Assembly: GCF_039522665.1 (NCBI RefSeq)
Contig: NZ_BAAADV010000007.1
Coordinates: 186,001-250,000, forward strand
Direction of reading: 5' to 3'
From: Natronoarchaeum mannanilyticum
Lineage (GTDB): Archaea; Halobacteriota; Halobacteria; Halobacteriales; Natronoarchaeaceae
DNA length: 64,000 nt
The notes under the pieces are model-generated. The model was given only the letters and a program-made list of their open reading frames with translations, was not told the origin of the DNA and did no database searches. Below are positions 1 to 64,000 of this stretch, piece by piece. The position numbers and the translations under genes are program-made. How positions within the stretch are numbered: position 1 is the first letter of the stretch; each line of letters begins with the position of its first letter.

Positions 1-158
1 CGTTTCGCGGGCTGTGGGACCGCGCGTTAATCGTCGGCGCTAATCAGCGCCGAGATCGAGGTCTCGCGATAAAACGCTCGGCCGACCGCTCGCGGGTCGT
101 TCCTCCCCGCTCGCGTTTTCGCGGTTCTCGCTCGGTTGCACTCGCTCCGAACCGCGCG
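1..158. other. Intergenic region downstream of the MetE-like pair
   Basis: No gene is supported here. A perfect 8-bp hairpin (arms at 34-41 and 46-53, four-base loop AATC) lies about 105-125 nt after the metE stop. The minus strand carries a T-run (TTTTAT, about 71-76) closer to the stop, which is the more plausible archaeal terminator. Both assignments are weak. Confidence 0.4.
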
Positions 159-1229
159 TCAGTCGTCGGCGCTGGCCGGCGCCGCCTCGACGTCGATCTC
201 GCCGGCGTCGAGTTCGGCCTCGACCTCGCGGGCCGCCTTGACCATGTTCTCCATCTTGCCGTAGGCGACGTCGCGGGGCAGCAGCTTGACGCCGCAGTCG
301 GGCGAGACGACGAGGCGCTCCGGCGGAACGACCTCGAGGCCCTTCTTGATGTTCTCCTTGATCTCCTCGACGGACTCGGCTTCCGCGACGTGGACGTCGG
401 TGACGCCCAGTGCGAGGTCGGCCGTGAACTCGGGGTCTTTGAACACGTCGAGCTGCTCGTAGTCGCCGTTGGCGAGTTCGAGGTCGAACTCGTCGACGGG
501 GAACTCCAGGATCTCGGGGTAGATGCGGAAGTAGTCGCCGTAGCAGACGTGCAGGCCGATCCGGACCTCCTCGGGGATGTCGTCGACGATGCGCTCGAGG
601 GCGTCGCCGACGATCTGGTGGTCGTCCGGCGTCGTCGCGAGCGCGGGCTCGTCGATCTGGATGTAGCGACAGCCGGCGTCGACGAGCTTCTCGATCTCCT
701 CGTTGACCAGGTCGGCGAGATCGTTCGCCAGCGCGGCGTCGTCCTCGTAGGCCTCGTTGAAACACCACGACGCGAGCGTGTAGGGGCCGGTGATCGGCAC
801 CTTCACGGGCTTGTCGGCGACGTCGGCAGTGAACTCGTACTCGTCGACCAGCCAGGACTCGTCGTACTCGACGTCCTCGACGACGCTTGGCTTGTCGAAC
901 GTGTTGTGGCCCCAGACCTTGACGGGGCCGTTGAACTCGTAGCCCTCGATCCGGTCGGCGAAGAACTCGACCATCTCGTTGCGCCGCATCTCGCCGTCGA
1001 CGACGACGTCCAGCCCGGAGCGCTCGTGCTCCTCGGTGATCAGGCGAGAGGCGTCGTCTTGGGCCTCCTGCCAGTCGTCCTCGTCGACCGTGCCGTCATC
1101 TTCCTCGTACAGGTCCTGCATCCGGTTGAGCCACTTCGGCTTGGGGTAGGAGCCGACGACGGTCGTCATGATGAAGTGGTCGTTCGGGTGGTCCGCAGGC
1201 TTGAACTGATCCTTGTTCTCGTTAGTCAT
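159..1229 (-). CDS. metE: MetE-type core methionine synthase (zinc-containing catalytic domain)
   Basis: 356 aa, the size of the C-terminal catalytic half of cobalamin-independent methionine synthase. It starts the barrel with a VGSYPKP motif and carries all three expected zinc ligands: His227 and Cys229 in LHVCYGD, and Cys312 in SPDCGVK. The acidic motif QIDEPAL (Asp193) is also present. The reaction is transfer of a methyl group to homocysteine. Archaeal stand-alone versions lack the folate-binding N-terminal half, so the methyl donor (possibly a methyl-pterin or a corrinoid protein) is not known from sequence. The start is ATG at 1229, preceded by a strong ribosome-binding site GGAGGTGA (1234-1241, 4 nt spacing). 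The start overlaps the stop of the upstream paralog as ATGA, so the two are translationally coupled. Confidence 0.9.
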   Translation of the reverse strand: MTNENKDQFKPADHPNDHFIMTTVVGSYPKPKWLNRMQDLYEEDDGTVDEDDWQEAQDDASRLITEEHERSGLDVVVDGEMRRNEMVEFFADRIEGYEFNGPVKVWGHNTFDKPSVVEDVEYDESWLVDEYEFTADVADKPVKVPITGPYTLASWCFNEAYEDDAALANDLADLVNEEIEKLVDAGCRYIQIDEPALATTPDDHQIVGDALERIVDDIPEEVRIGLHVCYGDYFRIYPEILEFPVDEFDLELANGDYEQLDVFKDPEFTADLALGVTDVHVAEAESVEEIKENIKKGLEVVPPERLVVSPDCGVKLLPRDVAYGKMENMVKAAREVEAELDAGEIDVEAAPASADD

Positions 1230-2224
1230 GCTTTCACCTCCGCGATGTCGGCCGCTTCGCCGAGCGCCTCGAGCTTGGCCTCGAACTTGTTGACCGGCAG
1301 GTAGAACAGCTCGGTGTTCGAGGTCAGGTAGGCGCGCTCGAAGTCGGCGCCGGGGGTCTGGTCGTCGATCCACTCCACGCGCTCGCGGATCGTCTCGGGC
1401 GTCTCGACGAGCGTGTTCTGCCCGTCGACCAGCCCGAGCGCGACGTCGTCGGTCGCGCCGTACTCGTTGATGTTGTAGATGTTCTGCTCCTTGTTCGCGA
1501 CGAAGTCGAAACCGACCGCGTCGACGTCGGCGTCGAGCAGGTGGGCGTACACCTTCTCCTCTAAGGCGCCCCAGTAGGGCTGGACGACGACCTCTGCGTC
1601 AGCGGCGGACGCCACGGCGTCGATGGCCTCGGACGCTCGTTCATCTTCGCCGTCCTCCGGCGCGTTCTCGACGAGCGAGGGCTCCAGCAGCGTGAGCGTC
1701 TCGACGTCCGGGAAGGCGTCGACCTCGCCGGCGAGGAACTCGCCGATCGCAGCGAGGAACTCGGCGTCGTCGCCGTAGTGCTCGTCGGTCGCGAGGTCGG
1801 CCAGCGAGTACGGGCCGGGCAGCACGGCCTGGAGCGACTCGTCGGTCAGCTCGGCGGTCGCCTCGAGCTCGGCGGCGACGTCGCCGTCGAAGTCGAGCTC
1901 GTCCTGCACCGCGGGGTCGCGGTAGAAGTTGTTGTTGTCGTAGTAGCGGACGATCCCGCGCGTCTCGACGCTGTCGTGGACCGCCAGCGGGTGGGCCAGC
2001 ATGTCGTCCCAGCGCAGCTGCCCCTCGACGATCCGGTCGAGGCCGGCCGACTCCTGCACGCCGACGACCTCCTCGCGGGCGCGCTCGTACGCGTCGACGA
2101 TCTCCTCGCCCTCGTCGCCGCTGATCAGGTCGTGCTTCTGCCGGCCTTTGAGGTCGGCCAGCTCTTCCTTCGCCCAGTCCGGCAACGGATAGAGGCCGGG
2201 GGACGTCGCTACGAGTTCTGTCAT
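1226..2224 (-). CDS. MetE-like barrel paralog without zinc ligands
   Basis: 332 aa, aligned over its length with the downstream MetE protein (N-terminal SPGLYPLP, then EGQLRWDDML, LPGPYSLADL and LLEPSL motifs). The positions of the zinc ligands are changed: LHVC becomes VQPY and the SPDC cysteine becomes TSNT, and the DGE motif reads EGQ. It is therefore unlikely to activate homocysteine. It may act like the N-terminal half of full-length MetE (methyl-donor binding), supplied as a separate subunit; this is inference from the operon order. ATG at 2224 is chosen over GTG at 2230, because a TATA box at 2250-2259 predicts a transcript start close to it. Confidence 0.8.
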   Translation of the reverse strand: MTELVATSPGLYPLPDWAKEELADLKGRQKHDLISGDEGEEIVDAYERAREEVVGVQESAGLDRIVEGQLRWDDMLAHPLAVHDSVETRGIVRYYDNNNFYRDPAVQDELDFDGDVAAELEATAELTDESLQAVLPGPYSLADLATDEHYGDDAEFLAAIGEFLAGEVDAFPDVETLTLLEPSLVENAPEDGEDERASEAIDAVASAADAEVVVQPYWGALEEKVYAHLLDADVDAVGFDFVANKEQNIYNINEYGATDDVALGLVDGQNTLVETPETIRERVEWIDDQTPGADFERAYLTSNTELFYLPVNKFEAKLEALGEAADIAEVKA

Positions 2225-2249
2225 CACCACTGGCTACGAAATGACGGGC

Positions 2250-2259
2250 TTTAATATTT
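2250..2259 (-). promoter_or_regulatory. TATA box of the MetE-like operon
   Basis: The minus strand reads AAATATTAAA about 26-35 nt before the ATG at 2224, the normal distance for a leaderless or nearly leaderless archaeal transcript. Confidence 0.6.
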
Positions 2260-2343
2260 CCTATTCGGATTAATGCTTCGCAGTTATTCGCGGGCCTGTT
2301 CCGTAGGAGACTGTTTATCTCGTGGCGAAGCGAACGCCGGCGC

Positions 2344-2565
2344 ATGGAACAGAACCCGGTCGAGGATAACTTCGTCACCCGCTTTCTCCTCGGGGCCGCC
2401 GTGATCTTCGCGATGTCGATGGGCGGAGCGGCGGCCGCGGAACTGTTTCGGAGAGTGGGGATGCCGTACGGCGCCTGGGTGGGGACCTTAGTCGGTGCGA
2501 TCGCAGCCTTCGTCGCCTTTGCGATACTCTACCGCCGCTACGACGAGTCGTTCGAGGCGGCGTGA
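2344..2565 (+). CDS. Small two-helix membrane protein
   Basis: 73 aa with two hydrophobic segments (about residues 11-34 and 42-62) joined by a short loop containing RRVGMPYG. It is transcribed divergently from the MetE operon, and a GTTTATCT box about 30 nt upstream fits a leaderless start. I recognise no family with certainty; function unknown. It faces the methyltransferase gene tail to tail. Confidence 0.7.
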   Translation: MEQNPVEDNFVTRFLLGAAVIFAMSMGGAAAAELFRRVGMPYGAWVGTLVGAIAAFVAFAILYRRYDESFEAA

Positions 2566-2583
2566 ACCGTCCGAGTCGATCGC

Positions 2584-3156
2584 TCACCGGACCAGCTTCA
2601 GCACGGTCAGCGTCTCGAAGGGGTACGACTCGTCGCGGAGCGCCGCGGCGCTAAAACCCGCGGCGGCGGCGCGCTCGACGACCTCGTCGACGCCCGTGAG
2701 ACTGCTGACCAGCAGGAAGATCCGGCCGTCCGGCGCGAGCACGCGCCCGACGTCGTCGAGAAACGCCTCGATCACCTCGCGGCCCGTCTCACCACCCGAC
2801 AGCGCGATCTCCATCCAGTCGTCGCGCTCAGCGAGTTCGTCGACCGGCAGGTACGGCGGGTTAAAGAGAACGACGTCGAACGCCGACTCGGGAAACGGCG
2901 TCGTCAGGTCGGCGCGCACGACGTCGAGGTCGCGCTCGCGGGCCTGCCGGCAGGCGTGTGGGTTGAGGTCCGAGGCGAGGACGCTCGCACCCGTCTCCTC
3001 TGCGACGCGCTCGGCGACGTAGCCCGACCCGGTGCCGACCTCCAGCACCCGATCGTCGGCGTCGACGCGCGATTCGGCTTCGGCGGCGAGCAGGCCCGAA
3101 TCTTCGGCGGGCTGGTACACGTCGGTCTCGACGCCGCGCCGTTCGGCGAGGTCCAC
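2584..3156 (-). CDS. HemK/Mtq2-type class I methyltransferase
   Basis: 190 aa. It contains the SAM-binding motif VLEVGTGSGYVAE (about residues 37-50) and the NPPY catalytic motif (FNPPYLPV) typical of enzymes that methylate amide groups. Archaeal and eukaryotic relatives (Mtq2, active with Trm112) methylate the glutamine of the GGQ motif in release factor aRF1/eRF1, so that is the likely substrate. The start is GTG at 3156, directly abutting the mscS stop (TAG GTG), with GGAGGTGA at 3164-3171. It is the last gene of the rpl21e-rpoF-DUF655-ksgA-mscS run. Confidence 0.85.
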   Translation of the reverse strand: MDLAERRGVETDVYQPAEDSGLLAAEAESRVDADDRVLEVGTGSGYVAERVAEETGASVLASDLNPHACRQARERDLDVVRADLTTPFPESAFDVVLFNPPYLPVDELAERDDWMEIALSGGETGREVIEAFLDDVGRVLAPDGRIFLLVSSLTGVDEVVERAAAAGFSAAALRDESYPFETLTVLKLVR

Positions 3157-4308
3157 CTACTCGTCACCTCCGGGCGGCGACTCCGCGACCGGTGTCTCGC
3201 CGCCGAGCGTCGGGTCCCGCCCGCCCTGTTCGCGACCGCCGACGGTGCGCTGCGGGAACGGGATGGTGACGCCCGCCTCGTCGAAGGCATCCTTGACCGA
3301 GCTGATGGCGGCGGTGCGGGCGCGCCAGCGGCGTCTGGCGCTCGGGTTGTCGATCCAGAACCGGACGCCGAGCACGACCGAGGAGTCGTCGAAGCGTTTG
3401 ACCACCGTCTCCGGGCTCGGCACGTCGAGCGACTCCTCGATCTCCTCGACGGCGTCGTCCGCCAGCTCGACCGCCCGATCGATGTCGGCGTCGTAGTCGA
3501 CGCCCACCTCGATCTCCAGTCTGAGGCGGCCCTTCCGCGATCGGTTGGTGATCGACTGACCGCCGATGACGTCGTTGGGCACCATCACGTACTCGCCGTC
3601 GAACGTCTGGATGCGCGTATTCATCATCGTGATGTCGGTGACGATCCCCTCTTGGCCCTGGGTGCCGATCTCGATCCAGTCGCCGATCTCGAAGGGACGC
3701 GAGAGCATCAGGACGAACCCCGACAGCAGCGCGCCCAGCGTCTGGCGGGCGGCCATACCGACCACGATACCGAGGAACCCCGCGCCGATCAGCAGGCCTT
3801 CTAGGTTGACCCGCCAGACGCCGAGCACGGTGATCAACGCGCTGATCCAGACGACCAGTTGCGAGAGCCGAAACGTGACCTCGCGCTGGTGGTCGGTGAC
3901 GGCGTCACTCCGTCCGATGAGGTCGTCTAGCAGCCGTCGGACCGCGCTCGTGACGACGTACCCGCCGACGAGGACGATGCCGGTCACCATCAGCCGCCCC
4001 AGCGTCGGCCCGCTCGGGCTGCCGATCACCTTCAGCGCGTCGCCGCTCAGCTCCCACGCGTCGAGGATCACGGTCACCGCGGCGGCGAACACGGAGATGA
4101 CGACGATCGGGACCACGACGTCCGCGACGGCCGGCCGGACGCGCTCGGCGAGCCGTTCGCGTCCCCGACGCGCGAGCCAGGCGGTGACGACCGCCACCGC
4201 GAGGGCGGCCACCGAGACGAGCAGCTTTCCTTCAGTCGTCGTCACGACACGATCGACGCCGATCTGGGCCGCGTCCAGCATCGGTACCACCGTCAGCGTC
4301 CCGGCCAT
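3157..4308 (-). CDS. mscS: MscS-family mechanosensitive channel
   Basis: 383 aa. Three hydrophobic N-terminal segments precede the MscS pore helix region (GAGFLGIVVGMAARQTLG) and the conserved cytoplasmic beta domain (RPFEIGDWIEIGTQGQEGIV, then PNDVI). The tail is an acidic, glycine-rich stretch. The family releases solutes on hypo-osmotic shock, an obvious need for a halophile. The ATG at 4308 shares one base with the ksgA stop (TGATG), and GGAGGTGA lies at 4318-4325 inside ksgA, so translation is coupled. Confidence 0.92.
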   Translation of the reverse strand: MAGTLTVVPMLDAAQIGVDRVVTTTEGKLLVSVAALAVAVVTAWLARRGRERLAERVRPAVADVVVPIVVISVFAAAVTVILDAWELSGDALKVIGSPSGPTLGRLMVTGIVLVGGYVVTSAVRRLLDDLIGRSDAVTDHQREVTFRLSQLVVWISALITVLGVWRVNLEGLLIGAGFLGIVVGMAARQTLGALLSGFVLMLSRPFEIGDWIEIGTQGQEGIVTDITMMNTRIQTFDGEYVMVPNDVIGGQSITNRSRKGRLRLEIEVGVDYDADIDRAVELADDAVEEIEESLDVPSPETVVKRFDDSSVVLGVRFWIDNPSARRRWRARTAAISSVKDAFDEAGVTIPFPQRTVGGREQGGRDPTLGGETPVAESPPGGDE

Positions 4309-5147
4309 CAGCCGGTTTCACCTCCCTCGAAGCCGTGCTCGCCCGCGAGGACCGCCAGCTCCGCGAACTCCGACGGTTCGAGCGTGCCGGGGCGCCGCCG
4401 GAGCAGCTCCTCGTCGACCGCATCGACGACGGCCGAGGCGTCGTCGAGCCCCGAGATGTGGGCCGTGTTCCGGATCGCGTTACGCAGCGTCTTGCGCCGC
4501 TGGGTGAAGATCGCTTTCACGAAGTCCAGGAAAAAGGCCTCGTCGTCGACCTCGTAGTCCGGCGCCCGCGGCGTCGTCCGGACGACGGCGCTCTGGACCT
4601 CCGGGGGCGGCGAGAACGCCTCCTTCGGGACGGGTTCGACGACCTCCACGTCGGCGTAGTGCTGGGCGGTCACCGACAGTCGACCGTAGTCGTCGGTGCC
4701 GGCATCGGCGGCCATCCGCTCGGCGAACTCCTTCTGGAACATCAGCACGAGCGGCTTCCCCTCGGGCAGCAGCCGGAACGCGATCTCGCTGGAGACGCCG
4801 TAGGGCAGGTTCGAGACCGAGGCCGAGAACTCCGGTAGCTCGACGTCTAGCGCGTCGCCCTCGATCACGGTGAGCCGGTCGGCGCCGATCTCGTCGGCGA
4901 ACTCCTCGCGGAGGAACGCGGCGAGTTCGGGGTCGCGCTCGACGACGGTGACGCGGTCGGCCTCGGCGAGCAGCCGGTCGGTCAGCGCGCCCGTGCCGGC
5001 GCCGATCTCCAGCAGGTGACTGCGATCTGTATTCTCCAGATAGTCCGGCAGGCGATCGAGCACGCGGTCGTCGATCAGGAAGTGCTGGTCGCGGTCCGGG
5101 TTCCCCCGCACGCCGGCCCGCCGCAGCAGCCCGTCGGGATCTCTCAT
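4308..5147 (-). CDS. rsmA: 16S rRNA dimethyladenosine transferase KsgA/RsmA
   Basis: 279 aa. It carries the SAM motif LEIGAGTGALTDRL and the N6-adenine methyltransferase motif NLPYGVSSE, followed by the C-terminal KsgA domain (FTQRRKTLRNA). It dimethylates two adjacent adenines in the 3' terminal hairpin of 16S rRNA. I chose ATG at 5147 (MRDPDGLLRRAG) because the upstream in-frame stretch is arginine-rich and unlike the family. The 169-nt gap to the upstream DUF655 gene leaves room for an extra promoter. Confidence 0.95.
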   Translation of the reverse strand: MRDPDGLLRRAGVRGNPDRDQHFLIDDRVLDRLPDYLENTDRSHLLEIGAGTGALTDRLLAEADRVTVVERDPELAAFLREEFADEIGADRLTVIEGDALDVELPEFSASVSNLPYGVSSEIAFRLLPEGKPLVLMFQKEFAERMAADAGTDDYGRLSVTAQHYADVEVVEPVPKEAFSPPPEVQSAVVRTTPRAPDYEVDDEAFFLDFVKAIFTQRRKTLRNAIRNTAHISGLDDASAVVDAVDEELLRRRPGTLEPSEFAELAVLAGEHGFEGGETG

Positions 5148-5316
5148 TTCCTGGCGGCTACGCAACGGACGGGTGTAAACACACCGACTCGCAAATCTGC
5201 GGCAGAAAGCGGGTCGGCGGCGACGCCGCGGCACGGCGGAGCGTTCGGCATCCGACCGTCCGGTCGTCGACCGCGGCAGCGTCGGCGCCGGTGCCGGCGG
5301 ATACGGTTCGCGCTCG

Positions 5317-5898
5317 TTACTGATCGGCGTCGACGAACGTCCGGTACTTCAGGTCGTCCTCGCGGATCTCCTCGATGATCCGCTCGACCAGCACCTCGTC
5401 GGGGTCGTGGAGCCCGCTGACGCGCTCTTCGAGCTCCTCGAAGCTCTCGAAGGGCTTGCGCTTTCGCTCGTCGAGGATGGAGTTGCGCAGCTTCTTGCCG
5501 ATCCCCGGCAGGAGGTTCAGCTGGTGGAGTCGGAGCGTGATCGGCTGGGCCTCGTTGTAGAAGTCGACGAACCGCTGGGGGTTCTCCTCGACGACGTCCT
5601 CGACGACGTACTCCAGTTCTGACTGGGCGCCGCCCGAGAGGTCGCCGTACTCGACTCGCTTGAGCTCGTCGATCGCCACGCGCTCGTCGGCGGGAGCGAC
5701 CGTCACCCGGTCGCCGATGCTCACCTCGGCGTCCTCCTCGAAGACGATCTCGTACAGCCGGAAGTCGTCCTCGGCGACGGCGTACGCGAGCGGGGGCTTC
5801 TGGTACTGGGGCCTATCGTCGTCCGAGCGGCCGTGCGGAAGCGTGTCGAGGACGACGGCTCGACGGAGCGTCGACTCGTCGCCGGTGGCGTGGCTCAT
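5317..5898 (-). CDS. DUF655 helix-hairpin-helix protein
   Basis: 193 aa. The N-terminal half is a small beta-rich domain (SIGDRVTVAP). The C-terminal half contains a helix-hairpin-helix pair (LNLLPGIGKKLRNSILDERK) expected to bind nucleic acid. DUF655 proteins are archaeal and sit between rpoF/rpl21e and ksgA in many genomes, as here, suggesting a role in ribosome or RNA metabolism. The biochemical function is not established. It starts 46 nt after rpoF. Confidence 0.88.
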   Translation of the reverse strand: MSHATGDESTLRRAVVLDTLPHGRSDDDRPQYQKPPLAYAVAEDDFRLYEIVFEEDAEVSIGDRVTVAPADERVAIDELKRVEYGDLSGGAQSELEYVVEDVVEENPQRFVDFYNEAQPITLRLHQLNLLPGIGKKLRNSILDERKRKPFESFEELEERVSGLHDPDEVLVERIIEEIREDDLKYRTFVDADQ

Positions 5899-5944
5899 CG
5901 TACCTCTACGTTACGGCGAGCGAACACTTAAACGGTCGCCCGCC

Positions 5945-6301
5945 TCAGGCGTACTTTGCGACGACGTTGAGAATCTCGTCGAGTTCGTCGCCCGACAGCG
6001 AGTACCGCTCCTGGGCGTACACGGCGCGTAGCTCGTCCCGGTCCTGGGGGAGGAGATTCGCGATCTTGTAGGCCGTCGCCTCGTCGACCTTCTCGAAGTC
6101 GAGCAGCTGATCGACGAGCTCCTGGGCCTCCTCGGGCTCGAGCACGGCGAAGCGGTTGACGTGCTCGATCGCCCGCGCGAGCTCGTAGCGCATCTCGCGG
6201 TCCTCGTCGGCGGTCCGGTCGGCCTCGACGTCCGCGAGCAGCTCCTTGGTCTCCGCGAGGGTCAGGTACTCCTCGTCGATCTTCTCTTTGAAGATCGTCA
6301 T
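5945..6301 (-). CDS. rpoF: DNA-directed RNA polymerase subunit F (Rpo4/Rpb4)
   Basis: 118 aa, normal length for archaeal Rpo4. The pattern of an acidic N-terminal helix (TLAETKELLADVEADR) and a C-terminal HRDC-like helical domain (ATAYKIANLLPQDRDELRAV) is that of the family. It pairs with Rpo7 to form the RNA polymerase stalk. It begins 1 nt after the rpl21e stop, the usual archaeal arrangement. Confidence 0.93.
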   Translation of the reverse strand: MTIFKEKIDEEYLTLAETKELLADVEADRTADEDREMRYELARAIEHVNRFAVLEPEEAQELVDQLLDFEKVDEATAYKIANLLPQDRDELRAVYAQERYSLSGDELDEILNVVAKYA

Positions 6302-6302
6302 G

Positions 6303-6593
6303 CTACTCCTGGGCCTTCAGGTGCGCGGGGTTGACGATCAGCTTCTTGGTCTTACCCTTGTCGCTGATCTCGACCTGGAACGCCCGGCCCTGCTTCCCGA
6401 CCACGGTGCCCGTGTGGCCGTTGAAGCGCGGGTGGAACTGACCGTCGGGGACGCTGGGGTCGATCTTGAGGTGGACCTTCGAGTCCTCCTCGAACTCCTG
6501 GATCGAGCGCTGGGGCGGGGACGCGCCGCTGTCTCGCGGATGGTTGGCGAGTTTGTTACGGGTGCCTTGGCGGGGTCCATTAGAGTTTGGCAT
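6303..6593 (-). CDS. rpl21e: 50S ribosomal protein L21e
   Basis: 96 aa. The family signature at the N-terminus ([20 protein letters not shown]) and the KOW-like beta core ([17 protein letters not shown]) are present. It binds 23S/5S rRNA in the central protuberance region. It is the first gene of the operon; a TATA-like element (CATTTATTA, 6623-6631) about 30 nt upstream predicts a transcript with only a few leader bases. Confidence 0.96.
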
Positions 6594-6655
6594 AGTCGTA
6601 CCCCGGGTTTGACCGTTCGGCGTAATAAATGGTGCGTTCCGTCCGCGCGCGCCGC

Positions 6656-7417
6656 TCACGCCGACGCGCGTTCGACCGGGATTTCGAGGCGCTTCGCGAT
6701 CAGCTCGAAGGCGTCGGCGGCGTCGCGGTACGCCGCCTCGTCGTCGAACGCGAACGCCCGCGGAGAGTCGGGAAACAGCAGATCGGCCGCACGCTGCAGG
6801 ACGCCGCTCGGCTCCGCCCAGTTCAGTTCGATCCGACGATCGGCGTCGTCCAGCCGGACGGCCGTGACGCCGGTAAGGCCCCAGCAACTACGGTCGGTGC
6901 AGAGCGACGGAGGACGGAGTTCGTACTGGATGCCGTCACTGGACCACTCTGCGAGTGTTCGTGCCGGCAGTATCCCCGCTTCGGCGTCCGCGAGCGTCCG
7001 CCGAAGTTCGGCGTCCAGCCCCTCGGCGGCCGTGGCGTCGATGCGGAACTTCGAGTGATCGGGTACGTATCGGGCGAGCAACTGATCGTCGACTCGGGCG
7101 TCCAGCCGTTCGAGGCCGACGAAGCGATAGACGCCCTCGGTGGCGAGCAGCGCGTCCAGCGCGGATCGACAGTCGGGGAGCGCGCCCCGGTACCGTCCTT
7201 TCTCGATTCGCTCGAACGCTTCGCGGAGCGACGCCGCGACGTCGGGATACTCGTCGCCCACGAGGTCCGCGTCGGCCCACAGGTCGATCGTGTCGGATCG
7301 ATCGAGAATCGCCGACAGCACGTCGTTGTGGACGCCGATCTCGTCGTTCGTGTCTACGGACTCGGAGACGACTAGTACGTGGGAAGCAAACGAGTCGGGA
7401 ACGCGCTCGCCGTCCAT
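6656..7417 (-). CDS. Haloarchaeal conserved hypothetical protein
   Basis: 253 aa, acidic, soluble, no membrane segment. One CxxxxxC pair (LCTDRSCWG) is in the middle, and a [20 protein letters not shown] motif is near the C-terminus. I do not recognise the family. I chose ATG at 7417 ([10 protein letters not shown]) over 7444, because an AT-rich element around 7440-7447 lies at leaderless distance. It is divergent from the Mrp ATPase gene, with a gap of about 110 nt. Confidence 0.6.
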
Positions 7418-7526
7418 GCGCGGTGGTTCCGCGGCATCCCGCAAAAATCGATCGCTCGTCGCGGCGCCGAACCGCGGCGTCGCCCCTTCACAACTCTTTT
7501 CGACGGGTCACCGCCTATCATGGGGC

Positions 7527-8564
7527 ATGGACGAAGACGACGTGCTCGATCTCCTGCGGGAGATCGAGGACCCGGATCTCGGCGACGACATCGTCTCGCT
7601 CGGGCTCGTCAACGACGTCGAGTTCGACGGCGACGAATCGGTACACGTCTCGCTCGCGCTGGGCGCGCCGTACTCGCCGAACGAGACCGCGATCGCGAAC
7701 GAGGTACGCGAGGTGCTCGGCGAGGAGGGGATCGAGGTCTCGCTGTCGGCTCGCGTGGACGACGACATCCCGGCCGACGAGCAGGTGTTTCCCAACGTCG
7801 AGAACGTGATCGCCGTCGCCTCGGGCAAAGGCGGCGTCGGCAAGAGCACCGTCGCCGTCAATCTCGCGGCGGGTCTCTCGGAACTCGGCGCGCGCGTCGG
7901 GCTGTTCGACGCCGACATCTACGGGCCGAACGTCCCCCGGATGGTCGACGCCGACGAGCCGCCACAGGCCACCAAGGACGAGACGCTCGTCCCGCCCGAG
8001 CAGTACGGCATGAAGCTGATGAGCATGGCGTTCCTCGTCGGCGAGGACGACCCCGTCATCTGGCGCGGTCCGATGGTCCACAAGGTCCTGACCCAGCTCT
8101 GGGAGGACGTCGAGTGGGGCGATCTGGACTACATGGTGATCGACCTGCCGCCCGGCACCGGCGACACGCAGCTCACCCTGCTCCAGACGGTGCCGGTCAC
8201 CGGCGCCGTCATCGTGACGACGCCCCAAGACGTCGCGCTCGACGACGCGCGCAAGGGCCTGGAGATGTTCGGCAAGCACGACACGCCGGTGCTGGGCATC
8301 GCGGAGAACATGGCGTCGTTCCGCTGTCCGGATTGTGGCGGCCAGCACGACATCTTCGGCAGCGGCGGCGGCCAGCGCTTCGCCGAGGAACACGACATGC
8401 CGCTGGTGGGCTCGATCCCGCTCGATCCCGACGTCAGGACGGGCGGCGACGAGGGGGAGCCGATCGTGCTCGACGACGACAGCGAAACGGGCGAAGCGTT
8501 CCGCGAGATGGCCGGAAACGTCGCAAACAACGCCGGGATCGTCCGGCGTCGCAGGCAGTCCTAG
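7527..8564 (+). CDS. Mrp/ApbC-family iron-sulfur carrier ATPase
   Basis: 345 aa. Residues 1-85 form a DUF59/MIP18 domain (IEDPDLGDDIVSLGLV). Residues 92-345 are the ParA/Mrp P-loop domain with the deviant Walker A GKGGVGKST (100-108), DADIYGPNVPRM and PPGTGD. A C-terminal CxxC (Cys267, Cys270; RCPDCGG) is the site where the Fe-S cluster is bound in ApbC/Nbp35 relatives. The likely role is cytosolic Fe-S cluster assembly or transfer. The gene ends tail to tail with the next gene without a spacer. Confidence 0.92.
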   Translation: MDEDDVLDLLREIEDPDLGDDIVSLGLVNDVEFDGDESVHVSLALGAPYSPNETAIANEVREVLGEEGIEVSLSARVDDDIPADEQVFPNVENVIAVASGKGGVGKSTVAVNLAAGLSELGARVGLFDADIYGPNVPRMVDADEPPQATKDETLVPPEQYGMKLMSMAFLVGEDDPVIWRGPMVHKVLTQLWEDVEWGDLDYMVIDLPPGTGDTQLTLLQTVPVTGAVIVTTPQDVALDDARKGLEMFGKHDTPVLGIAENMASFRCPDCGGQHDIFGSGGGQRFAEEHDMPLVGSIPLDPDVRTGGDEGEPIVLDDDSETGEAFREMAGNVANNAGIVRRRRQS

Positions 8565-9545
8565 CTAGAAGTCGACTGGAGTATCGTCGTCGCCCCCGCC
8601 GTCGACCGCGTCGATCGCCTCGACGAGCGACGCGAGCCGCGCCGTCTCTTCCTGACCGCCGACGTAGCGGATCCGGCCGTGCTCGTCGCGCTCGATCAGC
8701 CCGGCGGCGGCCAGCTTCGGAAGGTCGATGCAGTGCAGTCTGCGCACGATCGGCTCCCTGTCCGGACGGTCGCCGGTCTTGGCTCCGCGCCGCTCGACGA
8801 TCAGGTCCACCAGCTGGTGGACCGTCAGCGTCCGTCCGGGCGTCGACGTGAGGTACTCGACGGCGATCCGCCGCTGCTCGCCCGCGACGACGTCTTCCAG
8901 ATCGACGTCCTCGGCCGCTCGCTCCTCGACGGGCATCGACGGGAGGCCGACCCACGCGTCCGACGCCGCGTCGTCATCGCGTGCAGCGTCGTCATCGCCT
9001 GCCGCGACCTCATCGCTTCCCGCGTCGTCATCTCGCGGCGGGTTGTCGTCCTCCGCCCGCGAGGCTGCCGAGTCCTCGTCGGTGGACGGGGTTCGGACGG
9101 AATCGGCCGAGATCCGGGTCACGCCCCCGCCGATGCTTCCCGCTCTCGCGACGCCGGCCGTCAGCCCGCCGAGCGCGCCGACAGTCGCCAGCGTGACCAG
9201 CAGGTAGCCCGGGTCGGTGACGTGCGTGCCCTCGGCCGTCTGGTGGACGAACAGCCATCCGCCGACCGTCGTGAGCGCGACGACGCCGGCGAACGACCAG
9301 GCGGTGACGCTCCAGAGCTCGTCGGCGTCGAAGTCGGTCCGCGCGAGCCAGTAGCCCGCGTACATCAACACGGCCGGTAACGCCGCCGCGACGCCGAACT
9401 CGAAGGACCACCACGCCAGCGGCTCGGGGTCCGACAGCACGAACTCGATGCCGACGGCGCCGAGCACCAGCCCCAGTCCGCCGATCGTGATCGCGCCGGA
9501 CTTCTCGGCGACGTCCCATCCGCCGTCTGCCACTCCCGGTTCCAT
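8565..9545 (-). CDS. Membrane protein with C-terminal winged-helix (DUF7344-like) domain
   Basis: 326 aa. The first 135 residues hold four hydrophobic segments (about 18-36, 43-68, 80-101 and 111-135). A low-complexity D/A-rich linker follows (about 150-205). The C-terminus (RRIAVEYLTSTPGRTLTVHQL through LPKLAAAGLIERDEHGRIRYV) has the layout of the haloarchaeal DUF7344 winged helix. This suggests a membrane-tethered DNA-binding regulator; the signal it senses is unknown. A weak GTCATAAC box about 30 nt upstream supports the ATG at 9545. Confidence 0.65.
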   Translation of the reverse strand: MEPGVADGGWDVAEKSGAITIGGLGLVLGAVGIEFVLSDPEPLAWWSFEFGVAAALPAVLMYAGYWLARTDFDADELWSVTAWSFAGVVALTTVGGWLFVHQTAEGTHVTDPGYLLVTLATVGALGGLTAGVARAGSIGGGVTRISADSVRTPSTDEDSAASRAEDDNPPRDDDAGSDEVAAGDDDAARDDDAASDAWVGLPSMPVEERAAEDVDLEDVVAGEQRRIAVEYLTSTPGRTLTVHQLVDLIVERRGAKTGDRPDREPIVRRLHCIDLPKLAAAGLIERDEHGRIRYVGGQEETARLASLVEAIDAVDGGGDDDTPVDF

Positions 9546-9804
9546 TGTGGATCTGTTCGAGGGACGGCCCGTGGGCGTTATGACTCTTCCGCGCTCCTCG
9601 CAACCAATCGAACTGAAACGAAGGCAAGAGGATCTATCGAGGGAGAATCTGGATAGAGTCGGACCCTAATTTCGGCTATAACGCGGGCATAGGTAAGTAG
9701 CGAGCAACGACTCCCGAGCAAGCGGGTCGGCATCTGCAGGCAGTTCACTACCGTTCGCCGGCGCGCGGCGAGGGCCTTTTGTGCCGACGTCGACAACGTC
9801 GCGT

Positions 9805-10437
9805 GTGGACGCGAACCAGGAGGAGCTGTCGAACCCGTTCGGGATGGACGAGGAGTGCCGGAACTGCCCCGAGCTCTGCGAGACGCGCTCGACGATCGCC
9901 CACGGGTACGGCGACGTGGGCGCGGACTTCCTGTTCGTCGGCGAGATGCCCGGCCCCGGCGCCGACCGGACGGGCGTCCCCTTCACCGGCGACGAGCCGG
10001 GCCGACAGCTGCTCTCGATCCTCCGGCGGCTCGGTCTCTCGGCCTCCCAGCCGGACAGCGAGGAGCCGGAGCTCTCGAACGCCTTTCTCACGTACCTGAC
10101 GCGCTGTCGCGAGCCCGATCGCGCGCCGACCGACGAGGAGATCGTCCGCTGCGAGCCCTATCTGAACGCCGAGATTCGGATGATCAACCCCGAGATCCTC
10201 GTGCCGGTCGGCGAGCGCGCGCTCGAGGAGATCGGCGCGGAGTACACGACGACGCCGGTCGATGACCTCGACGTCGTCGAGGACCACGGCGAGCGGATCC
10301 GCGGGCGCGGCTTCGAGCTCGTGCCGATGATCGCGCCCGACGAGCAGACCGACGACCAGACTCAGACGTTCGTCGAGGCGTTCGCCGAGCTGATGGCGAC
10401 GGACTACCGCCAGACGAAAGGACGGCGCGGCCGGTAG
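9805..10437 (+). CDS. UDG-superfamily protein (type IV-like uracil-DNA glycosylase fold)
   Basis: 210 aa from GTG at 9805; a GTG eight codons upstream (9781) is also in frame. The later start is favoured by a CTTTTG box about 27 nt before it and by the matching start of the paralog at 28032. It keeps four cysteines in the type IV pattern (Cys18-x2-Cys21, Cys101-x14-Cys116), expected to hold a 4Fe-4S cluster, and motif A (GEMPGPGADRTGVPFTG). The HPSP-type motif B near the C-terminus is replaced by IAPDEQ, so uracil excision is uncertain. It may be a DNA-binding relative rather than an active glycosylase. Confidence 0.75.
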   Translation: MDANQEELSNPFGMDEECRNCPELCETRSTIAHGYGDVGADFLFVGEMPGPGADRTGVPFTGDEPGRQLLSILRRLGLSASQPDSEEPELSNAFLTYLTRCREPDRAPTDEEIVRCEPYLNAEIRMINPEILVPVGERALEEIGAEYTTTPVDDLDVVEDHGERIRGRGFELVPMIAPDEQTDDQTQTFVEAFAELMATDYRQTKGRRGR

Positions 10438-10479
10438 TCGCCGGACGCCGAACTGCGGTAGTCGCCGGACGCCGACGCT
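10432..10479. repeat. Two-copy 24-bp tandem repeat at the end of the UDG-like gene
   Basis: A 20-base string beginning CGGTAGTCGCCGG occurs at 10432-10451 and again at 10456-10475, a 24-nt period. The first copy includes the stop codon of the UDG-like gene. It looks like a small slippage duplication. Confidence 0.6.
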
Positions 10480-10492
10480 GGACGGCGCGCAG

Positions 10493-10687
10493 TCACCAGT
10501 AGGGATTCTCGATCGAGCGCCGGGATCGGACGCCGACGACGCCGACGATCAGCAGCGCCGCCGCGACGAACGCCGCGGTGGCGGCTTCGGGCTGTCCGAG
10601 CGACGACGCCAGACTCCACGCGCCGCCGACCGCGAGCGCGAGTACCGTCAGCACCCCCAGAACGGCGATCGGTCGCTGTACTCTCAC
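10493..10687 (-). CDS. Small two-helix membrane protein
   Basis: 64 aa from GTG at 10687 (MRVQRPIAVLG). Two hydrophobic segments (about 7-28 and 34-52) are followed by a short basic tail ending IENPYW. A clear TATA element (TTTTATTGG, about 10710-10718) lies 27 nt upstream, supporting a leaderless GTG start. Function unknown. Confidence 0.65.
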   Translation of the reverse strand: MRVQRPIAVLGVLTVLALAVGGAWSLASSLGQPEAATAAFVAAALLIVGVVGVRSRRSIENPYW

Positions 10688-10756
10688 GCTGGATAGGTTC
10701 CAGCCAGCGGCCAATAAAACGGCGGGTTGAAGGGTCCGCGTCAGGGAGTTTAGGGC

Positions 10757-11509
10757 ATGACAGTCGTCGCAGTCGTCGCGGAGCCGCCGCGCGAGGGGCT
10801 CGTACTGCAGGAACTCGCCGAGACGACGCCGCTGTCGGCCGCCGAGGCCGCCGACCTGTACGCCGCGGCGTACAAGGACGTGCTGCGCGCCGTCGACGCC
10901 AGCGGCGGCGACCTGCTCGTGAACTATCGCTCGGACGTCGATATTCCGGACGAGCACCAGGGCGAGCAAAGCGCCGAAGACGAACTGCGAGCGCTCGCTC
11001 GCGAAGCCGTCGACGATATCGACGAGGCTCGCTTCGAGGTGCAGGTCGGCACCTCGCGGTCGGCCCGCGCCGGCAACACGATCACCCACCTGCTGGAGAG
11101 CGAGGAGGTCAAATCTGCGGCCGCGGTCCCGCCGACGACGCCGCTGATGGCCCGGACGCACGTCGACGGCGCGGCGATGAAGCTCCGGAACAACCCCGTC
11201 GTCCTCGGCCCCTCGCTCGGCGGCGAGGTGTACTACGCGGGCTTTACGGACACGATCGACTTCCAGGGCGCCTACGAACCGCCCGCCGTGGAGACGCTCG
11301 CGACCCGCGCGGTCGACGCCGGCCACGACGTCGAGTACACCGAGTTGCTCCCGACGGTCGACACGGCCGACGGGCTGACGACGCTCGTCACGATGCTACG
11401 CTCGCGGGTCACGGCCGGCCGGATCGTCCCCGAGTTCACGACGAAGCTGATCGACGACCTCGGACTGCGCGTCGAGGACGACGGCGACCCGACGCTCGTC
11501 CGCGATTGA
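10757..11509 (+). CDS. DUF2064-type nucleotidyltransferase/glycosyltransferase-like protein
   Basis: 250 aa. The N-terminus (VVAEPPREGLVLQELAETTPLSAAEAADLY) and the pattern LGPSLGGEVYYAGF followed by LPTVDTADGL match the DUF2064 group of the GT-A/nucleotidyltransferase fold. The DGGYY-type motif of the family reads LGGEVYY here, so a metal-binding acid may be missing. The substrate is unknown. It lies between a small membrane protein and tRNA-Ser. Confidence 0.6.
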   Translation: MTVVAVVAEPPREGLVLQELAETTPLSAAEAADLYAAAYKDVLRAVDASGGDLLVNYRSDVDIPDEHQGEQSAEDELRALAREAVDDIDEARFEVQVGTSRSARAGNTITHLLESEEVKSAAAVPPTTPLMARTHVDGAAMKLRNNPVVLGPSLGGEVYYAGFTDTIDFQGAYEPPAVETLATRAVDAGHDVEYTELLPTVDTADGLTTLVTMLRSRVTAGRIVPEFTTKLIDDLGLRVEDDGDPTLVRD

Positions 11510-11563
11510 CCGGCGGGAGATTTCCGTTAGTTCTTAAGTCCGGACGCGCGTAGTCGTATCCGA

Positions 11564-11645
11564 GGTGGGGTGGCAGAGCGGCCTATTGCGCCGGTCTTGA
11601 AAACCGGTGGCGTCAGCCTCATGGGTTCAAATCCCATCCCCACCG
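11564..11645 (+). tRNA. tRNA-Ser (anticodon UGA)
   Basis: Acceptor stem GGTGGGG/CCCCACC (11564-11570 and 11638-11644) with discriminator G. The anticodon stem CCGGT/ACCGG encloses loop CTTGAAA, with anticodon TGA at 11598-11600. A class II variable arm (GGC-GTCA-GCC) and T arm ATGGG/CCCAT with loop TTCAAAT complete the fold. No intron and no encoded CCA. The long variable arm confirms serine identity. Confidence 0.95.
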
Positions 11646-12085
11646 CCTTTTGCGAGGGTCTCGCGAACGGAGTGAGTGAGACATCGTGACGAGTGCAGCG
11701 AGTCACGGAAAACGGACGTGACGAGTAAAGCGTAGACGTTGGGATTTGAAGCAGGGAGTGGGAGGTGAGCGAGCGTAGCGAGCGAACGGGAACGACTGAG
11801 GTTCAAATCCCATCCCCACCGCCTTCTGCGACGAACGGACGTGAGAAGCGAAGCGTAGACGTGAGATTTGAGCCCTACCAGTCGCGCGCAGCGAACGTAG
11901 TGAGCGAGCACGTCTGGGTCCGGTTCAAATCCCATCCCCACCGTATTCTACCGCGAACGAACGGCGAGCACCTCGTGTGCTCGCCACTGTGAGCGGTGAA
12001 TCGCGGACGCTGGGATTTGAAGCACGCAATCGCGAGCGCAGCGAGCGGTTCCACCGGGGTCAAGCCCCCTCCCCGTCGCCGTATC
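11646..12085 (+). repeat. Decaying tandem units derived from the tRNA-Ser 3' end
   Basis: Downstream of tRNA-Ser the T-arm/acceptor 3' segment (GGTTCAAATCCCATCCCC and onwards) recurs at 11800-11831 (one mismatch over 32 nt), at 11922-11943 (exact over 22 nt) and, degenerate, at 12056-12080. Each copy is preceded by the inverted T-arm string GGGATTTGAA or a variant (11741-11750, 11863-11872, 12012-12021), so each unit can form a long-range hairpin. Purine-rich direct repeats (GAGCGAGCG, AGCGAGCGAA) fill the units. No acceptor 5' half or anticodon arm is present, so these are not extra tRNA genes. No integrase gene is adjacent. Confidence 0.8.
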
Positions 12086-12215
12086 CCGATCGCGCGGTTA
12101 GCGACTACCTACGAAGCTCGACAGGATGCCGCGTTCGATCGGACGATTGGCGTCCGTCCGTCGGTATTCCGCGCAGACAGAAGCTATTTTACGGGTGACA
12201 CGAAACTCCCGTGTG

Positions 12216-12788
12216 ATGGACGATCACGTGGGTCCCGAGGCCACGATTCTCGTCGTCGACGACGAGGAGCGAGTGACGGACCTGTACGCGACCTACCTCG
12301 AAGACCTCTACTCCGTTCGACGGGCCTACGGAGGCCAGGAAGCGCTCGAGACGCTCGACGACGCCGTCGACGTCGTGTTGCTCGACCGGCGGATGCCCGA
12401 ACTGTCCGGCGACGAGGTGCTCAAGCGGATCCGCGAGGAGGGGTACGACTGCCGCGTCGTGATGGTGACCGCGATCGAGCCCGACTTCGACATCGTCGAC
12501 ATGCAGTTCGACGAGTACCTCGTCAAGCCCGCGACCGAGACGGACGTGAAAGACGCCGTCGAGACCCAGCTGCTGCTCGACTCCTACGACACGCGCCTCG
12601 ACGAGTACTTCCGGCTCAAGGCCAAGCTCTCGACGCTCGAAGAACAGAAGCCCTACGCCGAGCTGGAAGCCGACGACCGGTACGAGGAACTGACGGTGCT
12701 GGCCGAGTCGCTCCGCGAGGATCTCGAACGAATGTTGCGCGAGTACGACGAGCTGGACTTTTCGGCGAGCGAGTTCGAGGAGACGTAG
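12216..12788 (+). CDS. Response regulator with HalX domain
   Basis: 190 aa. An N-terminal receiver domain has the acid pair DDEE near residues 15-18, phosphoacceptor Asp57 (VVLLDRRMPE) and Lys104 (YLVKPA). The C-terminal helical HalX domain (LDEYFRLKAKLSTLEEQKPYAEL) is specific to haloarchaeal signalling proteins. It has no DNA-binding domain, so output is probably by protein contact. ATG at 12216 is supported by a CTATTTTACG box about 27 nt upstream. No histidine kinase is adjacent. Confidence 0.9.
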   Translation: MDDHVGPEATILVVDDEERVTDLYATYLEDLYSVRRAYGGQEALETLDDAVDVVLLDRRMPELSGDEVLKRIREEGYDCRVVMVTAIEPDFDIVDMQFDEYLVKPATETDVKDAVETQLLLDSYDTRLDEYFRLKAKLSTLEEQKPYAELEADDRYEELTVLAESLREDLERMLREYDELDFSASEFEET

Positions 12789-12816
12789 CCGAGCCCCGTA
12801 GCGGCGTCCCGAGCGC

Positions 12817-13854
12817 TCACCACTCGGTGTCGAGCGCCAGCGCGCGCTCCAGCAGCGCGTCGTCGAACCGCTCGTCGGTCTGGCGCGGTCGCGTCTCGTG
12901 GATTCGTCGGACGGTCTCGACGGTGTTGGCGAAGTTCTTGAACGTCGCCTCGTCGATCATCTGCCCGTCGACCGAGACGGCGCCGGTGCCCTCCGATTTG
13001 GCGTCCTGGAAGGCCTCGATGCGCCCGACGTCGCGTCGTAGTTCCTCGGGGCGGGGCGTGTGGATGCGGTTTGCCTGCTCGGTCTGGTTAGGGTGGAGCG
13101 ACCAGCTGCCGTCGAGCCCGACCGCGGCTTCGCGCTCGACCTGATCGGCGTAGGCGTCGCCGTTATAGAAGGTCACGCCGGCGCGCTCCTCGAACAGCTG
13201 ATCGAAGGGCCCGCCGACCGCGACGAGATCGTTCGCGCTGGCTTCGTTCGAGAGCCGTTCGAGCAGCGCGGGCCAGGTCGGGCGCGAGCCGTCGAACTCC
13301 CGCCCACCGAGTTCGGCGGTGTAGTCGACCGGGCCGAACACGAGCCCGGCGAGGCGGCCGTCCTCGCCGAGGCGCGCGATTTCGGATAGGTCGGAGACGG
13401 CCCGCGCCGTCTCGACGATGATCGAGAGCTCGATCGATCCCTCGTCGTGGCCGTAGGTTCGCTCGAACTCGGCGACGGCGTCGAGCGCGCGCCGGACGTC
13501 CGCGGCGCGGCCGACCTTCGGGACGACGACGCCGTCGATCTCAGCGCCGACCTCGCGGACGAGCGTCTCGATCTCCTCGCGCCCGCGGTCGCGAGCGCGC
13601 TCGCTGTCGTACCCCCACTGGACGCGGGGCCAGAGCTCGCCGGCGAACGCCTCGCCGTGCTCGCTCAGAAGTTCGACCGTGTTCTCCAGCGCGGCGTCTT
13701 TCATCTCCGGCGCCGTGCCGTCTTCGAGGTCCGGAACGAGCCAGTCCGGGAGGGCGAAGCCCTCTGCGGTCAGGCCCGATCGGAGGTACTTCGCCGAGTC
13801 CTCGCGGGGGACGGCGGCCGGTGCGGTCTGGAACGTGCGGCAGAGTCGTGGCAT
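12817..13854 (-). CDS. citE: CitE-like beta-methylmalyl-CoA (malyl-CoA) lyase of the methylaspartate cycle
   Basis: 345 aa HpcH/HpaI-CitE family barrel. Motifs seen: DLEDGTAPEMK (acidic residues of the metal site), VVVPKVGRAADV, SIIVETARAV and LVFGPVDYTAELG. It should cleave beta-methylmalyl-CoA to glyoxylate and propionyl-CoA, the step that yields glyoxylate in the methylaspartate cycle. It is the last gene of the glmS-glmE-mal-mch-citE run, 39 nt after mch. The assignment rests on family plus the complete pathway context; malyl-CoA could be an additional substrate. Confidence 0.9.
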   Translation of the reverse strand: MPRLCRTFQTAPAAVPREDSAKYLRSGLTAEGFALPDWLVPDLEDGTAPEMKDAALENTVELLSEHGEAFAGELWPRVQWGYDSERARDRGREEIETLVREVGAEIDGVVVPKVGRAADVRRALDAVAEFERTYGHDEGSIELSIIVETARAVSDLSEIARLGEDGRLAGLVFGPVDYTAELGGREFDGSRPTWPALLERLSNEASANDLVAVGGPFDQLFEERAGVTFYNGDAYADQVEREAAVGLDGSWSLHPNQTEQANRIHTPRPEELRRDVGRIEAFQDAKSEGTGAVSVDGQMIDEATFKNFANTVETVRRIHETRPRQTDERFDDALLERALALDTEW

Positions 13855-13893
13855 GGTAGTGTCGTGGTATCGGTTGTGGTCGTCGCAGCTCGG

Positions 13894-15012
13894 TCAGTCT
13901 CGCATCTCGATCAGCGCGGTTCTGGTTCCGGAGTAAACGGGCTCCTCGTTCTGGTTGAACGCGACGTGCTGGAACCTCACCTCCCCCGCGGTGTCGGTCG
14001 CGTCGACGCCGGACGGCACGTCGATCGTCGGCGTCTCGCTCGCTCCCAGCACGCGCGTGAACCCGTAGATCGTGTCGCCCGCGGTCACGAAGTCGTGGAA
14101 GCGCTCGTCGTCGTAGCCCAGTTCGCGGAATGTGCGCTCGTCCGAGCGGGCGTGGGCCAGCGCGATCGATCGAGTGACGTCGCCGTAGACGACCGACTCG
14201 CCGGAGGGCGAGTCAGCCATCGCCGCGGCGTCGTGGTGCTGCTTGGCCGTGTTGAGCGTCGCCAGCGGCAGGCCGGCGAGCAGCGCGTCGTCGATCGTGC
14301 GCCCGCGCTCGTGGCGGTAGGCCACCGCGGCGTCGCGACCCTCGGCGTCGTCGAGCGCGGTCCGGAAGTCCTCGAAACACTCCCCGTCGGGCGTCAGTAG
14401 CTCGTCGGGGAGTCGGGGATCGGCGTCAGTATCGGGCTGCTCTCCGGCTGTCTGTCCGCCGTCAGTTTCGACGGATTCGTCGGGATCGCGCCTCGGGATC
14501 ATGTTCGTCCGGCGGTAGGAGACGAGTGCGTCGCCCGTCTCGGCGTCCCGACCGGTCGTCTCCCAGGTGACGATGCCGTACTCGGGCCGGGAGCCGGAGG
14601 CTTTCGTCTCGATCACCGTCGAGTCGACACGGAGTTCGGTCCCCGGATACACCGCGTCGGTCCGGTAGCGCACGTCGGTGCGCCCGAGGAAGTAGCCGCC
14701 CTTCTCGCTGAGGTCCTCGACGCTCGGGCCCATCGTGGCCGCGAGCAGGTAGTCGGGGTGGATCGGCGGCTCGTCGTAGCCGCGCTCGGCGGCGGCGTCG
14801 GTCCGCCAGAACGCCGGATCGTGGTTGAGCGTCTGGGCCATCCAGCGCTCGTTGCCCGCTCTGGAGAGGCGGATGCCGGGCTCGTGCTCGATGCGGTCGC
14901 CCTCGGCGAACGCCTCGAAGTAGTTGCCCTTCTCTCGCGTCTCGGCGCGGTCGAGCGCCGCGCGGAACGTCTCGGGATCGGTCCAGTCGGTCGGATCAGT
15001 GTCGTCTGTCAT
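13894..15012 (-). CDS. mch: Mesaconyl-CoA hydratase (double hot-dog MaoC-like)
   Basis: 372 aa with two hot-dog domains (about 1-180 and 205-372) joined by an acidic linker rich in D/E/T/Q. Conserved segments include EHEPGIRLSRAGNERWMAQTL at the N-terminus, and FRELGYDDERFHDFVTAGDTIY and FQHVAFNQ in the second domain. It hydrates mesaconyl-C1-CoA to beta-methylmalyl-CoA, the substrate of the downstream lyase. ATG at 15012 is used; longer in-frame sequence upstream runs through the mal gene in another frame and is not coding. The gap to mal is 17 nt. Confidence 0.9.
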   Translation of the reverse strand: MTDDTDPTDWTDPETFRAALDRAETREKGNYFEAFAEGDRIEHEPGIRLSRAGNERWMAQTLNHDPAFWRTDAAAERGYDEPPIHPDYLLAATMGPSVEDLSEKGGYFLGRTDVRYRTDAVYPGTELRVDSTVIETKASGSRPEYGIVTWETTGRDAETGDALVSYRRTNMIPRRDPDESVETDGGQTAGEQPDTDADPRLPDELLTPDGECFEDFRTALDDAEGRDAAVAYRHERGRTIDDALLAGLPLATLNTAKQHHDAAAMADSPSGESVVYGDVTRSIALAHARSDERTFRELGYDDERFHDFVTAGDTIYGFTRVLGASETPTIDVPSGVDATDTAGEVRFQHVAFNQNEEPVYSGTRTALIEMRD

Positions 15013-15029
15013 CGGTGTCGAAGTCTCGG

Positions 15030-16346
15030 TCAGTCGTCCGCGGCCGCGGCTCGCTGGCCGTTGGCGTCGCGCCGAGCCAGCGTCCGGCGCATCTCGTTTT
15101 CGACGATCATGTACCCCTCGTCGAACCCCATGCCGGGCTTGGCGAGCACCTGCGCGGCGTCGGTCGCCAGCGCGACGTGAGCGCAGGCCCGCGCGGAGAC
15201 GTCCGTCTCGTTGCAAGTGCCCCCGAGGTAGGCGCGGGTGTCGGTGCCCTCGCAGTACCGGACCGCCTCGGCGCTGCGCTGGATGCCCCCCAGGTCCGGC
15301 GTCTTGACCTGAACGAGGTCGGCCGCGCCGGCGTCGACGAACGCCCGGACGTCCTCGAACGTGTTGCACCACTCGTCGGCGACGATGTCGACCGCGACGC
15401 CGGCGTCCGCGAGGCCGTCGCGCAGCTCGGCCATCGCGCGGATCTGTTCTCCCCTGTGGCCCTCGTCCATCGGCCCCTCGATCTGGAGGGGGTAGGGAGC
15501 GGCGGCCGCCCGCAGGGAGTCGAAGTAATCGACGACCTCGTTGCGGTCGTACGGCGGGCCGAACACGTCGCCCAGCACGCCGTACACGTCGACGTGGAAT
15601 CGGGGCTCGTACGACGCCGCTCCGAGCTCGGCGGTGCGATCGGCGAGCCACGCGAGGTACTCGCGCAGCCCCTCGCCGTCCGCGCCGACCTTCTCGACGC
15701 TATTAAAGAGACCGTGGGGAAGCACCGGGACGCCCTTGACCAGCATCTTCTCGGCGTTCGTCCGCCGGTCGTCGCCGGACTGGCCGAACACCGGAACGGG
15801 CTCGGTCGCCGGCTCGGTCCCCAGCGCGTCGGCCAGCACGTCGGTCCGGGTCGTCCCGCGGGCTTTCGCCGCCGCGTCGCACAGCGCCTGCGAGACGCCG
15901 TAGCGCACCGCAGTGTGGAGGGTCCCGCTGCTCTCGCTGTCGCCGCCGGGGACGCCGCTGCTCCCGGGGCGACCCGGAGCGGGCGACAGCCGCTCGATCA
16001 CGGCAGCGTTCTCGGCGAACGCGTCGGCGTCGCGCCCGACGAGTTCGGGACCGATGACGTCCTCAACGACTGGTCGGTACTCGGCGGCGCGGAAGAGGGG
16101 GTCGCGTCCGCCGGCGCCCGAATACTGAACTGCGGCGCAGTCGCCGGTCGCGACGGTGCCGTCCGCGAGTTCGAGTTCGACCGTCAGCGCCTCGCCGGCC
16201 TCGCGGACGGCGTCGAAGCCGGGCGTGACGGGCTCGCCGCGGTAGTCGAAGCCGTCGCGCTCGGCGCCGGCCTTGATCGCGCGCTGGTCGTCGAAGAAGA
16301 ATCCGGAGACGGTGGGGATCGCCCGGACGGCGCGGATCTCGGCCAT
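15030..16346 (-). CDS. mal: Methylaspartate ammonia-lyase
   Basis: 438 aa enolase-superfamily enzyme. It removes ammonia from (2S,3S)-3-methylaspartate to give mesaconate. Visible signatures are LQIEGPMDEGHRGEQ, IVADEWCNTFEDV (metal ligands) and the catalytic lysine motif VQVKTPDLGG. The Ser/Gly-rich stretch PGSSGVPGGDSESSGTL (about 127-145) looks like a haloarchaeal loop insertion. ATG at 16346 sits 1 nt after the glmE stop, with GGAGG a short distance upstream; a GTG at 16355 is an alternative. Confidence 0.95.
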   Translation of the reverse strand: MAEIRAVRAIPTVSGFFFDDQRAIKAGAERDGFDYRGEPVTPGFDAVREAGEALTVELELADGTVATGDCAAVQYSGAGGRDPLFRAAEYRPVVEDVIGPELVGRDADAFAENAAVIERLSPAPGRPGSSGVPGGDSESSGTLHTAVRYGVSQALCDAAAKARGTTRTDVLADALGTEPATEPVPVFGQSGDDRRTNAEKMLVKGVPVLPHGLFNSVEKVGADGEGLREYLAWLADRTAELGAASYEPRFHVDVYGVLGDVFGPPYDRNEVVDYFDSLRAAAAPYPLQIEGPMDEGHRGEQIRAMAELRDGLADAGVAVDIVADEWCNTFEDVRAFVDAGAADLVQVKTPDLGGIQRSAEAVRYCEGTDTRAYLGGTCNETDVSARACAHVALATDAAQVLAKPGMGFDEGYMIVENEMRRTLARRDANGQRAAAADD

Positions 16347-16347
16347 C

Positions 16348-17781
16348 TCAGTCACCCTCCTGCGGCCGGCCGATCAGTTTCCCGTCGCTGATCGCGTCGA
16401 CGTCGTCGGCGACCATTCTAAATGTCTGGTCGCGCCCCTCCGTGCTCGCCCGCGAGTCGAGCCGGTTCTGGTGGATCTCTTTCACGTCGTCGGACAGCGC
16501 GAGGTCGGCGAACTCGAAGATCCTGATGCGGCCGTCGTCGTCGCGGGCCGGCAGCACGTCGCCCTTCGCGCTGTCGCTCGGGGCGAACGGGACGTCCAGC
16601 GCGCCCGAGTCGAACGCCGCGAGGGTGCCCTGCGCGACGTCTCCCTCCCCCTGAGCGAGCACTTCCTCGATCAGTTCGCGGCTGGCCTTTTGGATCAGGT
16701 TCAGTTCGCGGTCGACGCCGACGAGCTGGACGTCCTGCTCGACGACCATGTCGACGAGCTGGCGAGTAGTCCGGAGTCCGGCCGCGTTGGCCTCCTTGGT
16801 CGGGACGCCCTGGAACTCCTGGGGCGACTTGGTGATGACCTTGTCCGGCTGGGCGACGGCGGCGGTCATCCCGCCGAGCCCGATGACGCCGTTCGCGCGG
16901 GCCTCGTCCGGCGGGAAGCCGCCCATCCACTCGTGGAAGACGGTCGTGACCGCGACCTCGTCGGGCAGGTACTCCTCGCCGAGCGAGCGCAGCGCGTGCA
17001 GGGCGGCGACGTCCTGGACGAGGTTGCCGACCTGCCCGTAGCCCAGCGTGATCGAGCGGACGCCCTGGGTGGCCGCGAGCATCCCCTCGATCACCATCAC
17101 CGCGATGGCGATGCAGGGCGGGACGAGCGTCCCCGTAAGGGGACCGAACGGCTCGCGGTTGATCCGGACGCCCCGTTCGGTGTAGGCGCCCGCGAGGCGG
17201 TCGACGTACTGCCAGTGGCGGATCGTCGCCTCAAGGTCGTGTTCCTTGGTGTAGGGGATGTTGTAGGAGATCGGCCCGCCCTCGAAGCTCTGGAACCCGC
17301 CGGCGAACGTGATCGCCGCCAGTAAGCGGGCGTCGGGCGTCCCGTGGCGGACCTCGATCGGCGCGTCGAGCGCCTCGATCAGCTCGCGACAGCCCTCGAC
17401 GCCGTGGTTGACCGCGGGGAAGCCGTTGAGCGTCTCCCCGCCGCTTTCGCGGGCGTCTTCCAGGCCCTGCTGGGCCTTCTCGTACTCGTTGTCGCGCGTG
17501 TAGGAGTCGATGGTCGTCGGCAGCAGGTCGGCCTGCCCCGCGTTCTGCAGGTGTTCGAGGAGCTCGATCTGCTCGTCGAGCCGCGCGACGCCGGCGCGAG
17601 GCTGGAGAAGCGGCTTGTCGGCCGCTTCGAGCACGTCGGCGAAGCGCTTCGAAGCCGGCAGCGACTCGTGGAACGCGATCGCGTCCTCGAAGTCGACGGC
17701 CTCGCCGGTGGGCCAGTTCCCGCGGACGTTCTCGTCGATGCGTTGCAACTGCTCGTCGGGGATTGGCTCGTCTCGCAACAT
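16348..17781 (-). CDS. glmE: Glutamate mutase epsilon subunit
   Basis: 477 aa TIM-barrel subunit of adenosylcobalamin-dependent glutamate mutase. It carries family motifs PLLQPRAGVARLDEQ, LPTTIDSYTRDNEYE, RHGTPDARLL and the highly conserved FGPLTGTLVPP/ITLGYGQVGN regions. With the sigma subunit it converts L-glutamate to (2S,3S)-3-methylaspartate, the first committed step of the cycle. It starts 4 nt after glmS and nearly abuts mal, so the three are almost certainly one transcript. Confidence 0.96.
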   Translation of the reverse strand: MLRDEPIPDEQLQRIDENVRGNWPTGEAVDFEDAIAFHESLPASKRFADVLEAADKPLLQPRAGVARLDEQIELLEHLQNAGQADLLPTTIDSYTRDNEYEKAQQGLEDARESGGETLNGFPAVNHGVEGCRELIEALDAPIEVRHGTPDARLLAAITFAGGFQSFEGGPISYNIPYTKEHDLEATIRHWQYVDRLAGAYTERGVRINREPFGPLTGTLVPPCIAIAVMVIEGMLAATQGVRSITLGYGQVGNLVQDVAALHALRSLGEEYLPDEVAVTTVFHEWMGGFPPDEARANGVIGLGGMTAAVAQPDKVITKSPQEFQGVPTKEANAAGLRTTRQLVDMVVEQDVQLVGVDRELNLIQKASRELIEEVLAQGEGDVAQGTLAAFDSGALDVPFAPSDSAKGDVLPARDDDGRIRIFEFADLALSDDVKEIHQNRLDSRASTEGRDQTFRMVADDVDAISDGKLIGRPQEGD

Positions 17782-17785
17782 CGAG

Positions 17786-18226
17786 CTATCCCTCGACCCT
17801 GTGGCGCTCGGCCTCGGTCGCGGCGAGCTGGAGGTCCTGTCGGAGCGCGGCGATCGCCTCCTCCGGGTCGGTCTCCGAGTCGAAGACTCGATCGAAGCCG
17901 AGCTCGCGGAACTTCCGGCGGGTCTCCTCGAAGTCGTCCTGCCCGACCGCGAGGTTGCCGCCGATGTAGGTCAGGACGTCGAGGCCCGCCTCGTCGAGGC
18001 GCTCGCGGAACCCTTGGCAGTCCTGTTCCGCGTGGCCGTACAGCGACGAGATCAGTACAGCCTCGGCGTCGGCGTCGTCCGCTGCGGTGATGAAGTCCTC
18101 TTGAGAGGTCTGGACGCCCAGGTTGACGACGTCGAACCCTGCGGCGCGCAGGGCCTGTTCTAGGATCGTGATGCCGACGACGTGCGCGTCGGATCCGATG
18201 ACGCCGAGGATGACTGTCTTCGCCAT
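17786..18226 (-). CDS. glmS: Glutamate mutase sigma subunit (B12-binding)
   Basis: 146 aa Rossmann-like cobalamin-binding subunit. The DxHxxG motif at residues 13-18 (SDAHVVG) supplies the lower histidine ligand to cobalt. The further B12-binding segments ISSLYGH and YIGGNLAVG are present. It is the first gene of the minus-strand methylaspartate operon. A TATA-like element (AACTATAAGG, about 18257-18266) lies 30-40 nt upstream. Confidence 0.96.
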   Translation of the reverse strand: MAKTVILGVIGSDAHVVGITILEQALRAAGFDVVNLGVQTSQEDFITAADDADAEAVLISSLYGHAEQDCQGFRERLDEAGLDVLTYIGGNLAVGQDDFEETRRKFRELGFDRVFDSETDPEEAIAALRQDLQLAATEAERHRVEG

Positions 18227-18400
18227 GTCGGTGTCTCGACGGTCGCGTGAGGAATCCTTATAGTTAATGGTTTTTCATGATAATATTCCTTAAGGGGTTA
18301 GATATAGTCGGATGATAGACAATCACAAAGGTTGAGAGACAACCACATTCTTCATGATCTATAGGGAAGGTTTTTCCCTCCCCTGCCCGACGCCAACTCC
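18227..18400. promoter_or_regulatory. Divergent control region of the methylaspartate-cycle genes
   Basis: This AT-rich 174-bp region separates glmS (minus) from mct (plus). It holds a TATA-like box for glmS near 18257-18266 and one for mct at about 18356-18365 (GATCTATAGG). Between them are two direct repeats AGACAAYCACA (18317-18327 and 18337-18347, 20 bp apart), two copies of TTCATGAT (18274-18281 and 18351-18358) and an inverted pair AGGAAT/ATTCCT (18250-18255 and 18285-18290). The spacing of two helical turns suggests a dimeric regulator on one face of the DNA; the regulator is not identified. Confidence 0.6.
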
Positions 18401-19570
18401 ATGGGAGCGCTCGACGACTTGCGCGTGCTCGATCTGACGCAGGTGCTCGCCGGCCCGTACTGCACGATGCTGCTCGCGGACATGGGCGCGGACGTGGTAA
18501 AGATCGAGCGCCCGGGCGGCGACCTCATCCGATCGAACCCGCCGTTCTACGAGGACGCCGACGCCGAAGCGTACGGCGGCTACTTTCAATCTGTGAACCG
18601 GGGTAAGCGCAGCGTCGAGCTGAACCTCGGCGACGACGCCGACCGCGAGGCCTTTCTCTCGCTGGTCGAGCGCGCCGACGTCGTCGTCGAGAACTACCGC
18701 GCGGGGACGATGGAGCAGTTCGATCTGGGCTACGAGACGCTGCGCGAGCGCAACCCCGAGCTGATCTACAGCTCGATCCGCGGCTTCGGCGACCCGCGCA
18801 CGGGCGAGACCCACAGGCAGGGTCAGCCGTCGTTCGATCTCGTCGCGCAGGCGCTGGGCGGGGTCATGGAGATCACCGGGCACGAGGACGGGCCGCCGAC
18901 GAAGGTCGGCCCCGGCGTCGGCGACCTGTTCACCGCGGCGCTCAACGCGGTGGGGATCCTCGCTGCGGTCCACCACCGCGACCGCACGGGCGAAGGCCAG
19001 TACGTCGACACGGCGATGTACGACGCCATGATCAGCCTCTGCGAGCGGACGGTGTACCAGCACTCCTACGACGGCGCGGCGCCGACGCGCCAGGGCAACT
19101 CGCACCCGACGCTGTTCCCCTACGACGCCTTCGAGACGGCCGACGGCTACGTCGTGATCGCGGCGTTCGGGAGCAACCACTGGCGCGAGCTCTGCGAGGC
19201 GATGGACCGGCCGGAGCTCGCGGCGGAGTATCCCGACCGCGAGAGCAGGCTCGCGAACCGCGAGTCGCTGCGCGAGGCCATCGTCGAGTGGACGCGGACC
19301 AGGCCGACCGACGACGTGCTGGCCGCCCTCGACGGGCTGCCGACAGCGCCCGTGCAGGACGCCGCCGATATCGCGGCCGACCCCCACGTCGAGGCCCGCG
19401 AGATGCGCGTCGGCGTCGACCAGCCCGGCGCGGACGCCGAAGTGGCGATCGCCGGCAACCCGATCAAGATGATCGAGACGCCGACGAAGCCCGGCGAACG
19501 GGCGCCGCTACTCGACGAGCACCGGGAGGAGCTGCTGGAGGACGCCGCACCGGCAGAGGCGGACGACTGA
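18401..19570 (+). CDS. mct: Succinyl-CoA:mesaconate CoA-transferase (CaiB/BaiF class III)
   Basis: 389 aa family III CoA-transferase. It has the N-terminal signature DLTQVLAGPYCTMLLADMGA, KIERPGGDL and the catalytic aspartate Asp175 in GPGVGDLFTA. In Haloarcula this enzyme moves CoA from succinyl-CoA to mesaconate, giving mesaconyl-C1-CoA for the hydratase. It is transcribed divergently from the other cycle genes and presumably shares their control region. Family III enzymes vary in substrate, so the specificity rests on the neighbourhood. Confidence 0.92.
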   Translation: MGALDDLRVLDLTQVLAGPYCTMLLADMGADVVKIERPGGDLIRSNPPFYEDADAEAYGGYFQSVNRGKRSVELNLGDDADREAFLSLVERADVVVENYRAGTMEQFDLGYETLRERNPELIYSSIRGFGDPRTGETHRQGQPSFDLVAQALGGVMEITGHEDGPPTKVGPGVGDLFTAALNAVGILAAVHHRDRTGEGQYVDTAMYDAMISLCERTVYQHSYDGAAPTRQGNSHPTLFPYDAFETADGYVVIAAFGSNHWRELCEAMDRPELAAEYPDRESRLANRESLREAIVEWTRTRPTDDVLAALDGLPTAPVQDAADIAADPHVEAREMRVGVDQPGADAEVAIAGNPIKMIETPTKPGERAPLLDEHREELLEDAAPAEADD

Positions 19571-19705
19571 GTTCGGCCGTCAGGTTCTCCCAAGGTTCGC
19601 CGCCCCATTTTCTCACGCTCGATCCGTCATCGCGGTTCCGCCGACCGTGCCCGACCATCATAACCGGGCGGGTGGATACGACACACGTGAGGCGACGAGC
19701 GCACG

Positions 19706-20779
19706 ATGACCGGTGACGGAACCGACGGACGGGGTCGCGGGGAGAAACCCGGCCCCGCGATGAAGATCGACGACGTCAGCGCATCGGTGCGGTCCCGCGG
19801 ACCGGTCGAGCGCGCGAAGCGGTGGTTCGTCCTCACCGCGAGCCGCTGGGTCGTCACCGCGATACTGCTTTTCGGCGTGTTCGGGACGATCGTCCTCGTC
19901 GGCCTGTTCGGTCCCGTCCCCGTCGAGACGTTTCTCGGCGGCGGCGGCATCTCGACGGGCGGGGTGCTCACGGAGCTGCTGAAGACGATCGTCTCGGTCG
20001 TGGTGATCGTCCTCTCGATCAACCAGCTCGTTCTCTCGCCCGGGCTCGGCCCGGTCGGCGAGCAGCGGGAGCGCTACGAGGACGCGATGGACCTCCGGCG
20101 CAGGATCGAGGAGCACACGGGCGAGCGCGTCAGTCCGACGACCCCGTCGCTGTTCTTCGGGATGCTGATGGACGAGATCGTCGAGCAGGCGGAACTGCTC
20201 CGGGAGGCGACGGCCGACGCCGCCCCGCTGTCGCTCCAGGGCGCCGTCGATCGGTACGTCGACGCCGTGGAGCGCGACGGGACCTACGTCCGCGACCAGC
20301 TCGGCGACGCCGGCCTCGGCGAGTTCGAGGTCGTCCAGGCGCTGCTCCGGTTCGCCATCTCGGAGAAAGTGGCCTCGCTTCGCGCGCTGCGGGCGTCTCA
20401 CCGCGCGTCGCTCTCGGAGGAGCAGGCGGACGCGGTCGACGGAATGGAGGAACTGCTCGAACTGTTCACGATCAGCCGCGAGTACATCAAGACGATCTAC
20501 ATCCGCTCGGAGTACATCCGCCTCTCGCGGGGGCTGCTGTACGTCGGGCTGCCGTCGCTCGTGGCGACGTACTGCGCCATCCAGATCTACCAGCCGACCG
20601 CGTTCCCCGGTGCGACGCTCGGCCTCCCCCACCGGCTGCTGTTCGTCGCCGGCGCGGTGACCGTCGCCGTGACGCCGTTCACCCTGCTCGTCGCGTTCGT
20701 GCTCCGGCTGGCCGTGCTGTCGCTGTCGACGCTGTTCGTCGGGCCGTTCAGCGCCGGAAACAGCGACCTCGACAACTGA
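19706..20779 (+). CDS. Four-helix haloarchaeal membrane protein
   Basis: 357 aa. Two hydrophobic segments near the N-terminus (about 45-70 and 87-108) are followed by a long helical soluble region (about 115-270). Two more segments lie at about 270-292 and 304-345, suggesting a cytoplasmic helical domain held between membrane hairpins. I recognise no named family. It sits 113 nt before the HerA-like ATPase in the same direction, and co-occurrence might indicate a membrane partner for it. Confidence 0.65.
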   Translation: MTGDGTDGRGRGEKPGPAMKIDDVSASVRSRGPVERAKRWFVLTASRWVVTAILLFGVFGTIVLVGLFGPVPVETFLGGGGISTGGVLTELLKTIVSVVVIVLSINQLVLSPGLGPVGEQRERYEDAMDLRRRIEEHTGERVSPTTPSLFFGMLMDEIVEQAELLREATADAAPLSLQGAVDRYVDAVERDGTYVRDQLGDAGLGEFEVVQALLRFAISEKVASLRALRASHRASLSEEQADAVDGMEELLELFTISREYIKTIYIRSEYIRLSRGLLYVGLPSLVATYCAIQIYQPTAFPGATLGLPHRLLFVAGAVTVAVTPFTLLVAFVLRLAVLSLSTLFVGPFSAGNSDLDN

Positions 20780-20892
20780 GACGGCAGTGGGCTCGGACGG
20801 GACCCGCGCTCGTGCGAGGTTTCAAGTGCTCGTCGGGAAACGGTACTGGTAATGACGAGTCAGCGAACGGCTTCTTTCGGAGGGGTCGGCGA

Positions 20893-22746
20893 GTGAGCGA
20901 GCAAGAGACCATCCGGATCGGCGAACTCACGGCGGCGGCGGGCGACGAAAACTCCGGCGCGCCCGTCGAACTCCCCGTCGTCGACGTGCTGACGGGCCGC
21001 GGCTTCGTGACGGGCAAGAGCGGATCCGGCAAGTCCAACACCGCCAGCGTCGTGATCGAGGAGCTGCTCGACGCTGGCTACCCGGTCCTGATCGTCGACA
21101 CGGACGGCGAGTACTACGGCCTCAAGGAGGAGTACGAGCTGCTCCACGCCGGCGCCGACGAGGAGTGCGACATCCAGATCGGGCCGGACCACGCCGAGAA
21201 GATCGCGAACCTCGCCTTAGAGGAGAACGTCCCGATCATCCTCGACGTCTCGGGCTACCTCGACGAGGACGTCGCCGACGAGCTGCTCCGGGAGACCGCC
21301 CGGCACCTCTTTACCAAGGAAAAGAAGCTCAAGAAGCCGTTCCTGCTGGTCGTCGAGGAGGTCCACGAGTACCTCCCCCAGAAGGGCGGCGGCGGCGAGA
21401 CGGGCAAGATGCTGATCAAGATCGGCAAGCGCGGGCGCAAGCACGGGCTGGGGATCATGGGGATCAGCCAGCGCCCCGCCGACGTCAAGAAGGACTTCAT
21501 CACGCAGGCGAACTGGCTCGTCTGGCACCGGCTCACCTGGGACAACGACACCAAAGTCGTCGGACGCGTCGTCGACACCGAGTACCAGGAAGCCGTCTCC
21601 GAACTCGCCGACGGCGAGGCGTTCCTCCAGACCGACTGGACCGAGGTCGACGTCCGCCAGATCCAGTTCCGCCGCAAGCGCACGTTCGACGCCGGCGCGA
21701 CGCCCGGCCTCGACGACTTCGAGCGCCCCGAGCTCAAGTCCGTCAGCGACTCGCTGATGGACGACCTCGAGACGATCACCGAGGAGGAACAGCAACGCGA
21801 GAGCGAGCTCGCCGACCTCCAGCAGGAACTCGACAAGAAGACCGCGAAGATCAACCAGTTAGAGCAGGACCTCGAAAACGCTCGCGACGTCTCGAACGCC
21901 GCCAGACAGCTGGCGAACGCCTTCTCCCGGGGTGACGTGGCATCCACGCCCGAGGAGGTCGAGTCGCGCCTCGTCGCCAAGGACGACCGCATCGAGGATC
22001 TCGAAGACCGCGTCGCGGAGCTGGAGGACGAACTCGACGACGCCCACGAGTACATCGATCAGCTCGAAGCCGAGAACCAGCGCCTGCAGGAGGCGACCGC
22101 GCCGATCGACTTCGACGACCCGTCGACGGTGCAAGCGGCGTTTCCGGCGGGCGACGGGCCGGAGACCCCGGGTGACGCGGACGCCGCGGCGTCCAGCGGC
22201 GACGCGGTTAACGGCGACGCGACAACGGGCGGTGACGCGACAACCGCCGAAGCCGCTGGCGCCGCCGCAGAACAGCCCAGTGGCGACGGGACTGCCGTCG
22301 CGGTGGAGAGCGACGCCGAACCGACGGCGGTCGATTCGCGCTCGGGCGATCACGCCGGCGACGCTGCGAGCGCTGAACCGACGGAAAGGACCGCAGACGA
22401 CGAACTCGACGCCGAAAGCGTGCTGGCGTACGTCCGCAGCGAGCCGATCGCCGCGGAGGTCGCCGACGCCGCGGAGCGGGCTCACGTCGACGAGGCGGCG
22501 CGGCGCGCGATCGTCGAGGAAGTCGCGGCGGAGGGGCCGCTTTCGGCCGCTTCGGTCGCTGATCGGACGGACGTGCAGGTCCAGTACGTCTGGACGTTCC
22601 TCTCCGAGCTGCGCGATCGCCCGTACCTCGTGCGCAACGCCCAAGGGGAGTACGCGTTCGATCTCGACGCGCTGATCGCCTGCGGACAGCGGGTCGAAGA
22701 AGACGTAGACGGGCTGGACGAGCTGTTAGAACGGTTCGACGCCTAG
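20893..22746 (+). CDS. HerA/FtsK-superfamily (DUF87) ATPase with coiled coil and winged-helix tail
   Basis: 617 aa from GTG at 20893. Residues 1-330 are the DUF87 ATPase: Walker A GKSGSGKSN (41-49), VDTDGEYY, Walker B LLVVEEVHE (151-159), the arginine-rich KIGKRGRKHG and sensor ISQRPADV. Residues about 345-430 form a charged coiled coil (ELADLQQELDKKTAKINQ). A long A/D/T-rich disordered linker (about 445-510) leads to a winged-helix-like C-terminus (EGPLSAASVADRTDVQVQYV). HerA relatives pump DNA with NurA, but no nurA is nearby. The stop overlaps the stop region of tbsP by 4 bp. Confidence 0.85.
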   Translation: MSEQETIRIGELTAAAGDENSGAPVELPVVDVLTGRGFVTGKSGSGKSNTASVVIEELLDAGYPVLIVDTDGEYYGLKEEYELLHAGADEECDIQIGPDHAEKIANLALEENVPIILDVSGYLDEDVADELLRETARHLFTKEKKLKKPFLLVVEEVHEYLPQKGGGGETGKMLIKIGKRGRKHGLGIMGISQRPADVKKDFITQANWLVWHRLTWDNDTKVVGRVVDTEYQEAVSELADGEAFLQTDWTEVDVRQIQFRRKRTFDAGATPGLDDFERPELKSVSDSLMDDLETITEEEQQRESELADLQQELDKKTAKINQLEQDLENARDVSNAARQLANAFSRGDVASTPEEVESRLVAKDDRIEDLEDRVAELEDELDDAHEYIDQLEAENQRLQEATAPIDFDDPSTVQAAFPAGDGPETPGDADAAASSGDAVNGDATTGGDATTAEAAGAAAEQPSGDGTAVAVESDAEPTAVDSRSGDHAGDAASAEPTERTADDELDAESVLAYVRSEPIAAEVADAAERAHVDEAARRAIVEEVAAEGPLSAASVADRTDVQVQYVWTFLSELRDRPYLVRNAQGEYAFDLDALIACGQRVEEDVDGLDELLERFDA

Positions 22747-23558
22747 TTGAGCATCGACTGGGCGACCGTCGCGAGCTGATCGTTCTCGGCGGCTTCGAGC
22801 CGGTCGTCGCCGAGCGTCAGCCGCAGGCGCGGGCGGCCGACGTCGATCGGCACCTTCTCGGTCTCGATCAGGCCCATGTCCTCGAGCTTGGTTTTGGTCC
22901 GGGAGAACGTCGCCTTGCTGGCGACCCCGGTGTCCTCGCCCCACTTGCTCACGTCGTACAGCAGCTCCTCGTTCTTGGCGGCGACGAGCAGGCTGATCGT
23001 CACCTCGTCGAGGCCGTCGCCGTCGCCGCGAGCCGTCTCGAGCGAACTCAACATCGCGCGGAAGTCCTGCTCGGCGTGCTCGCCGAGCTCCGCGGAGAGC
23101 CCTTCGTGGACGGTCGAGAGCGGCGGCGTCCGCAGCGGGTACGACTCCGCCGCTTCCCACTGTGATTCGTATCGGTCGCGAGCGTCGGCGACGAACGCCT
23201 CGTCGTCGGCGACGAGCCCGCCGACCGACGCGCCCGCGTCCACCACGGCGACGACGGCGTCGTCGTGAATCAACAGCGGGTTCCCCGAGGTCGCGTCGTT
23301 CACTCGGAGTTCCAGCGTACCGGACTCCACCAGATCCGCGGCGTTGCTCGCGACGATGAAGTCGCTCATCACGTCCTTGACCGTCTCGGGGTGGCCGAGC
23401 AAGCGCACCGTCGGCGGCCCGTCGGCGTCCGCGAGCGCCGAAACGAGTTCGCGGATCGTCTCTTCGGAGGGATTCACCGCCGTCAGTTCGTCGTCAGTCG
23501 CAGCGACGGCCTCGTGGACGAGTTCGGCTCGCGTTCGGTCGAGTATATTCTCTTTCAT
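22743..23558 (-). CDS. tbsP: TbsP-type transcriptional regulator (DUF5821)
   Basis: 271 aa. The N-terminal domain begins MKENILDRTRAELVHEA and contains RLLGHPETVKDVMSDFIVASNAADL. The C-terminus is a winged helix (ISLLVAAKNEELLYDVSKW through ATFSRTKTKLEDMGLIETEKV). This matches the haloarchaeal TbsP family, described as a suppressor of the trmB sugar regulator and a controller of glycolytic/gluconeogenic genes. A TATA-like AATTAAGTA box (about 23584-23592) is 26-34 nt upstream. It converges on the HerA-like gene with overlapping ends. Confidence 0.75.
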   Translation of the reverse strand: MKENILDRTRAELVHEAVAATDDELTAVNPSEETIRELVSALADADGPPTVRLLGHPETVKDVMSDFIVASNAADLVESGTLELRVNDATSGNPLLIHDDAVVAVVDAGASVGGLVADDEAFVADARDRYESQWEAAESYPLRTPPLSTVHEGLSAELGEHAEQDFRAMLSSLETARGDGDGLDEVTISLLVAAKNEELLYDVSKWGEDTGVASKATFSRTKTKLEDMGLIETEKVPIDVGRPRLRLTLGDDRLEAAENDQLATVAQSMLN

Positions 23559-23822
23559 ACGCTACTCTGTTAACTTCTCACATACTTAATTTTACCGGCT
23601 CGAGAGTAGTGGTTGCAAATTACGGTCTCCTCCGGGAATCAATCGGCGAGCTTCCCGACGATCAGCAGGCAGACCGTTCACACTCAGGAAAACGGCGTCT
23701 TCGTACCGTTCAATTTTCTCCGTCAATGAAAATATTCCGTTATCGGGCGATAGAACCAAGCGACGATCGCAGGTCGTTTTTGGCAACAAAGGTTAAGCAT
23801 CTAGGAAGCATACCGGAACTGT
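23559..23822. other. AT-rich intergenic region between tbsP and the pilin-like gene
   Basis: Holds the divergent promoters: AATTAAGTA near 23584-23592 for tbsP, and GGTTAAGC near 23789-23797 for the downstream gene. The middle, including CAATTTTCTCC and ATGAAAATATTCC around 23711-23740, is unusually AT-rich. I see no convincing gene. Confidence 0.5.
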
Positions 23823-25235
23823 ATGATGTCCGATCGGGCAGTAGGCCCAGTTATAGGCGTGATCCTCATTATCGCCATGGTTCTCACGGTCGCCGTGACG
23901 GTTGCGGCGTTCGGCGCAGCGATGCTGCAGGACACCCAATCGGACATCGAGAGCTCGCAGACCGAGACGGCGTTCTCGCAGCTGTCGGTCGACGCGAGCG
24001 AGCTGCGGGAGCCCGGCGACGAGGTCGATTTCGACTTCGGCCACAGGGACGGCGAAGTTCGGACGGTCGACGACACTGGAAATCTCAAGGTGCAGCTGGA
24101 ACACTCGAACGGCACCGAAAACCTGACAAAAACTTCGCTTCGATCGCTCGTCTACGAGCGCGACGGGAAGGAGGTCGCCTATCAGGGCGGCGGGGTGTTT
24201 CGCAAGCAGGGATCCGGGAGTTCGCTCGTGTCCGCGCCGGAGTTTTTCTACCGCGACAATTCGCTCGTGTTCCCCGTGACGAAACTCGAGGGGGACCTCC
24301 AGAAATCGGGATCGCTCTCGGGGTCACTACGGCTAAAGAACACGACGCGAGAGTATCCGGACCCGGCGCAAAATCGAACGAATCCCCTCGACGAGGGGAC
24401 ACTGCACGTCACACTCGAAAGCGAGTACTGTCAGGGCTGGGAAGAGTACTTCAGCACGCAGACGCGCGGTTCGATCGACGAATCCTGTAGCGAGGACGAG
24501 AAGGGTGAGATCAAGGTAGAGCTGAGCGTTCCGTTCGAGCTCAAAGGCGGCACGTTTACTGAAGCTGTTAGGGCAGGTAACGTTCAGAATGAAGGGAAAG
24601 CCGAATTCGATTACGAAGAGGGGGAAATGGATATGCCGTCCGCCGACTCTCTCATCGAGATGAAGAAAAACGAGTGCGACACTATCAAGAACGATCTGCC
24701 GACCACTGTCGACAGTTCCCAGGACCTCTACTGCGTCGAGGATCTCGACGGGTACCACTCCTTTGAGACCAATGGCAGTGATATAGAAGTGTATGTCAAC
24801 GGGACGCTCGCTCCCGGATCAGGAGGGATGCCTGTGTCCGGCGATTCACACGATGTCTCCTTTTTTGTTCGGGAAGGATTTAGCCTAAGCAAGGGGATCG
24901 GAAATAAAGAGCCAGTGGGTGACGAGGATGCGCCGAACCGCACGAGGATCTTCGTCTCCTCAGACGGGTACGTCTTTAGTGACGGTGACAACACCAAGGG
25001 AAGCGTCTACGCGCTCATCTATGCGCCGGAGTCGGACGCATATATGCAATCCAGGGGAAACTCCGTGTTTGAAGGCTCGTTGGTCATCGATGAGTTAGAG
25101 GTGCAGAGTAAAATGAAGGCCGGGGAAGTCCAGTTATCGCCGGGTGCTGCAACTACGAGTATCTCCTACGAAAGCGCAGGCCCCGACTTCTACTACCTCC
25201 ACCTGGTCGAGAAGACGATGACCGTCCACGGCTGA
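23823..25235 (+). CDS. Pilin-like exported protein (DUF7289 type)
   Basis: 470 aa. The N-terminus MMSDRAVGPVIGVILIIAMV is a type IV pilin-like signal/transmembrane helix (residues about 6-34). A large beta-rich extracellular domain follows, with several N-x-S/T sequons (NGT, NLT, NTT, NRT) and cysteines Cys214, Cys233, Cys291 and Cys308 that could form disulfides. Length and layout fit the haloarchaeal DUF7289 family, whose function is unknown. It stands alone, without pilus-assembly genes. Codon use drifts to lower GC after about 24540, unlike its neighbours, which hints at transfer or fast divergence. Confidence 0.7.
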   Translation: MMSDRAVGPVIGVILIIAMVLTVAVTVAAFGAAMLQDTQSDIESSQTETAFSQLSVDASELREPGDEVDFDFGHRDGEVRTVDDTGNLKVQLEHSNGTENLTKTSLRSLVYERDGKEVAYQGGGVFRKQGSGSSLVSAPEFFYRDNSLVFPVTKLEGDLQKSGSLSGSLRLKNTTREYPDPAQNRTNPLDEGTLHVTLESEYCQGWEEYFSTQTRGSIDESCSEDEKGEIKVELSVPFELKGGTFTEAVRAGNVQNEGKAEFDYEEGEMDMPSADSLIEMKKNECDTIKNDLPTTVDSSQDLYCVEDLDGYHSFETNGSDIEVYVNGTLAPGSGGMPVSGDSHDVSFFVREGFSLSKGIGNKEPVGDEDAPNRTRIFVSSDGYVFSDGDNTKGSVYALIYAPESDAYMQSRGNSVFEGSLVIDELEVQSKMKAGEVQLSPGAATTSISYESAGPDFYYLHLVEKTMTVHG

Positions 25236-25284
25236 CGCCGCCGGCATAGGAACGTTTTTCCCGAATCCGTCCACAGGTCGGAGT

Positions 25285-25605
25285 ATGGACTGGCCGCACG
25301 ATCCCGACGGCGAGGAGGGCAGCGAAGGGATGCGCAAGTACGGGATGGCGATCATCGCCAAGAAGGTCGACGAGGACGAGGACTTCCCACTGTCGGCCGA
25401 GGAGTTCGTCGCCGAGCACGGCGACGAGCCGATCCGCATCAACTACCAGCGCGTGGTTAGCCTCCGAGAGATCTTCGAGCGCGTCGATGCCGAGGAGTTC
25501 GAGACGATCGTCGACATGCACAAGGAAGCCGGGAAGGCCATCCGCGAGGGCGGCTACTGGGACTACCATCCCGTCGGATCGAACCCCGAGACCAAGCGCG
25601 CCTGA
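25285..25605 (+). CDS. DUF5785 family protein
   Basis: 106 aa, acidic and soluble, with N-terminus MDWPHDPDGEEGSEGMRKYG and a compact body ending YWDYHPVGSNPETKRA. The sequence matches the very conserved haloarchaeal DUF5785 family; no function is known. It precedes GTP cyclohydrolase III by 77 nt in the same direction, but that gene has its own TATA box. Confidence 0.8.
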   Translation: MDWPHDPDGEEGSEGMRKYGMAIIAKKVDEDEDFPLSAEEFVAEHGDEPIRINYQRVVSLREIFERVDAEEFETIVDMHKEAGKAIREGGYWDYHPVGSNPETKRA

Positions 25606-25682
25606 GTCGACGGCCGGATCGCGATCGATTGCCGCGCCGCTTCGCGTCACTTATACGAGATGCGTCACAAGAGAGTGATACC

Positions 25683-26444
25683 GTGACGAACACGCAGGTT
25701 ACGCTCGTTCAGATCGACAACTACGGCCCGTGGACGGTGACGCCCGAACCGCGACGGGAAGTCGACCTCCAGACGCTGCAGTCCCGCCTGTACGCCGACC
25801 TCTCGCAGCTGATCGGTAACCGCGGCGGCTACGTCTTTTTCACCCGGTTCGACAACATGATCGCCGTGACCAACGGGCTCGACGAGTCCGACCACGCGAT
25901 GATCCAGGAGTCGGTCGGGAACCGCTACCCGGTGACCGTCAGCCTCTCCGTGGCGACGGGAACGACGCCCGCCCACGCGCTCGCGGACGCCACGGACAAT
26001 CTGCAGGACCGCGGCAGCGCACAGGACAAGGACCGCCGCGAAATTCTCTGCGGCCGCACGATCGGCGAGGACCATCGGACGGACGAGGACGTCGAGATCG
26101 CTCACTTCGACGTGATCGACGCGACCGGCGAGTACACCGACCGGCTCAGCGCGTTCGAGACGTTCATCGAGATCGAGCAGGGGTACGCGACGCTGATGAA
26201 GGAGATGCACGGCGAGCACGACGCGCTGTCCTTTTTCGTCGGCGGCGACAACGTGATCGCCGCCTGCCCGACGCTTACCGAGGGCGCCTACCTCGACGCG
26301 ATCGACCACGTCACCGAAGTCGCCGGCGTCGACCTCCGCGTCGGCGTCGGTTCCGGGAAAACGGCCCACGAGGCCGGGATGGACGCCAAACACGCGCTGG
26401 AGGAAGCGCGAGCGAGCGGCGACGCAGTCTGGTTCGCGGAGTGA
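25683..26444 (+). CDS. gch3: GTP cyclohydrolase III
   Basis: 253 aa, close to the archaeal GTP cyclohydrolase IIa/III length. It has two ferredoxin-like, cyclase-related repeats (GGYVFFTRFDNMIAVTNG and DALSFFVGGDNVIAACP), each with the characteristic Asp-Asn pair, followed by VSLSVATGTTPAHAL and DLRVGVGSGKTAHEAG. It converts GTP to the formylated pyrimidine FAPy-type product that begins archaeal riboflavin and F420 (FO) synthesis. GTG at 25683 is chosen because a CTTATAC box (25650-25656) is 27 nt upstream. Confidence 0.93.
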   Translation: MTNTQVTLVQIDNYGPWTVTPEPRREVDLQTLQSRLYADLSQLIGNRGGYVFFTRFDNMIAVTNGLDESDHAMIQESVGNRYPVTVSLSVATGTTPAHALADATDNLQDRGSAQDKDRREILCGRTIGEDHRTDEDVEIAHFDVIDATGEYTDRLSAFETFIEIEQGYATLMKEMHGEHDALSFFVGGDNVIAACPTLTEGAYLDAIDHVTEVAGVDLRVGVGSGKTAHEAGMDAKHALEEARASGDAVWFAE

Positions 26445-26565
26445 CGTCGTTGCGCGGACGGCAGCCGTCAATCTCCGGGAACGCCTGCAAGCACTAACCT
26501 ACCGCGGGAACGGTGATAAGTGTGGTGCAGGTAGCTTTTAGACCGCTCGTTTGCTACTTTGTCAC

Positions 26566-27156
26566 ATGGACGAGGACGTGACAGTGCGCGACATAATGTC
26601 CCGGGAGTTCGTCGGCGTCAGCGAGTCCGACGCGGTCGCCGACGTCGCCGACGTGCTCCGCGAGGACGAAGCGACGCTCGCCGCCGTCGTCCGGGGCAGT
26701 CGACCGGTCGGCGTCGTGACGGCCCACGACCTGCTGGCCCACGTCTCGGATGACACCGCGCCGGTGACGGTCGGCGACGTGATGCGCGAGCCCGAGCCGA
26801 CGGCAACGCCCGACCGATCGTTCGTCGACGCGCTCGACCTGATGTCGACGGAGGGAACGCGCAGGTTGCTCGTCACCGACGACGAGGAACTGGTCGGCGT
26901 ACTGACCGCCAACGATGCGGTGACCGCGGCAACCTCGCTCCTGCAGAACGGCACCGGAATGGAGCGAGAGCGACAGGCGGTCGGCGCGGACGTCGGCACG
27001 GACGCCGTCGCCGGACGCGTCTCGGACGACCGCGCCCCGGCGAACGAGAACGCGGGGTACTCCTCTCAGAGCGTCTGCGAGAGCTGCGGGTCGCTGACGC
27101 GAGATCTGCAGAATTTCAACGGACAGCTCATCTGCGCCGACTGCCGGGACGTGTGA
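26566..27156 (+). CDS. CBS-domain pair protein with C-terminal zinc ribbon
   Basis: 196 aa. Two CBS domains (about 7-60 and 67-125; TVRDIMSREFVGVSESDAV and VTVGDVMREPEPTATPDRS) normally bind adenine nucleotides. The C-terminus is a four-cysteine zinc ribbon (CESCGS...CADC). The combination suggests a nucleotide-sensing regulator; the partner is unknown. ATG at 26566 follows a GCTTTTAGA box by about 27 nt. Confidence 0.85.
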   Translation: MDEDVTVRDIMSREFVGVSESDAVADVADVLREDEATLAAVVRGSRPVGVVTAHDLLAHVSDDTAPVTVGDVMREPEPTATPDRSFVDALDLMSTEGTRRLLVTDDEELVGVLTANDAVTAATSLLQNGTGMERERQAVGADVGTDAVAGRVSDDRAPANENAGYSSQSVCESCGSLTRDLQNFNGQLICADCRDV

Positions 27157-27229
27157 GCACGGCGCAACCGCGATCGTTCTGCGGATCGGGACCTCGTCGA
27201 CCGTTTATCGGTCGGCCCGAGCGACAGTG

Positions 27230-27712
27230 ATGGAGATCGACAGACCGGCCCCCGACGAAATCGAAGAACTCGCCGACCTCTGGGTCGCGCTGGCTCGCGA
27301 GCAGCGCGCTCACGGAACCCACATCCGCCCCGAAGCGAACCGCTCGCGGATCGCGGAGACGCTGAGCCGCCACGCCATCACCGGAGAGGCGTTCGTGGCG
27401 CGAGCGAACGACGAGATCGCCGGGTTCGTCACGTACGAGCGGACTAACGAGGGATTCGAGACGGACATCGACCGCGGCGTCGTCCAGAACCTCTACGTGA
27501 GGCCGGCGTACCGCGACGCGGGCGTCGGGGCGTCGCTGCTGGATCGTGCTGAGGCCGACCTCGCCGCGGACGGCGTCGACGCGGTCACCGTCGAGGTGAT
27601 GGCCGCCAACGAGGCCGCTCACCGGTTCTACGAGCGAAACGGGTACGAGCGCCACCGGGTCGTACTGGAGAAGCGACTGGAAGACGAAAACCACTCAAAG
27701 GATCGGGGCTAA
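27230..27712 (+). CDS. GNAT-family N-acetyltransferase
   Basis: 160 aa. The acetyl-CoA binding signature VVQNLYVRPAYRDAGVGASLLDRAE (motif A, R-x-x-G-x-G/A) and motif B (ANEAAHRFYERNGY) are clear. The substrate cannot be read from sequence. ATG at 27230 follows a CGTTTATCG box by about 27 nt. The gene ends 11 nt before tRNA-Thr. Confidence 0.88.
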   Translation: MEIDRPAPDEIEELADLWVALAREQRAHGTHIRPEANRSRIAETLSRHAITGEAFVARANDEIAGFVTYERTNEGFETDIDRGVVQNLYVRPAYRDAGVGASLLDRAEADLAADGVDAVTVEVMAANEAAHRFYERNGYERHRVVLEKRLEDENHSKDRG

Positions 27713-27723
27713 CGACTACTCGC

Positions 27724-27797
27724 GCCAGGGGAGCTTGGGCGGTTCAAGCACTCGACTTGTAATCGAGAATCCAGGGGTTCAAATCCCCTCCCTGGCT
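27724..27797 (+). tRNA. tRNA-Thr (anticodon UGU)
   Basis: Acceptor GCCAGGG/CCCTGGC (27724-27730, 27790-27796) with discriminator T, D arm GCTT/AAGC and anticodon stem CTCGA/TCGAG. Loop CTTGTAA has anticodon TGT at 27758-27760. The T arm is AGGGG/CCCCT with TTCAAAT. No intron, no encoded CCA. A 6-bp hairpin GTGCCC/GGGCAC (27803-27826) follows and may aid 3' processing or termination. Confidence 0.95.
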
Positions 27798-27836
27798 TCG
27801 ATGTGCCCGAGCGGACGCGAGGGCACGGCGAACCTT

Positions 27837-27920
27837 CGTGGGGATTTGAATCAGGGAGTGGGAGGTGAGCGAGCGGTAGCGAGCGAACGGGGACGACCGT
27901 GGTTCATCCCCTCTCTGGCT
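27837..27920 (+). repeat. tRNA-Thr-associated repeat unit sharing a cassette with the tRNA-Ser locus
   Basis: Begins with the inverted T-arm string GGGGATTTGAA (27840-27850) and ends with a degraded copy of the tRNA-Thr 3' end (27901-27920; two bases deleted and one changed relative to the gene). The stretch 27841-27898 is nearly the same as 11741-11797 behind tRNA-Ser (about four differences over about 58 nt), although the two tRNAs differ. The flanking base of each inverted arm matches its own tRNA. Confidence 0.8.
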
Positions 27921-28031
27921 CTCCTGTCCGAACGACCGCCCGACGCCGACCCTTCTCCAACTACTCGACGCCGACCCGGCGGCGACGCCGAACCGAGTGC
28001 GTTTTATCGACCCTCGGCGAACGTGCCCGGC

Positions 28032-28691
28032 GTGGAGAACGTAACAGACCGGACGAGCAACCCGTTCGGCATGCGACCGCCCTGTGAGGACGCCCGCGCG
28101 GCCGACGGCCCCGAGGCCGCGTTCGGCTACGGCGACGCCAACGCCGATTTCCACGTCATCGGCGACCATCCCGGCGTCCACGGCGGCCGACGGTCGGGGA
28201 TCCCGTTTACCGACTCGGTCGCCGGCGACAGGTTGCTGGACGTGTTGCGGAACGTTGGATTACTGGCGGACGCCGACGGCGAGCCCGAACCCTCGAACGT
28301 CTTCCTGAGCTACCTCTACATGTGTTGTCAGGCGGACGGCGAGTCTCCCACGGAGAGCGAGTACGCCGAACTCGAACCGTTCTTCGACGCCGAGCTCCGG
28401 GCGATCGCCGCGCACGTCCTGGTGCCCGTCGGCGAGCGCGCGACCGAGCACGTCCTCGAGAACTACACCGCGCAGGCCGAGCGGCTCGACCTCGACATGC
28501 GGGAGCTACACGCCGCCGAGATCAAAGGCAGCGGCTTTCTCGTCGTCCCGATCCGGGACCCGACCGAGTGGACCGACACGGACGCCGAGCGCCTCGACGC
28601 GCGGCTCCGCGCGATGCTCGCGGGCGACTACCGCCAGACGTCCGACCTCAGTCGGTTCCTGGTCGACGACGAGCGCTACATGGTCCGGTAG
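28032..28691 (+). CDS. Degenerate UDG-superfamily paralog
   Basis: 219 aa from GTG at 28032 (TTTTAT box 25-30 nt upstream). It is a full-length paralog of the protein at 9805: both begin with a short polar stretch then SNPFGM, and both share FTDSVAG/FTGDEPG, SNVFLSYL/SNAFLTYL, LVPVGERA and GDYRQT. Here the CxxC of the Fe-S cluster is reduced to one Cys (RPPCEDAR), the fourth cysteine is lost, and motif A reads GDHPGVHGGRRSG. It should lack the cluster and probably the glycosylase activity. Function unknown. Confidence 0.75.
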   Translation: MENVTDRTSNPFGMRPPCEDARAADGPEAAFGYGDANADFHVIGDHPGVHGGRRSGIPFTDSVAGDRLLDVLRNVGLLADADGEPEPSNVFLSYLYMCCQADGESPTESEYAELEPFFDAELRAIAAHVLVPVGERATEHVLENYTAQAERLDLDMRELHAAEIKGSGFLVVPIRDPTEWTDTDAERLDARLRAMLAGDYRQTSDLSRFLVDDERYMVR

Positions 28692-28699
28692 AATCTTTC

Positions 28700-29233
28700 T
28701 CACCGACGCAGCTCCGCCACGTCGACGTAATCGACGCCGGCGCGTCGCGCCGTGACGGCGTCGCGCTCGGAGTCGCCGATAAACAGCGCGCCGTCCGGCG
28801 AGACGTCGATCCGGTCGATCGCCGCCAGCAGCGGCTCCGGATCGGGCTTGTGCGTCGCGACGGTGTCCCGACCGACCACCGCGGCGACGTCGCCGTCGAG
28901 GTCGTGGGTCTCCAGCGCGATCCGGCAAGCAGCCTCGCAGTTGAGCGAGCAGACGGCGACCGGATCGACCGTCGCGAGGTCGTCACCGGAGGGGAGGCGC
29001 GTCGACGTACGCGCGCCCGTCCGCTCGTGGTCGGCGATGGTCGCCTCGACCGAGTCGCCGATGCCGTGTTCCTCGGCCTCTTCCAGCATCGCCCAGAGCC
29101 CGCTGCTACCGGCGTCGACGCCGGCATCCTCGTACACCGCCGCGACGTCGGCCGCGACGGCCGCCCAGTCGACGTCGAGGTCGACGAGCGTCCCGTCCAG
29201 ATCGAAGACGACGCCGTCGTAGGAGTCGATCAT
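28700..29233 (-). CDS. HAD-superfamily phosphatase
   Basis: 177 aa. Motif I DLDGTLVDLD (nucleophile Asp11), motif III lysine THKPDPEPL and motif IV FIGDSERDAVTARRAG are all present. The cap is short and helical, as in subfamily IA enzymes such as phosphoglycolate phosphatases. The substrate is undetermined. It converges with the UDG-like paralog, leaving an 8-nt gap. Confidence 0.88.
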   Translation of the reverse strand: MIDSYDGVVFDLDGTLVDLDVDWAAVAADVAAVYEDAGVDAGSSGLWAMLEEAEEHGIGDSVEATIADHERTGARTSTRLPSGDDLATVDPVAVCSLNCEAACRIALETHDLDGDVAAVVGRDTVATHKPDPEPLLAAIDRIDVSPDGALFIGDSERDAVTARRAGVDYVDVAELRR

Positions 29234-29291
29234 ACCGGTCGTTGTGGCGACCGGAGCAAGAGCACTTCGGTGCGAGCGCCTGCGACGCCCC

Positions 29292-29570
29292 TCAGTCGCT
29301 GGCTTCGAGCGCGTCGAGGCTGGTGAGGTGGACCCTCCCGGTGGACGTCACCTCGACGCGGTAGCCGTCCGTTCGAAATTCGACGCGGCCCTGTCGGCGG
29401 CCGTCGGCGGCCGCGCCGTCGAACAGCGCGTCGAGCGCGTCCGGGTCGATGACGTCGTACAGCGGATCGAGTTCGAGCGGATCGACGCCCTTCGCGTCTG
29501 CCAGCGCCTCGACGACGGCCTCGCTCGGCGACTGCGCGGCCGACTCGTCTCGTTGCGGGGCGGAAGTCAT
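29292..29570 (-). CDS. HalOD1 domain protein
   Basis: 92 aa consisting of one haloarchaeal output domain 1 (PSEAVVEALADAKGVDPLELDPLYDVIDPDALD, broken here for length: key landmarks are ALADAKGVDP, DPLYDVIDP and YRVEVTSTG). HalOD1 often ends signalling proteins but also occurs alone, with unknown mechanism. ATG at 29570 is chosen over 29588, because CTTTTACC (about 29597-29604) is at leaderless distance. Confidence 0.8.
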   Translation of the reverse strand: MTSAPQRDESAAQSPSEAVVEALADAKGVDPLELDPLYDVIDPDALDALFDGAAADGRRQGRVEFRTDGYRVEVTSTGRVHLTSLDALEASD

Positions 29571-29735
29571 TGTTCCCTCACTCGTCACGGAACGGTAAAA
29601 GAGTGACGAGAGATTTCACCAGTCCTTGTTGCTGATTTCGGATAGGTCTAAGGAAGCAATATAATAGTGCGCGATCATTTGGGTTTTGCAAATTCCCACC
29701 GAGTGGCGCAGTTCGACGACCGTCTCGGACCGGGG

Positions 29736-30341
29736 TCAGATGATGTACCAGCGCGCCAGCAGCGCCGTGATCGCGTCGAACGCTCGAAAGCCCAACCCGT
29801 AACCCAGAAACGCCGGGAGGGCGCCCAGGAGAGCGCTCCTGCCGGGGGGAAGCCGGTGAACCTCCGAGAGCCCGATCGTCAGCAGCGCGGCGGCGTACAG
29901 CCCCGCCAGCGCGCGTACCTCTACGATCGGCACCCCTGCAAGCGCGCAGGGCGCGGCGGCGTACGCGAGCACCTGGACCGTCTCGCTGATGCCGCCCCGG
30001 TCCGGTGCGAACGGGATCAACAGCACCGTCTGGATCGCGGCGAGCAGGTGCAGCCCGGCGGGCGTCACGAACAGCACCGCGGCGACGATCCAGAACACGC
30101 TCAGCAGCGTCGACCGGGCGCCGGGCGCGGCCGCAGCGCCGGTTCCGAAGGCGACGCGGGTCGACTCGGCGACGAGCACGACGCCCATCGCGAACAGCAG
30201 GCCGGGCGCCTGATCCCGCGGGACGACGCGCTCGCGGAAGAACCGCCGTGGCGAGACGAGCACGCGGAGCCACGACCGCGCGAGCTCGCCCGGAAGGCGG
30301 TCCTCGGCGCCGATACGGTCGGCGACGCCGGTCACGGGCAC
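29736..30341 (-). CDS. YIP1-family membrane protein
   Basis: 201 aa with five hydrophobic segments and the N-terminal signature SWLRVLVSPRRFFRERVVPRD typical of the Yip1 fold in archaea. Archaeal YIP1 proteins have no assigned role. The start is GTG at 30341; GTG at 30335 is equally possible. The low-complexity gap 29571-29735 before the HalOD1 gene holds no ORF that I trust. Confidence 0.75.
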   Translation of the reverse strand: MPVTGVADRIGAEDRLPGELARSWLRVLVSPRRFFRERVVPRDQAPGLLFAMGVVLVAESTRVAFGTGAAAAPGARSTLLSVFWIVAAVLFVTPAGLHLLAAIQTVLLIPFAPDRGGISETVQVLAYAAAPCALAGVPIVEVRALAGLYAAALLTIGLSEVHRLPPGRSALLGALPAFLGYGLGFRAFDAITALLARWYII

Positions 30342-30517
30342 CGCCTCCGCGAGTCGGCGCGCCGAATTGATCGGTCGGTCGGCGTGCGCTCGCTCATCGA
30401 GTCAACCGAGGTCGCCCTGCTGATAAAGCGTTGTCATCCGGGCGCGCACGCGGCGCGGCCGAATAGATCGCACGTTGGCGCGTTCGACCATCACAGCGGC
30501 GCGATGCCGCCGGGCGA

Positions 30518-31093
30518 TCAGGCGCCGACGTTCTCCTCGCTCTCGAAGGAGTCCGGGTCGGGTTCGATCTCGGCGTACTGGACGACGCGGCGGCCCAGCG
30601 TGGCGGCGCGCTCTGCGAGCTCCTCGTCGACGATCTCGCCGTCCTGGATCGCCTGATACGCTTGCGGGACGACAGCCTGGTAGGGCAGCACCCAGGCGTC
30701 GAGCGCCCGGCAGACCGACCGAAGGTGATCGAGCGCCGAGACCGGAAATCGGCCGCCGGCGACCGCCAGCAGCCCGACCGTCTCGTTCTCGAACTCGTCG
30801 AACCCGCAGTAGTCAAGCGCGGTCTTCAGCACCGAGGAGTACGACCCGTGGTACATCGGCGTCCCCAGCAACACGGCGTCGGCCTCGCGGACGCGCCGTG
30901 TGAGTTCCGGCGCGTCGCCGGCATCTTGGGCGTCGGCGTCGAACACCGGCAGTTCGAGCTCTCGGAGGTCGATAAGCTCCGTCGACGCCCCGGCCCGCTC
31001 GGCGCCGTCGAGCGCGACGCCGAGCGCCGTTCGCGTGTGGCTCTCGTCTCTGAGACTCCCGCAGATCGCGACGACGTGTGGCGTGTCGGCCAT
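30518..31093 (-). CDS. NAD(P)H-dependent FMN reductase family protein
   Basis: 191 aa flavodoxin-like protein. FMN-binding loop CGSLRDESHTRTAL (phosphate loop) and LGTPMYHGSYSSVLKTALDYC (second FMN loop) match the FMN_red family. It probably reduces flavin or quinone-like substrates. It is divergent from the Lrp-type regulator 147 nt away, so shared control is possible. Confidence 0.88.
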   Translation of the reverse strand: MADTPHVVAICGSLRDESHTRTALGVALDGAERAGASTELIDLRELELPVFDADAQDAGDAPELTRRVREADAVLLGTPMYHGSYSSVLKTALDYCGFDEFENETVGLLAVAGGRFPVSALDHLRSVCRALDAWVLPYQAVVPQAYQAIQDGEIVDEELAERAATLGRRVVQYAEIEPDPDSFESEENVGA

Positions 31094-31240
31094 GAGCGAC
31101 GCAACGCGGGCGGGCGACCAATAGATTGTGGAAACTGGCGGCAGTCAGTGATCGCGGGCGCGTGTGCAAGCTCGTGAGACCGCTACCGGCTGCTCCCCGG
31201 CAGCGAAGTACCTTAGACCCTGGGCGGTAAATCGTGACGT

Positions 31241-31705
31241 ATGTCCGACAGGGAGCTCGACGACGTCGACCGGGAGATCCTCCACGCGCTCCAGGAAGAC
31301 GCCCGGGGGCTGTCGTCCGGCGAGATCGCCGAGCGGACCGAGGCGTCTTCGAGCACGGTGCGCAAGCGCATCCAGCGCCTGGAGTCCGAGGGCGTCCTCA
31401 AGGGGTACAGCGCCGACATCGACTACCAGGCGTCGGGCTACCCGCTCCGGATGCTCCTGTTTTGCACGGCGTCGATCACCGAGCGCGGAGAGCTGATCGA
31501 GGACGTGCTGGACATTCCGGGCGTCGTCTCGGTCCAGGAGCTCGTGACGGGCGAGCAGAACCTGCTCGTGACCGCGGTCGGCGAGACCGACGACGACATC
31601 ACGCCGGTCGCACAGGAGCTGCTCGACATGGGTCTGACCGTCGCGGACGAGGTGCTCGTCCGCAGCCACGAGACGACGCCGTTCGACGACTTCTCGACGG
31701 AGTGA
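31241..31705 (+). CDS. Lrp/AsnC-family transcriptional regulator
   Basis: 154 aa. The N-terminal helix-turn-helix (LDDVDREILHALQEDARGLS, then STVRKRIQRLESEGVLKGY) is followed by the RAM ligand-binding domain (ITERGELIEDVLDIPGVVSVQEL). It forms dimers or octamers that bind DNA. It lies between the divergent flavin reductase and dabB, so either is a candidate target, as is its own promoter. Confidence 0.88.
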   Translation: MSDRELDDVDREILHALQEDARGLSSGEIAERTEASSSTVRKRIQRLESEGVLKGYSADIDYQASGYPLRMLLFCTASITERGELIEDVLDIPGVVSVQELVTGEQNLLVTAVGETDDDITPVAQELLDMGLTVADEVLVRSHETTPFDDFSTE

Positions 31706-31820
31706 TCGCCGTCCGCGAACCGCGGTCACGCTCCTGAGCCGCCGCTTTCTGATCTAAAGCGCCGGTTGTCGGGTTTAGAACAGCTCTTCGTACCGATAGG
31801 TGCGACCCTTTCAGACCATA

Positions 31821-31880
31821 ATGTTCTATAATAACGTTTTAGGGAACGCACTGTTCGTATCGAAGACTATAATAACCAGA
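31821..31880 (+). promoter_or_regulatory. Repeated AT-rich boxes upstream of dabBA
   Basis: The 10-mer CTATAATAAC occurs at 31826-31835 and 31867-31876, 41 bp apart (about four helical turns), in the otherwise GC-rich 269-bp region before dabB. They could be two TATA boxes (tandem promoters with a 5' leader of roughly 75-125 nt) or a regulator's direct repeats. Confidence 0.45.
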
Positions 31881-31974
31881 TCGTTCAATAGTGCCGTAAC
31901 CACGACCGGTTCGTGTGCTCCGGCGCGGCGTCGCGCCGCCCGCCGGGGCGCACACCGGTCGAATCGATCGAACA

Positions 31975-33462
31975 ATGGCTGGCCACACACGCTCGAACGA
32001 CGCAGGACAGGTCTCGAAGACGACGACGCCGTCGCGTTCGACGTTCCCGCGAGCCTCGACCGCCGCCGTCTGGACGCTCTTCGTCCTCGGTCTGGGGGCG
32101 CTCGCCCTGTCGATCCGAACCGGCACCGAGTGGACCGTCGAGGGCGTCGTCCGAATCGACGGGCTGACCGCGCTCATGTGGGTCGTCGTCACGTTCTTCA
32201 GCGGCATCGTCCACAGCTACTCGCGGCGCTACATGGCCGGCGACGCCCGCATCGACGGGTTCTTCGCCCGCGTCCTGGCGTTCACGCTCGTCGTGATGGC
32301 GATGACGGCGGCCGACCACGTTGCGCTGTTCGCAGCGACGTGGCTGGCGATGGGGCTGCTGATGGCCGGCCTGATCGGCCACGAGCGCGACTGGGCGCAG
32401 GCTCGCGCCGCCGCAGGCGTCGCGCGTCGCCACTTCCTCGCCAGCACTGGGCTGCTGGCCCTCGGCCTCACGGTGCTGGCCTGGACGACCGGCGCGACGT
32501 CGATCACCGGCATCCTCGGAAATCTCGGCGACGTTCCGGCGTCCGCGGCGCTCGTCGCGGGCGGCGCGATCTTTCTCGCGGCGATCGTCCAGTCGGCGCT
32601 GTTCCCGTTCCAGACGTGGCTGCTGTCCTCGATGACCGCGCCGACGCCGGCCTCGGCGCTGATGCACGCCGGGTTCGTCAACGCCGGCGGCGTCCTGCTC
32701 ACCCGGTTCGCGCCGCTGTTCGCGGACCGCACGGCCGCGATGTCGGTGATCGTCGCGGTCGGCGCCGTCAGCGCTCTGCTCGGCCAGGCGCTGTTGCTCG
32801 TTCAGACCGACATCAAGAGCGAGCTCGGCGCCTCGACGCTCGCCCAGATGGGCTTTATGATCCTGCAGTGCGGCCTCGGCTTCTTCGCGGCCGCGATCAC
32901 CCACCTGATCCTGCACGGCTTCTACAAGGCGTACCTGTTCCTGTCATCGGGCGCGACCGTCGAGCAGAACGCGCCGGGCGGCCACCACGACGACTCGCCC
33001 GACCTGGTCGGTGTCGGCGTCGGACTGCTGACGGCGCTGGGCGGCGGCGTCCTGTTCGCCCTGCTGACCGGCAAGGGAACCGAACTGAACAGCGGCCTCG
33101 TGCTGACGATCGTCGTCGTCCTGACGACGCTGCACGCCACCCGCGACGTGCTGCGCCGGTCGACGCTGCCGGCGACGGTCAAGCTCGTCGGGACGCCGCT
33201 GATCGTGCTGGTCGCGATCGGCACGTACGCCGCGACGTTCAACGCCATCACGACGCTGCTCGCTGACGTCCCGATGACGACGGAGCCGACGGGGCTGACG
33301 GTCGTCCACTACGCCGTCGTCGCCGCGTTCGCGATCGCGTACGCCGCGACGACGCTAGGCTGGCACCGCAAGAGCAGGCGCCTGTACGTCTCGCTCGTCA
33401 ATCTCTCGCAGCCGGATCCGGACACGCTGCTCACCACCAAGGAGGATTACAATGACGCTTGA
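31975..33462 (+). CDS. dabB: DabB, ion-translocating membrane subunit of the inorganic-carbon uptake system
   Basis: 495 aa polytopic protein of the complex I NuoL/MrpA (proton-conducting transporter) family, with about 13 hydrophobic segments. Family-typical regions include FPFQTWLLSSMTAPTPASALMHAGFVNAGG and LGASTLAQMGFMILQCGLG, followed by lysine LHGFYKAYLFL (each broken within the family core at 32600-32950). In DabAB, DabB couples cation flow to bicarbonate formation from CO2 by DabA. ATG at 31975 (MAGHTRSND) is used; the frame overlaps dabA by 11 bp. Confidence 0.9.
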   Translation: MAGHTRSNDAGQVSKTTTPSRSTFPRASTAAVWTLFVLGLGALALSIRTGTEWTVEGVVRIDGLTALMWVVVTFFSGIVHSYSRRYMAGDARIDGFFARVLAFTLVVMAMTAADHVALFAATWLAMGLLMAGLIGHERDWAQARAAAGVARRHFLASTGLLALGLTVLAWTTGATSITGILGNLGDVPASAALVAGGAIFLAAIVQSALFPFQTWLLSSMTAPTPASALMHAGFVNAGGVLLTRFAPLFADRTAAMSVIVAVGAVSALLGQALLLVQTDIKSELGASTLAQMGFMILQCGLGFFAAAITHLILHGFYKAYLFLSSGATVEQNAPGGHHDDSPDLVGVGVGLLTALGGGVLFALLTGKGTELNSGLVLTIVVVLTTLHATRDVLRRSTLPATVKLVGTPLIVLVAIGTYAATFNAITTLLADVPMTTEPTGLTVVHYAVVAAFAIAYAATTLGWHRKSRRLYVSLVNLSQPDPDTLLTTKEDYNDA

Positions 33463-35899
33463 AGAGGAGTACCTCGACGACAGCATCGAACGCGCCGCCG
33501 AGGCCGTCGGCTCGGTCTGGCCGCTCCACTCGTTCGTCACGGCCAACCCCCTCGCGGGGTTCGAGGACCGCCCGTTCGAGGAGGCGGTCGCCGAGGCGAA
33601 CGATCTGTTCGGCGGCCGCGGCTACCCCGACCCCGCGACGTTCCGCCGCGCCTGGGAGGACGGCCGGATCGACCCGGACGTGCTGCGCTCGGTGCTGGAC
33701 GACCACGGCGTCGACGACGAGCCGTCGGAACTTCTGGACGAGATGGCGGCCGACGCGTCCGAGACGAGCGACGGTACCGACGCCGATCCCGCGACCGAGA
33801 CGGTCGACCGGATCCTGACGAAGTGGCTCGCCAAGTTCCTCGACGAGGGGCTGGCCCACTGGTCGATGCCGAATCGCTCGGAAGGGTTCTACGCCGCGTG
33901 GCGGCAGATGGCGCCGCTCGACGACGAGATCCCGAACTGCGGCGATTCCTCGGACCTCCCGGAGACGCCGACGGCGGCGATCGAGGCGGCCCTGTCGGAG
34001 GTCCCGCAGGGGCGCTGGGAGCCGGTCTTCGAGCGCCACCTCGCCGCGCTGCCGGGCTGGACGGGGTTCCTCAAGCAGCGTGCTGACGCCGACGGCGACC
34101 CGTGGCAGTCGGCCCACCCGATCTCGCTGACCGAGTACCTCGCGGTGCGTCTGACGCTCGCGGATCTGCTCGACGCACCGATCGAGGCGGACGAGCCGGA
34201 AGACGGCGTCGACCCGAGCGAGGGGGGATCGAACGACGAGCCGACGCTGGCCGATCTCTGGCTCACCGCATGGGAGGAGAGCTACCGCCGCCGCCTCCTC
34301 GACGACGTCGAGCGCTCGCTCGACGGGTCGGGAGCGGCAGACGGAACCGAGCAGGGAGACGATCGCCCCGCCTCCCAGCTCGTGTTCTGCATCGACACGC
34401 GCTCGGAGATCATCCGCCGCCACATCGAGGCGCAGGGTCACCACGAGACTCACGGCTACGCGGGCTTTTTCGGCGTCCCGATGCGCTACAGCGGGTACGA
34501 CTCCGACGTCGAGATCGACGCCTGCCCGCCGATCGTCGACCCCGAACACCGCATCGAGGACCGTCCGTCCGATGGGCGCCACGACCACGCGGGGACGTAC
34601 GACACGTGGAGGGGGCTGGTGTCCGCGAGCCGGAACCACCTCCAGGCGCTCAAGACCAACGTCGCCGCGGCGTTCACCTTCGTCGAGGGCGCCGGGACCG
34701 CCTACGGTGCCGCGATGGCGTCGCGCACGCTCGCGCCCTCGGCCGTCCGCGACCTGACCGGTGCCGTCGACGAGCGGCTCCCCTCGGTGGCCGAGTTCTG
34801 CTCGCCGACGGTCGACCGCCCGAGCGACGACGGCGAGGGAACGCACGAACACGCCCACGGCGACGCGCTCCCTCGCGGGATGACGCTGGAGGAAAAGGTC
34901 GAGTACGCGAAGTCCGCCTTCGAGCTGATGGGCTGGGAGCAGTTCGCCCGCCTCGTCGTGTTCACCGGCCACGCCAGCGAGACGACGAACAACCCCTTCG
35001 AGTCCAGCCTGGATTGCGGCGCCTGCGCCGGCAACCCCGGCGGCCCGAGCGCCCGCGTGCTCGCGGCGATCTGCAACGACCCCGAGGTCAAGGCGGCGCT
35101 CCGCGATGAGGGGATCGACGTCCCCGAAGACACCGTCTTCCTCGCCGCGGAACACAACACGACGACCGACGAGATCGAGCTGTTCGACGGGGAGGTACCC
35201 GAGAGCCACCGCGAGGACGTCGAGCGCCTGCGCGAGGATCTGGACGCCGCTCGCGAGGCCGCCACCGCCGAGCGCGCCGAGGCGATGCGCACGGGAGCCG
35301 ACGACAGCGTCCGCGAGACCGAGCGCCGCGCGGCCGACTGGGCCGAGACGCGCCCCGAGTGGGGCCTGTCGGGCAACGCCTCGTTCGTGATCGGGCCGCG
35401 CGACCTGACCGAGGGCGTCGACCTCGACGGCCGCGCGTTCCTCCACTCCTACGACTGGTCGACCGATCCCGACGGCGACGCGCTGGAGGCGATCGTGACC
35501 GGCCCGCTCGTGGTCACGCAGTGGATCAACAACCAGTACTACTTCGCGACGGTCGACAACGGCGTCTACGGCAGCGGCTCGAAGGTCACCCACAACCAGG
35601 TCGGCAACGTCGGCGTCTATCAGGGCAACGGCGGCGACCTGATGAGCGGGCTGCCGCTCCAGTCGCTCAACCTTGGCGACGAACAGCCCTACCACCAGCC
35701 GCTCCGCCTGCAGACCGTGATCCACGCTCCGACCGAGCGCGTCACCGAGATCCTCCGCGAGCACGAGGAGGTCAAGCGCCTGTTCGACAACGGCTGGATC
35801 GACCTGTCGGTGATGGACCCGACGAAAGACGACGACGTGTTCCACTACGAAGGCGACCTGGAGTGGGAGCCGAAACTGCCGGTTCCCGTCGCTCGCTGA
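33452..35899 (+). CDS. dabA: DabA, carbonic-anhydrase-like subunit (DUF2309) of the inorganic-carbon uptake system
   Basis: 815 aa DUF2309/UPF0753 protein. The zinc site is intact: Cys313 and Asp315 in VFCIDTRSE, His507 in FTGHASET and Cys522 in LDCGACAG. The His-Cys spacing of 15 equals that of the characterised bacterial DabA. Acidic insertions (about 100-115, 250-265 and 450-470) are haloarchaeal. The complex hydrates CO2 to bicarbonate vectorially at the inner face of the membrane. The dabA start lies inside the end of dabB. Confidence 0.93.
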   Translation: MTLEEEYLDDSIERAAEAVGSVWPLHSFVTANPLAGFEDRPFEEAVAEANDLFGGRGYPDPATFRRAWEDGRIDPDVLRSVLDDHGVDDEPSELLDEMAADASETSDGTDADPATETVDRILTKWLAKFLDEGLAHWSMPNRSEGFYAAWRQMAPLDDEIPNCGDSSDLPETPTAAIEAALSEVPQGRWEPVFERHLAALPGWTGFLKQRADADGDPWQSAHPISLTEYLAVRLTLADLLDAPIEADEPEDGVDPSEGGSNDEPTLADLWLTAWEESYRRRLLDDVERSLDGSGAADGTEQGDDRPASQLVFCIDTRSEIIRRHIEAQGHHETHGYAGFFGVPMRYSGYDSDVEIDACPPIVDPEHRIEDRPSDGRHDHAGTYDTWRGLVSASRNHLQALKTNVAAAFTFVEGAGTAYGAAMASRTLAPSAVRDLTGAVDERLPSVAEFCSPTVDRPSDDGEGTHEHAHGDALPRGMTLEEKVEYAKSAFELMGWEQFARLVVFTGHASETTNNPFESSLDCGACAGNPGGPSARVLAAICNDPEVKAALRDEGIDVPEDTVFLAAEHNTTTDEIELFDGEVPESHREDVERLREDLDAAREAATAERAEAMRTGADDSVRETERRAADWAETRPEWGLSGNASFVIGPRDLTEGVDLDGRAFLHSYDWSTDPDGDALEAIVTGPLVVTQWINNQYYFATVDNGVYGSGSKVTHNQVGNVGVYQGNGGDLMSGLPLQSLNLGDEQPYHQPLRLQTVIHAPTERVTEILREHEEVKRLFDNGWIDLSVMDPTKDDDVFHYEGDLEWEPKLPVPVAR

Positions 35900-35963
35900 T
35901 CGAAACGAATCTCGCCCAGACCGACGTCGCTCGTCGATCGTTTAATCGGCGTCACCGCACCGG

Positions 35964-37958
35964 TCACTCCTCGGCATCATCGTTCACACGTCGGTCGAGG
36001 GCGTACGCCAGTCCTCCGACGCTCGCTACTGCGGCCTCGATGCCGAAACCGGGCGTTTCCGAATCGCCAACGTCGGCGTCGTCCGTCTCGGAATCTTCAT
36101 CGCTAGTCGTGTTGCGGTCGGTCGTCCGATTACCCGTACTATCGTCGTCGGTCTGGTTTGGCGTGCTGTCGTCGGCGGTCTGGTTTGGCGTACTGCCGTC
36201 GCCCGTCTGGTTTGGCGTGCTATCGTCGCCCGTCTGGTTTGGTGTGCTGTCGTCGGCGGTCTGGTCCTCCCTGCTCCCTTCCGCGGTCCGGTTCTCCACC
36301 CCGTCTCCGACGTCCGATTCGTTCTCCGGGGCGTCGGCAACGCCGTCGTCACCGGGGTCCGATTCGGTCACCTGCACCGGCACTCGCACAGCCGTTTCGG
36401 CCTCGGCGGCTCGTCCGGCGTCGTCGACGACGGTGAGCGTGACCGTGTACTCTCCCGGCTGGTCGAACGCGTGCTCGACGACCGGCCCGGCGGCTGTTTC
36501 GCCGTCTTCGAACTGCCACGTGTACGCGAGGATCTCGCCTCGCGGCGGTTCGGATTCGGTGGCGTCGAACTCGATGGTCTCTCCGACGTCCGGGGTCGTC
36601 GGGATGTGACGTACGGACGCGCGCAGTCCGAGCCGTTCGCCGAAGTCGCTCACGTCCTCGCCGTCGATGCTGAGCCTGTGGAACGCGACGATATCCTCCA
36701 GCGCCGGTCTCGGCGTGTGGCCGGCTCCGTCGTACACCCGGAACTGAGCGTCGATCCCCGCCCGTTCGTAAGCGGTCTGGCAGTACGGGAACCGGTCCTC
36801 GATCATCTCCTCGCCGTACACCGACAGCGCGGTTTCGCGCAGTTCGTCGCTGGTCCACGCGTCGGTGTAGGGAATCGTATCGTTCGCGTCCTCGCTTCCC
36901 ATGTAGAGGAACTGGTTGACCTCGTCGAGCGCCTCCGGATCGAACGGTTCGCCGGTCAGTTCCTCGACGTCGGCGACGCCGACGTGGAAGTTCAGCGTGC
37001 GTCCCTTCGCCTCCTCCAGCGGGAGCATCGCCATCCCGTTCAGGCCGCCGGCGGTCACCGACAGCACGCGGTCGGGATGAAGGAGGGTAAACCGGTCGAC
37101 GAAGTTCCCCGACGCGGAGAAGCCGTTGAGGATGATGTCCTCGCCGACGGGGAACGACTCCTCGGCGAGCCGCTCTCGGGCGTGGTCGACCATCCGCAAC
37201 AACTGGAGATCGACGCGTTCGAGCGGTCCGTCGTCGAGCAGCATCGTGTCCCGATCGAGCTGGTGGACGTAGTGGTCACCGTCAACGGGATCCGAACGCG
37301 GCCGGGGGAACACCGGGACGAGCATCGGCACTCCGAGCCGGTCGGAGATATCCCGAGAGAGTCCTCGGCTAGCGACCAGTCTGGCGTCTTCTTCGTGCTT
37401 CTCGAAGTCGTCAGTGGCGCTTCCCGTGTTGTTCGGTTCGACGAGCACGGGGCCCCCGGATTCACCTTCGACGACAGTGGGGGCGTAGAGAAAGTACGGA
37501 TAGTTGAACCCGGCATCCGGTTCGGCGTCGACGCGCGTCACCGACATCCCGTCCAGAAACGCGGTGTCGCCCGAAACGGAGACCTCGGCCGTGTCCCTCG
37601 CGAGCGAGCTTCCGCCTTCGGGCGGGTACAGCGAGACCGCAACCTCGATATCTCGCGTGATCGGCGGAGCGAGCTTGACGGTGACGTCCCGACGATCGGT
37701 ACCGGCATCGAACTGGCCCCTCGCGAGCGCTCTGTCGCGGTCGAGGTCCCGGATCGTGTACATCGTATCCTCCGGCGAATAGACCTGCGCGATCTCTAGC
37801 TCTCGACCGTCGGTGGTCTGATCGACTACCCGTACTGCTGCCCCTCCCCCTCGTCGTGCTGCGCCCGTACCGGCGATTTCGCCCACAGTACCCCCCGCGA
37901 ACACCGTTCCGGTCGTCCGGAGCAGCTTTCGACGGGTACAGAAGAGATCACCGGTCAT
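35964..37958 (-). CDS. Tat-exported alpha/beta hydrolase with PKD domain and PGF-CTERM anchor
   Basis: 664 aa from ATG at 37958 (MTGD, as in the neighbouring paralog). Layout: twin-arginine-like signal (RRKLLRTTGTVFAGG, 9-23); a domain of about 100 residues shared with the next gene (VRVVDQTTDG to VSGDTAFLDG; DUF7282-like); an esterase-like hydrolase (about 150-440) with nucleophile elbow GFSASG and a histidine in YDGAGHTPRP; and a PKD domain (about 455-545, ILAYTWQFEDGE, FDQPGEYTVTLTV). A repeated NQT linker and a C-terminal PGF-CTERM signal (TPGFGIEAAVASVGG then basic residues) complete it. It should be lipid-anchored by archaeosortase at the cell surface. The substrate is unknown. Confidence 0.85.
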   Translation of the reverse strand: MTGDLFCTRRKLLRTTGTVFAGGTVGEIAGTGAARRGGGAAVRVVDQTTDGRELEIAQVYSPEDTMYTIRDLDRDRALARGQFDAGTDRRDVTVKLAPPITRDIEVAVSLYPPEGGSSLARDTAEVSVSGDTAFLDGMSVTRVDAEPDAGFNYPYFLYAPTVVEGESGGPVLVEPNNTGSATDDFEKHEEDARLVASRGLSRDISDRLGVPMLVPVFPRPRSDPVDGDHYVHQLDRDTMLLDDGPLERVDLQLLRMVDHARERLAEESFPVGEDIILNGFSASGNFVDRFTLLHPDRVLSVTAGGLNGMAMLPLEEAKGRTLNFHVGVADVEELTGEPFDPEALDEVNQFLYMGSEDANDTIPYTDAWTSDELRETALSVYGEEMIEDRFPYCQTAYERAGIDAQFRVYDGAGHTPRPALEDIVAFHRLSIDGEDVSDFGERLGLRASVRHIPTTPDVGETIEFDATESEPPRGEILAYTWQFEDGETAAGPVVEHAFDQPGEYTVTLTVVDDAGRAAEAETAVRVPVQVTESDPGDDGVADAPENESDVGDGVENRTAEGSREDQTADDSTPNQTGDDSTPNQTGDGSTPNQTADDSTPNQTDDDSTGNRTTDRNTTSDEDSETDDADVGDSETPGFGIEAAVASVGGLAYALDRRVNDDAEE
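36151..36258 (-). repeat. Four-copy 27-bp coding tandem repeat
   Basis: Repeat starts at 36151, 36178, 36205 and 36232 (GTCTGGTTTGGCGT on the plus strand) encode a nine-residue unit, roughly DDSTPNQTG, in the linker of the surface hydrolase. A fifth, decayed unit follows at 36259. Each unit supplies an N-Q-T sequon for N-glycosylation. Confidence 0.9.
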
Positions 37959-38205
37959 AGTCGATCTCTTGGGTCGCATCAAATCTCGTCATCAATCGCT
38001 CAAGTGACATTCCACCGCAATAAATATTCGTGGTTTGAGATTAAAACGAACTTGGGAAAGATGGCAAAAACCCCAGTGCCGATTACCGGGATCCAGCTGT
38101 CCGTCCACACCACTGTCGCAAGCGGGCGACGAAATCGCCGCTGTCGTGGTCGGTCTCCACGAACCCGTCGGCCGCAGGATCGGAGAGCACGCCGCCGCGC
38201 ACCAG
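37959..38205. other. Intergenic region between the two PGF-CTERM genes
   Basis: Contains the promoter of the hydrolase gene (AGATTTGAT near 37979-37988) and an AT-rich stretch around 38020-38060 (CAATAAATATTCG). The rest is GC-rich without a convincing gene. Confidence 0.4.
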
Positions 38206-38928
38206 TCAGTCGCCGACGTCGTCTCCCGGGCGACGGGCGAGAGCGTATGCCAGCCCGCCGACGCTTGCGAGAGCGGCGCCGACGCCGAAGCCCGGCGTCC
38301 TCGAATCGGCCGGTGCATCTTCGTTTTCCCCCTCTTCATCCGCCTCTGGGGTGTCGGCGTCCCGCCCGTTCACGTCGCTCTCCTCGTCACTGAGAGCGCC
38401 CTGCCCGTCGGCATCAGCCGCGTCCTGTTCGTCTACCTCGACGACCTCGTCGACGGTAGCGTTGCCATCGGTCGTCTCGTCGTTCGCGATCTCGTTCGGA
38501 GTTCGCTCGGCTGTGGCGTTCGCTCCCGTTTGCTCGCTCGTATCTCCCAGCACGGCCACCTCAGCCGTATCACTGATGAGCGGCGAGCCGTCCTCTGGGC
38601 GGGATAACGAGATAGACAGCGTCTGGTCGCGCTCGATCTGCTCGTCGAGCCGGATGGTGACGCCCCGGCGTCTGGTACCGGCGTTGAACGTCCCCTCCGC
38701 GAGCGTTCGACCCGTATCCAGGGAGCGGACCGTGTAGGTGACGTCGATAGCGGTCCTCACCGCCGCGATCCGTATCGCGACGCCGTCGATCGTCTGATCG
38801 GTGAACAGCACCGCCGCGTCCCCCTCCTGGGCCGCGGCCGCGTTCGTTGCGGCAAGCCCCGTCAGTCCCGCGCCGAGGGCTCGGAGCAGGCGACGACGAC
38901 TGCGGCGTTCGCGCTCGTCACCGGTCAT
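38206..38928 (-). CDS. Tat-exported DUF7282-like surface protein with PGF-CTERM anchor
   Basis: 240 aa. A twin-arginine signal (RRSRRRLLRALGAGLTGLAATNAAAA, broken for length: core RRRLLRALGAG then an Ala-rich cleavage region) precedes one beta domain (LFTDQTIDGVAIRIAAV through DTAEVAVLGDT). A long acidic linker and PGF-CTERM tail (TPGFGVGAALASVGG) follow. The beta domain aligns with the N-terminal domain of the hydrolase at 35964-37958 (DQT-DG, TYTVRSLDTGRTLAEGTFNAG against TYTIRDLDRDRALARGQFDAG-like). The pair therefore arose by duplication plus domain gain. Confidence 0.82.
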   Translation of the reverse strand: MTGDERERRSRRRLLRALGAGLTGLAATNAAAAQEGDAAVLFTDQTIDGVAIRIAAVRTAIDVTYTVRSLDTGRTLAEGTFNAGTRRRGVTIRLDEQIERDQTLSISLSRPEDGSPLISDTAEVAVLGDTSEQTGANATAERTPNEIANDETTDGNATVDEVVEVDEQDAADADGQGALSDEESDVNGRDADTPEADEEGENEDAPADSRTPGFGVGAALASVGGLAYALARRPGDDVGD

Positions 38929-39076
38929 CGTCGATCGGTACCGCCCCGTAATCCGTCCATGGATACGTCACTTGGCAGTCCAGGAAGATAAACGTACGCG
39001 GAGAGATCGTCGAGACGGCCGCGCTGACGCCTCAGTAAACGGCCAGCGGGGCGTTCCGCTCTACCGAGTTCCGGCG

Positions 39077-39991
39077 TCACCGCCGCAGCCGGGCAACGGT
39101 GTCGCCCTCGTCGTCGACGTCGACGAGCCCGTCGTCGGCGAGATCGGCGAGCAAGCCGCGGAGCCACTCGCGGCCGTACTCGCCCTCCGGCGCGTAGTCG
39201 ACGCGAACTCTCGGCCCGAGTTCGTCCAACTCGAGTTCGTCGTACTCCTTGAGCGTCGAAATCACGCGCCCCCGCATCTGGCGCCGACTCCCCTCGAAGC
39301 TCGGCTGGGTCGGAACGTCCGGCGCGGTGAAATCGCCCGTCTCGTAGGCGCGACACCACTCGCGCCAGGGGCAACCCGCCTCGTCGCAGGACGGCGTCTT
39401 CTCGCAGGCGACGCCGCCGAGCTCCATGATCGCGTTGTTCCAGACGCGGGACTCCCCCTCGGGCATGAGTCGAGCGGCGGCGTCCTCGAACGCGGCGTCG
39501 TCGTCGGGCACGTCGAACGCCCGATACAGCACGCGCTTGACGTTCGTGTCGACGACGGCGTCGCCGTTGTTGAACGCGAAGCTCGCGACGGCGTTGGCGG
39601 TGTAGGGGCCGACGCCCTGGAGCTCCTGCAGGCCCTCGGGCGTCTCGGGAAACTCGCCGTCGAATTCCTCGACGACCTGCCCGGCGGCCTCGTGGAGATA
39701 TTTCGCGCGGTTGTTGTAGCCGAGGCTGTGGTCGGTCCAGAACGCCACGACATCGGAGCGGTCGGCGGCCGCCAGCTCCGTCGCGGTCGGCCACCGATCG
39801 AGGAACTCGGCCCAGGCCGTCTCGACGCGCGAGAGCTGGGTCTGCTGGCTCATCACCTCGGAGACGAGGATCTCGTAGGGATCGGTCGTCTCCCGCCACG
39901 GGAACGACCGGTGGTCGGCCTCGTACCACTCGACGAGGGCCCGCTGGACGGCGCTCGGATCCTCGGGGACCGTGCCCGGCGACTCGCTCAT
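39077..39991 (-). CDS. mutY: A/G-specific adenine DNA glycosylase MutY
   Basis: 304 aa. The catalytic glutamate lies in VSEVMSQQTQLSRV. A helix-hairpin-helix is followed by Asp (LQGVGPYTANAVASFAF then VVDTNVKRVLYR). A four-cysteine Fe-S loop (CEKTPSCDEAGCPWREWC) has spacing C-x5-C-x4-C-x5-C, slightly different from the bacterial C-x6-C-x2-C-x5-C. The C-terminal 8-oxoG-recognition domain is short or replaced by a winged-helix-like segment. It removes adenine mispaired with 8-oxoguanine. ATG at 39991 follows a CAATTACGG element by about 27 nt. Confidence 0.93.
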   Translation of the reverse strand: MSESPGTVPEDPSAVQRALVEWYEADHRSFPWRETTDPYEILVSEVMSQQTQLSRVETAWAEFLDRWPTATELAAADRSDVVAFWTDHSLGYNNRAKYLHEAAGQVVEEFDGEFPETPEGLQELQGVGPYTANAVASFAFNNGDAVVDTNVKRVLYRAFDVPDDDAAFEDAAARLMPEGESRVWNNAIMELGGVACEKTPSCDEAGCPWREWCRAYETGDFTAPDVPTQPSFEGSRRQMRGRVISTLKEYDELELDELGPRVRVDYAPEGEYGREWLRGLLADLADDGLVDVDDEGDTVARLRR

Positions 39992-40199
39992 CAGGAACGT
40001 CGAGGGACCTGCCGTAATTGGATCTGGCGGTTCGCGTCGTCGAACCAGTCGGCTCCCTGATGAACGCTCGGGATGTAACTTTTTACAGCCGGAGCGCAAC
40101 TTGATAGTCAGTATCACGCAACTTCCGCTCGGATCGAGGACTCCGACGGTCAGTCGGTCGTGATGCGGATCGTCACCGGTCGTGACGCGGATCCCACCA

Positions 40200-41987
40200 A
40201 TGGCACTCGAGTACACCCACTACGTCGTCCCGTACGCGCTCGCGCTGGCGATCAGCCTCGCGCTGATCGCGAGGCTGTGGGGCTACCGCGATCGCCGCGG
40301 GGCGATGGGGTTTCTGTTCGACGTCGTCGGACTCCTCGTCCTGTCGATCGTGTACATCCTCCAGCTCGTCTCGACGGACCTCGGCGCCAAGCTGTTCTGG
40401 TGGAACTGGCGGTTCGTCCCGATGTCGTTCATGGCCGCGGGGTACATGATCACCGCGATCGAGTACACCGACCACGAGGACTGGCTCACCTACCGCACCG
40501 GCGCGGCGATCGCGGCCGTGCCGGCCGTCTCGCAGCTGTTCGTCTGGACGAACGACGTTCACGGTCTGTTTTACGGCTACGAGTACGACGCCGCCACGAA
40601 CCTGCTGGTCCCCCAGTTCGGGCCGCTGTACTGGCTGTTCGCCGCGGTCGCGGTCGGCTACCTCGCCGTCGGCGTCGCGCTGCTGTTGAAGCTCTCGCTG
40701 GCCCAGCGAGCCTACGTCACGCAGGCGTCGTTGCTGGTCGGCAGCATCCTCCTCGTCGTCGCCGGCGAGATCGTCTGGTGGCTCGGTCTGGTTCCCGTCG
40801 ACCCGTTGCCCCTTACGAGCACGGTGAAAGTCGTCGTGTTCCTGTTCGCCGTCGCTCGCTTCGAGCTGCTCGACATCGTCCCCGTGGCCCGGGACAAGGT
40901 CGTCGAGATCATGCGCGATCCGGTGCTCGTCGTCGACCGGACGAACCGGATCGTCGACGTCAACGCCGCGGGACGGCGGCTCGTCGACGATCCGAACCCG
41001 GTCCGCAAGTCGGTCTCGGCGGTGTTCGACGAATCGATCGTCACCGTCGTCGACGAACGACTTCGCGCTGAGATCGGGATCGACGTCGACGGGCAGGAGC
41101 GCCAGTTCGACTTCCAGAGCACGCCGCTGTACGACAACGCCGGCGCGCGGAGCGGTCGACTGCTCGTCTTCCGCGATATAACCGAACTCAAGCGCCGCGA
41201 GGAGGAGCTGTCGATTCTGAATCGCATCGTCCGCCACGACATCAGAAACGACATGACGATCATCCGGGGACGGGCAGATCTCCTCGCGGAGCACGTCGAC
41301 GACGCCGGAAAGGAACATCTCGACGCGATGAACGAGAGCAGCCAGCACGTCGTCGAGCTGACCGAGAACGTCGGCGCCCTGATGGCCGCGATCACCGGCG
41401 ACGAGTCGATCGAGGTCGAACCGGTCGACGCGGTCGGCGTGTTCCGGACGCAACTGGAGCAGGCGCGCCAGCGCTTCGACGACGCCGAGTTTTCGATCGA
41501 GGGCGAGCTTCCCGACGGCTGCTACGTCGAGGCCAACGAGATGCTCTCGTCGGTGTTCACGAACCTGTTCAACAACGCCGTCCAGCACCACGACGATCCG
41601 CCCTGTCGCGTCCGCGTCTCGGTCGAGCGCGACGACGCGACGCTGCGCATCGAGGTCGCCGACGACGGACCGGGGATTCCGGAATCGCGGCGCAAGGAGA
41701 TCTTCGGCCGCGGCGAGAAGGGGATGGACAGCACCGGGACCGGCGTCGGGCTGTATCTCGTCGACACGCTGATCGACCAGTACGGCGGCGAGATTTCGGT
41801 GGCGGAGAGCGAGTCTGGAGGTGCGCTGTTCGTCATCGAACTCCCGCTGGTCGAGGCTCCGCCGGGACGCCGTTCCGAGCCGTCGACCGAACCGGCGGCG
41901 TCGAACGCCACTCCGGCGTCTGGCGACGCCGACGCGCCGCCCACACCCGGCGACGACGTTCCGACGACGCCCGATCCCGACGAGTGA
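40200..41987 (+). CDS. Sensor histidine kinase with 7TM N-terminal domain and PAS
   Basis: 595 aa from ATG at 40200 (GTG at 40182 also possible). Seven hydrophobic helices (about 1-220) of the archaeal histidine-kinase 7TM domain are followed by a PAS-like domain (about 235-335, IMRDPVLVVDRTNRIVDVN). The HisKA H-box is RIVRHDIRNDMTII, then come HATPase boxes NLFNNAVQHH, VADDGPGIP and GTGVGLYLV. The C-terminal 40 residues are Pro/Ala/Thr-rich and probably disordered. No response regulator is adjacent, as is usual in haloarchaea; the signal is unknown. Confidence 0.9.
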   Translation: MALEYTHYVVPYALALAISLALIARLWGYRDRRGAMGFLFDVVGLLVLSIVYILQLVSTDLGAKLFWWNWRFVPMSFMAAGYMITAIEYTDHEDWLTYRTGAAIAAVPAVSQLFVWTNDVHGLFYGYEYDAATNLLVPQFGPLYWLFAAVAVGYLAVGVALLLKLSLAQRAYVTQASLLVGSILLVVAGEIVWWLGLVPVDPLPLTSTVKVVVFLFAVARFELLDIVPVARDKVVEIMRDPVLVVDRTNRIVDVNAAGRRLVDDPNPVRKSVSAVFDESIVTVVDERLRAEIGIDVDGQERQFDFQSTPLYDNAGARSGRLLVFRDITELKRREEELSILNRIVRHDIRNDMTIIRGRADLLAEHVDDAGKEHLDAMNESSQHVVELTENVGALMAAITGDESIEVEPVDAVGVFRTQLEQARQRFDDAEFSIEGELPDGCYVEANEMLSSVFTNLFNNAVQHHDDPPCRVRVSVERDDATLRIEVADDGPGIPESRRKEIFGRGEKGMDSTGTGVGLYLVDTLIDQYGGEISVAESESGGALFVIELPLVEAPPGRRSEPSTEPAASNATPASGDADAPPTPGDDVPTTPDPDE

Positions 41988-42037
41988 GCGATCGCGCAGC
42001 CGAAAGCCGTTTCAGCCCGCTCGCCCCAACTGGAGGT

Positions 42038-42364
42038 ATGACACTCGACGATCTGACCGAGGACATCGAGGAGACGTACGAATCCCTTGACGACCTCGAC
42101 GTCGATCTGGACGAGGGGACGCGCCGCGAGCTGACGATGCTGCTGACCGCGCTCGACGAGGACGATCCCGAGGACATGCTCGAAGAGGCGGTCAGCATGC
42201 TGTTCCAGAGCACCGTCGAGTCCGGGAAGCTGGATTTCCACCTCCGGAGCGCGTACGACGTGACGTATGACGAATATCTTTCGGGGATGACCTACGACGA
42301 GATGACCGGCGGCGCGCAGTTCCCGCAGGCAGAGCAGAAAGACGAGCGCCGGTATCAGTTCTGA
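42038..42364 (+). CDS. Small acidic haloarchaeal protein
   Basis: 108 aa, very acidic and mostly helical (TLDDLTEDIEETYESLDDLD, then LLTALDEDDPEDMLEEAV), with a methionine- and tyrosine-containing C-terminal part (YLSGMTYDEMTGG). I recognise no named family. ATG at 42038 is directly preceded by GGAGGT, too close to serve as a ribosome-binding site. A GTG at 41984 overlapping the kinase stop would add 18 residues that do not look conserved in type. Confidence 0.65.
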   Translation: MTLDDLTEDIEETYESLDDLDVDLDEGTRRELTMLLTALDEDDPEDMLEEAVSMLFQSTVESGKLDFHLRSAYDVTYDEYLSGMTYDEMTGGAQFPQAEQKDERRYQF

Positions 42365-42529
42365 CGGTCGCGGCGGTGTTCAGAAAGGGACTGAATCGGG
42401 TGGCTCGGTAACTGCATGTGCGTATCGAACGTCTTTGCTGAAAGATTGACCCCTCGGGAGGACGACGCTCGTCAGACGAATATGTCGTACACCCGAAAGC
42501 ATTTATCAAGGAGGACGAGAGGAATTCTT

Positions 42530-43213
42530 ATGAATCGACGATCCCTTCTCAGTATAATTGGGCCCTCCAGTATTGCCCTTGCTGGTTGCTTGGGAAATAC
42601 CGCCTCAGATGTTAAAGATGATGAAAAGAGTTCATATGAGCGGTGCAGCTGGTATATTATAGAAATTGATGGAAGCCACGAACTTCCAGAAGAAGCTGAG
42701 GAAGAAGCGATGGCCGCAATCGAAGGGGAAAGATACGAAACCGAGGGAAAACTCGTGCTTGAAGAGATAATGAACGCAGATGAGCAGTATCTGCGATATG
42801 ATGACCAGTATTATGATCCAGTGGTTGAGAAAGAGGGTGATACATCGTATTTAACGGCCCACAAAACAACGCCGGAGACAGGTCCTCTAACCCTGGAAAA
42901 TGGGATCGGTGACGATATCGTAGTTGATCTATCTCTAACATATGAGGGCGACGACTTCCTTTCTGAGACAGTTGAAATTGAGGAAGGAAACGATGTGAAA
43001 ATTGCCTCTGAGAAAGGATATCCGTACGGTAGCTACGAAGGCACCCTCGAGACAGAAACCCTGTCCGAAAACATAGGATGGACAGCAGCAAGCCAGAAAG
43101 TAAAACGAGAGCCAAGATACGATATTCACGAGGAATACGTACAGGGGCCTTGGGTCGGTGATTACGATACTCGACCTTGCTCCTGGGATGAAGATGGCGA
43201 ATTGAAGAGGTAG
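42530..43213 (+). CDS. Low-GC lipoprotein of unknown function
   Basis: 227 aa from ATG at 42530, 27 nt after a CATTTATCAAG box. The signal NRRSLLSIIGPSSIALAGC ends in a lipobox (LAGC, Cys20), with a twin-arginine-like RRS start, so the mature protein is a membrane-anchored lipoprotein outside the cell. The rest is acidic, beta-rich and unlike any family I know. Two more cysteines (Cys39 and Cys219) may pair. Codon use is strikingly AT-rich (GAA, AAA, ATA, AGA common) compared with all neighbours, a sign of recent horizontal acquisition. Confidence 0.8.
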   Translation: MNRRSLLSIIGPSSIALAGCLGNTASDVKDDEKSSYERCSWYIIEIDGSHELPEEAEEEAMAAIEGERYETEGKLVLEEIMNADEQYLRYDDQYYDPVVEKEGDTSYLTAHKTTPETGPLTLENGIGDDIVVDLSLTYEGDDFLSETVEIEEGNDVKIASEKGYPYGSYEGTLETETLSENIGWTAASQKVKREPRYDIHEEYVQGPWVGDYDTRPCSWDEDGELKR

Positions 43214-43365
43214 TTGCTACAGTTACAAACCGCCACATTTCAAAATCTATCCCCGATGAACGGTCTACTTTAGATGATCGATTTTGTAGAACTACTGCTC
43301 ACTACACGCCCTTTACTGAACAGTAGTTTCACGATCCGTATCGGAGAAATGCGCCTTCGGCACCG
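43214..43365. other. AT-rich spacer with inverted repeat
   Basis: The low-GC composition continues to about 43330. An inverted pair AACTACTG (43290-43297) and CAGTAGTT (43321-43328) with a 23-nt loop lies near the edge of the AT-rich block and could be a terminator or the scar of an insertion. No gene is seen. Confidence 0.4.
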
Positions 43366-43719
43366 CTACTCGACGACCACCGCGTCGTCGGCCTCGTTCG
43401 GGGCGCCGACGACGAACAGGCGCGCGGGTTCCAGCGCCGTCAGCTGACGCTCGGCCGACGGCTCGACGACCAGCACGTCGCCCGTCTCGATCTCGAACCC
43501 TTCCTCGCCGACCGAGACGTGAAAGCGGCCCTCCAGCACGAGGTACAGTTCCTCCTGGTGCTCGTGGTAGTGGCGGTTGTTCTCCTCGCCTTCCTCGAAC
43601 TCCCAGACGCTCGGGCGCATCTCGTCGGGTCGCGTTTCGTAGCCGACCGCCCTGAGCGTCGGTTCGATCCCCTCGACCTCCCGCGCCTCGATCTCGTCGA
43701 CGCTGACCTTCGAGTACAT
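43366..43719 (-). CDS. Cupin-domain protein
   Basis: 117 aa single cupin barrel. Motif 1 is NRHYHEHQEELYLVLEGRF (two His and Glu metal ligands); motif 2 is EIETGDVLVVEPSAERQLTA, where the usual second histidine is Arg. It is probably a small metal-binding sugar isomerase-like or regulatory cupin; the substrate is unknown. ATG at 43719 follows an ATTTTTTGC box by about 27 nt. Confidence 0.85.
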   Translation of the reverse strand: MYSKVSVDEIEAREVEGIEPTLRAVGYETRPDEMRPSVWEFEEGEENNRHYHEHQEELYLVLEGRFHVSVGEEGFEIETGDVLVVEPSAERQLTALEPARLFVVGAPNEADDAVVVE

Positions 43720-43876
43720 AGGCCAACCTTCGGCGTCGGGAGCAAAAAATCCCGGTCGCGCGGCGGTAGCGCTGGCAAATCGATGGGGCAAAGAAAACTA
43801 CCGCTCGGCGTCGAGATGCCGCGGCGAAAAACGGAGTGGGTGCGTCAGCGGAGCGGTGCCGAGTGCAGTCGAGCGC

Positions 43877-46138
43877 TTACTGGAACGTCCTGGTGACGTC
43901 CCCCTCGGCGGTGTCGGGCTCGCTCCGGTCGAGTTTCTCCTCGAGCTCCTCGTAGCGCTCGCGGACCTCGTCGGTGACGCTCGGACCGACCTCGTCGAGC
44001 GCCTGCTCGAAGTGCTCGCGGTTGATCCGCACGTTTCCGACGCTCTCGTCGATCTCCTCGGGGCTCACCGAGTTGATGAACTCCCGGGAGGCCGCCATCG
44101 AGGCCTCGCGCGTGATCGCCTCGATGTCGGCGCCGACGTACCCCTCGGTGCGGCTCGCGAGCCACTCGAGGTCGACGTCGTCGGCCAGGGGCTTGTTGCG
44201 CGTGTGGACCTCGAAGATCGCCTCGCGGGCGTCCTCGTCGGGCACCGGCACGTGGACGTGGCGGTCGAGCCGACCGGGACGCAGCAGGGCGTCGTCGATC
44301 AGGTCCGGCCGGTTTGTCGTGGCGATCACGACGACGTCCTCCAGCTGTTCGAGCCCGTCGAGCTCGGTCAGCAGCTGGGAGACGACCCGTTCGCCGACGT
44401 TCGAGTCGCCGCCGCCCGAGCCGCGCTCGGTGGCGATCGAGTCGATCTCGTCGAAGAACACCACGGTCGGGGCGTTCTCCCGGGCCTTGCTGAACACCTC
44501 GCGGATGCCCTTCTCGGACTCGCCGACCCACTTCGAGAGCAGCTCGGGGCCCTTGATCGAGATGAAGTTGGACTCGGCCTCGTTGGCGACGGCTTTCGCC
44601 ATCAGCGTCTTGCCGGTCCCCGGCGGGCCGTACAGCAGGACACCCTTCGCGGCCTCCATGTCCATGGTCTCGAACACCTCGGGGTACTCGAGGGGCCACT
44701 GGATCGTCTCGCGCAGGCGCTCTTTGGTGTCCTCGAGGCCGCCGACGCTGTTCCAGGTGACGTCGGGCACCTCGACGAACACCTCGCGCAGGGCGGAGGG
44801 CTCGATGCCCTTCATCGCCTCGCGGAGGTCGTCGTCGGTGACCTGCAGCGACTCGAGCAGCTCGGCGTCGATCTCGTCGGCTTCGAGGTCGATCTCCGGG
44901 CGCACCCGGCGCAGGGCGTTCATGGCGCCCTCCTTGGTCAGCGACGCCAGGTCGGCGCCGACGAACCCGTGGGTGTTCTCGGCGTACGCCTCCAGATCGA
45001 TGCCGTCGGCCAGGGGCATCCCGCGGGTGTGGACCTGCAGGATCTCCTGGCGCCCCTCCTTGTCGGGCACCGAGATCTCGATCTCGCGATCGAAGCGGCC
45101 GCCGCGGCGCAGCGCCGGGTCGATCGCGTCGACGCGGTTCGTCGCGGCGATGACGGTGACCTCGCCGCGCTCTTCGAGCCCGTCCATCAGGCTGAGCAGC
45201 TGGGCGACCACGCGGCGTTCGACGTCGCCGCCGGCCTCCTCGCGCTTGGGCGCGATCGAGTCGATCTCGTCGATGAAGATGATCGCGGGGGCGTTCTCCT
45301 CGGCCTCCTCGAACACTTCGCGGAGCTGCTCTTCGCTCTCGCCGTAGTACTTCGACATGATCTCCGGCCCGGAGATCGTCTCGAAGTAGGCGTCGACCTC
45401 GTTGGCGACGGCCTTGGCCATCAGCGTCTTGCCGGTCCCCGGCGGGCCGTGGAGCAGGACGCCCTTCGGCGGCTCGATGCCGAGCTGCTGGAACAGCTCG
45501 GGGTGACGCATCGGCAGCTCGATCATCTCGCGAACCTGTTCGAGCTCGCTGTCGAGGCCGCCGATGTCCTCGTAGGTGACGCTCGGGGTGCCCTCGCTGG
45601 TGGGCCCCTCGGCGCTGATCTGCTCGGCGGGCGTCTCGCTGATCTGGATGTCCGTCGAGTCCGTGATGACGACCGTTCCGCCGGGCTCGCTGCTGGCGAT
45701 CTTCAGCGGCACCGACCGGCCGTTACCGGACATCGGGCCGAAGGACAGCGGGAACGGGACCGTCTGGCCCTCGGTGACCGCCTGGCCGCTGAGCTTGTCG
45801 CGCACCAGCGGGCCGATGTTGCCCCGGATGCGCAGGTTCTGGGGGAGCGCGACCGTCACGCTGGTCGCGGGCTGGACGTCGGCCTTCTCGACCTCGACGC
45901 GGTCGTCGATGCCGACGCTGGCCTCCTGTCGGAGCCGGCCGTCGATGCGGATGACGCCCTGCCCCTCGTCCTCGGGGTAGCCCGGCCAGACGCGCGCGAC
46001 CGCGCGGCTGTCGTTGTCGCCCTCGATGACGATGTAGTCGCCGTTCTCGAGGTCGAGCTCTCGCATCGACCCTCGGTCGATCGCGGCGAGTCCGCGACCG
46101 GCGTCTTTCTGTTTGAGTGGTTTTACAGTGAGTCTCAT
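43877..46138 (-). CDS. cdc48: Cdc48/VAT AAA+ ATPase
   Basis: 753 aa. The N-terminal double-psi barrel/Cdc48-N domain (1-185) is followed by two AAA modules. Each has Walker A GPPGTGKT (around 227 and 500), Walker [13 protein letters not shown] and [12 protein letters not shown], and arginine fingers ([24 protein letters not shown]). The hexamer unfolds proteins for the archaeal proteasome. A short acidic C-terminus replaces the usual HbYX-like tail (it ends DVTRTFQ). The start overlaps the upstream alpha-crystallin-like gene as ATGA. Confidence 0.97.
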
Positions 46139-46377
46139 GCCTCGTCCTCCAGTTCGATGGTGAGCACGCCGTTTTTGATAAACGCTTGCGCGCCCGTCTC
46201 GGGGATGTCAAGTTCGAGCTGTTCGCCGTCCTCGGTGATCACGATCACCGCGTCGTCGAGGACGTCGACGGTGCCGTCGACGCCGACGCCGAGGTCGGCG
46301 ACGATCTCCGTTCCGTCGTCGTATTCGAAGCGTCGGGCGTGTTGCCCCTCGCGCTCCGAGAACTGTTCTACGTTCAT
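46135..46377 (-). CDS. Mini alpha-crystallin-like protein (DUF7127 type)
   Basis: 80 aa, all beta by pattern. The C-terminal segment has A65-x-x-x-N69-G-V-L ([13 protein letters not shown]), the A-x-x-x-n-G-V-L signature of the alpha-crystallin (Hsp20) fold, but there are no N- or C-terminal extensions. It matches the haloarchaeal DUF7127 group. It is transcribed from a strong promoter (GGTTTATATAG, 46403-46413) and its stop overlaps the cdc48 start (ATGA). It may therefore be a holdase or adaptor for Cdc48. That role is inference. Confidence 0.8.
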
Positions 46378-46402
46378 TCCTAACCACAAGTTAGTCAGCT
46401 TA

Positions 46403-46413
46403 CTATATAAACC
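46403..46413 (-). promoter_or_regulatory. Strong TATA box of the DUF7127-cdc48 operon
   Basis: GGTTTATATAG on the minus strand, preceded by a purine-rich GAAA (BRE-like), centred about 31 nt before the ATG at 46377; predicted leader only a few bases. It is the most consensus-like promoter in this part of the window. Confidence 0.75.
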
Positions 46414-46562
46414 TTTCGTAGAATACCGGGCTATAACGGGGGTTTTGCGACTATCGGATGAAATGCGGTTCACACCGACAGACCGACGGCCCGTCGCCGA
46501 CGGAGCGTCCCGCGTATCGCGCATCGCGGGGGTTTATGTCCGCTACGATACAACGTATCTTT

Positions 46563-47354
46563 ATGAACGAGGTCACCCAGCACGGTCGGTCGACGGCGTA
46601 CCGTCGGTTCGACCGGGACGCCGAGGGCCCGACGCTGCTGTTCGTCCACGGGAGCGGCGGGTCGAGCGCGGTCTGGAAGAGCCAGGCCCGACTTGCCGAC
46701 GAGTATCCCGTCGTCGCGATGGATCTGAGCGGCCACGGCGACTCCGACGACGTCGACGCCGATCCCGGCTATTCGACGCTGTCGATGTACGCCGACGACG
46801 TGATCGCGGTCGCCCGCGAGGTCGACGCCGACGCGCTGGTCGGCAACTCGCTGGGCGGCGCCGTCCTGCTCCACGTCGCGCTCGAACGCGACTACGAACC
46901 GAGTGCGCTCGCGCTTGCGGGCACCGGCGCAAGACTCTCGGTGCTGGATGATCTGCTCGACTGGCTCGACGACGACTTCGAGCGCGCGATCGAGTTCCTC
47001 CACGGCCCTGACAGACTGTTTCACGACCCGGCCGAAGAACTTCTCGAGGCGTCGAGCGCGATGTTTCGCGAAACCGGGCAGGACGTCGTGCGCCGGGACT
47101 TCCGGACGGTCCACGAGTTCGACGTTCGCGACGAACTCCACCGCGTCGACGCGCCCGCTCTGGCGGTCTGCGGAGCGAACGACCAGCTGACGCCGCCGTG
47201 GTTCCACGAGTACCTCGCCGAGAACCTTCCCGACGCCGCCTACGCCGTGATCGAGGACGCCGCTCACCTGTCGATGCTCGAACGACCCGAGGCGTTCAAC
47301 CGCGTGCTACGGCGGTTCGTCGAAGGGGTGGAAGAGAACGGGACGATCGAGTAG
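46563..47354 (+). CDS. Alpha/beta-hydrolase
   Basis: 263 aa. Oxyanion region LLFVHGSGGSSAVWKSQ, nucleophile elbow GNSLGG (Ser in VGNSLGGAV), acid in GANDQLTPP and catalytic His in IEDAAHLSMLERP form a complete triad. The family includes esterases and haloperoxidase-like enzymes; the substrate is unknown. ATG at 46563 lies 27 nt after GGTTTATGTC. Confidence 0.88.
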   Translation: MNEVTQHGRSTAYRRFDRDAEGPTLLFVHGSGGSSAVWKSQARLADEYPVVAMDLSGHGDSDDVDADPGYSTLSMYADDVIAVAREVDADALVGNSLGGAVLLHVALERDYEPSALALAGTGARLSVLDDLLDWLDDDFERAIEFLHGPDRLFHDPAEELLEASSAMFRETGQDVVRRDFRTVHEFDVRDELHRVDAPALAVCGANDQLTPPWFHEYLAENLPDAAYAVIEDAAHLSMLERPEAFNRVLRRFVEGVEENGTIE

Positions 47355-47432
47355 CGTCCGGGGACCGATCCCTACTTTTCGAGTACTTGCTCTTTCCGAA
47401 CGCTCTTGTTCGCGCGAACTGACAGTCGACGC

Positions 47433-48026
47433 ATGTCGACCGCTCGACTCGATCTCGACGACGTCCGGCGGCGCGTTCCCACGCTGTCGCTGATCGACGA
47501 CCGAACGATTCGGGAGGAAACTGCGCGGCTCACCGCCGACGCCCCCGACTACTTCTGGCGCGTCCCGGCCTCCGTATCCGACTACCACCATCCGATCTGT
47601 CGCGAAGAGCGCGGGCTGTGGGTCCACACGCTCATGCTGTCGACCGTGATCGACCGCCTCGCCGATTCGTACGTCGGGCAGGGCAAACTCGAGGCGGCGG
47701 ACGTCGATCTCGCGCACGCCGCTGCGATTCTCCACGACCAGCGCAAGAACGGCTCGGCCGAGAACCCCCAGCACTCGGCGACGCAGGACCACGAACTTCG
47801 AATGGCCGACGTCGCGTACGAATCGGATCTCCCCGACCGCGTCGGCGACGCGATCAAGAGCCACATGGGGCCGTGGTACGACGGACCGGCGCCGGCGTCG
47901 CCGCTCGCCGATCTGGTCCACACGGCCGACATGATCGCGTCGACCGAGACCATCACGCCGGCGGTCGCGGCGCCGATCCCCGAGGAGCTCTCGCAGTTCG
48001 ATCTCCGGGCAGCGGATCTCGGATAG
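47433..48026 (+). CDS. HD-domain protein
   Basis: 197 aa. It contains H-x-x-x at LWVHTLMLSTVIDR, the HD pair in AAAILHDQRKNG, and further histidines SATQDHELRMADV and IKSHMGPWYDG, the order expected of HD metal-dependent phosphohydrolases. The likely activity is on a nucleotide or phosphodiester; the substrate is not known. Confidence 0.82.
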   Translation: MSTARLDLDDVRRRVPTLSLIDDRTIREETARLTADAPDYFWRVPASVSDYHHPICREERGLWVHTLMLSTVIDRLADSYVGQGKLEAADVDLAHAAAILHDQRKNGSAENPQHSATQDHELRMADVAYESDLPDRVGDAIKSHMGPWYDGPAPASPLADLVHTADMIASTETITPAVAAPIPEELSQFDLRAADLG

Positions 48027-48071
48027 CCGCCCGCCCCAGACAGTTCACGCTGGTACGTCGCGCCTGCGCGC

Positions 48072-48914
48072 TCAGTACAGATCCTCTAACTCCTCGGCGT
48101 GGTGGCTGTGTTCCTCGGCGGGGTACTCCCCGCTCTCGACCGCGTCCCTGTACCCCGCCACCGCGCGCTCGATCTCGCCTCGAACGTCGCCGAACTGCTC
48201 GGCAAAGGGCGGCGCGCGCTCGCTCAGGCCGACGACGTCGTTGTACACGAGCACCTGTCCGTCGACTTCGGGACCGGCGCCGATACCGATCGTCGGAATC
48301 GACAGTTCCTCGGTGACGCGGGCGGCCAGATTCGAGGGGACGTGCTCCAGTACGAGCGAGAACGCGCCGGCGTCTTCGTGCGCGTGCGCGAGATCGATGA
48401 TTTCCTTTGCGGACTCCTCGTCGGTTCCCTGGCGGGTGTATCCGCCCAGTTCGTTGACGCGCTGTGGCGTCAAGCCGAGGTGGGCCATCACCGGGATGCC
48501 GAGTCGGACGAGGTGCTCGGTCAGCTCGACGGTGTGGGGCCCGCTCTCGATCTTCACCGCGTCGGCGTCGGCCTCTTTGAGCATTCGCCCGGCGTTCTCG
48601 ACGCTCGCTTCGCGGCTCGTCCCGACGCTCAGGAACGGCATGTCGGCGATCACCAGCGCCTTCTCGGTCCCGCGGGCGACCGCGGCGGTGCGGCTGGCCA
48701 TCTCGTCGACGGTGACCGGGAGCGTCGAGTCGTGGCCCAACACCGCGTTCCCCATGCTGTCGCCGACCAGAATCGCGTCGATCCCCGCGTCGTCGATCAC
48801 CGACGCCGTCGGCGCGTCGTAAGCGGTCAGCATCGTGATCGGGTCCTCGCCCGCCTTCGCGCGGACGTCCCGCACCGTCGTAGGCATGTCCGGACGTTGA
48901 GCCCCGGACGACAT
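48072..48914 (-). CDS. panB: 3-methyl-2-oxobutanoate hydroxymethyltransferase
   Basis: 280 aa from ATG at 48914 (271 aa if ATG 48887 is used). The family motifs are MLTAYDAPTASVIDDAGIDA, LVGDSMGNAVLGHDSTLPV, KIESG, GIPVMAHLGLTPQ and IPTIGIGAGPEVDGQVLV. It makes ketopantoate from 2-oxoisovalerate using a C1 carrier, on the way to pantothenate and CoA. The longer start is preferred because the TTTATT element (48935-48940) is at leaderless distance from it. Confidence 0.95.
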   Translation of the reverse strand: MSSGAQRPDMPTTVRDVRAKAGEDPITMLTAYDAPTASVIDDAGIDAILVGDSMGNAVLGHDSTLPVTVDEMASRTAAVARGTEKALVIADMPFLSVGTSREASVENAGRMLKEADADAVKIESGPHTVELTEHLVRLGIPVMAHLGLTPQRVNELGGYTRQGTDEESAKEIIDLAHAHEDAGAFSLVLEHVPSNLAARVTEELSIPTIGIGAGPEVDGQVLVYNDVVGLSERAPPFAEQFGDVRGEIERAVAGYRDAVESGEYPAEEHSHHAEELEDLY

Positions 48915-48933
48915 AGAACCACGGATCGGCGGG

Positions 48934-48943
48934 CTTTATTTCG
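48934..48943. promoter_or_regulatory. Shared bidirectional TATA element between panB and a small membrane gene
   Basis: CTTTATTTCG (core TTTATT, 48935-48940) is centred about 25-27 nt from both the panB ATG (48914, minus) and the ATG at 48965 (plus). No other AT-rich box is in the 50-bp spacer, so one element seems to serve both directions. Confidence 0.5.
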
Positions 48944-48964
48944 GCGCCGCGACAACCGACGCGC

Positions 48965-49204
48965 ATGATCGACGTTCGCGACGCGCTGGCCGCCGCGCTG
49001 GCGATCGGCATCGGACTCGCCGCCGTCGTGGCGCCGGGCGCGGTGCTCCGCCTGCAGTTCGCGGTCTACGGCGCCGACACCGGACGCCACGGCGAGTACG
49101 GCGGCGATCGAGAGCTCGACGACCGGCTGCTCTGGGTCGTCCGCGCCGTCGGCGTCGCCGTGCTGGGCGTCGGCGTCTACATCGCGGTCCAGCCGATGCT
49201 GTGA
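48965..49204 (+). CDS. Small two-helix membrane protein
   Basis: 79 aa with hydrophobic segments at about 6-25 and 58-77 and a charged loop (YGADTGRHGEYGGDRELDDR) between. No named family recognised. It is divergent from panB. Confidence 0.65.
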   Translation: MIDVRDALAAALAIGIGLAAVVAPGAVLRLQFAVYGADTGRHGEYGGDRELDDRLLWVVRAVGVAVLGVGVYIAVQPML

Positions 49205-49266
49205 CGGCCGCGGAGCTCCGAGCGTTCCTGTAAAGGTTCAAGGTATCTCGCGGGTAAGCACCGTCC

Positions 49267-49500
49267 GTGCCCGAACCAGTCGAGCGAACCGACCCCGACG
49301 GCGTCGACTTCGGGTGGGTCATGCAGACGACGTTCGTCGCGACGATCGTCGTCGGCGCACCCGTCGTCGCCGCGCTGTCGATCCCCGTCTCGCTGCCCAC
49401 CTGGGGGGCCAGACTCTCCTTTGCGGTGCGGGTCGGCGCGCTCGTCTGGATCCTCGTCGCGCTCTCCGTGTACGCGTACGCGAAGCGACACGCCGAGTAG
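49267..49500 (+). CDS. DUF5822 family membrane protein
   Basis: 77 aa from GTG at 49267. The pattern PVERTDPDGVDFGWVMQTTF followed by two membrane helices (about 20-42 and 50-71) is that of the haloarchaeal DUF5822 family; function unknown. It converges with the dnaJ-like gene, leaving 26 nt. Confidence 0.75.
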   Translation: MPEPVERTDPDGVDFGWVMQTTFVATIVVGAPVVAALSIPVSLPTWGARLSFAVRVGALVWILVALSVYAYAKRHAE

Positions 49501-49526
49501 AACGCGGAGCGACCGCGAAGCCCGTC

Positions 49527-50879
49527 TCAATTAGCGATCGACTTGAGCCGCGGCCAGACGAACCCCCGTCCGATCAGCGTCGCGATCGCCAGTACCGGCA
49601 GGACGCCGTAGGCCAGCAGCTCCGCCGCCAGCGGAATGCCACCCTGCGCGACGGTCGCACCGACGCCGATCGCGGGCGCGGCGACGCCGACGACGTACAG
49701 GTACGTCGGCTTCCAGCCGGGATACTTGCGAGTCGTGCGGATCACGAGGAAAAACAGGACCGGCAGCAGCGCGATGCCGGCGGCGAACAGCCAGCTCGCA
49801 GCCGACCCGGGATCGCTCGGCGGCGTCGTCGAGACGTACTCCGTCGCCGGCGCGATGCCGTACCGCTCGCCCTCCAGGGCCGCGCGAAGCGCCGCCGTAT
49901 CCGCTCCGGCCGCCCGCAGGGATTCCGCGAGCGCCGCCAGCCCGCTCCGGTTCGAGTACCCGTAGTAGGCGACCCCGGACAGGTACAGCGCGGTCGAGAG
50001 GAAGATCGACGGCCAGCCGAACAGCGCGCGCTGGAACCACTGTACGACCGCGTTGTCAGCGATCGACCCGGCATCCGACTCCGACCCGGTCGCCGCGGAT
50101 CCGCCGCCCGACGCCGCGTTCCCCGCGGCGTTCGCGGCCGCCTCGGCTGCGCCGGCCTGTGCGGTGCCGCCGTCCCCGACGGTCGACCCCGAGGCGCTCC
50201 CGGACGCGGAACCGGCGTTCGATCCCGAGTTCGATGCCGTTCCCGCAGACGTCGAGTTCGACGATCCCGACGTCGTCGAGCGCGAGGAGGAACTCGAACT
50301 GCGGGACGAGCCGCTCCCCGAGCGCGACGAACCGCTCGTACTCGACGAGGACCCGGATGTCGACGAACTCGACGACGACCGCGACGTCGACCCGGTGGAG
50401 CTCCGCGCGCTGGTACGACCGCTCCCGCTCGAACCCGGTCCGTGGCTGGACGTGCTCGAACCACCTGTGCCGGAGCTACTGCCGGTCGTACGTGAGCTAC
50501 CGCTCGTCGTTCCCGAGCTACCGCTCGTCGTGCTCGAACGACCACTCGCGCTCGATCCGGTAGCGGAACTCGTCGAACTCGATCCCGAAGTTCCAGTGTC
50601 GTCGTCCTCGTCCTCGGACGGCCAGCTGCTGGGATCGGGCATGCCGTCCATGCGCTTGGCGACGTACGTCGAGTGGCCGAGCCGGTCGTAGGACTGGCGC
50701 TCGGAGGAGTTTTTCAGCGTGTCGTAGGCTTTCTTGATCGCGGTGAACTGTGCGGTCGCACGGGGGTCGTCGTTCCGGTCCGGATGGTACTCCTGGACCA
50801 TCTCGCGGAAGGCGTCACGGATCTCCTCTTTCGAGGCATCCTCGTCGACGCCGAGCAGATCGTAGAAATCGTTCGTCAT
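49527..50879 (-). CDS. Membrane J-domain protein with long Ser/Gly/Thr linker
   Basis: 450 aa. The N-terminal J domain (1-68) has the HPD motif (YHPDRND, 31-37) needed to stimulate DnaK. Residues about 93-275 are almost only Ser, Gly, Thr and Ala. The C-terminal part contains one or two membrane segments near 290-308 and three more between about 370 and 445. It lacks the zinc-finger and substrate domains of DnaJ, so it should recruit DnaK to the membrane. ATG at 50879 is preceded by an ATTATATACT box (50912-50921). Confidence 0.88.
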   Translation of the reverse strand: MTNDFYDLLGVDEDASKEEIRDAFREMVQEYHPDRNDDPRATAQFTAIKKAYDTLKNSSERQSYDRLGHSTYVAKRMDGMPDPSSWPSEDEDDDTGTSGSSSTSSATGSSASGRSSTTSGSSGTTSGSSRTTGSSSGTGGSSTSSHGPGSSGSGRTSARSSTGSTSRSSSSSSTSGSSSSTSGSSRSGSGSSRSSSSSSRSTTSGSSNSTSAGTASNSGSNAGSASGSASGSTVGDGGTAQAGAAEAAANAAGNAASGGGSAATGSESDAGSIADNAVVQWFQRALFGWPSIFLSTALYLSGVAYYGYSNRSGLAALAESLRAAGADTAALRAALEGERYGIAPATEYVSTTPPSDPGSAASWLFAAGIALLPVLFFLVIRTTRKYPGWKPTYLYVVGVAAPAIGVGATVAQGGIPLAAELLAYGVLPVLAIATLIGRGFVWPRLKSIAN

Positions 50880-50933
50880 AGAGACCCGTTTGTCGACGCA
50901 AAGGAAACGCAAGTATATAATTGCAAGGAAGGA

Positions 50934-52262
50934 TCAAAAGTCGGCGAGCGACGCCTGGCCCGAGACGTCGGAGTCGCCGGCCTCCCGTTCGGCGTCGTTC
51001 GATCCGGCGTCGTCGGCTTCGACGTTGTCCGACACGCCCTCGCCGTCCGTCACGTCGGCGTCGGTCGACGCGTCGTCCGCCCCGCCGTCGGTGGCCCCTT
51101 CGGGCGCGTCCCAACCCGTCAATCGGGACTGCTCCCCGCCGGCGAACGAGAGGTTCGACACTCTGACGCCGACTTTTCGAACTGCTTCGTCCTCGAACTC
51201 CTCGAACAGATCCAGCGCGATGTCCTCGACGAGATCGGCGTCCTCGACGGGCCCCGGGAGCGAGCGCTCGCGCGTGTTGATGTCGTACGGCGGCGTCACG
51301 GCCTTGACGCCGATCGTCCGGTACTGGGCGCCCTGGCGCTCGGCGCGGTCGGCCACCGCCTCCGCGAGCGCCCGGAGCTGGTCGCGCTTGCGGTCGGGTT
51401 CCTCGACGGCCTCGGCGAACGCCGACTCCCGCGAGAGGCTCTTGGGATCGCCCGTCGGCGTCACCGCGCGGTCGTCGGCGCCGCGCGCGCGGTCGTACAG
51501 TTCCCGGCCCCGCTCGCCGAACCGCGATTCCAGCTCGTGGGGATCTGCGTCGGCGAGGTCGCCGGCCGTCTCGATGCCCAGTTCGCGAAGCGTCCGAGCC
51601 GTCACGGGCCCAACACCGTGAACCTCCTCGACGTCGAGCGGCGCGAAGAAGTCCGCGACCTCGCCGGGCTCGATCACGACGAGGCCGTCGGGCTTGTCGC
51701 GGTCGCTGGCGACCTTCGCGGCGCTCAGCGTCGGCGCGACGCCGACGCTCGCCACGACGCCGACCTCGCGCTCGATTCGGTTTTTCACGTGGCGAGCGAA
51801 CCCGTCGACGACCTCCCAGCCGGTGCGGTCGGTGACGTCGAGGTACGCCTCGTCGATGCTGACCTCGCGGACCACGTCGGCGCAGTCGTGGAGGATCGCC
51901 TTGACTTCGCTCGCAATCTCCGAGTAGTAGTCCAGATCGACCGGCCGGTAGTAGCCCGCGGGGTCGTCCGTGGCGACCTCGTCGTCGGCGTCCGCCCGCC
52001 GCGGCAGTCGCTCCAGCGCCGTCGAGATGGCCTGGGCGCTCTCGACGCCGTACTCGCGGGCCTCGTAGCTCGCCGTCGCGACTGCGCCGACGTCGTCGTC
52101 GGGCTCGTACCCCATCCCGACGACGAGCGGTTCGCCCTCCAGCTCGGGCTCGCGCAGTCGCTCGCAGGCCGCGTAGAAGCAGTCCATGTCGACGTGGAGG
52201 ACGATCTGGTCGGGCGCGCCGTCGTCGACGCCCGGCAGCGTTCCGCCCCCCTGTTCGGTCAT
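50934..52262 (-). CDS. dinB: DNA polymerase IV (Y-family, DinB)
   Basis: 442 aa. The palm carries HVDMDCFYAACE and the catalytic pair in VSIDEAYLDVT; the helix-hairpin-helix thumb is EVHGVGPVTARTLRELG; and the little finger ends with RVSNLSF. The acidic tail (about 385-430) ends in QASLADF, a PIP-box for binding PCNA. It performs translesion synthesis. ATG at 52262 (MTEQGGG) follows an AAGTTTAACG box (about 52286-52294); open sequence further upstream belongs to the antisense of pstS and is not coding. Confidence 0.95.
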   Translation of the reverse strand: MTEQGGGTLPGVDDGAPDQIVLHVDMDCFYAACERLREPELEGEPLVVGMGYEPDDDVGAVATASYEAREYGVESAQAISTALERLPRRADADDEVATDDPAGYYRPVDLDYYSEIASEVKAILHDCADVVREVSIDEAYLDVTDRTGWEVVDGFARHVKNRIEREVGVVASVGVAPTLSAAKVASDRDKPDGLVVIEPGEVADFFAPLDVEEVHGVGPVTARTLRELGIETAGDLADADPHELESRFGERGRELYDRARGADDRAVTPTGDPKSLSRESAFAEAVEEPDRKRDQLRALAEAVADRAERQGAQYRTIGVKAVTPPYDINTRERSLPGPVEDADLVEDIALDLFEEFEDEAVRKVGVRVSNLSFAGGEQSRLTGWDAPEGATDGGADDASTDADVTDGEGVSDNVEADDAGSNDAEREAGDSDVSGQASLADF

Positions 52263-52451
52263 ACCTGTGACTTGTGCCGGCCGCTCGTTAAACTTCTTGC
52301 TCTCGTTGGTCTGTCGGTACCGAGATCGAATCTGTCGACAGTCGCTCAGCAGACGAACGTCGCTCCGGCGACGCCCAGTCCGAACCGGACGACGCCCGGG
52401 AACGAACGGCTTCGTACCGGTACATAGCCGTACGCGCGGCTCCGTCGCCGA

Positions 52452-52471
52452 ACATATAAAAATTATAACAC
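52452..52471 (+). promoter_or_regulatory. Promoter of the pstSCAB operon
   Basis: Two adjoining AT boxes (CATATAAAAA and ATTATAACAC, 52453-52471) lie 30-50 nt before the pstS ATG, the only AT-rich island in the 240-bp gap after dinB. Two overlapping TATA elements may give alternative start sites. Confidence 0.6.
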
Positions 52472-52502
52472 TACTTGTAGGGGCGGGGTCACTGTTCACT
52501 CG

Positions 52503-53573
52503 ATGGCACCCAACCGATCCGACGCCGACCGGTCGATCGCCTCCCGACGAACGTTCCTCGCGGGCGCAGGAAGCGCAGGCGCGCTCGCTCTCGCCGGCTG
52601 TCTCGGACAGGGCGAAGAAGGAGATGACGGAGACATGGCGCCGCTGACGGCCGACGGCTCCTCGACGGTGTATCCGATCACCAGCCAGGCCGGCTCCCTC
52701 TGGAACGGGAACGCTCCCGCGTCCGACGAGGAGTACTGGGGCCCCGGTCAGTACGGCATCGACACGGACAAGAACATGGCCGACTACTGGGCGGGCCTGT
52801 ACGGCTTCGAGCCCAGCGGCGAGGAGGGGACGCCGCCGTTCTACACCAGCATCGGGCTGAACCACACCGGCGTCGGCCTCGAGAAACTGGAGCGAGGACA
52901 GGTCGACATCGGCGACGCCAGCGCGCCGGTCAGCGCGGAGTTCCCCGACCGGAGCGAGGAGGAACTCGAAGATTTCACCGACCACGTCGTCGCCGTCGAC
53001 GCCCAGCCGATCGTCGTGAGCCAGGAGATCTACGACGCGGGCGTGACCGAACTGACGCTGACGGACATCCAGGACATCTACCAGAACCGAGTCACCAACT
53101 GGTCCGAGCTCGGCGGCCCGGACCGCAAGATTCAGGCGATCGGTCGCGCGGAAGGCTCCGGGACCGACACCTCGTTTCGCAACAACGTGCTCGGCGACCC
53201 CGACGCGTCGATGTCCGGCGTCGACAGCCGCCACGGTCAGAACCAGCAGGTCAAGACCGTCGTCGACGAGGCCGACAACGCGGTCGCCTACATCGCGCTG
53301 GCGTTCGTCGACGACACGACGCCCGCGATCGACCTCGAGATCGACGGCGAGCTCTACGAGTACCCCGACGACTTCGGGTCGCTCGACTACCCGCTCGCGC
53401 GCGCGCTCCACACCTACACCTGGGACGGGACGTCGAACAAGGAGGCGGCGTTCATCCGGATGATCCTCCACGAGTACGGACAGCAGATGTTCGTCGAAAC
53501 GGCCGACTACCTGCCCCTGACCGAGGAGCGCCGGCAGGAGGAGCTCGACAAGCTCCCCGAGCCGACGAACTGA
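52503..53573 (+). CDS. pstS: Phosphate ABC transporter substrate-binding lipoprotein PstS
   Basis: 356 aa. A Tat-lipoprotein signal (SRRTFLAGAGSAGALALAGC, lipobox Cys33) is followed by the PstS fold: ADGSSTVYPITSQ at the phosphate-binding N-terminus, DIGDASAPVS and the AEGSGTDTSF phosphate loop. It captures phosphate outside the cell and hands it to PstCA. Confidence 0.95.
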   Translation: MAPNRSDADRSIASRRTFLAGAGSAGALALAGCLGQGEEGDDGDMAPLTADGSSTVYPITSQAGSLWNGNAPASDEEYWGPGQYGIDTDKNMADYWAGLYGFEPSGEEGTPPFYTSIGLNHTGVGLEKLERGQVDIGDASAPVSAEFPDRSEEELEDFTDHVVAVDAQPIVVSQEIYDAGVTELTLTDIQDIYQNRVTNWSELGGPDRKIQAIGRAEGSGTDTSFRNNVLGDPDASMSGVDSRHGQNQQVKTVVDEADNAVAYIALAFVDDTTPAIDLEIDGELYEYPDDFGSLDYPLARALHTYTWDGTSNKEAAFIRMILHEYGQQMFVETADYLPLTEERRQEELDKLPEPTN

Positions 53574-53637
53574 GCTGGCGCTCCGCCCGACGGCCGCGTA
53601 TTTATACGAAATTATATGAGACTGATACGATACGATA

Positions 53638-54774
53638 ATGAGTAGTCCATCACCGTTCGACCACGAGACCCCGATACGTCGGGTCCCGGAGACGTGGCTG
53701 CGTCGGATCCGGGAGACCGACGACGCCGTCGTCGCGCTGTTCGGGATCGGCGGGGGCTGTCTCGTCGCCGGCTTCGCCCTGTTCCTCGCCAACTCGACGC
53801 TGGCGGCGATTCCGCTCCTCGGATTCCTGGGCGCGATCGCGTACGGCTGGCGCGCACACGAGCCGGTAACGGCGCGCGCGCTGACGTTCCTCGCGACCGC
53901 GTCGACGATCCTCATCCTCGGGCTGATCGCCGTGTTCGTGATCTACGAGGCGCTCCCGGTCTTCCAGCTGATGGGGATGAAGCTGTTCGGGTTCACGGAG
54001 CCCGTCGAAGTGTTGGGCGTCCAGGTGTTGCCCGGCGTCGAGTCCTACTGGGACACGCGCGCCCACGTGTACTCGATGATCCCGATGATCTACGGGACGC
54101 TCGTGACGACGCTGATCGCGACCGCGATCGCGGCGCCGCTTGGCATCGCCGCGGCGCTGTTCCTCGCGGAGATCGCCCCGCCGATCGTCCGCGAGACCGT
54201 GAAACCCGGCGTGGAGATCCTCGCGGGGATCCCCTCGATCGTCTACGGCTACCTGGGGTTCGTGACGCTGAACTCCTTCCTCTACGAGAACCTCGAGATG
54301 GCGAACCTCGGGAGCCTGTTCCTGGTCGGGCTCGTGATCGGCGTGATGGCGCTCCCGACGGTGACCTCCGTCGCGGAGGACGCGCTCACGAGCGTTCCCG
54401 CGAGCATGCGCGACGGGGCGATCGCCCTCGGTTCGACCGAGTGGCAGACGATGAAGAGCATCACGCTCCCGGCCGCGCTGTCGGGCGTCTCAGCCGCGGT
54501 GTTGCTCGGCATCGGCCGCGCTGTCGGCGAGACGATGGCCGCGACGGTCATCCTCGGCCACAGTCAGCGACTGCCTGACCCGCTGCAGGACGTCTTCGAC
54601 AACACCGAGACGCTGACGAGCCTCATCGCCAGCCAGTACGGTAACGCGGAAGGCACCCACATGAGCGCGCTGTTCGTCGCGGGCGTCGTCCTGTTCGTGA
54701 CCGTGCTGGTGCTCAGCGTCGGCGCTCGACGCGTCGAGCTCAGGATGGAGCGCAAGCTCGGTGGTCAGGAATGA
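53638..54774 (+). CDS. pstC: Phosphate ABC transporter permease PstC
   Basis: 378 aa, about eight hydrophobic segments; the binding-protein-dependent transport signature is [22 protein letters not shown] (EAA loop). The segment [16 protein letters not shown] is diagnostic for PstC/PstA. It starts 64 nt after pstS and overlaps pstA by ATGA. Confidence 0.95.
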
Positions 54775-56321
54775 GCGACGCCTACGAGACCGACCTCGTC
54801 GTCGGCGAGCGGGACCTCGACGGACGGCTCGCGTCGGTCGCGGTCGGCGTCAGTCTGGTGACGTTCCTGCTGTCGTTCGCGAGCGTCGCCCGGATCGTGA
54901 CCGAGGAGACCTCGCTGTTCGGGCTGGGGCTGTACGATCTCCTCGCGGTCGGCGTGCTGATCGCCGGCGGCTGCGTCGCCGTGCTCGGCGTCGGCTCTCG
55001 CGTCGGCGTCTTCGAGACGACGCCGGACGACACTCCCGGGCTGGTGACCGCCGCGCTGTTCGGTCTCGGCGCGTTCGTCGTCGTCGGGCTCGTCGCCACC
55101 GAGACGATCGGACTCGGCACCGTGCTGTGGATTCCGGCGGCGCTGCTCGCCGGCGGGCTCACGACGATCGGCGTCGCACTGACGCCCGAAGACGTCGGGT
55201 CGACGGTCCCGGTCGGCGTCGCGACGACGTTCGTCGCGGCGCTCGTCCTCGGAGACGTCCTGGCGCCGGGGTTCGCGTGGCAGCCCGAAGGGTTCTCGGC
55301 GACGTTCACAGGGTCGATGGTCGCCCCGGTGGTCCTCGGCGTCGCGGCGCTGCTGGCCGCGTGGGCGGGCGCGAAAGCCTACGAGGGCTACGGGAGCAGG
55401 GGGCGCCAGTCGGGCGCGTACCTGCTCGTCGGCGTCAACGCGGTCGCGATCCTCTCACTGCTCGTCGGCTTGCTCCTGTTCATCGGATCGAAGGGGATCG
55501 GGCCGGCGTTCCGGGGCTTCTCCCTGATCCCGTTCGAGTGGCCGTTCGTGACGAACGGCTACTCGTTCCGACCCGAGGTGATAAACGGGGTGTTCCCCGC
55601 GATCATGGGGACGATCTGGCTCGTGATCGGCGCCGTCATCACGGGCGTACCAATCGCGGTCGCCGCGGCGATCTTCCTCACGGAGTACGCCGAGCAGGGC
55701 CGGTTCGTCGGCGCGGTCGAGATCGCCACGAACGGCCTCTGGAGCACGCCGAGCGTCGTCTACGGGCTGTTCGGCTACGCGTTCCTCGTGCCGCGACTCG
55801 GCGGCACGACGACGCTCGCCGCGGGGATGCTCGTCCTCGGGTTCATGCTGATGCCGCTGTGTCTCATCACGGCCCGCGAGGCGATCAAGTCCGTCCCCGA
55901 CGAGTACCGCGACGCCAGCGCCGCTCTCGGCGTCAGCCGCTGGCAGACCATCCGGAGCGTGGTGCTCCCCGCCGCGATGCCGGGGATCCTCACCGGCGTC
56001 ATCCTCGGCGTCGGCCGGATCGCCGGCGAGACGGCGCCGATCCTGCTGGTGATGGCCGGCGGGCTCCGGGACGACGCGCCGAACGTGCTCGCGTCCTTCC
56101 ACTTCACGAGCACGCCACCGTTCGTGGGCAACGACGCCCTGCTCCAGAGCGCCCCGGCGCTCCCCTACCAGCTGTACGCGACGATCACGGCTGGCGTATC
56201 CGCGGAGAACGCCGAGGCGTTCGGCTGGGCGACGGCGTTCGTGCTCCTGCTCGTGGTGCTGTCGTTCTACGCGCTCGGTATCGCGTCTCGAATCTACTTC
56301 CGACGGAGGCTCAACGCATGA
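54771..56321 (+). CDS. pstA: Phosphate ABC transporter permease PstA
   Basis: 516 aa, longer than usual because of about five extra N-terminal membrane segments (residues 1-190). The canonical permease core follows ([23 protein letters not shown] loop [22 protein letters not shown]). Its ends overlap pstC and pstB by four bases each, so the operon is translationally coupled. Confidence 0.94.
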
Positions 56322-57247
56322 GTGAAACGACGACAATCGACACGGAGACGACAGGAGAATCGCAGCGCACGACGACGGACAAATCCCAACGCACGACGGC
56401 GGGCGAGAGCGCCGAGACGGTCCAGTCGGAGTGGGCCGAGTACCAGTTCGAGGGCGAGCCCAAGCTGTCGGTGGAGAGCCTGGACGTCCACTACGGCGAC
56501 GATCGGGCGCTCGACGACGTCTCGATCGACATCCCCGAGGAGAGCGTGACCGCGCTCATCGGTCCGTCGGGCTGCGGCAAGTCGACGTTCCTCAGGTGTC
56601 TCAACCGGATGAACGACCGAATTCGGTCGGCGACCGTCGACGGGCAGGTCCGCTACGAGGGGCAGGACATCTACCGCGACGACGTCGACCTCGTGGAGTT
56701 GCGACAGCGCGTCGGGATGGTGTTCCAGTCACCCAACCCGTTTCCGAAGTCGATCCGCGACAACATCGCGTACGGCCCGCGCAAGCACGGGGACGTCCGC
56801 ACCGGGCTGCTCGCGAAGCTCACCGGACGCGACGACGAGGAGCGCGAGCTCGAAATCGTCGAGCGTTGCCTGCGAAAAGCGGCGCTGTGGGACGAAGTCG
56901 AGGATCGGCTCGACGACAACGCGCTGGGGCTCTCGGGCGGTCAGCAGCAGCGTCTCTGCATCGCGCGCTGCCTGGCGGTCGACCCCGACGTGATCCTGAT
57001 GGACGAGCCGGCCAGCGCGCTCGATCCCGTCGCGACGGCGAAGATCGAGGATCTGATCGAGGAGCTCGCCGAGGAGTACACCGTCATCGTGGTCACCCAC
57101 AACATGCAGCAGGCCGCGCGGATCAGCGACCAGACCGCGGTGTTTCTCACCGGCGGCCAGCTCGTCGAGTACGACCGGACCGAGAAGATCTTCGAGAACC
57201 CCGAGAGCGACCGGGTCGAGGACTACGTCACCGGCAAGTTCGGATAA
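56318..57247 (+). CDS. pstB: Phosphate ABC transporter ATPase PstB
   Basis: 309 aa with a Thr/Ser-rich N-terminal extension (1-40). The ATPase has Walker [10 protein letters not shown], signature LSGGQQQRL, Walker [13 protein letters not shown] and the switch histidine VVTHNMQQA. It drives phosphate import through PstCA. ATG at 56318 has GGAGG upstream and overlaps the pstA stop. No phoU follows, unlike many haloarchaeal pst operons. Confidence 0.96.
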
Positions 57248-57306
57248 CCGCGGTCGTCGCCGCGGCCGCCGAAGGATTTTCCTGCCGTCCGCGCGGGCAC
57301 GGAGGT

Positions 57307-58938
57307 ATGCCGGACGCCGACCCCGACCTCGACCGCTTTACCTCCCGCCGATCGACCGTCTACGCGCCGAACGGCATCGTCGCGACGAGCCAGCCCCTCG
57401 CCGCTGAAGCCGGAATCGAACTCCTGCGATCTGGCGGCAACGCGTTCGACGCCGCCGTCGCGACCGCCGCCGCGCTCAACGTCGTCGAGCCGACCAGCAC
57501 CGGCCTCGGGGGCGACGTGTTCGCCCTCTACCGGACCGCGGACGGCGACGTCGGCGCGATGCGGAGCTGCGGCGGCGCGCCCGGCGAGGCGACGCTGGAA
57601 CGCGTCCGCGACGCCGTCGCGACCGAGCGGGACGCCGACCCCGAGGACGTGACGATGCCGAAGACCGGGCCGCACACTGTCACCGTTCCCGGGACGGCCC
57701 GGGGCTGGGAGGCGACCGTCGAGGAACTCGGCCGAGGCACGCTGGCCGACGCGCTCGACCCCGCGATCCGGTACGCCACCGAGGGCTACCCGGTCTCGGA
57801 GGTGATCGCCGACGCGTGGGCACACGGCGAGGAGCTGTTCGAGGACGCCAACGCCCGCGAGGCCTACCTCGTCGACGGCGAACGCGCCCCCGAGGTCGGC
57901 GAGACGGTGCGCCTGCCCGAGCTGGGCGAGACGATGGAGCGGATCGCCGAGGACGGGGCGGACGTCGTCTACGAAGGCCCGATCGGCGAGCAGATCGTCG
58001 ACGCGGTGCGGTCGAAAGGCGGCTTCCTCTCGGCGTCGGACCTCGCCGCGTTCGAGCCCGAGTTCGTCGAACCCGTCAGCGCGACGTACCGCGGGACCGA
58101 GGTGTACGAGCTACCCCCGAACAACCAGGGGCTGATCGCGCTGGAGGCGCTGAAACTCGCCGAGGAACTGAGAGCGGGCGACGAGCCGTACGATGCGCCC
58201 GAGCGCGTCCACAAATTCGCCGAAGCGACGAAGCTCGCGTTCCACGACGGCCACCGGTACGTCACCGACCCCGAGTACGAGTCGATCCCGCCGCTGCTCG
58301 ACGACGACTACGTCCGCGAGCGCGCCGACGAGGTCGGCCGCGAGGCGCTCGACGACGTCTCATTCGGCGCGCCGCGGGGCGCCGGCGAGGACGCCGACAC
58401 CGTTTTGCTGACCGCGGCCGACGACGAGGGCAACGTCGTCTCCTACATCAACTCTCGGTTCGCGGGCTTCGGCAGCGGCATCGTCGCAGGCGACACCGGC
58501 ATCGCGCTCCAGAACCGCGGCTGGTCGTTCTCGCTCGATCCGGACCATCCCAACCGGCTCGAACCGGGAAAGCGCCCGTTCCACACGCTGATCCCCGCCC
58601 TCGCGCAGTTCGGCGACGACGACTGGGCCGCGTTCGGCGTCATGGGCGGGTACATGCAGCCCCAGGGCCACGTCCAGGTGCTGTCTAATCTCGTCGACTA
58701 CGGAATGGGGCTCCAGCGCGCGCTCGACGAACCACGCTGGCGCTACCGCGAAGACGGCCAGCTCGCCGTCGAGGGGCGGTTCGACGGCAACCTGGCGACG
58801 AAACTGGTGCGCAAAGGGCACGACGTCACGGTGCTGGAACCGGCGACGTTCGGCGGCGCCCAGATCGTCCGGAACCGCGAGGGGACGCTCTCGGGCGCGA
58901 CCGAGCCGCGCAAGGACGGCACCGTCGCCGGCTACTGA
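57307..58938 (+). CDS. ggt: Gamma-glutamyltransferase
   Basis: 543 aa single precursor of the Ntn-hydrolase GGT family. Conserved parts are GGNAFDAAVATAAALNVVEP, GLGGDVFALY, TVPGTARGWE and the processing site DADTVLLTAADDEGNVVSYI (Thr as nucleophile). NSRFAGFGSGIV and FHTLIPAL close the active site. No signal peptide is visible, so it may act in the cytoplasm, on gamma-glutamyl compounds such as gamma-glutamylcysteine, the haloarchaeal thiol. It starts 59 nt after pstB with GGAGGT close to the ATG. Confidence 0.92.
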   Translation: MPDADPDLDRFTSRRSTVYAPNGIVATSQPLAAEAGIELLRSGGNAFDAAVATAAALNVVEPTSTGLGGDVFALYRTADGDVGAMRSCGGAPGEATLERVRDAVATERDADPEDVTMPKTGPHTVTVPGTARGWEATVEELGRGTLADALDPAIRYATEGYPVSEVIADAWAHGEELFEDANAREAYLVDGERAPEVGETVRLPELGETMERIAEDGADVVYEGPIGEQIVDAVRSKGGFLSASDLAAFEPEFVEPVSATYRGTEVYELPPNNQGLIALEALKLAEELRAGDEPYDAPERVHKFAEATKLAFHDGHRYVTDPEYESIPPLLDDDYVRERADEVGREALDDVSFGAPRGAGEDADTVLLTAADDEGNVVSYINSRFAGFGSGIVAGDTGIALQNRGWSFSLDPDHPNRLEPGKRPFHTLIPALAQFGDDDWAAFGVMGGYMQPQGHVQVLSNLVDYGMGLQRALDEPRWRYREDGQLAVEGRFDGNLATKLVRKGHDVTVLEPATFGGAQIVRNREGTLSGATEPRKDGTVAGY

Positions 58939-58975
58939 GTGCAGACGATCGTACCCCCGGCGATCGGTCGACCGC

Positions 58976-59113
58976 TCAGGCCTGCCACGCTCGGTGCATC
59001 GTGGTGTCCGATCGGATCCAGGCGTCGTCGTTCTCGGCGTCGAAGATCTCGATGTCGCCGTTCTCGGTCTCGCGGCCCTGGTATCTGCCCGGCTCGTCTG
59101 ATCGTTCTGCCAT
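58976..59113 (-). CDS. 45-residue DUF7331-type protein
   Basis: Short ORF on the minus strand. It begins MAERSDEPGRYQGRETENGD, continues through DIEIFDAENDDAWIRSD and ends TTMHRAWQA. The tryptophan-containing ending and the spacing fit a small haloarchaeal family often annotated DUF7331. Codon bias is that of real genes. Function unknown. Confidence 0.75.
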   Translation of the reverse strand: MAERSDEPGRYQGRETENGDIEIFDAENDDAWIRSDTTMHRAWQA

Positions 59114-59210
59114 CCTACCGGACACAGTAAGCTGGTACTACATGAGAGTAACGGCAGGCTGGACGCCGTGAACCAGTTACCGATCAACAAAAAAGAGACG
59201 CCGATCGCCG

Positions 59211-60176
59211 TCAGTCGGCTTCTTCGGACACCGCGCCGGCTTTGACCTTCTCGACCTCGACGCCGACGTCCTCGGGCGTGATGGTGTCGGGCAGCGCCTC
59301 GTCGCGCTCGCCGGTCACGTCCGCGAGGATCTCCTTGAGGTAGGCGTTGAACAGCGTCGGGTTCTCGCTCATCGGGAAGTGACCGATGTCGGCCATCTCC
59401 ATGGCGGTCGCGCCCTCGCCGACGCCCTCGGCGATGTCGCGGGCGTCCTCCGGCGTCGTCAGGTAGTCGTACTCGCCGTTGATCGCGTACAGCGGCGTCT
59501 CGCTCGCGTCGATGCCGCTCAGCTTGTCGCGGTAGTCGTGGTCGACCGAGTAGTAGTACAGGTCGCCCTTGAACACGCCGTTGGCGCCCTGCTCGTAGTG
59601 GTACATCGTCTCCCGGCGAGCGTGCTCGGGTCCCTGGGGCGCCATCAGCCCCCAGCAGGAGTAGGCGTTGACCTCGGTCGTGTTGACCTCGGGGTGGTCG
59701 AGCCAGTCGATGTAGAAGCCGGGACTGTGCGCGCCGGCTTCGAGGCCGATGATCGCGCGGAACCGCTCGGGGTACCAGTCGGCCAGCTCCAGCGAGACGT
59801 TCCCGCCCATCGAGCAGCCCATGTAGATCGGGTCCTCGAGTTCGAGCGCGTCGGCGATGGCGACGATCCGCTCGGCGAACTCCTCGCCGGTCATCGAGTA
59901 GTCTTCCTCCCACCACTCCTGGCTCGTCGGCGGCGCCGACTTGCCGTGATACGGGAGGTCGTAGGCGATCACGCGGAACTCGTCGGTGATCTCCTCGTCG
60001 CGAAGCACCTCGCGCCACTCCTGGTTGTTACAGCCCGCGGTGTGCTGGCACAAAAGCGGGATGCCGTCCTCCGGGCCGTTCTCCTCGAAGTACACGCGGT
60101 GCTCGACGCCACCGATGTCGACGGTGACGTACCGGCCGGTGACCTCGTCGACGGCCTCGATCTCTTCGGCGCTCAT
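59211..60176 (-). CDS. Alpha/beta-hydrolase
   Basis: 321 aa. HTAGCNNQEW is the oxyanion loop region, YMGCSMGGNVSLEL the nucleophile elbow (Ser in GCSMGG), NGEYDYLTTPEDA the acid and MADIGHFPMSENP the histidine. It resembles meta-cleavage product or ester hydrolases acting on carbonyl compounds; the substrate is unknown. ATGA overlap with the SCP2-like gene shows the two are co-translated. Confidence 0.85.
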   Translation of the reverse strand: MSAEEIEAVDEVTGRYVTVDIGGVEHRVYFEENGPEDGIPLLCQHTAGCNNQEWREVLRDEEITDEFRVIAYDLPYHGKSAPPTSQEWWEEDYSMTGEEFAERIVAIADALELEDPIYMGCSMGGNVSLELADWYPERFRAIIGLEAGAHSPGFYIDWLDHPEVNTTEVNAYSCWGLMAPQGPEHARRETMYHYEQGANGVFKGDLYYYSVDHDYRDKLSGIDASETPLYAINGEYDYLTTPEDARDIAEGVGEGATAMEMADIGHFPMSENPTLFNAYLKEILADVTGERDEALPDTITPEDVGVEVEKVKAGAVSEEAD

Positions 60177-60604
60177 GATCCACCTCCGTCGTTGTGGGCC
60201 TCGCGCATCAGATCCAGCGCGCGCTGGAACGCCCGCAGGTTCTGGAAGATCTTCTTGTTGTCGCCCGTCAGTTCGAGGCGATTCTCCTCGTTCCGGACCG
60301 CCGCCCGGTAGTTCGAGGCGATGATCTCGTGGTTGAACGCCGGCGGCGTCTCCGCGACGAACTCCTCCCAGGTCTCGCGGTCGCCTTCGACGCCGAACTC
60401 CCAGCGGTTGTTCAGCGCCGGGTTCGGGACGACTTCCTCGACTTTCCCGCCGTCCATCTCGATCAGGAACCGCTCGTCGCCGATCTCGATGTAGAAATTC
60501 GTATCGAACTTGTCGTGGCCCCGAACCTCCATTTCAGGGTCCTCGTTGACCGTCTCCTTGTACCGCTCCCACCAGCCGTGGCTTGCGAACTCGGTCGTTG
60601 ACAC
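60173..60604 (-). CDS. SCP2-like sterol/lipid-carrier domain protein
   Basis: 143 aa from GTG at 60604. The pattern NFYIEIGDERFLIEMDGGKV, then WEFGVEGDRETWEEFVAETPP, fits the SCP2 (sterol carrier) fold, which binds acyl or hydrophobic molecules. The promoter element is TTTATCAGG, about 45-50 nt upstream. It is coupled to the downstream hydrolase, so it may hold that enzyme's hydrophobic substrate (inference). Confidence 0.7.
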   Translation of the reverse strand: MSTTEFASHGWWERYKETVNEDPEMEVRGHDKFDTNFYIEIGDERFLIEMDGGKVEEVVPNPALNNRWEFGVEGDRETWEEFVAETPPAFNHEIIASNYRAAVRNEENRLELTGDNKKIFQNLRAFQRALDLMREAHNDGGGS

Positions 60605-60836
60605 GTAGTATCACGCCCGTTCGGGCCCGCGTTGGTACCACCACGCGCCTGATAAACTGAGCCGATAGTTCTCCCCTTCGCGGCGCCGGTACACTGCGAG
60701 TACCGCGAGTAAGATCGGATTATCGACGGCGAGCGTGAATCCGCCCGGTGGACGATCCCGTTCGAGAGGCCGACGGCCGCGCGCCGTTCGGACGCAATGG
60801 GGAGATTCAAGAGGTCCCGGGGACGCCAGAATAACA

Positions 60837-61766
60837 ATGCGGCACGAGCACCTCGTAACGGCGAAACAGCTGTCCCGGGCGGACGTCGAGGCGGTTCTCG
60901 ACCGCGCGGCGGAGATCGCCGCGAACCCGGCGGCGGTTCGGGAGCGTCACTCCGACGCGCTGCTCGGCCTGCTCTTTTTCGAGCCGAGCACGCGAACGAA
61001 GATGAGCTTCGAGACGGCGATCAAGCGCCTCGGCGGCGACGTCGTCGACATGGGATCGGTCGACTCCTCCAGCGTCAAGAAAGGCGAGAGCCTCGCGGAC
61101 ACGGTCCGCGTCATCGAGGGGTACGCCGACGCGCTGGTCCTTCGTCACCCCCGTCAGGGGTCCGCCCAGATGGCCAGCGAGTTCGTCGACGTCCCGCTGG
61201 TCAACGCCGGCGACGGCGCGGGCCACCACCCCACGCAGACGCTGCTCGACCTGTACACGATGCGCGAGGCCGCCGACGGGCTGGACGATCTGACCGTCGG
61301 CATCATGGGCGACCTGAAGTACGGGCGAACCGTCCACTCGCTGGCGAACGTCCTGACGAACTTCGACGTCCGCCAGCACTTCGTCAGCCCCGAGAGCCTC
61401 AAGCTGCCCCGGAGCGTCCGCTACGACCTCCACGAGGCCGGCGCGAAGGTGCGGGAACACACGGACCTCGAAACGATCCTCCCCGAACTCGACGTGCTGT
61501 ACGTCACGCGGATCCAGCGCGAGCGGTTCCCCGACGAGAACGAGTACCGCGCCATCGCCGGCGAGTACCAGATCGACGAGGAAACCCTGGAGCAAGCCGA
61601 CGACGATCTCGTCGTGATGCACCCGCTCCCGCGCGTCGACGAGATCGCCCCCGAGATCGACGAGACCGACCACGCCCGCTACTTCGAGCAGGCCCACAAC
61701 GGCGTCCCGGTGCGGATGGCGCTGCTCGATATGCTCCTGGAGAACGCACGAGGTGACGCGGAATGA
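60837..61766 (+). CDS. pyrB: Aspartate carbamoyltransferase catalytic subunit
   Basis: 309 aa. Carbamoyl-phosphate site [13 protein letters not shown], active-site segments [27 protein letters not shown] and [10 protein letters not shown] are all intact. It catalyses the first committed step of pyrimidine synthesis. ATG at 60837 is used; the following pyrI overlaps by ATGA. Confidence 0.97.
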
Positions 61767-62221
61767 GCGAGCACGAGCTGCGCGTCAGCAAGATCCGCAA
61801 CGGCACCGTGATCGACCACGTCCCCGGCGGGCAGGCGCTGAACGTGCTCGCGATCCTGGGCATCGACGGCTCGGGCGGCGAGGAGGTCAGCGTCGGCATG
61901 AACGTCCCCAGCGACCGGCTCGGGCGCAAAGACATCGTCAAGGTCGAGGGCCGCGAACTCAGCCAGGACGAGGTCGACGTGCTCTCGCTGATCGCGCCCG
62001 ACGCGACGATCAACATCGTCGACGAGTACGAGGTCGTCGACAAGCGCCGGCTCGATCCCCCCGAGTTCGTCGAGGGCATCCTCTCGTGTCCGAACCGCAA
62101 CTGCATCACCACCGACGACGAGCCGGTCGACTCGAAGTTCGAGGTGCTCGACGACGAAGTTCGGTGCGTCTACTGCGAGACGATCATTCGGGAGGATCTG
62201 GCCGACCACATCGATACGTAG
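61763..62221 (+). CDS. pyrI: Aspartate carbamoyltransferase regulatory subunit
   Basis: 152 aa. The allosteric nucleotide-binding domain (1-100, [22 protein letters not shown]) is followed by the zinc domain with four cysteines (SCPNRNCI and CVYCETI). It gives CTP/ATP control to PyrB. Start overlaps pyrB; a TCTTTTCG T-run lies about 10 nt after the stop. Confidence 0.96.
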
Positions 62222-62353
62222 AGCACCGATCGTCTTTTCGCGGTCACGTCGACCCGTTCAGGGTATCGTGCCCGGGCGAAACGTCCGCATCGCTCGGATA
62301 CCCACAGATCGGTCTCGAAGCCGTGTTGCGTCCCGAAAGAGAAACCGACGGCG

Positions 62354-62818
62354 TTACTCGTAGAGCCAGCTCGCGTCGTGCTGGTCGTACTCGACGAGTT
62401 CGTCGTCGTCGAAGAACAGCTCGATCTCGCGTTCGTTGGCGCCCTCGTCCTCGTGGTCGGCGGCGTGAACGACGTTCCGGCCGAGGTCCAGCGCGTAGTC
62501 GCCCCGGATCGTGCCGGGGGCGGCTTCGGCGGGATCGGTCGCGCCGATCATCTGGCGGACCTGCCGGGTTGCGTCCTCGCCCTCCCAGACCATCGGGACG
62601 ACGGGACCGGACGTGATGAATTCGACGAGGTCGTCGAAGAACGGCTTGTCCTCGTGCTCGCCGTAGTGCTCTTCGGCGTGCTCGCGGTCGAGCACTTCGA
62701 GTTTGAGGCCGACGAGCTTGAGCCCGCGCTCCTCGAACCGGGAGATGATCTCGCCGGCGAGCCCGCGCTGGAACGCGTCGGGCTTGACCATCACGAAGGT
62801 TCGTTCGCGCTCGCTCAT
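62354..62818 (-). CDS. ndk: Nucleoside-diphosphate kinase
   Basis: 154 aa. [16 protein letters not shown], the catalytic histidine in [13 protein letters not shown] (the usual HGSDS reads HAADH, as in other haloarchaea), and the C-terminal WLYE are present. It transfers phosphate between nucleoside di- and triphosphates. Start overlaps the rpl24e stop as ATGA. Confidence 0.96.
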
Positions 62819-63159
62819 TCTTCGTCGTCCTCGGACTCGTCGTCAGCCTCGGCCTCGGCGTCTTCGTCGGCGTCCTCCTCGGCTTCGGATTCCTCCTCGG
62901 TCTCCGCTTCCTGTGCGTCCTGTTCGTCCTCGGCCTCCTCGGCGGCTTCGGCCTCGGCCTCGGCGTCCGCGGCGCGGCGCTCGCGGCTCCCGCCGGACTC
63001 GGTCCACTCGACGTCGCGCGGTTCGCGACCGAGATCGGCGTTCTTCTCGCACTTGCTAGAGCAGTAGTGGACCGTCTGGCCGCTCGTGCGGACGAGCATC
63101 GTCCCCGTTCCCGGGGGGATGTCGCCGCCGCAGTAGTCACATTCTCTCGTCTGGGGCAT
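62815..63159 (-). CDS. rpl24e: 50S ribosomal protein L24e with long acidic tail
   Basis: 114 aa. Residues 1-62 are a normal L24e zinc-finger domain ([19 protein letters not shown], then [19 protein letters not shown]). The remaining 50 residues are almost only Glu, Ala, Asp and Ser. Well-known haloarchaeal L24e is about 66 aa, so the tail is an addition; its role is unknown. It lies in the rpl7ae-rps28e-rpl24e-ndk operon. Confidence 0.93.
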
Positions 63160-63161
63160 CG

Positions 63162-63386
63162 TCACTGACCTCCGATGGAGTCGGCTTCGCGTGCGGTCTC
63201 GCGGAGCTGGAGGACGTCGCCCTCCCGGACGGGACCCAGGACGTTCCGCGTGATGATGCGGCCCTGGTTCTCGCCCTCCCGGATGCGGCACTTGACCTGC
63301 ATGGCCTCGCCGTGCATCCCGGTTTTGCCCACGATCTCGATCACTTCTGCGGGCGTGGATCCGCTTTCAGACTCTTCTGCGCTCAT
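63162..63386 (-). CDS. rps28e: 30S ribosomal protein S28e
   Basis: 74 aa. The OB-fold signature [19 protein letters not shown] and the end [13 protein letters not shown] are those of S28e, with an acidic Ser/Glu N-terminus (1-11). It starts 9 nt after rpl7ae and ends 2 nt before rpl24e. Confidence 0.96.
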
Positions 63387-63395
63387 GGGAGATCT

Positions 63396-63758
63396 CTACT
63401 GAAGGTCCTCGACCTTGTTGGCGATCTCCTCGACGTCGTCGGACGCCTCGCCGGCGTCGACGATCGCCGCGGCGGCGCTACCGACTTCCAGCCCCGCAGC
63501 GTGACCCACGTCGTCCTGGGTCTCGATGAAGACGACCGGAATACCCTTCTCGTCGGCGAGCTCGGGCAGGTGCATCACGATCTCCTCGGGCTGGACGTCC
63601 TCGGCGACGTACACGAGCTCGGCGTTGCCGCGCTCGACCGCCTTGGTCGTCTCGTTGGTTCCTTTCTTTACGCTTCCTGTATCTCGGGCGACTTCCAGGG
63701 TGTCTACGGCGTCGTCCTGGAGGTCGGCTGGGACGTCGAAGTCTACGTATACTGGCAT
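63396..63758 (-). CDS. rpl7ae: 50S ribosomal protein L7Ae
   Basis: 120 aa. It has the RNA-binding signature [22 protein letters not shown] and [19 protein letters not shown]7Ae binds kink-turns in 23S rRNA, box C/D and H/ACA RNAs and RNase P RNA. ATG at 63758 is preceded by a perfect ribosome-binding site (GGAGGTGATCC, 63764-63774). Confidence 0.97.
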
Positions 63759-63931
63759 GTGTTGGATCACCTCCTGCACGTGGGCTCGCGCTCCCCTGCC
63801 GTCCGGACGACGTGTTGGGCCGTCCGCTCCGACCGCCGCGACGGCGGCCGGCGACTGTCCTGTGTGGCTAGGAGCATCATCAACCCCGCGCAGGCTGTAC
63901 CCTCCTGTTGCGTACCACCCCATAAAAGCGC
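63759..63931 (-). promoter_or_regulatory. Promoter and long 5' leader of the rpl7ae operon
   Basis: A TATA box (TTTTATG, about 63921-63927) predicts transcription from about 63900, giving a leader of about 140 nt, unusual in this window. The leader is GC-rich, can form several stems, contains UGAUGAUG at about 63873-63880, and ends in an 11-nt perfect complement of the 16S rRNA 3' end. Structure-based control is possible. Confidence 0.6.
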
Positions 63932-64000
63932 TTTCAAACGAGAGAGGCCGTGGGAAGGCTGCACACGCCGGTCCGGCGGGACGACTCGCCGATCGATCGC
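63932..64000. other. Right end of the window
   Basis: The 69 bases upstream of the rpl7ae promoter contain no complete gene or clear signal. Confidence 0.3.

Follow-up and report, generated by a model that had tools for sequence, protein, structure and literature searches.

Short hairpin units with tRNA-matched ends behind haloarchaeal tRNA genes, possibly a kind of non-autonomous mobile element

On the basis of sequence comparison, roughly one in two tRNA genes of the haloarchaea studied is followed by short non-coding units that carry copies of the 3' end of the adjoining tRNA gene. Each unit consists of a spacer (X), an inverted copy of part of the tRNA end (T'), a structured core and a direct copy, in this order. 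The unit may well be a short non-autonomous mobile hairpin of haloarchaea, resident at tRNA 3' ends; this reading has the most support of those considered and is judged to be about as likely as not. The anatomy of the units, their tRNA specificity, the precise empty sites, the tandem arrays and the pairing constraint on the cores were established by comparing sequences, as was the occurrence of the same cores and whole units at several tRNAs and in several species. By the same comparison, the case in the window (the stretch of 64,000 nt of Natronoarchaeum mannanilyticum DNA that was analysed, G000:C7:186001-250000, in a genome of 3.57 Mb) is one instance of a feature found across haloarchaea. 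No published description of such units was found in the open-access literature searched, and the newness of this kind of element is conditional on that scope.

Units in the window and their anatomy

The window contains two tRNA genes, tRNA-Thr(TGT) and tRNA-Ser(TGA). The initial annotation had pointed to a near-identical cassette behind the two genes, with ends matched to each host, and both statements were borne out: the cassettes lie at the positions given there and, between T' and the GG ahead of the final T arm, differ by approximately four substitutions and one indel, and the inverted and direct copies at Thr and Ser each fit the 3' end of their own tRNA. The features are as follows.

27724..27797 (+), tRNA-Thr(TGT), with positions 54-73 at 27778-27797 (ARAGORN, Rfam, sequence)
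27798..27839 (+), spacer X of the Thr unit (sequence, fold), with a hairpin, GTGCCC-GAGC-GGAC-GCGA-GGGCAC, at 27803-27826
27840..27850 (+), T' of the Thr unit, GGGGATTTGAA, the inverted tRNA-Thr 54-64 (sequence, family profile)
27851..27902 (+), class I core of the Thr unit, TCAGGGAGTGGGAGG...CGACCGTGG (class assignment, covariation)
27903..27920 (+), direct copy of the Thr unit, TTCATCCCCTCTCTGGCT, tRNA-Thr 54-73 with a 2-nt deletion and one substitution
11564..11645 (+), tRNA-Ser(TGA), with positions 54-73 at 11626-11645
11646..11739 (+), spacer X of Ser unit 1
11740..11750 (+), T' of Ser unit 1, TGGGATTTGAA, the inverted tRNA-Ser end
11751..11801 (+), class I core of Ser unit 1
11802..11821 (+), direct copy of Ser unit 1, TTCAAATCCCATCCCCACCG, identical to tRNA-Ser 54-73
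11822..11943 (+), Ser unit 2, with X at 11822-11862, T' at 11863-11872 (GAGATTTGAG), a class II core at 11873-11923 and a direct copy at 11924-11943 identical to tRNA-Ser 54-73
11944..12078 (+), Ser unit 3, decayed, with X, T' (GGGATTTGAA) at 12012-12021, core and a degenerate direct copy near 12059-12078

At the Ser locus the units form an array that reaches approximately position 12078, and units 2 and 3 diverge more. Four copies of the window element were found in G000, with E-values between 2e-90 (itself) and 1.5e-14. Every copy follows a tRNA on the same strand at a distance of 45-100 nt; besides the two tRNAs of the window, these are tRNA-Val(TAC) and a tRNA at C1:5985 that contains an intron. 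Mechanical ORFs at 27735-28691 and 11627-11941 of the window span tRNA and hairpin units, and spurious protein annotation is possible at these places.

The borders of the tRNA-derived ends are well defined. T' corresponds to tRNA positions 54-63, with sharp edges in ungapped scoring, and the direct copy to positions 53-73, its end coinciding with the mature tRNA end; in gapped scoring, the inverted copy extends imperfectly, with bulges, over positions 64-73 (own vs permuted tRNAs, z 9.3). The tRNA adjoining a unit scored better than permuted tRNAs for the direct copy (z approximately 16) and for T' (z 6-8), and the same comparison on upstream regions gave no signal, in tests whose permutations leave the relatedness between species in place. 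The T arm of the tRNA, GTTCRAAT, forms the outer site. Where the T-stem strands are non-complementary (16 informative pairs), T' is the antisense of the 3' strand in 15/16 and matches the 5' strand in 0/16, the sixteenth pair fitting neither strand; because of this distribution, an arrangement of T' as the sense T-stem 5' strand with an inverted loop was ruled out. T' and the direct copy showed no compensatory pairing either: where tRNA and direct copy differ, T' agrees with the tRNA in 34 cases vs 2, and correction against the direct copy is therefore not visible in these data.

Spacer X often contains a hairpin of the form stem-GARC..GYGA-stem, which is enriched at occupied tRNAs (37/102 vs 15/134, Fisher p 6e-6). 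T-rich, terminator-like stretches lie directly 3' of the tRNA, ahead of the unit, and arrays reach five units. Another arrangement, type B, was observed at tRNA-Ala and tRNA-Arg-CCG, with an inverted copy of approximately 63-73, a direct copy from position 60 and a hairpin core like ACCCTYGCGAA..TTCGCTCAG. It occurs at loci L012, L013, L017 and L121 (in tandem at L121) and also within L005, L029, L047 and L051; elsewhere, type B elements are nested behind type A units.

The cores fall into a few classes defined by fixed, non-complementary end motifs, namely CAGGGA..CGACCGTGG, CCCTG/A..TCCGG, CACG..CATCGGG and GTAGA..GCGTGG, and the inner stem between the motifs is variable yet complementary. 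In classes II-IV this complementarity was above all 200 permutations, whereas class I, in a small sample, gave 3.20 vs a permuted maximum of 3.40 in the same test. In a comparison of 57 different class I sequences gathered from many genomes, a two-base pair was found to covary in 52/57 (permuted mean 17.3, maximum 28). Of the two strands, the tRNA-sense strand forms the more stable fold in 122/151 units, by a mean of 4.2 kcal/mol, a difference that may be attributed to tandem G.A pairs on the sense strand.

Distribution, empty sites and exchange of cores

The tRNA-by-tRNA study covered five genomes and 19 loci from other, named genomes, and a strict scan of the 257 tRNA genes gave 151 units. 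When the 43 tRNA loci of G000 were read by eye, the same architecture with differing cores was found at approximately 26. A strict script assigned units to 18/44 tRNA genes in G000, 22/46 in G001 (same genus), 24/44 in G003 (same family), 20/43 in G076 and 18/59 in G011 (both same order), counts of presence and absence that vary with the detection thresholds. A strict palindrome, GGATTYGAA-N25..55-TTCRAATCC, is present in 76/81 genomes of the order by hand count, with up to 23 per genome, vs 4/312 other genomes of the phylum; the backwards pattern, used as a control, matched once, in one genome outside the order. An exact palindrome is absent from five genomes of the order (G115, G135, G315, G341 and G402), where the copies may simply be degenerate. 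Relaxed palindromes were collected from three complete genomes, and for 61/73 a listed tRNA lies upstream at no more than 600 bp. Another two follow tRNA-Gln and tRNA-Trp genes absent from the tRNA list, which gives 63/73 on the tRNA strand. One (L253) is found past 13 nt of tRNA-Arg end that an integrated element has displaced; the other nine have no recognisable cores and look like chance.

A search with the core, as had been proposed in the initial annotation, gave 19 exact matches of AGGGAGYGGGAGGTGAGCGAGCG in the genomes of other species, 18 of them adjoining a tRNA 3' end, a result in favour of the annotation by its own criterion. The genera include Halorubrum, Halolamina, Halomarina, Halopenitus, Halogranum, Halorhabdus and others, and the haloarchaeal identity of the N. 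mannanilyticum genome agrees with them. T-arm copies flank the core on both sides in nearly all of the 18, with L054 having no clear direct copy, and in one of the 18 the core is inverted. The sole exception, at L055 position 3421, has neither tRNA nor T-arm copies beside the core. Phages and plasmids were searched with the window element and gave no matches; a single match on a viral contig (L105) falls in GC-rich sequence that has no T arms and was treated as unrelated.

Comparison of occupied and empty sites indicates gain or loss of whole units: the two states differ by exactly one unit plus a tRNA-end repeat of approximately 21 bp. At Val-GAC, G000 carries a unit and its sister species G001 an empty site, and the G000 flank past the direct copy aligns with the G001 flank past the tRNA (score 59, shuffled maximum 12). 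For Asp-GTC, L030 and L091 align from the first base, with 46/51 positions identical by hand count; in most other occupied/empty pairs the flanks are too diverged for alignment.

The cores behave in part independently of the rest of the unit, and they recur behind different tRNAs and in different species. Two identical tRNA-Asp genes of G000, 1.5 kb apart (L029, C2:28029; L030, C2:29616), are followed by units with 99% identical X and identical T', yet their cores belong to different classes, which makes this pair a natural case for tracing core replacement. Similar X and T' with differing cores are also found inside arrays at G003 Arg-CCT, G003 Ser-TGA (by reading) and G001 Leu-TAA. At the Lys-TTT, Arg-CCG and Arg-TCT genes of G076, the units have X 82-87% and cores 96-100% identical, and their tRNA-derived ends are different. 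The core is inverted between T' and direct copy at L058 and L011, and apparently at L221 and L233, and blocks of two units are tandemly duplicated at G076 Ser-TGA.

The initial annotation had suggested a non-autonomous element that copies or captures the tRNA end where it lands. The empty sites and the cores common to different tRNAs speak for a non-autonomous mobile element, while copying or capture on landing found no support. A long target duplication could account for the direct copy, as could a recombination site carried by the unit. Correction of the inverted copy against the direct one could then follow at a later stage.

Known systems and rival explanations

No system that was compared combines all features of the units, and the defining features of attC, MITE, SMR-A and REP did not hold for them. 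The nearest structural analogue is the attC site of integrons, an imperfect hairpin with a paired outer stem, an unpaired internal loop, a paired inner stem and a variable apex; integron cassette arrays are tandem, have strand polarity and grow at one fixed place. The units share these traits: fixed, non-complementary end motifs surround covarying inner stems, the inverted and direct tRNA ends form the outer stem, and the arrays are tandem, strand-polar and grow at one place. The outer core site of attC (GTTRRRY / RYYYAAC) was not found in the units, which have the T arm GTTCRAAT, and unlike integron cassettes, they contain no ORFs and their outer stem is of host tRNA sequence. A search of open-access papers on integrons and archaea gave no description of arrays of this kind.

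The rtT RNA of E. coli tyrT (RF00391), known from one enterobacterial locus, consists of tandem repeats downstream of a tRNA, each opening with the tRNA 3' end. The units are likewise tandem downstream of a tRNA and repeat its 3' end; at the window, the Rfam model RF00391 scored 19.6 bits (E 0.42), below the cut-off of 45. REP and BIME sequences are also short extragenic palindromes in many copies, and they need a Y1-type enzyme, whereas the units are nested at tRNAs and the element-rich G003 has no Y1 match. The constant terminal inverted repeats of an autonomous transposon, which define MITEs, were not found, the inverted ends of the units varying with the tRNA.

The nearest described small mobile repeats are the SMR-A elements of Haloquadratum walsbyi, which are approximately 110 bp long and non-coding, with inverted ends, many copies, a strong target preference and an unexplained mobilisation (PMC3119063). 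They target palindromes of IS605-type elements or PATEs, have constant terminal repeats of their own and produce no target duplication (PMC3119063). The units resemble them in being small and non-coding with inverted ends and many haloarchaeal copies, but have tRNA-specific ends, the tRNA 3' end as target and approximately 21 bp repeated; insertion into IS605-type palindromes or PATEs without target duplication was not found. The direct repeat is most like the att sites of tyrosine integrases at tRNA genes (SNJ2, HF2-type proviruses), where a direct repeat of the tRNA 3' end flanks the insert (PMC8371274, PMC3119063). In the units, too, such a repeat bounds the insert and a matching empty site exists. 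They differ from integrase insertions in being approximately 100 nt long and gene-free, with an extra inverted copy, a structured core and tandem arrangement, and in occurring at approximately half of the tRNA genes.

The main rival explanation is a role at the level of RNA, which is considered unlikely: the unit would be a structured tRNA 3' trailer or terminator, with the match to the tRNA maintained by selection on RNA. T' and core would fold in a read-through transcript and would mask the surplus tRNA end, terminate transcription or control 3' processing. The orientation, fixed save for a few inversions, the stability of the sense strand (122/151), the covarying stems and the tracking of the tRNA sequence by T' would all fit such a role. 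It is opposed by the patchy presence of the units, including complete absence at orthologous tRNAs of a sister species, by the substitution of unrelated core classes for one another, by the terminator-like T-rich stretches that come right after the tRNA and ahead of the unit, and by the folding of the whole Thr and Ser loci of the window, which is no better than that of shuffled sequence. It is also possible, with a rather low probability, that the units are by-products of tRNA-targeting integrative elements, the direct copies being attR scars of lost proviruses or plasmids and the hairpin DNA having remained. Direct repeats of the tRNA 3' end are a hallmark of integrase insertion (PMC3119063, PMC8371274), and a 54.8-kb example is found at a tRNA-Arg of G076; random remnants would not be expected to have a uniform small size, conserved classes of core and inverted copies, or to be this frequent across the order.

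An origin without any enzyme, by replication slippage and template switching at tRNA ends followed by homologous recombination between strains, is regarded as improbable. The tandemly duplicated two-unit blocks of G076 Ser-TGA and the imperfection of the inverted copies agree with it, but it leaves unexplained the same cores behind different tRNAs and in different genera, the fixed end motifs and the sharp borders at 54-63 and 73. Least credible is mobilisation of the palindromes by a Y1 transposase (IS200/IS605 or REP/RAYT). In its order the unit resembles the right end of IS200/IS605, where a guide is followed by a hairpin and a complementary target. This mechanism would not be expected to give a 21-bp direct copy, and it is disfavoured by G003, which is rich in elements and has no Y1 (PF01797) match. 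G115, which has no exact palindrome, has ten Y1 transposase matches, most with internal stops.

A possible mechanism and its meaning for haloarchaeal genomes

If the units are mobile hairpins, they would be inserted by site-specific recombination at the left T-loop border (53|54). The incoming unit would bring a matching 54-73 and the old tRNA end would be shifted downstream; equivalently, the 21-bp tRNA end would be duplicated. With a crossover at 53|54 and a carried 54-73, the repeat would end exactly at 73, because the tRNA stays intact. T-loop borders have been discussed as cleavage sites of archaeal integrases (PMC8371274). The form recognised would be the hairpin (inverted end, core, direct end), which is stabler on the tRNA-sense strand; the orientation bias would also suit an RNA role. 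A new tRNA could be entered with few mismatches because seven of the ten T' bases belong to the near-universal T loop, and leftover mismatches could be removed by correction with the direct copy next to them. Part of the core exchange could be due to homologous recombination between arrays.

The enzyme would probably be a tyrosine recombinase from resident mobile elements, supplied in trans; this type is favoured by the distribution of tyrosine recombinases and Y1 transposases and by an integrated element at tRNA-Arg-TCG of G076. Matches to Phage_integrase (PF00589) were found in 13/13 genomes tested, counted for the family in general; integrases are ubiquitous and their presence therefore proves little. 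Neither an enzyme acting on the units nor a circle or a transposition event was observed, which counts against mobility. The integrated element at tRNA-Arg-TCG of G076, approximately 54.8 kb long, terminates in 13 nt that copy positions 61-73, and beside this copy a 371-aa integrase-like ORF coincides with a Phage_integrase match. Just past the end of this element is a hairpin unit, which the element separated from its tRNA. The sequence concerned is L253 8821-9936 and 9900-10100, in G076 near 1,221,300.

A further proposal is put forward as speculative and rather doubtful: haloarchaeal tRNA genes would serve as integron-like platforms, where folded single-stranded hairpins derived from the tRNA 3' end are the recombination sites, a tyrosine recombinase inserts, inverts and exchanges gene-free cassettes, and the tRNA sequence acts as the address label.

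If the mobility reading is true, the units represent a kind of element whose ends fit every target occupied, and the testable question becomes which enzyme is responsible and how the ends come to match. Comparison of the five palindrome-free genomes with their element-rich relatives could reveal the mobilising factor. The finding bears on the survival of tRNA genes as integration targets, on the plasticity of haloarchaeal genomes and possibly on tRNA 3' processing.
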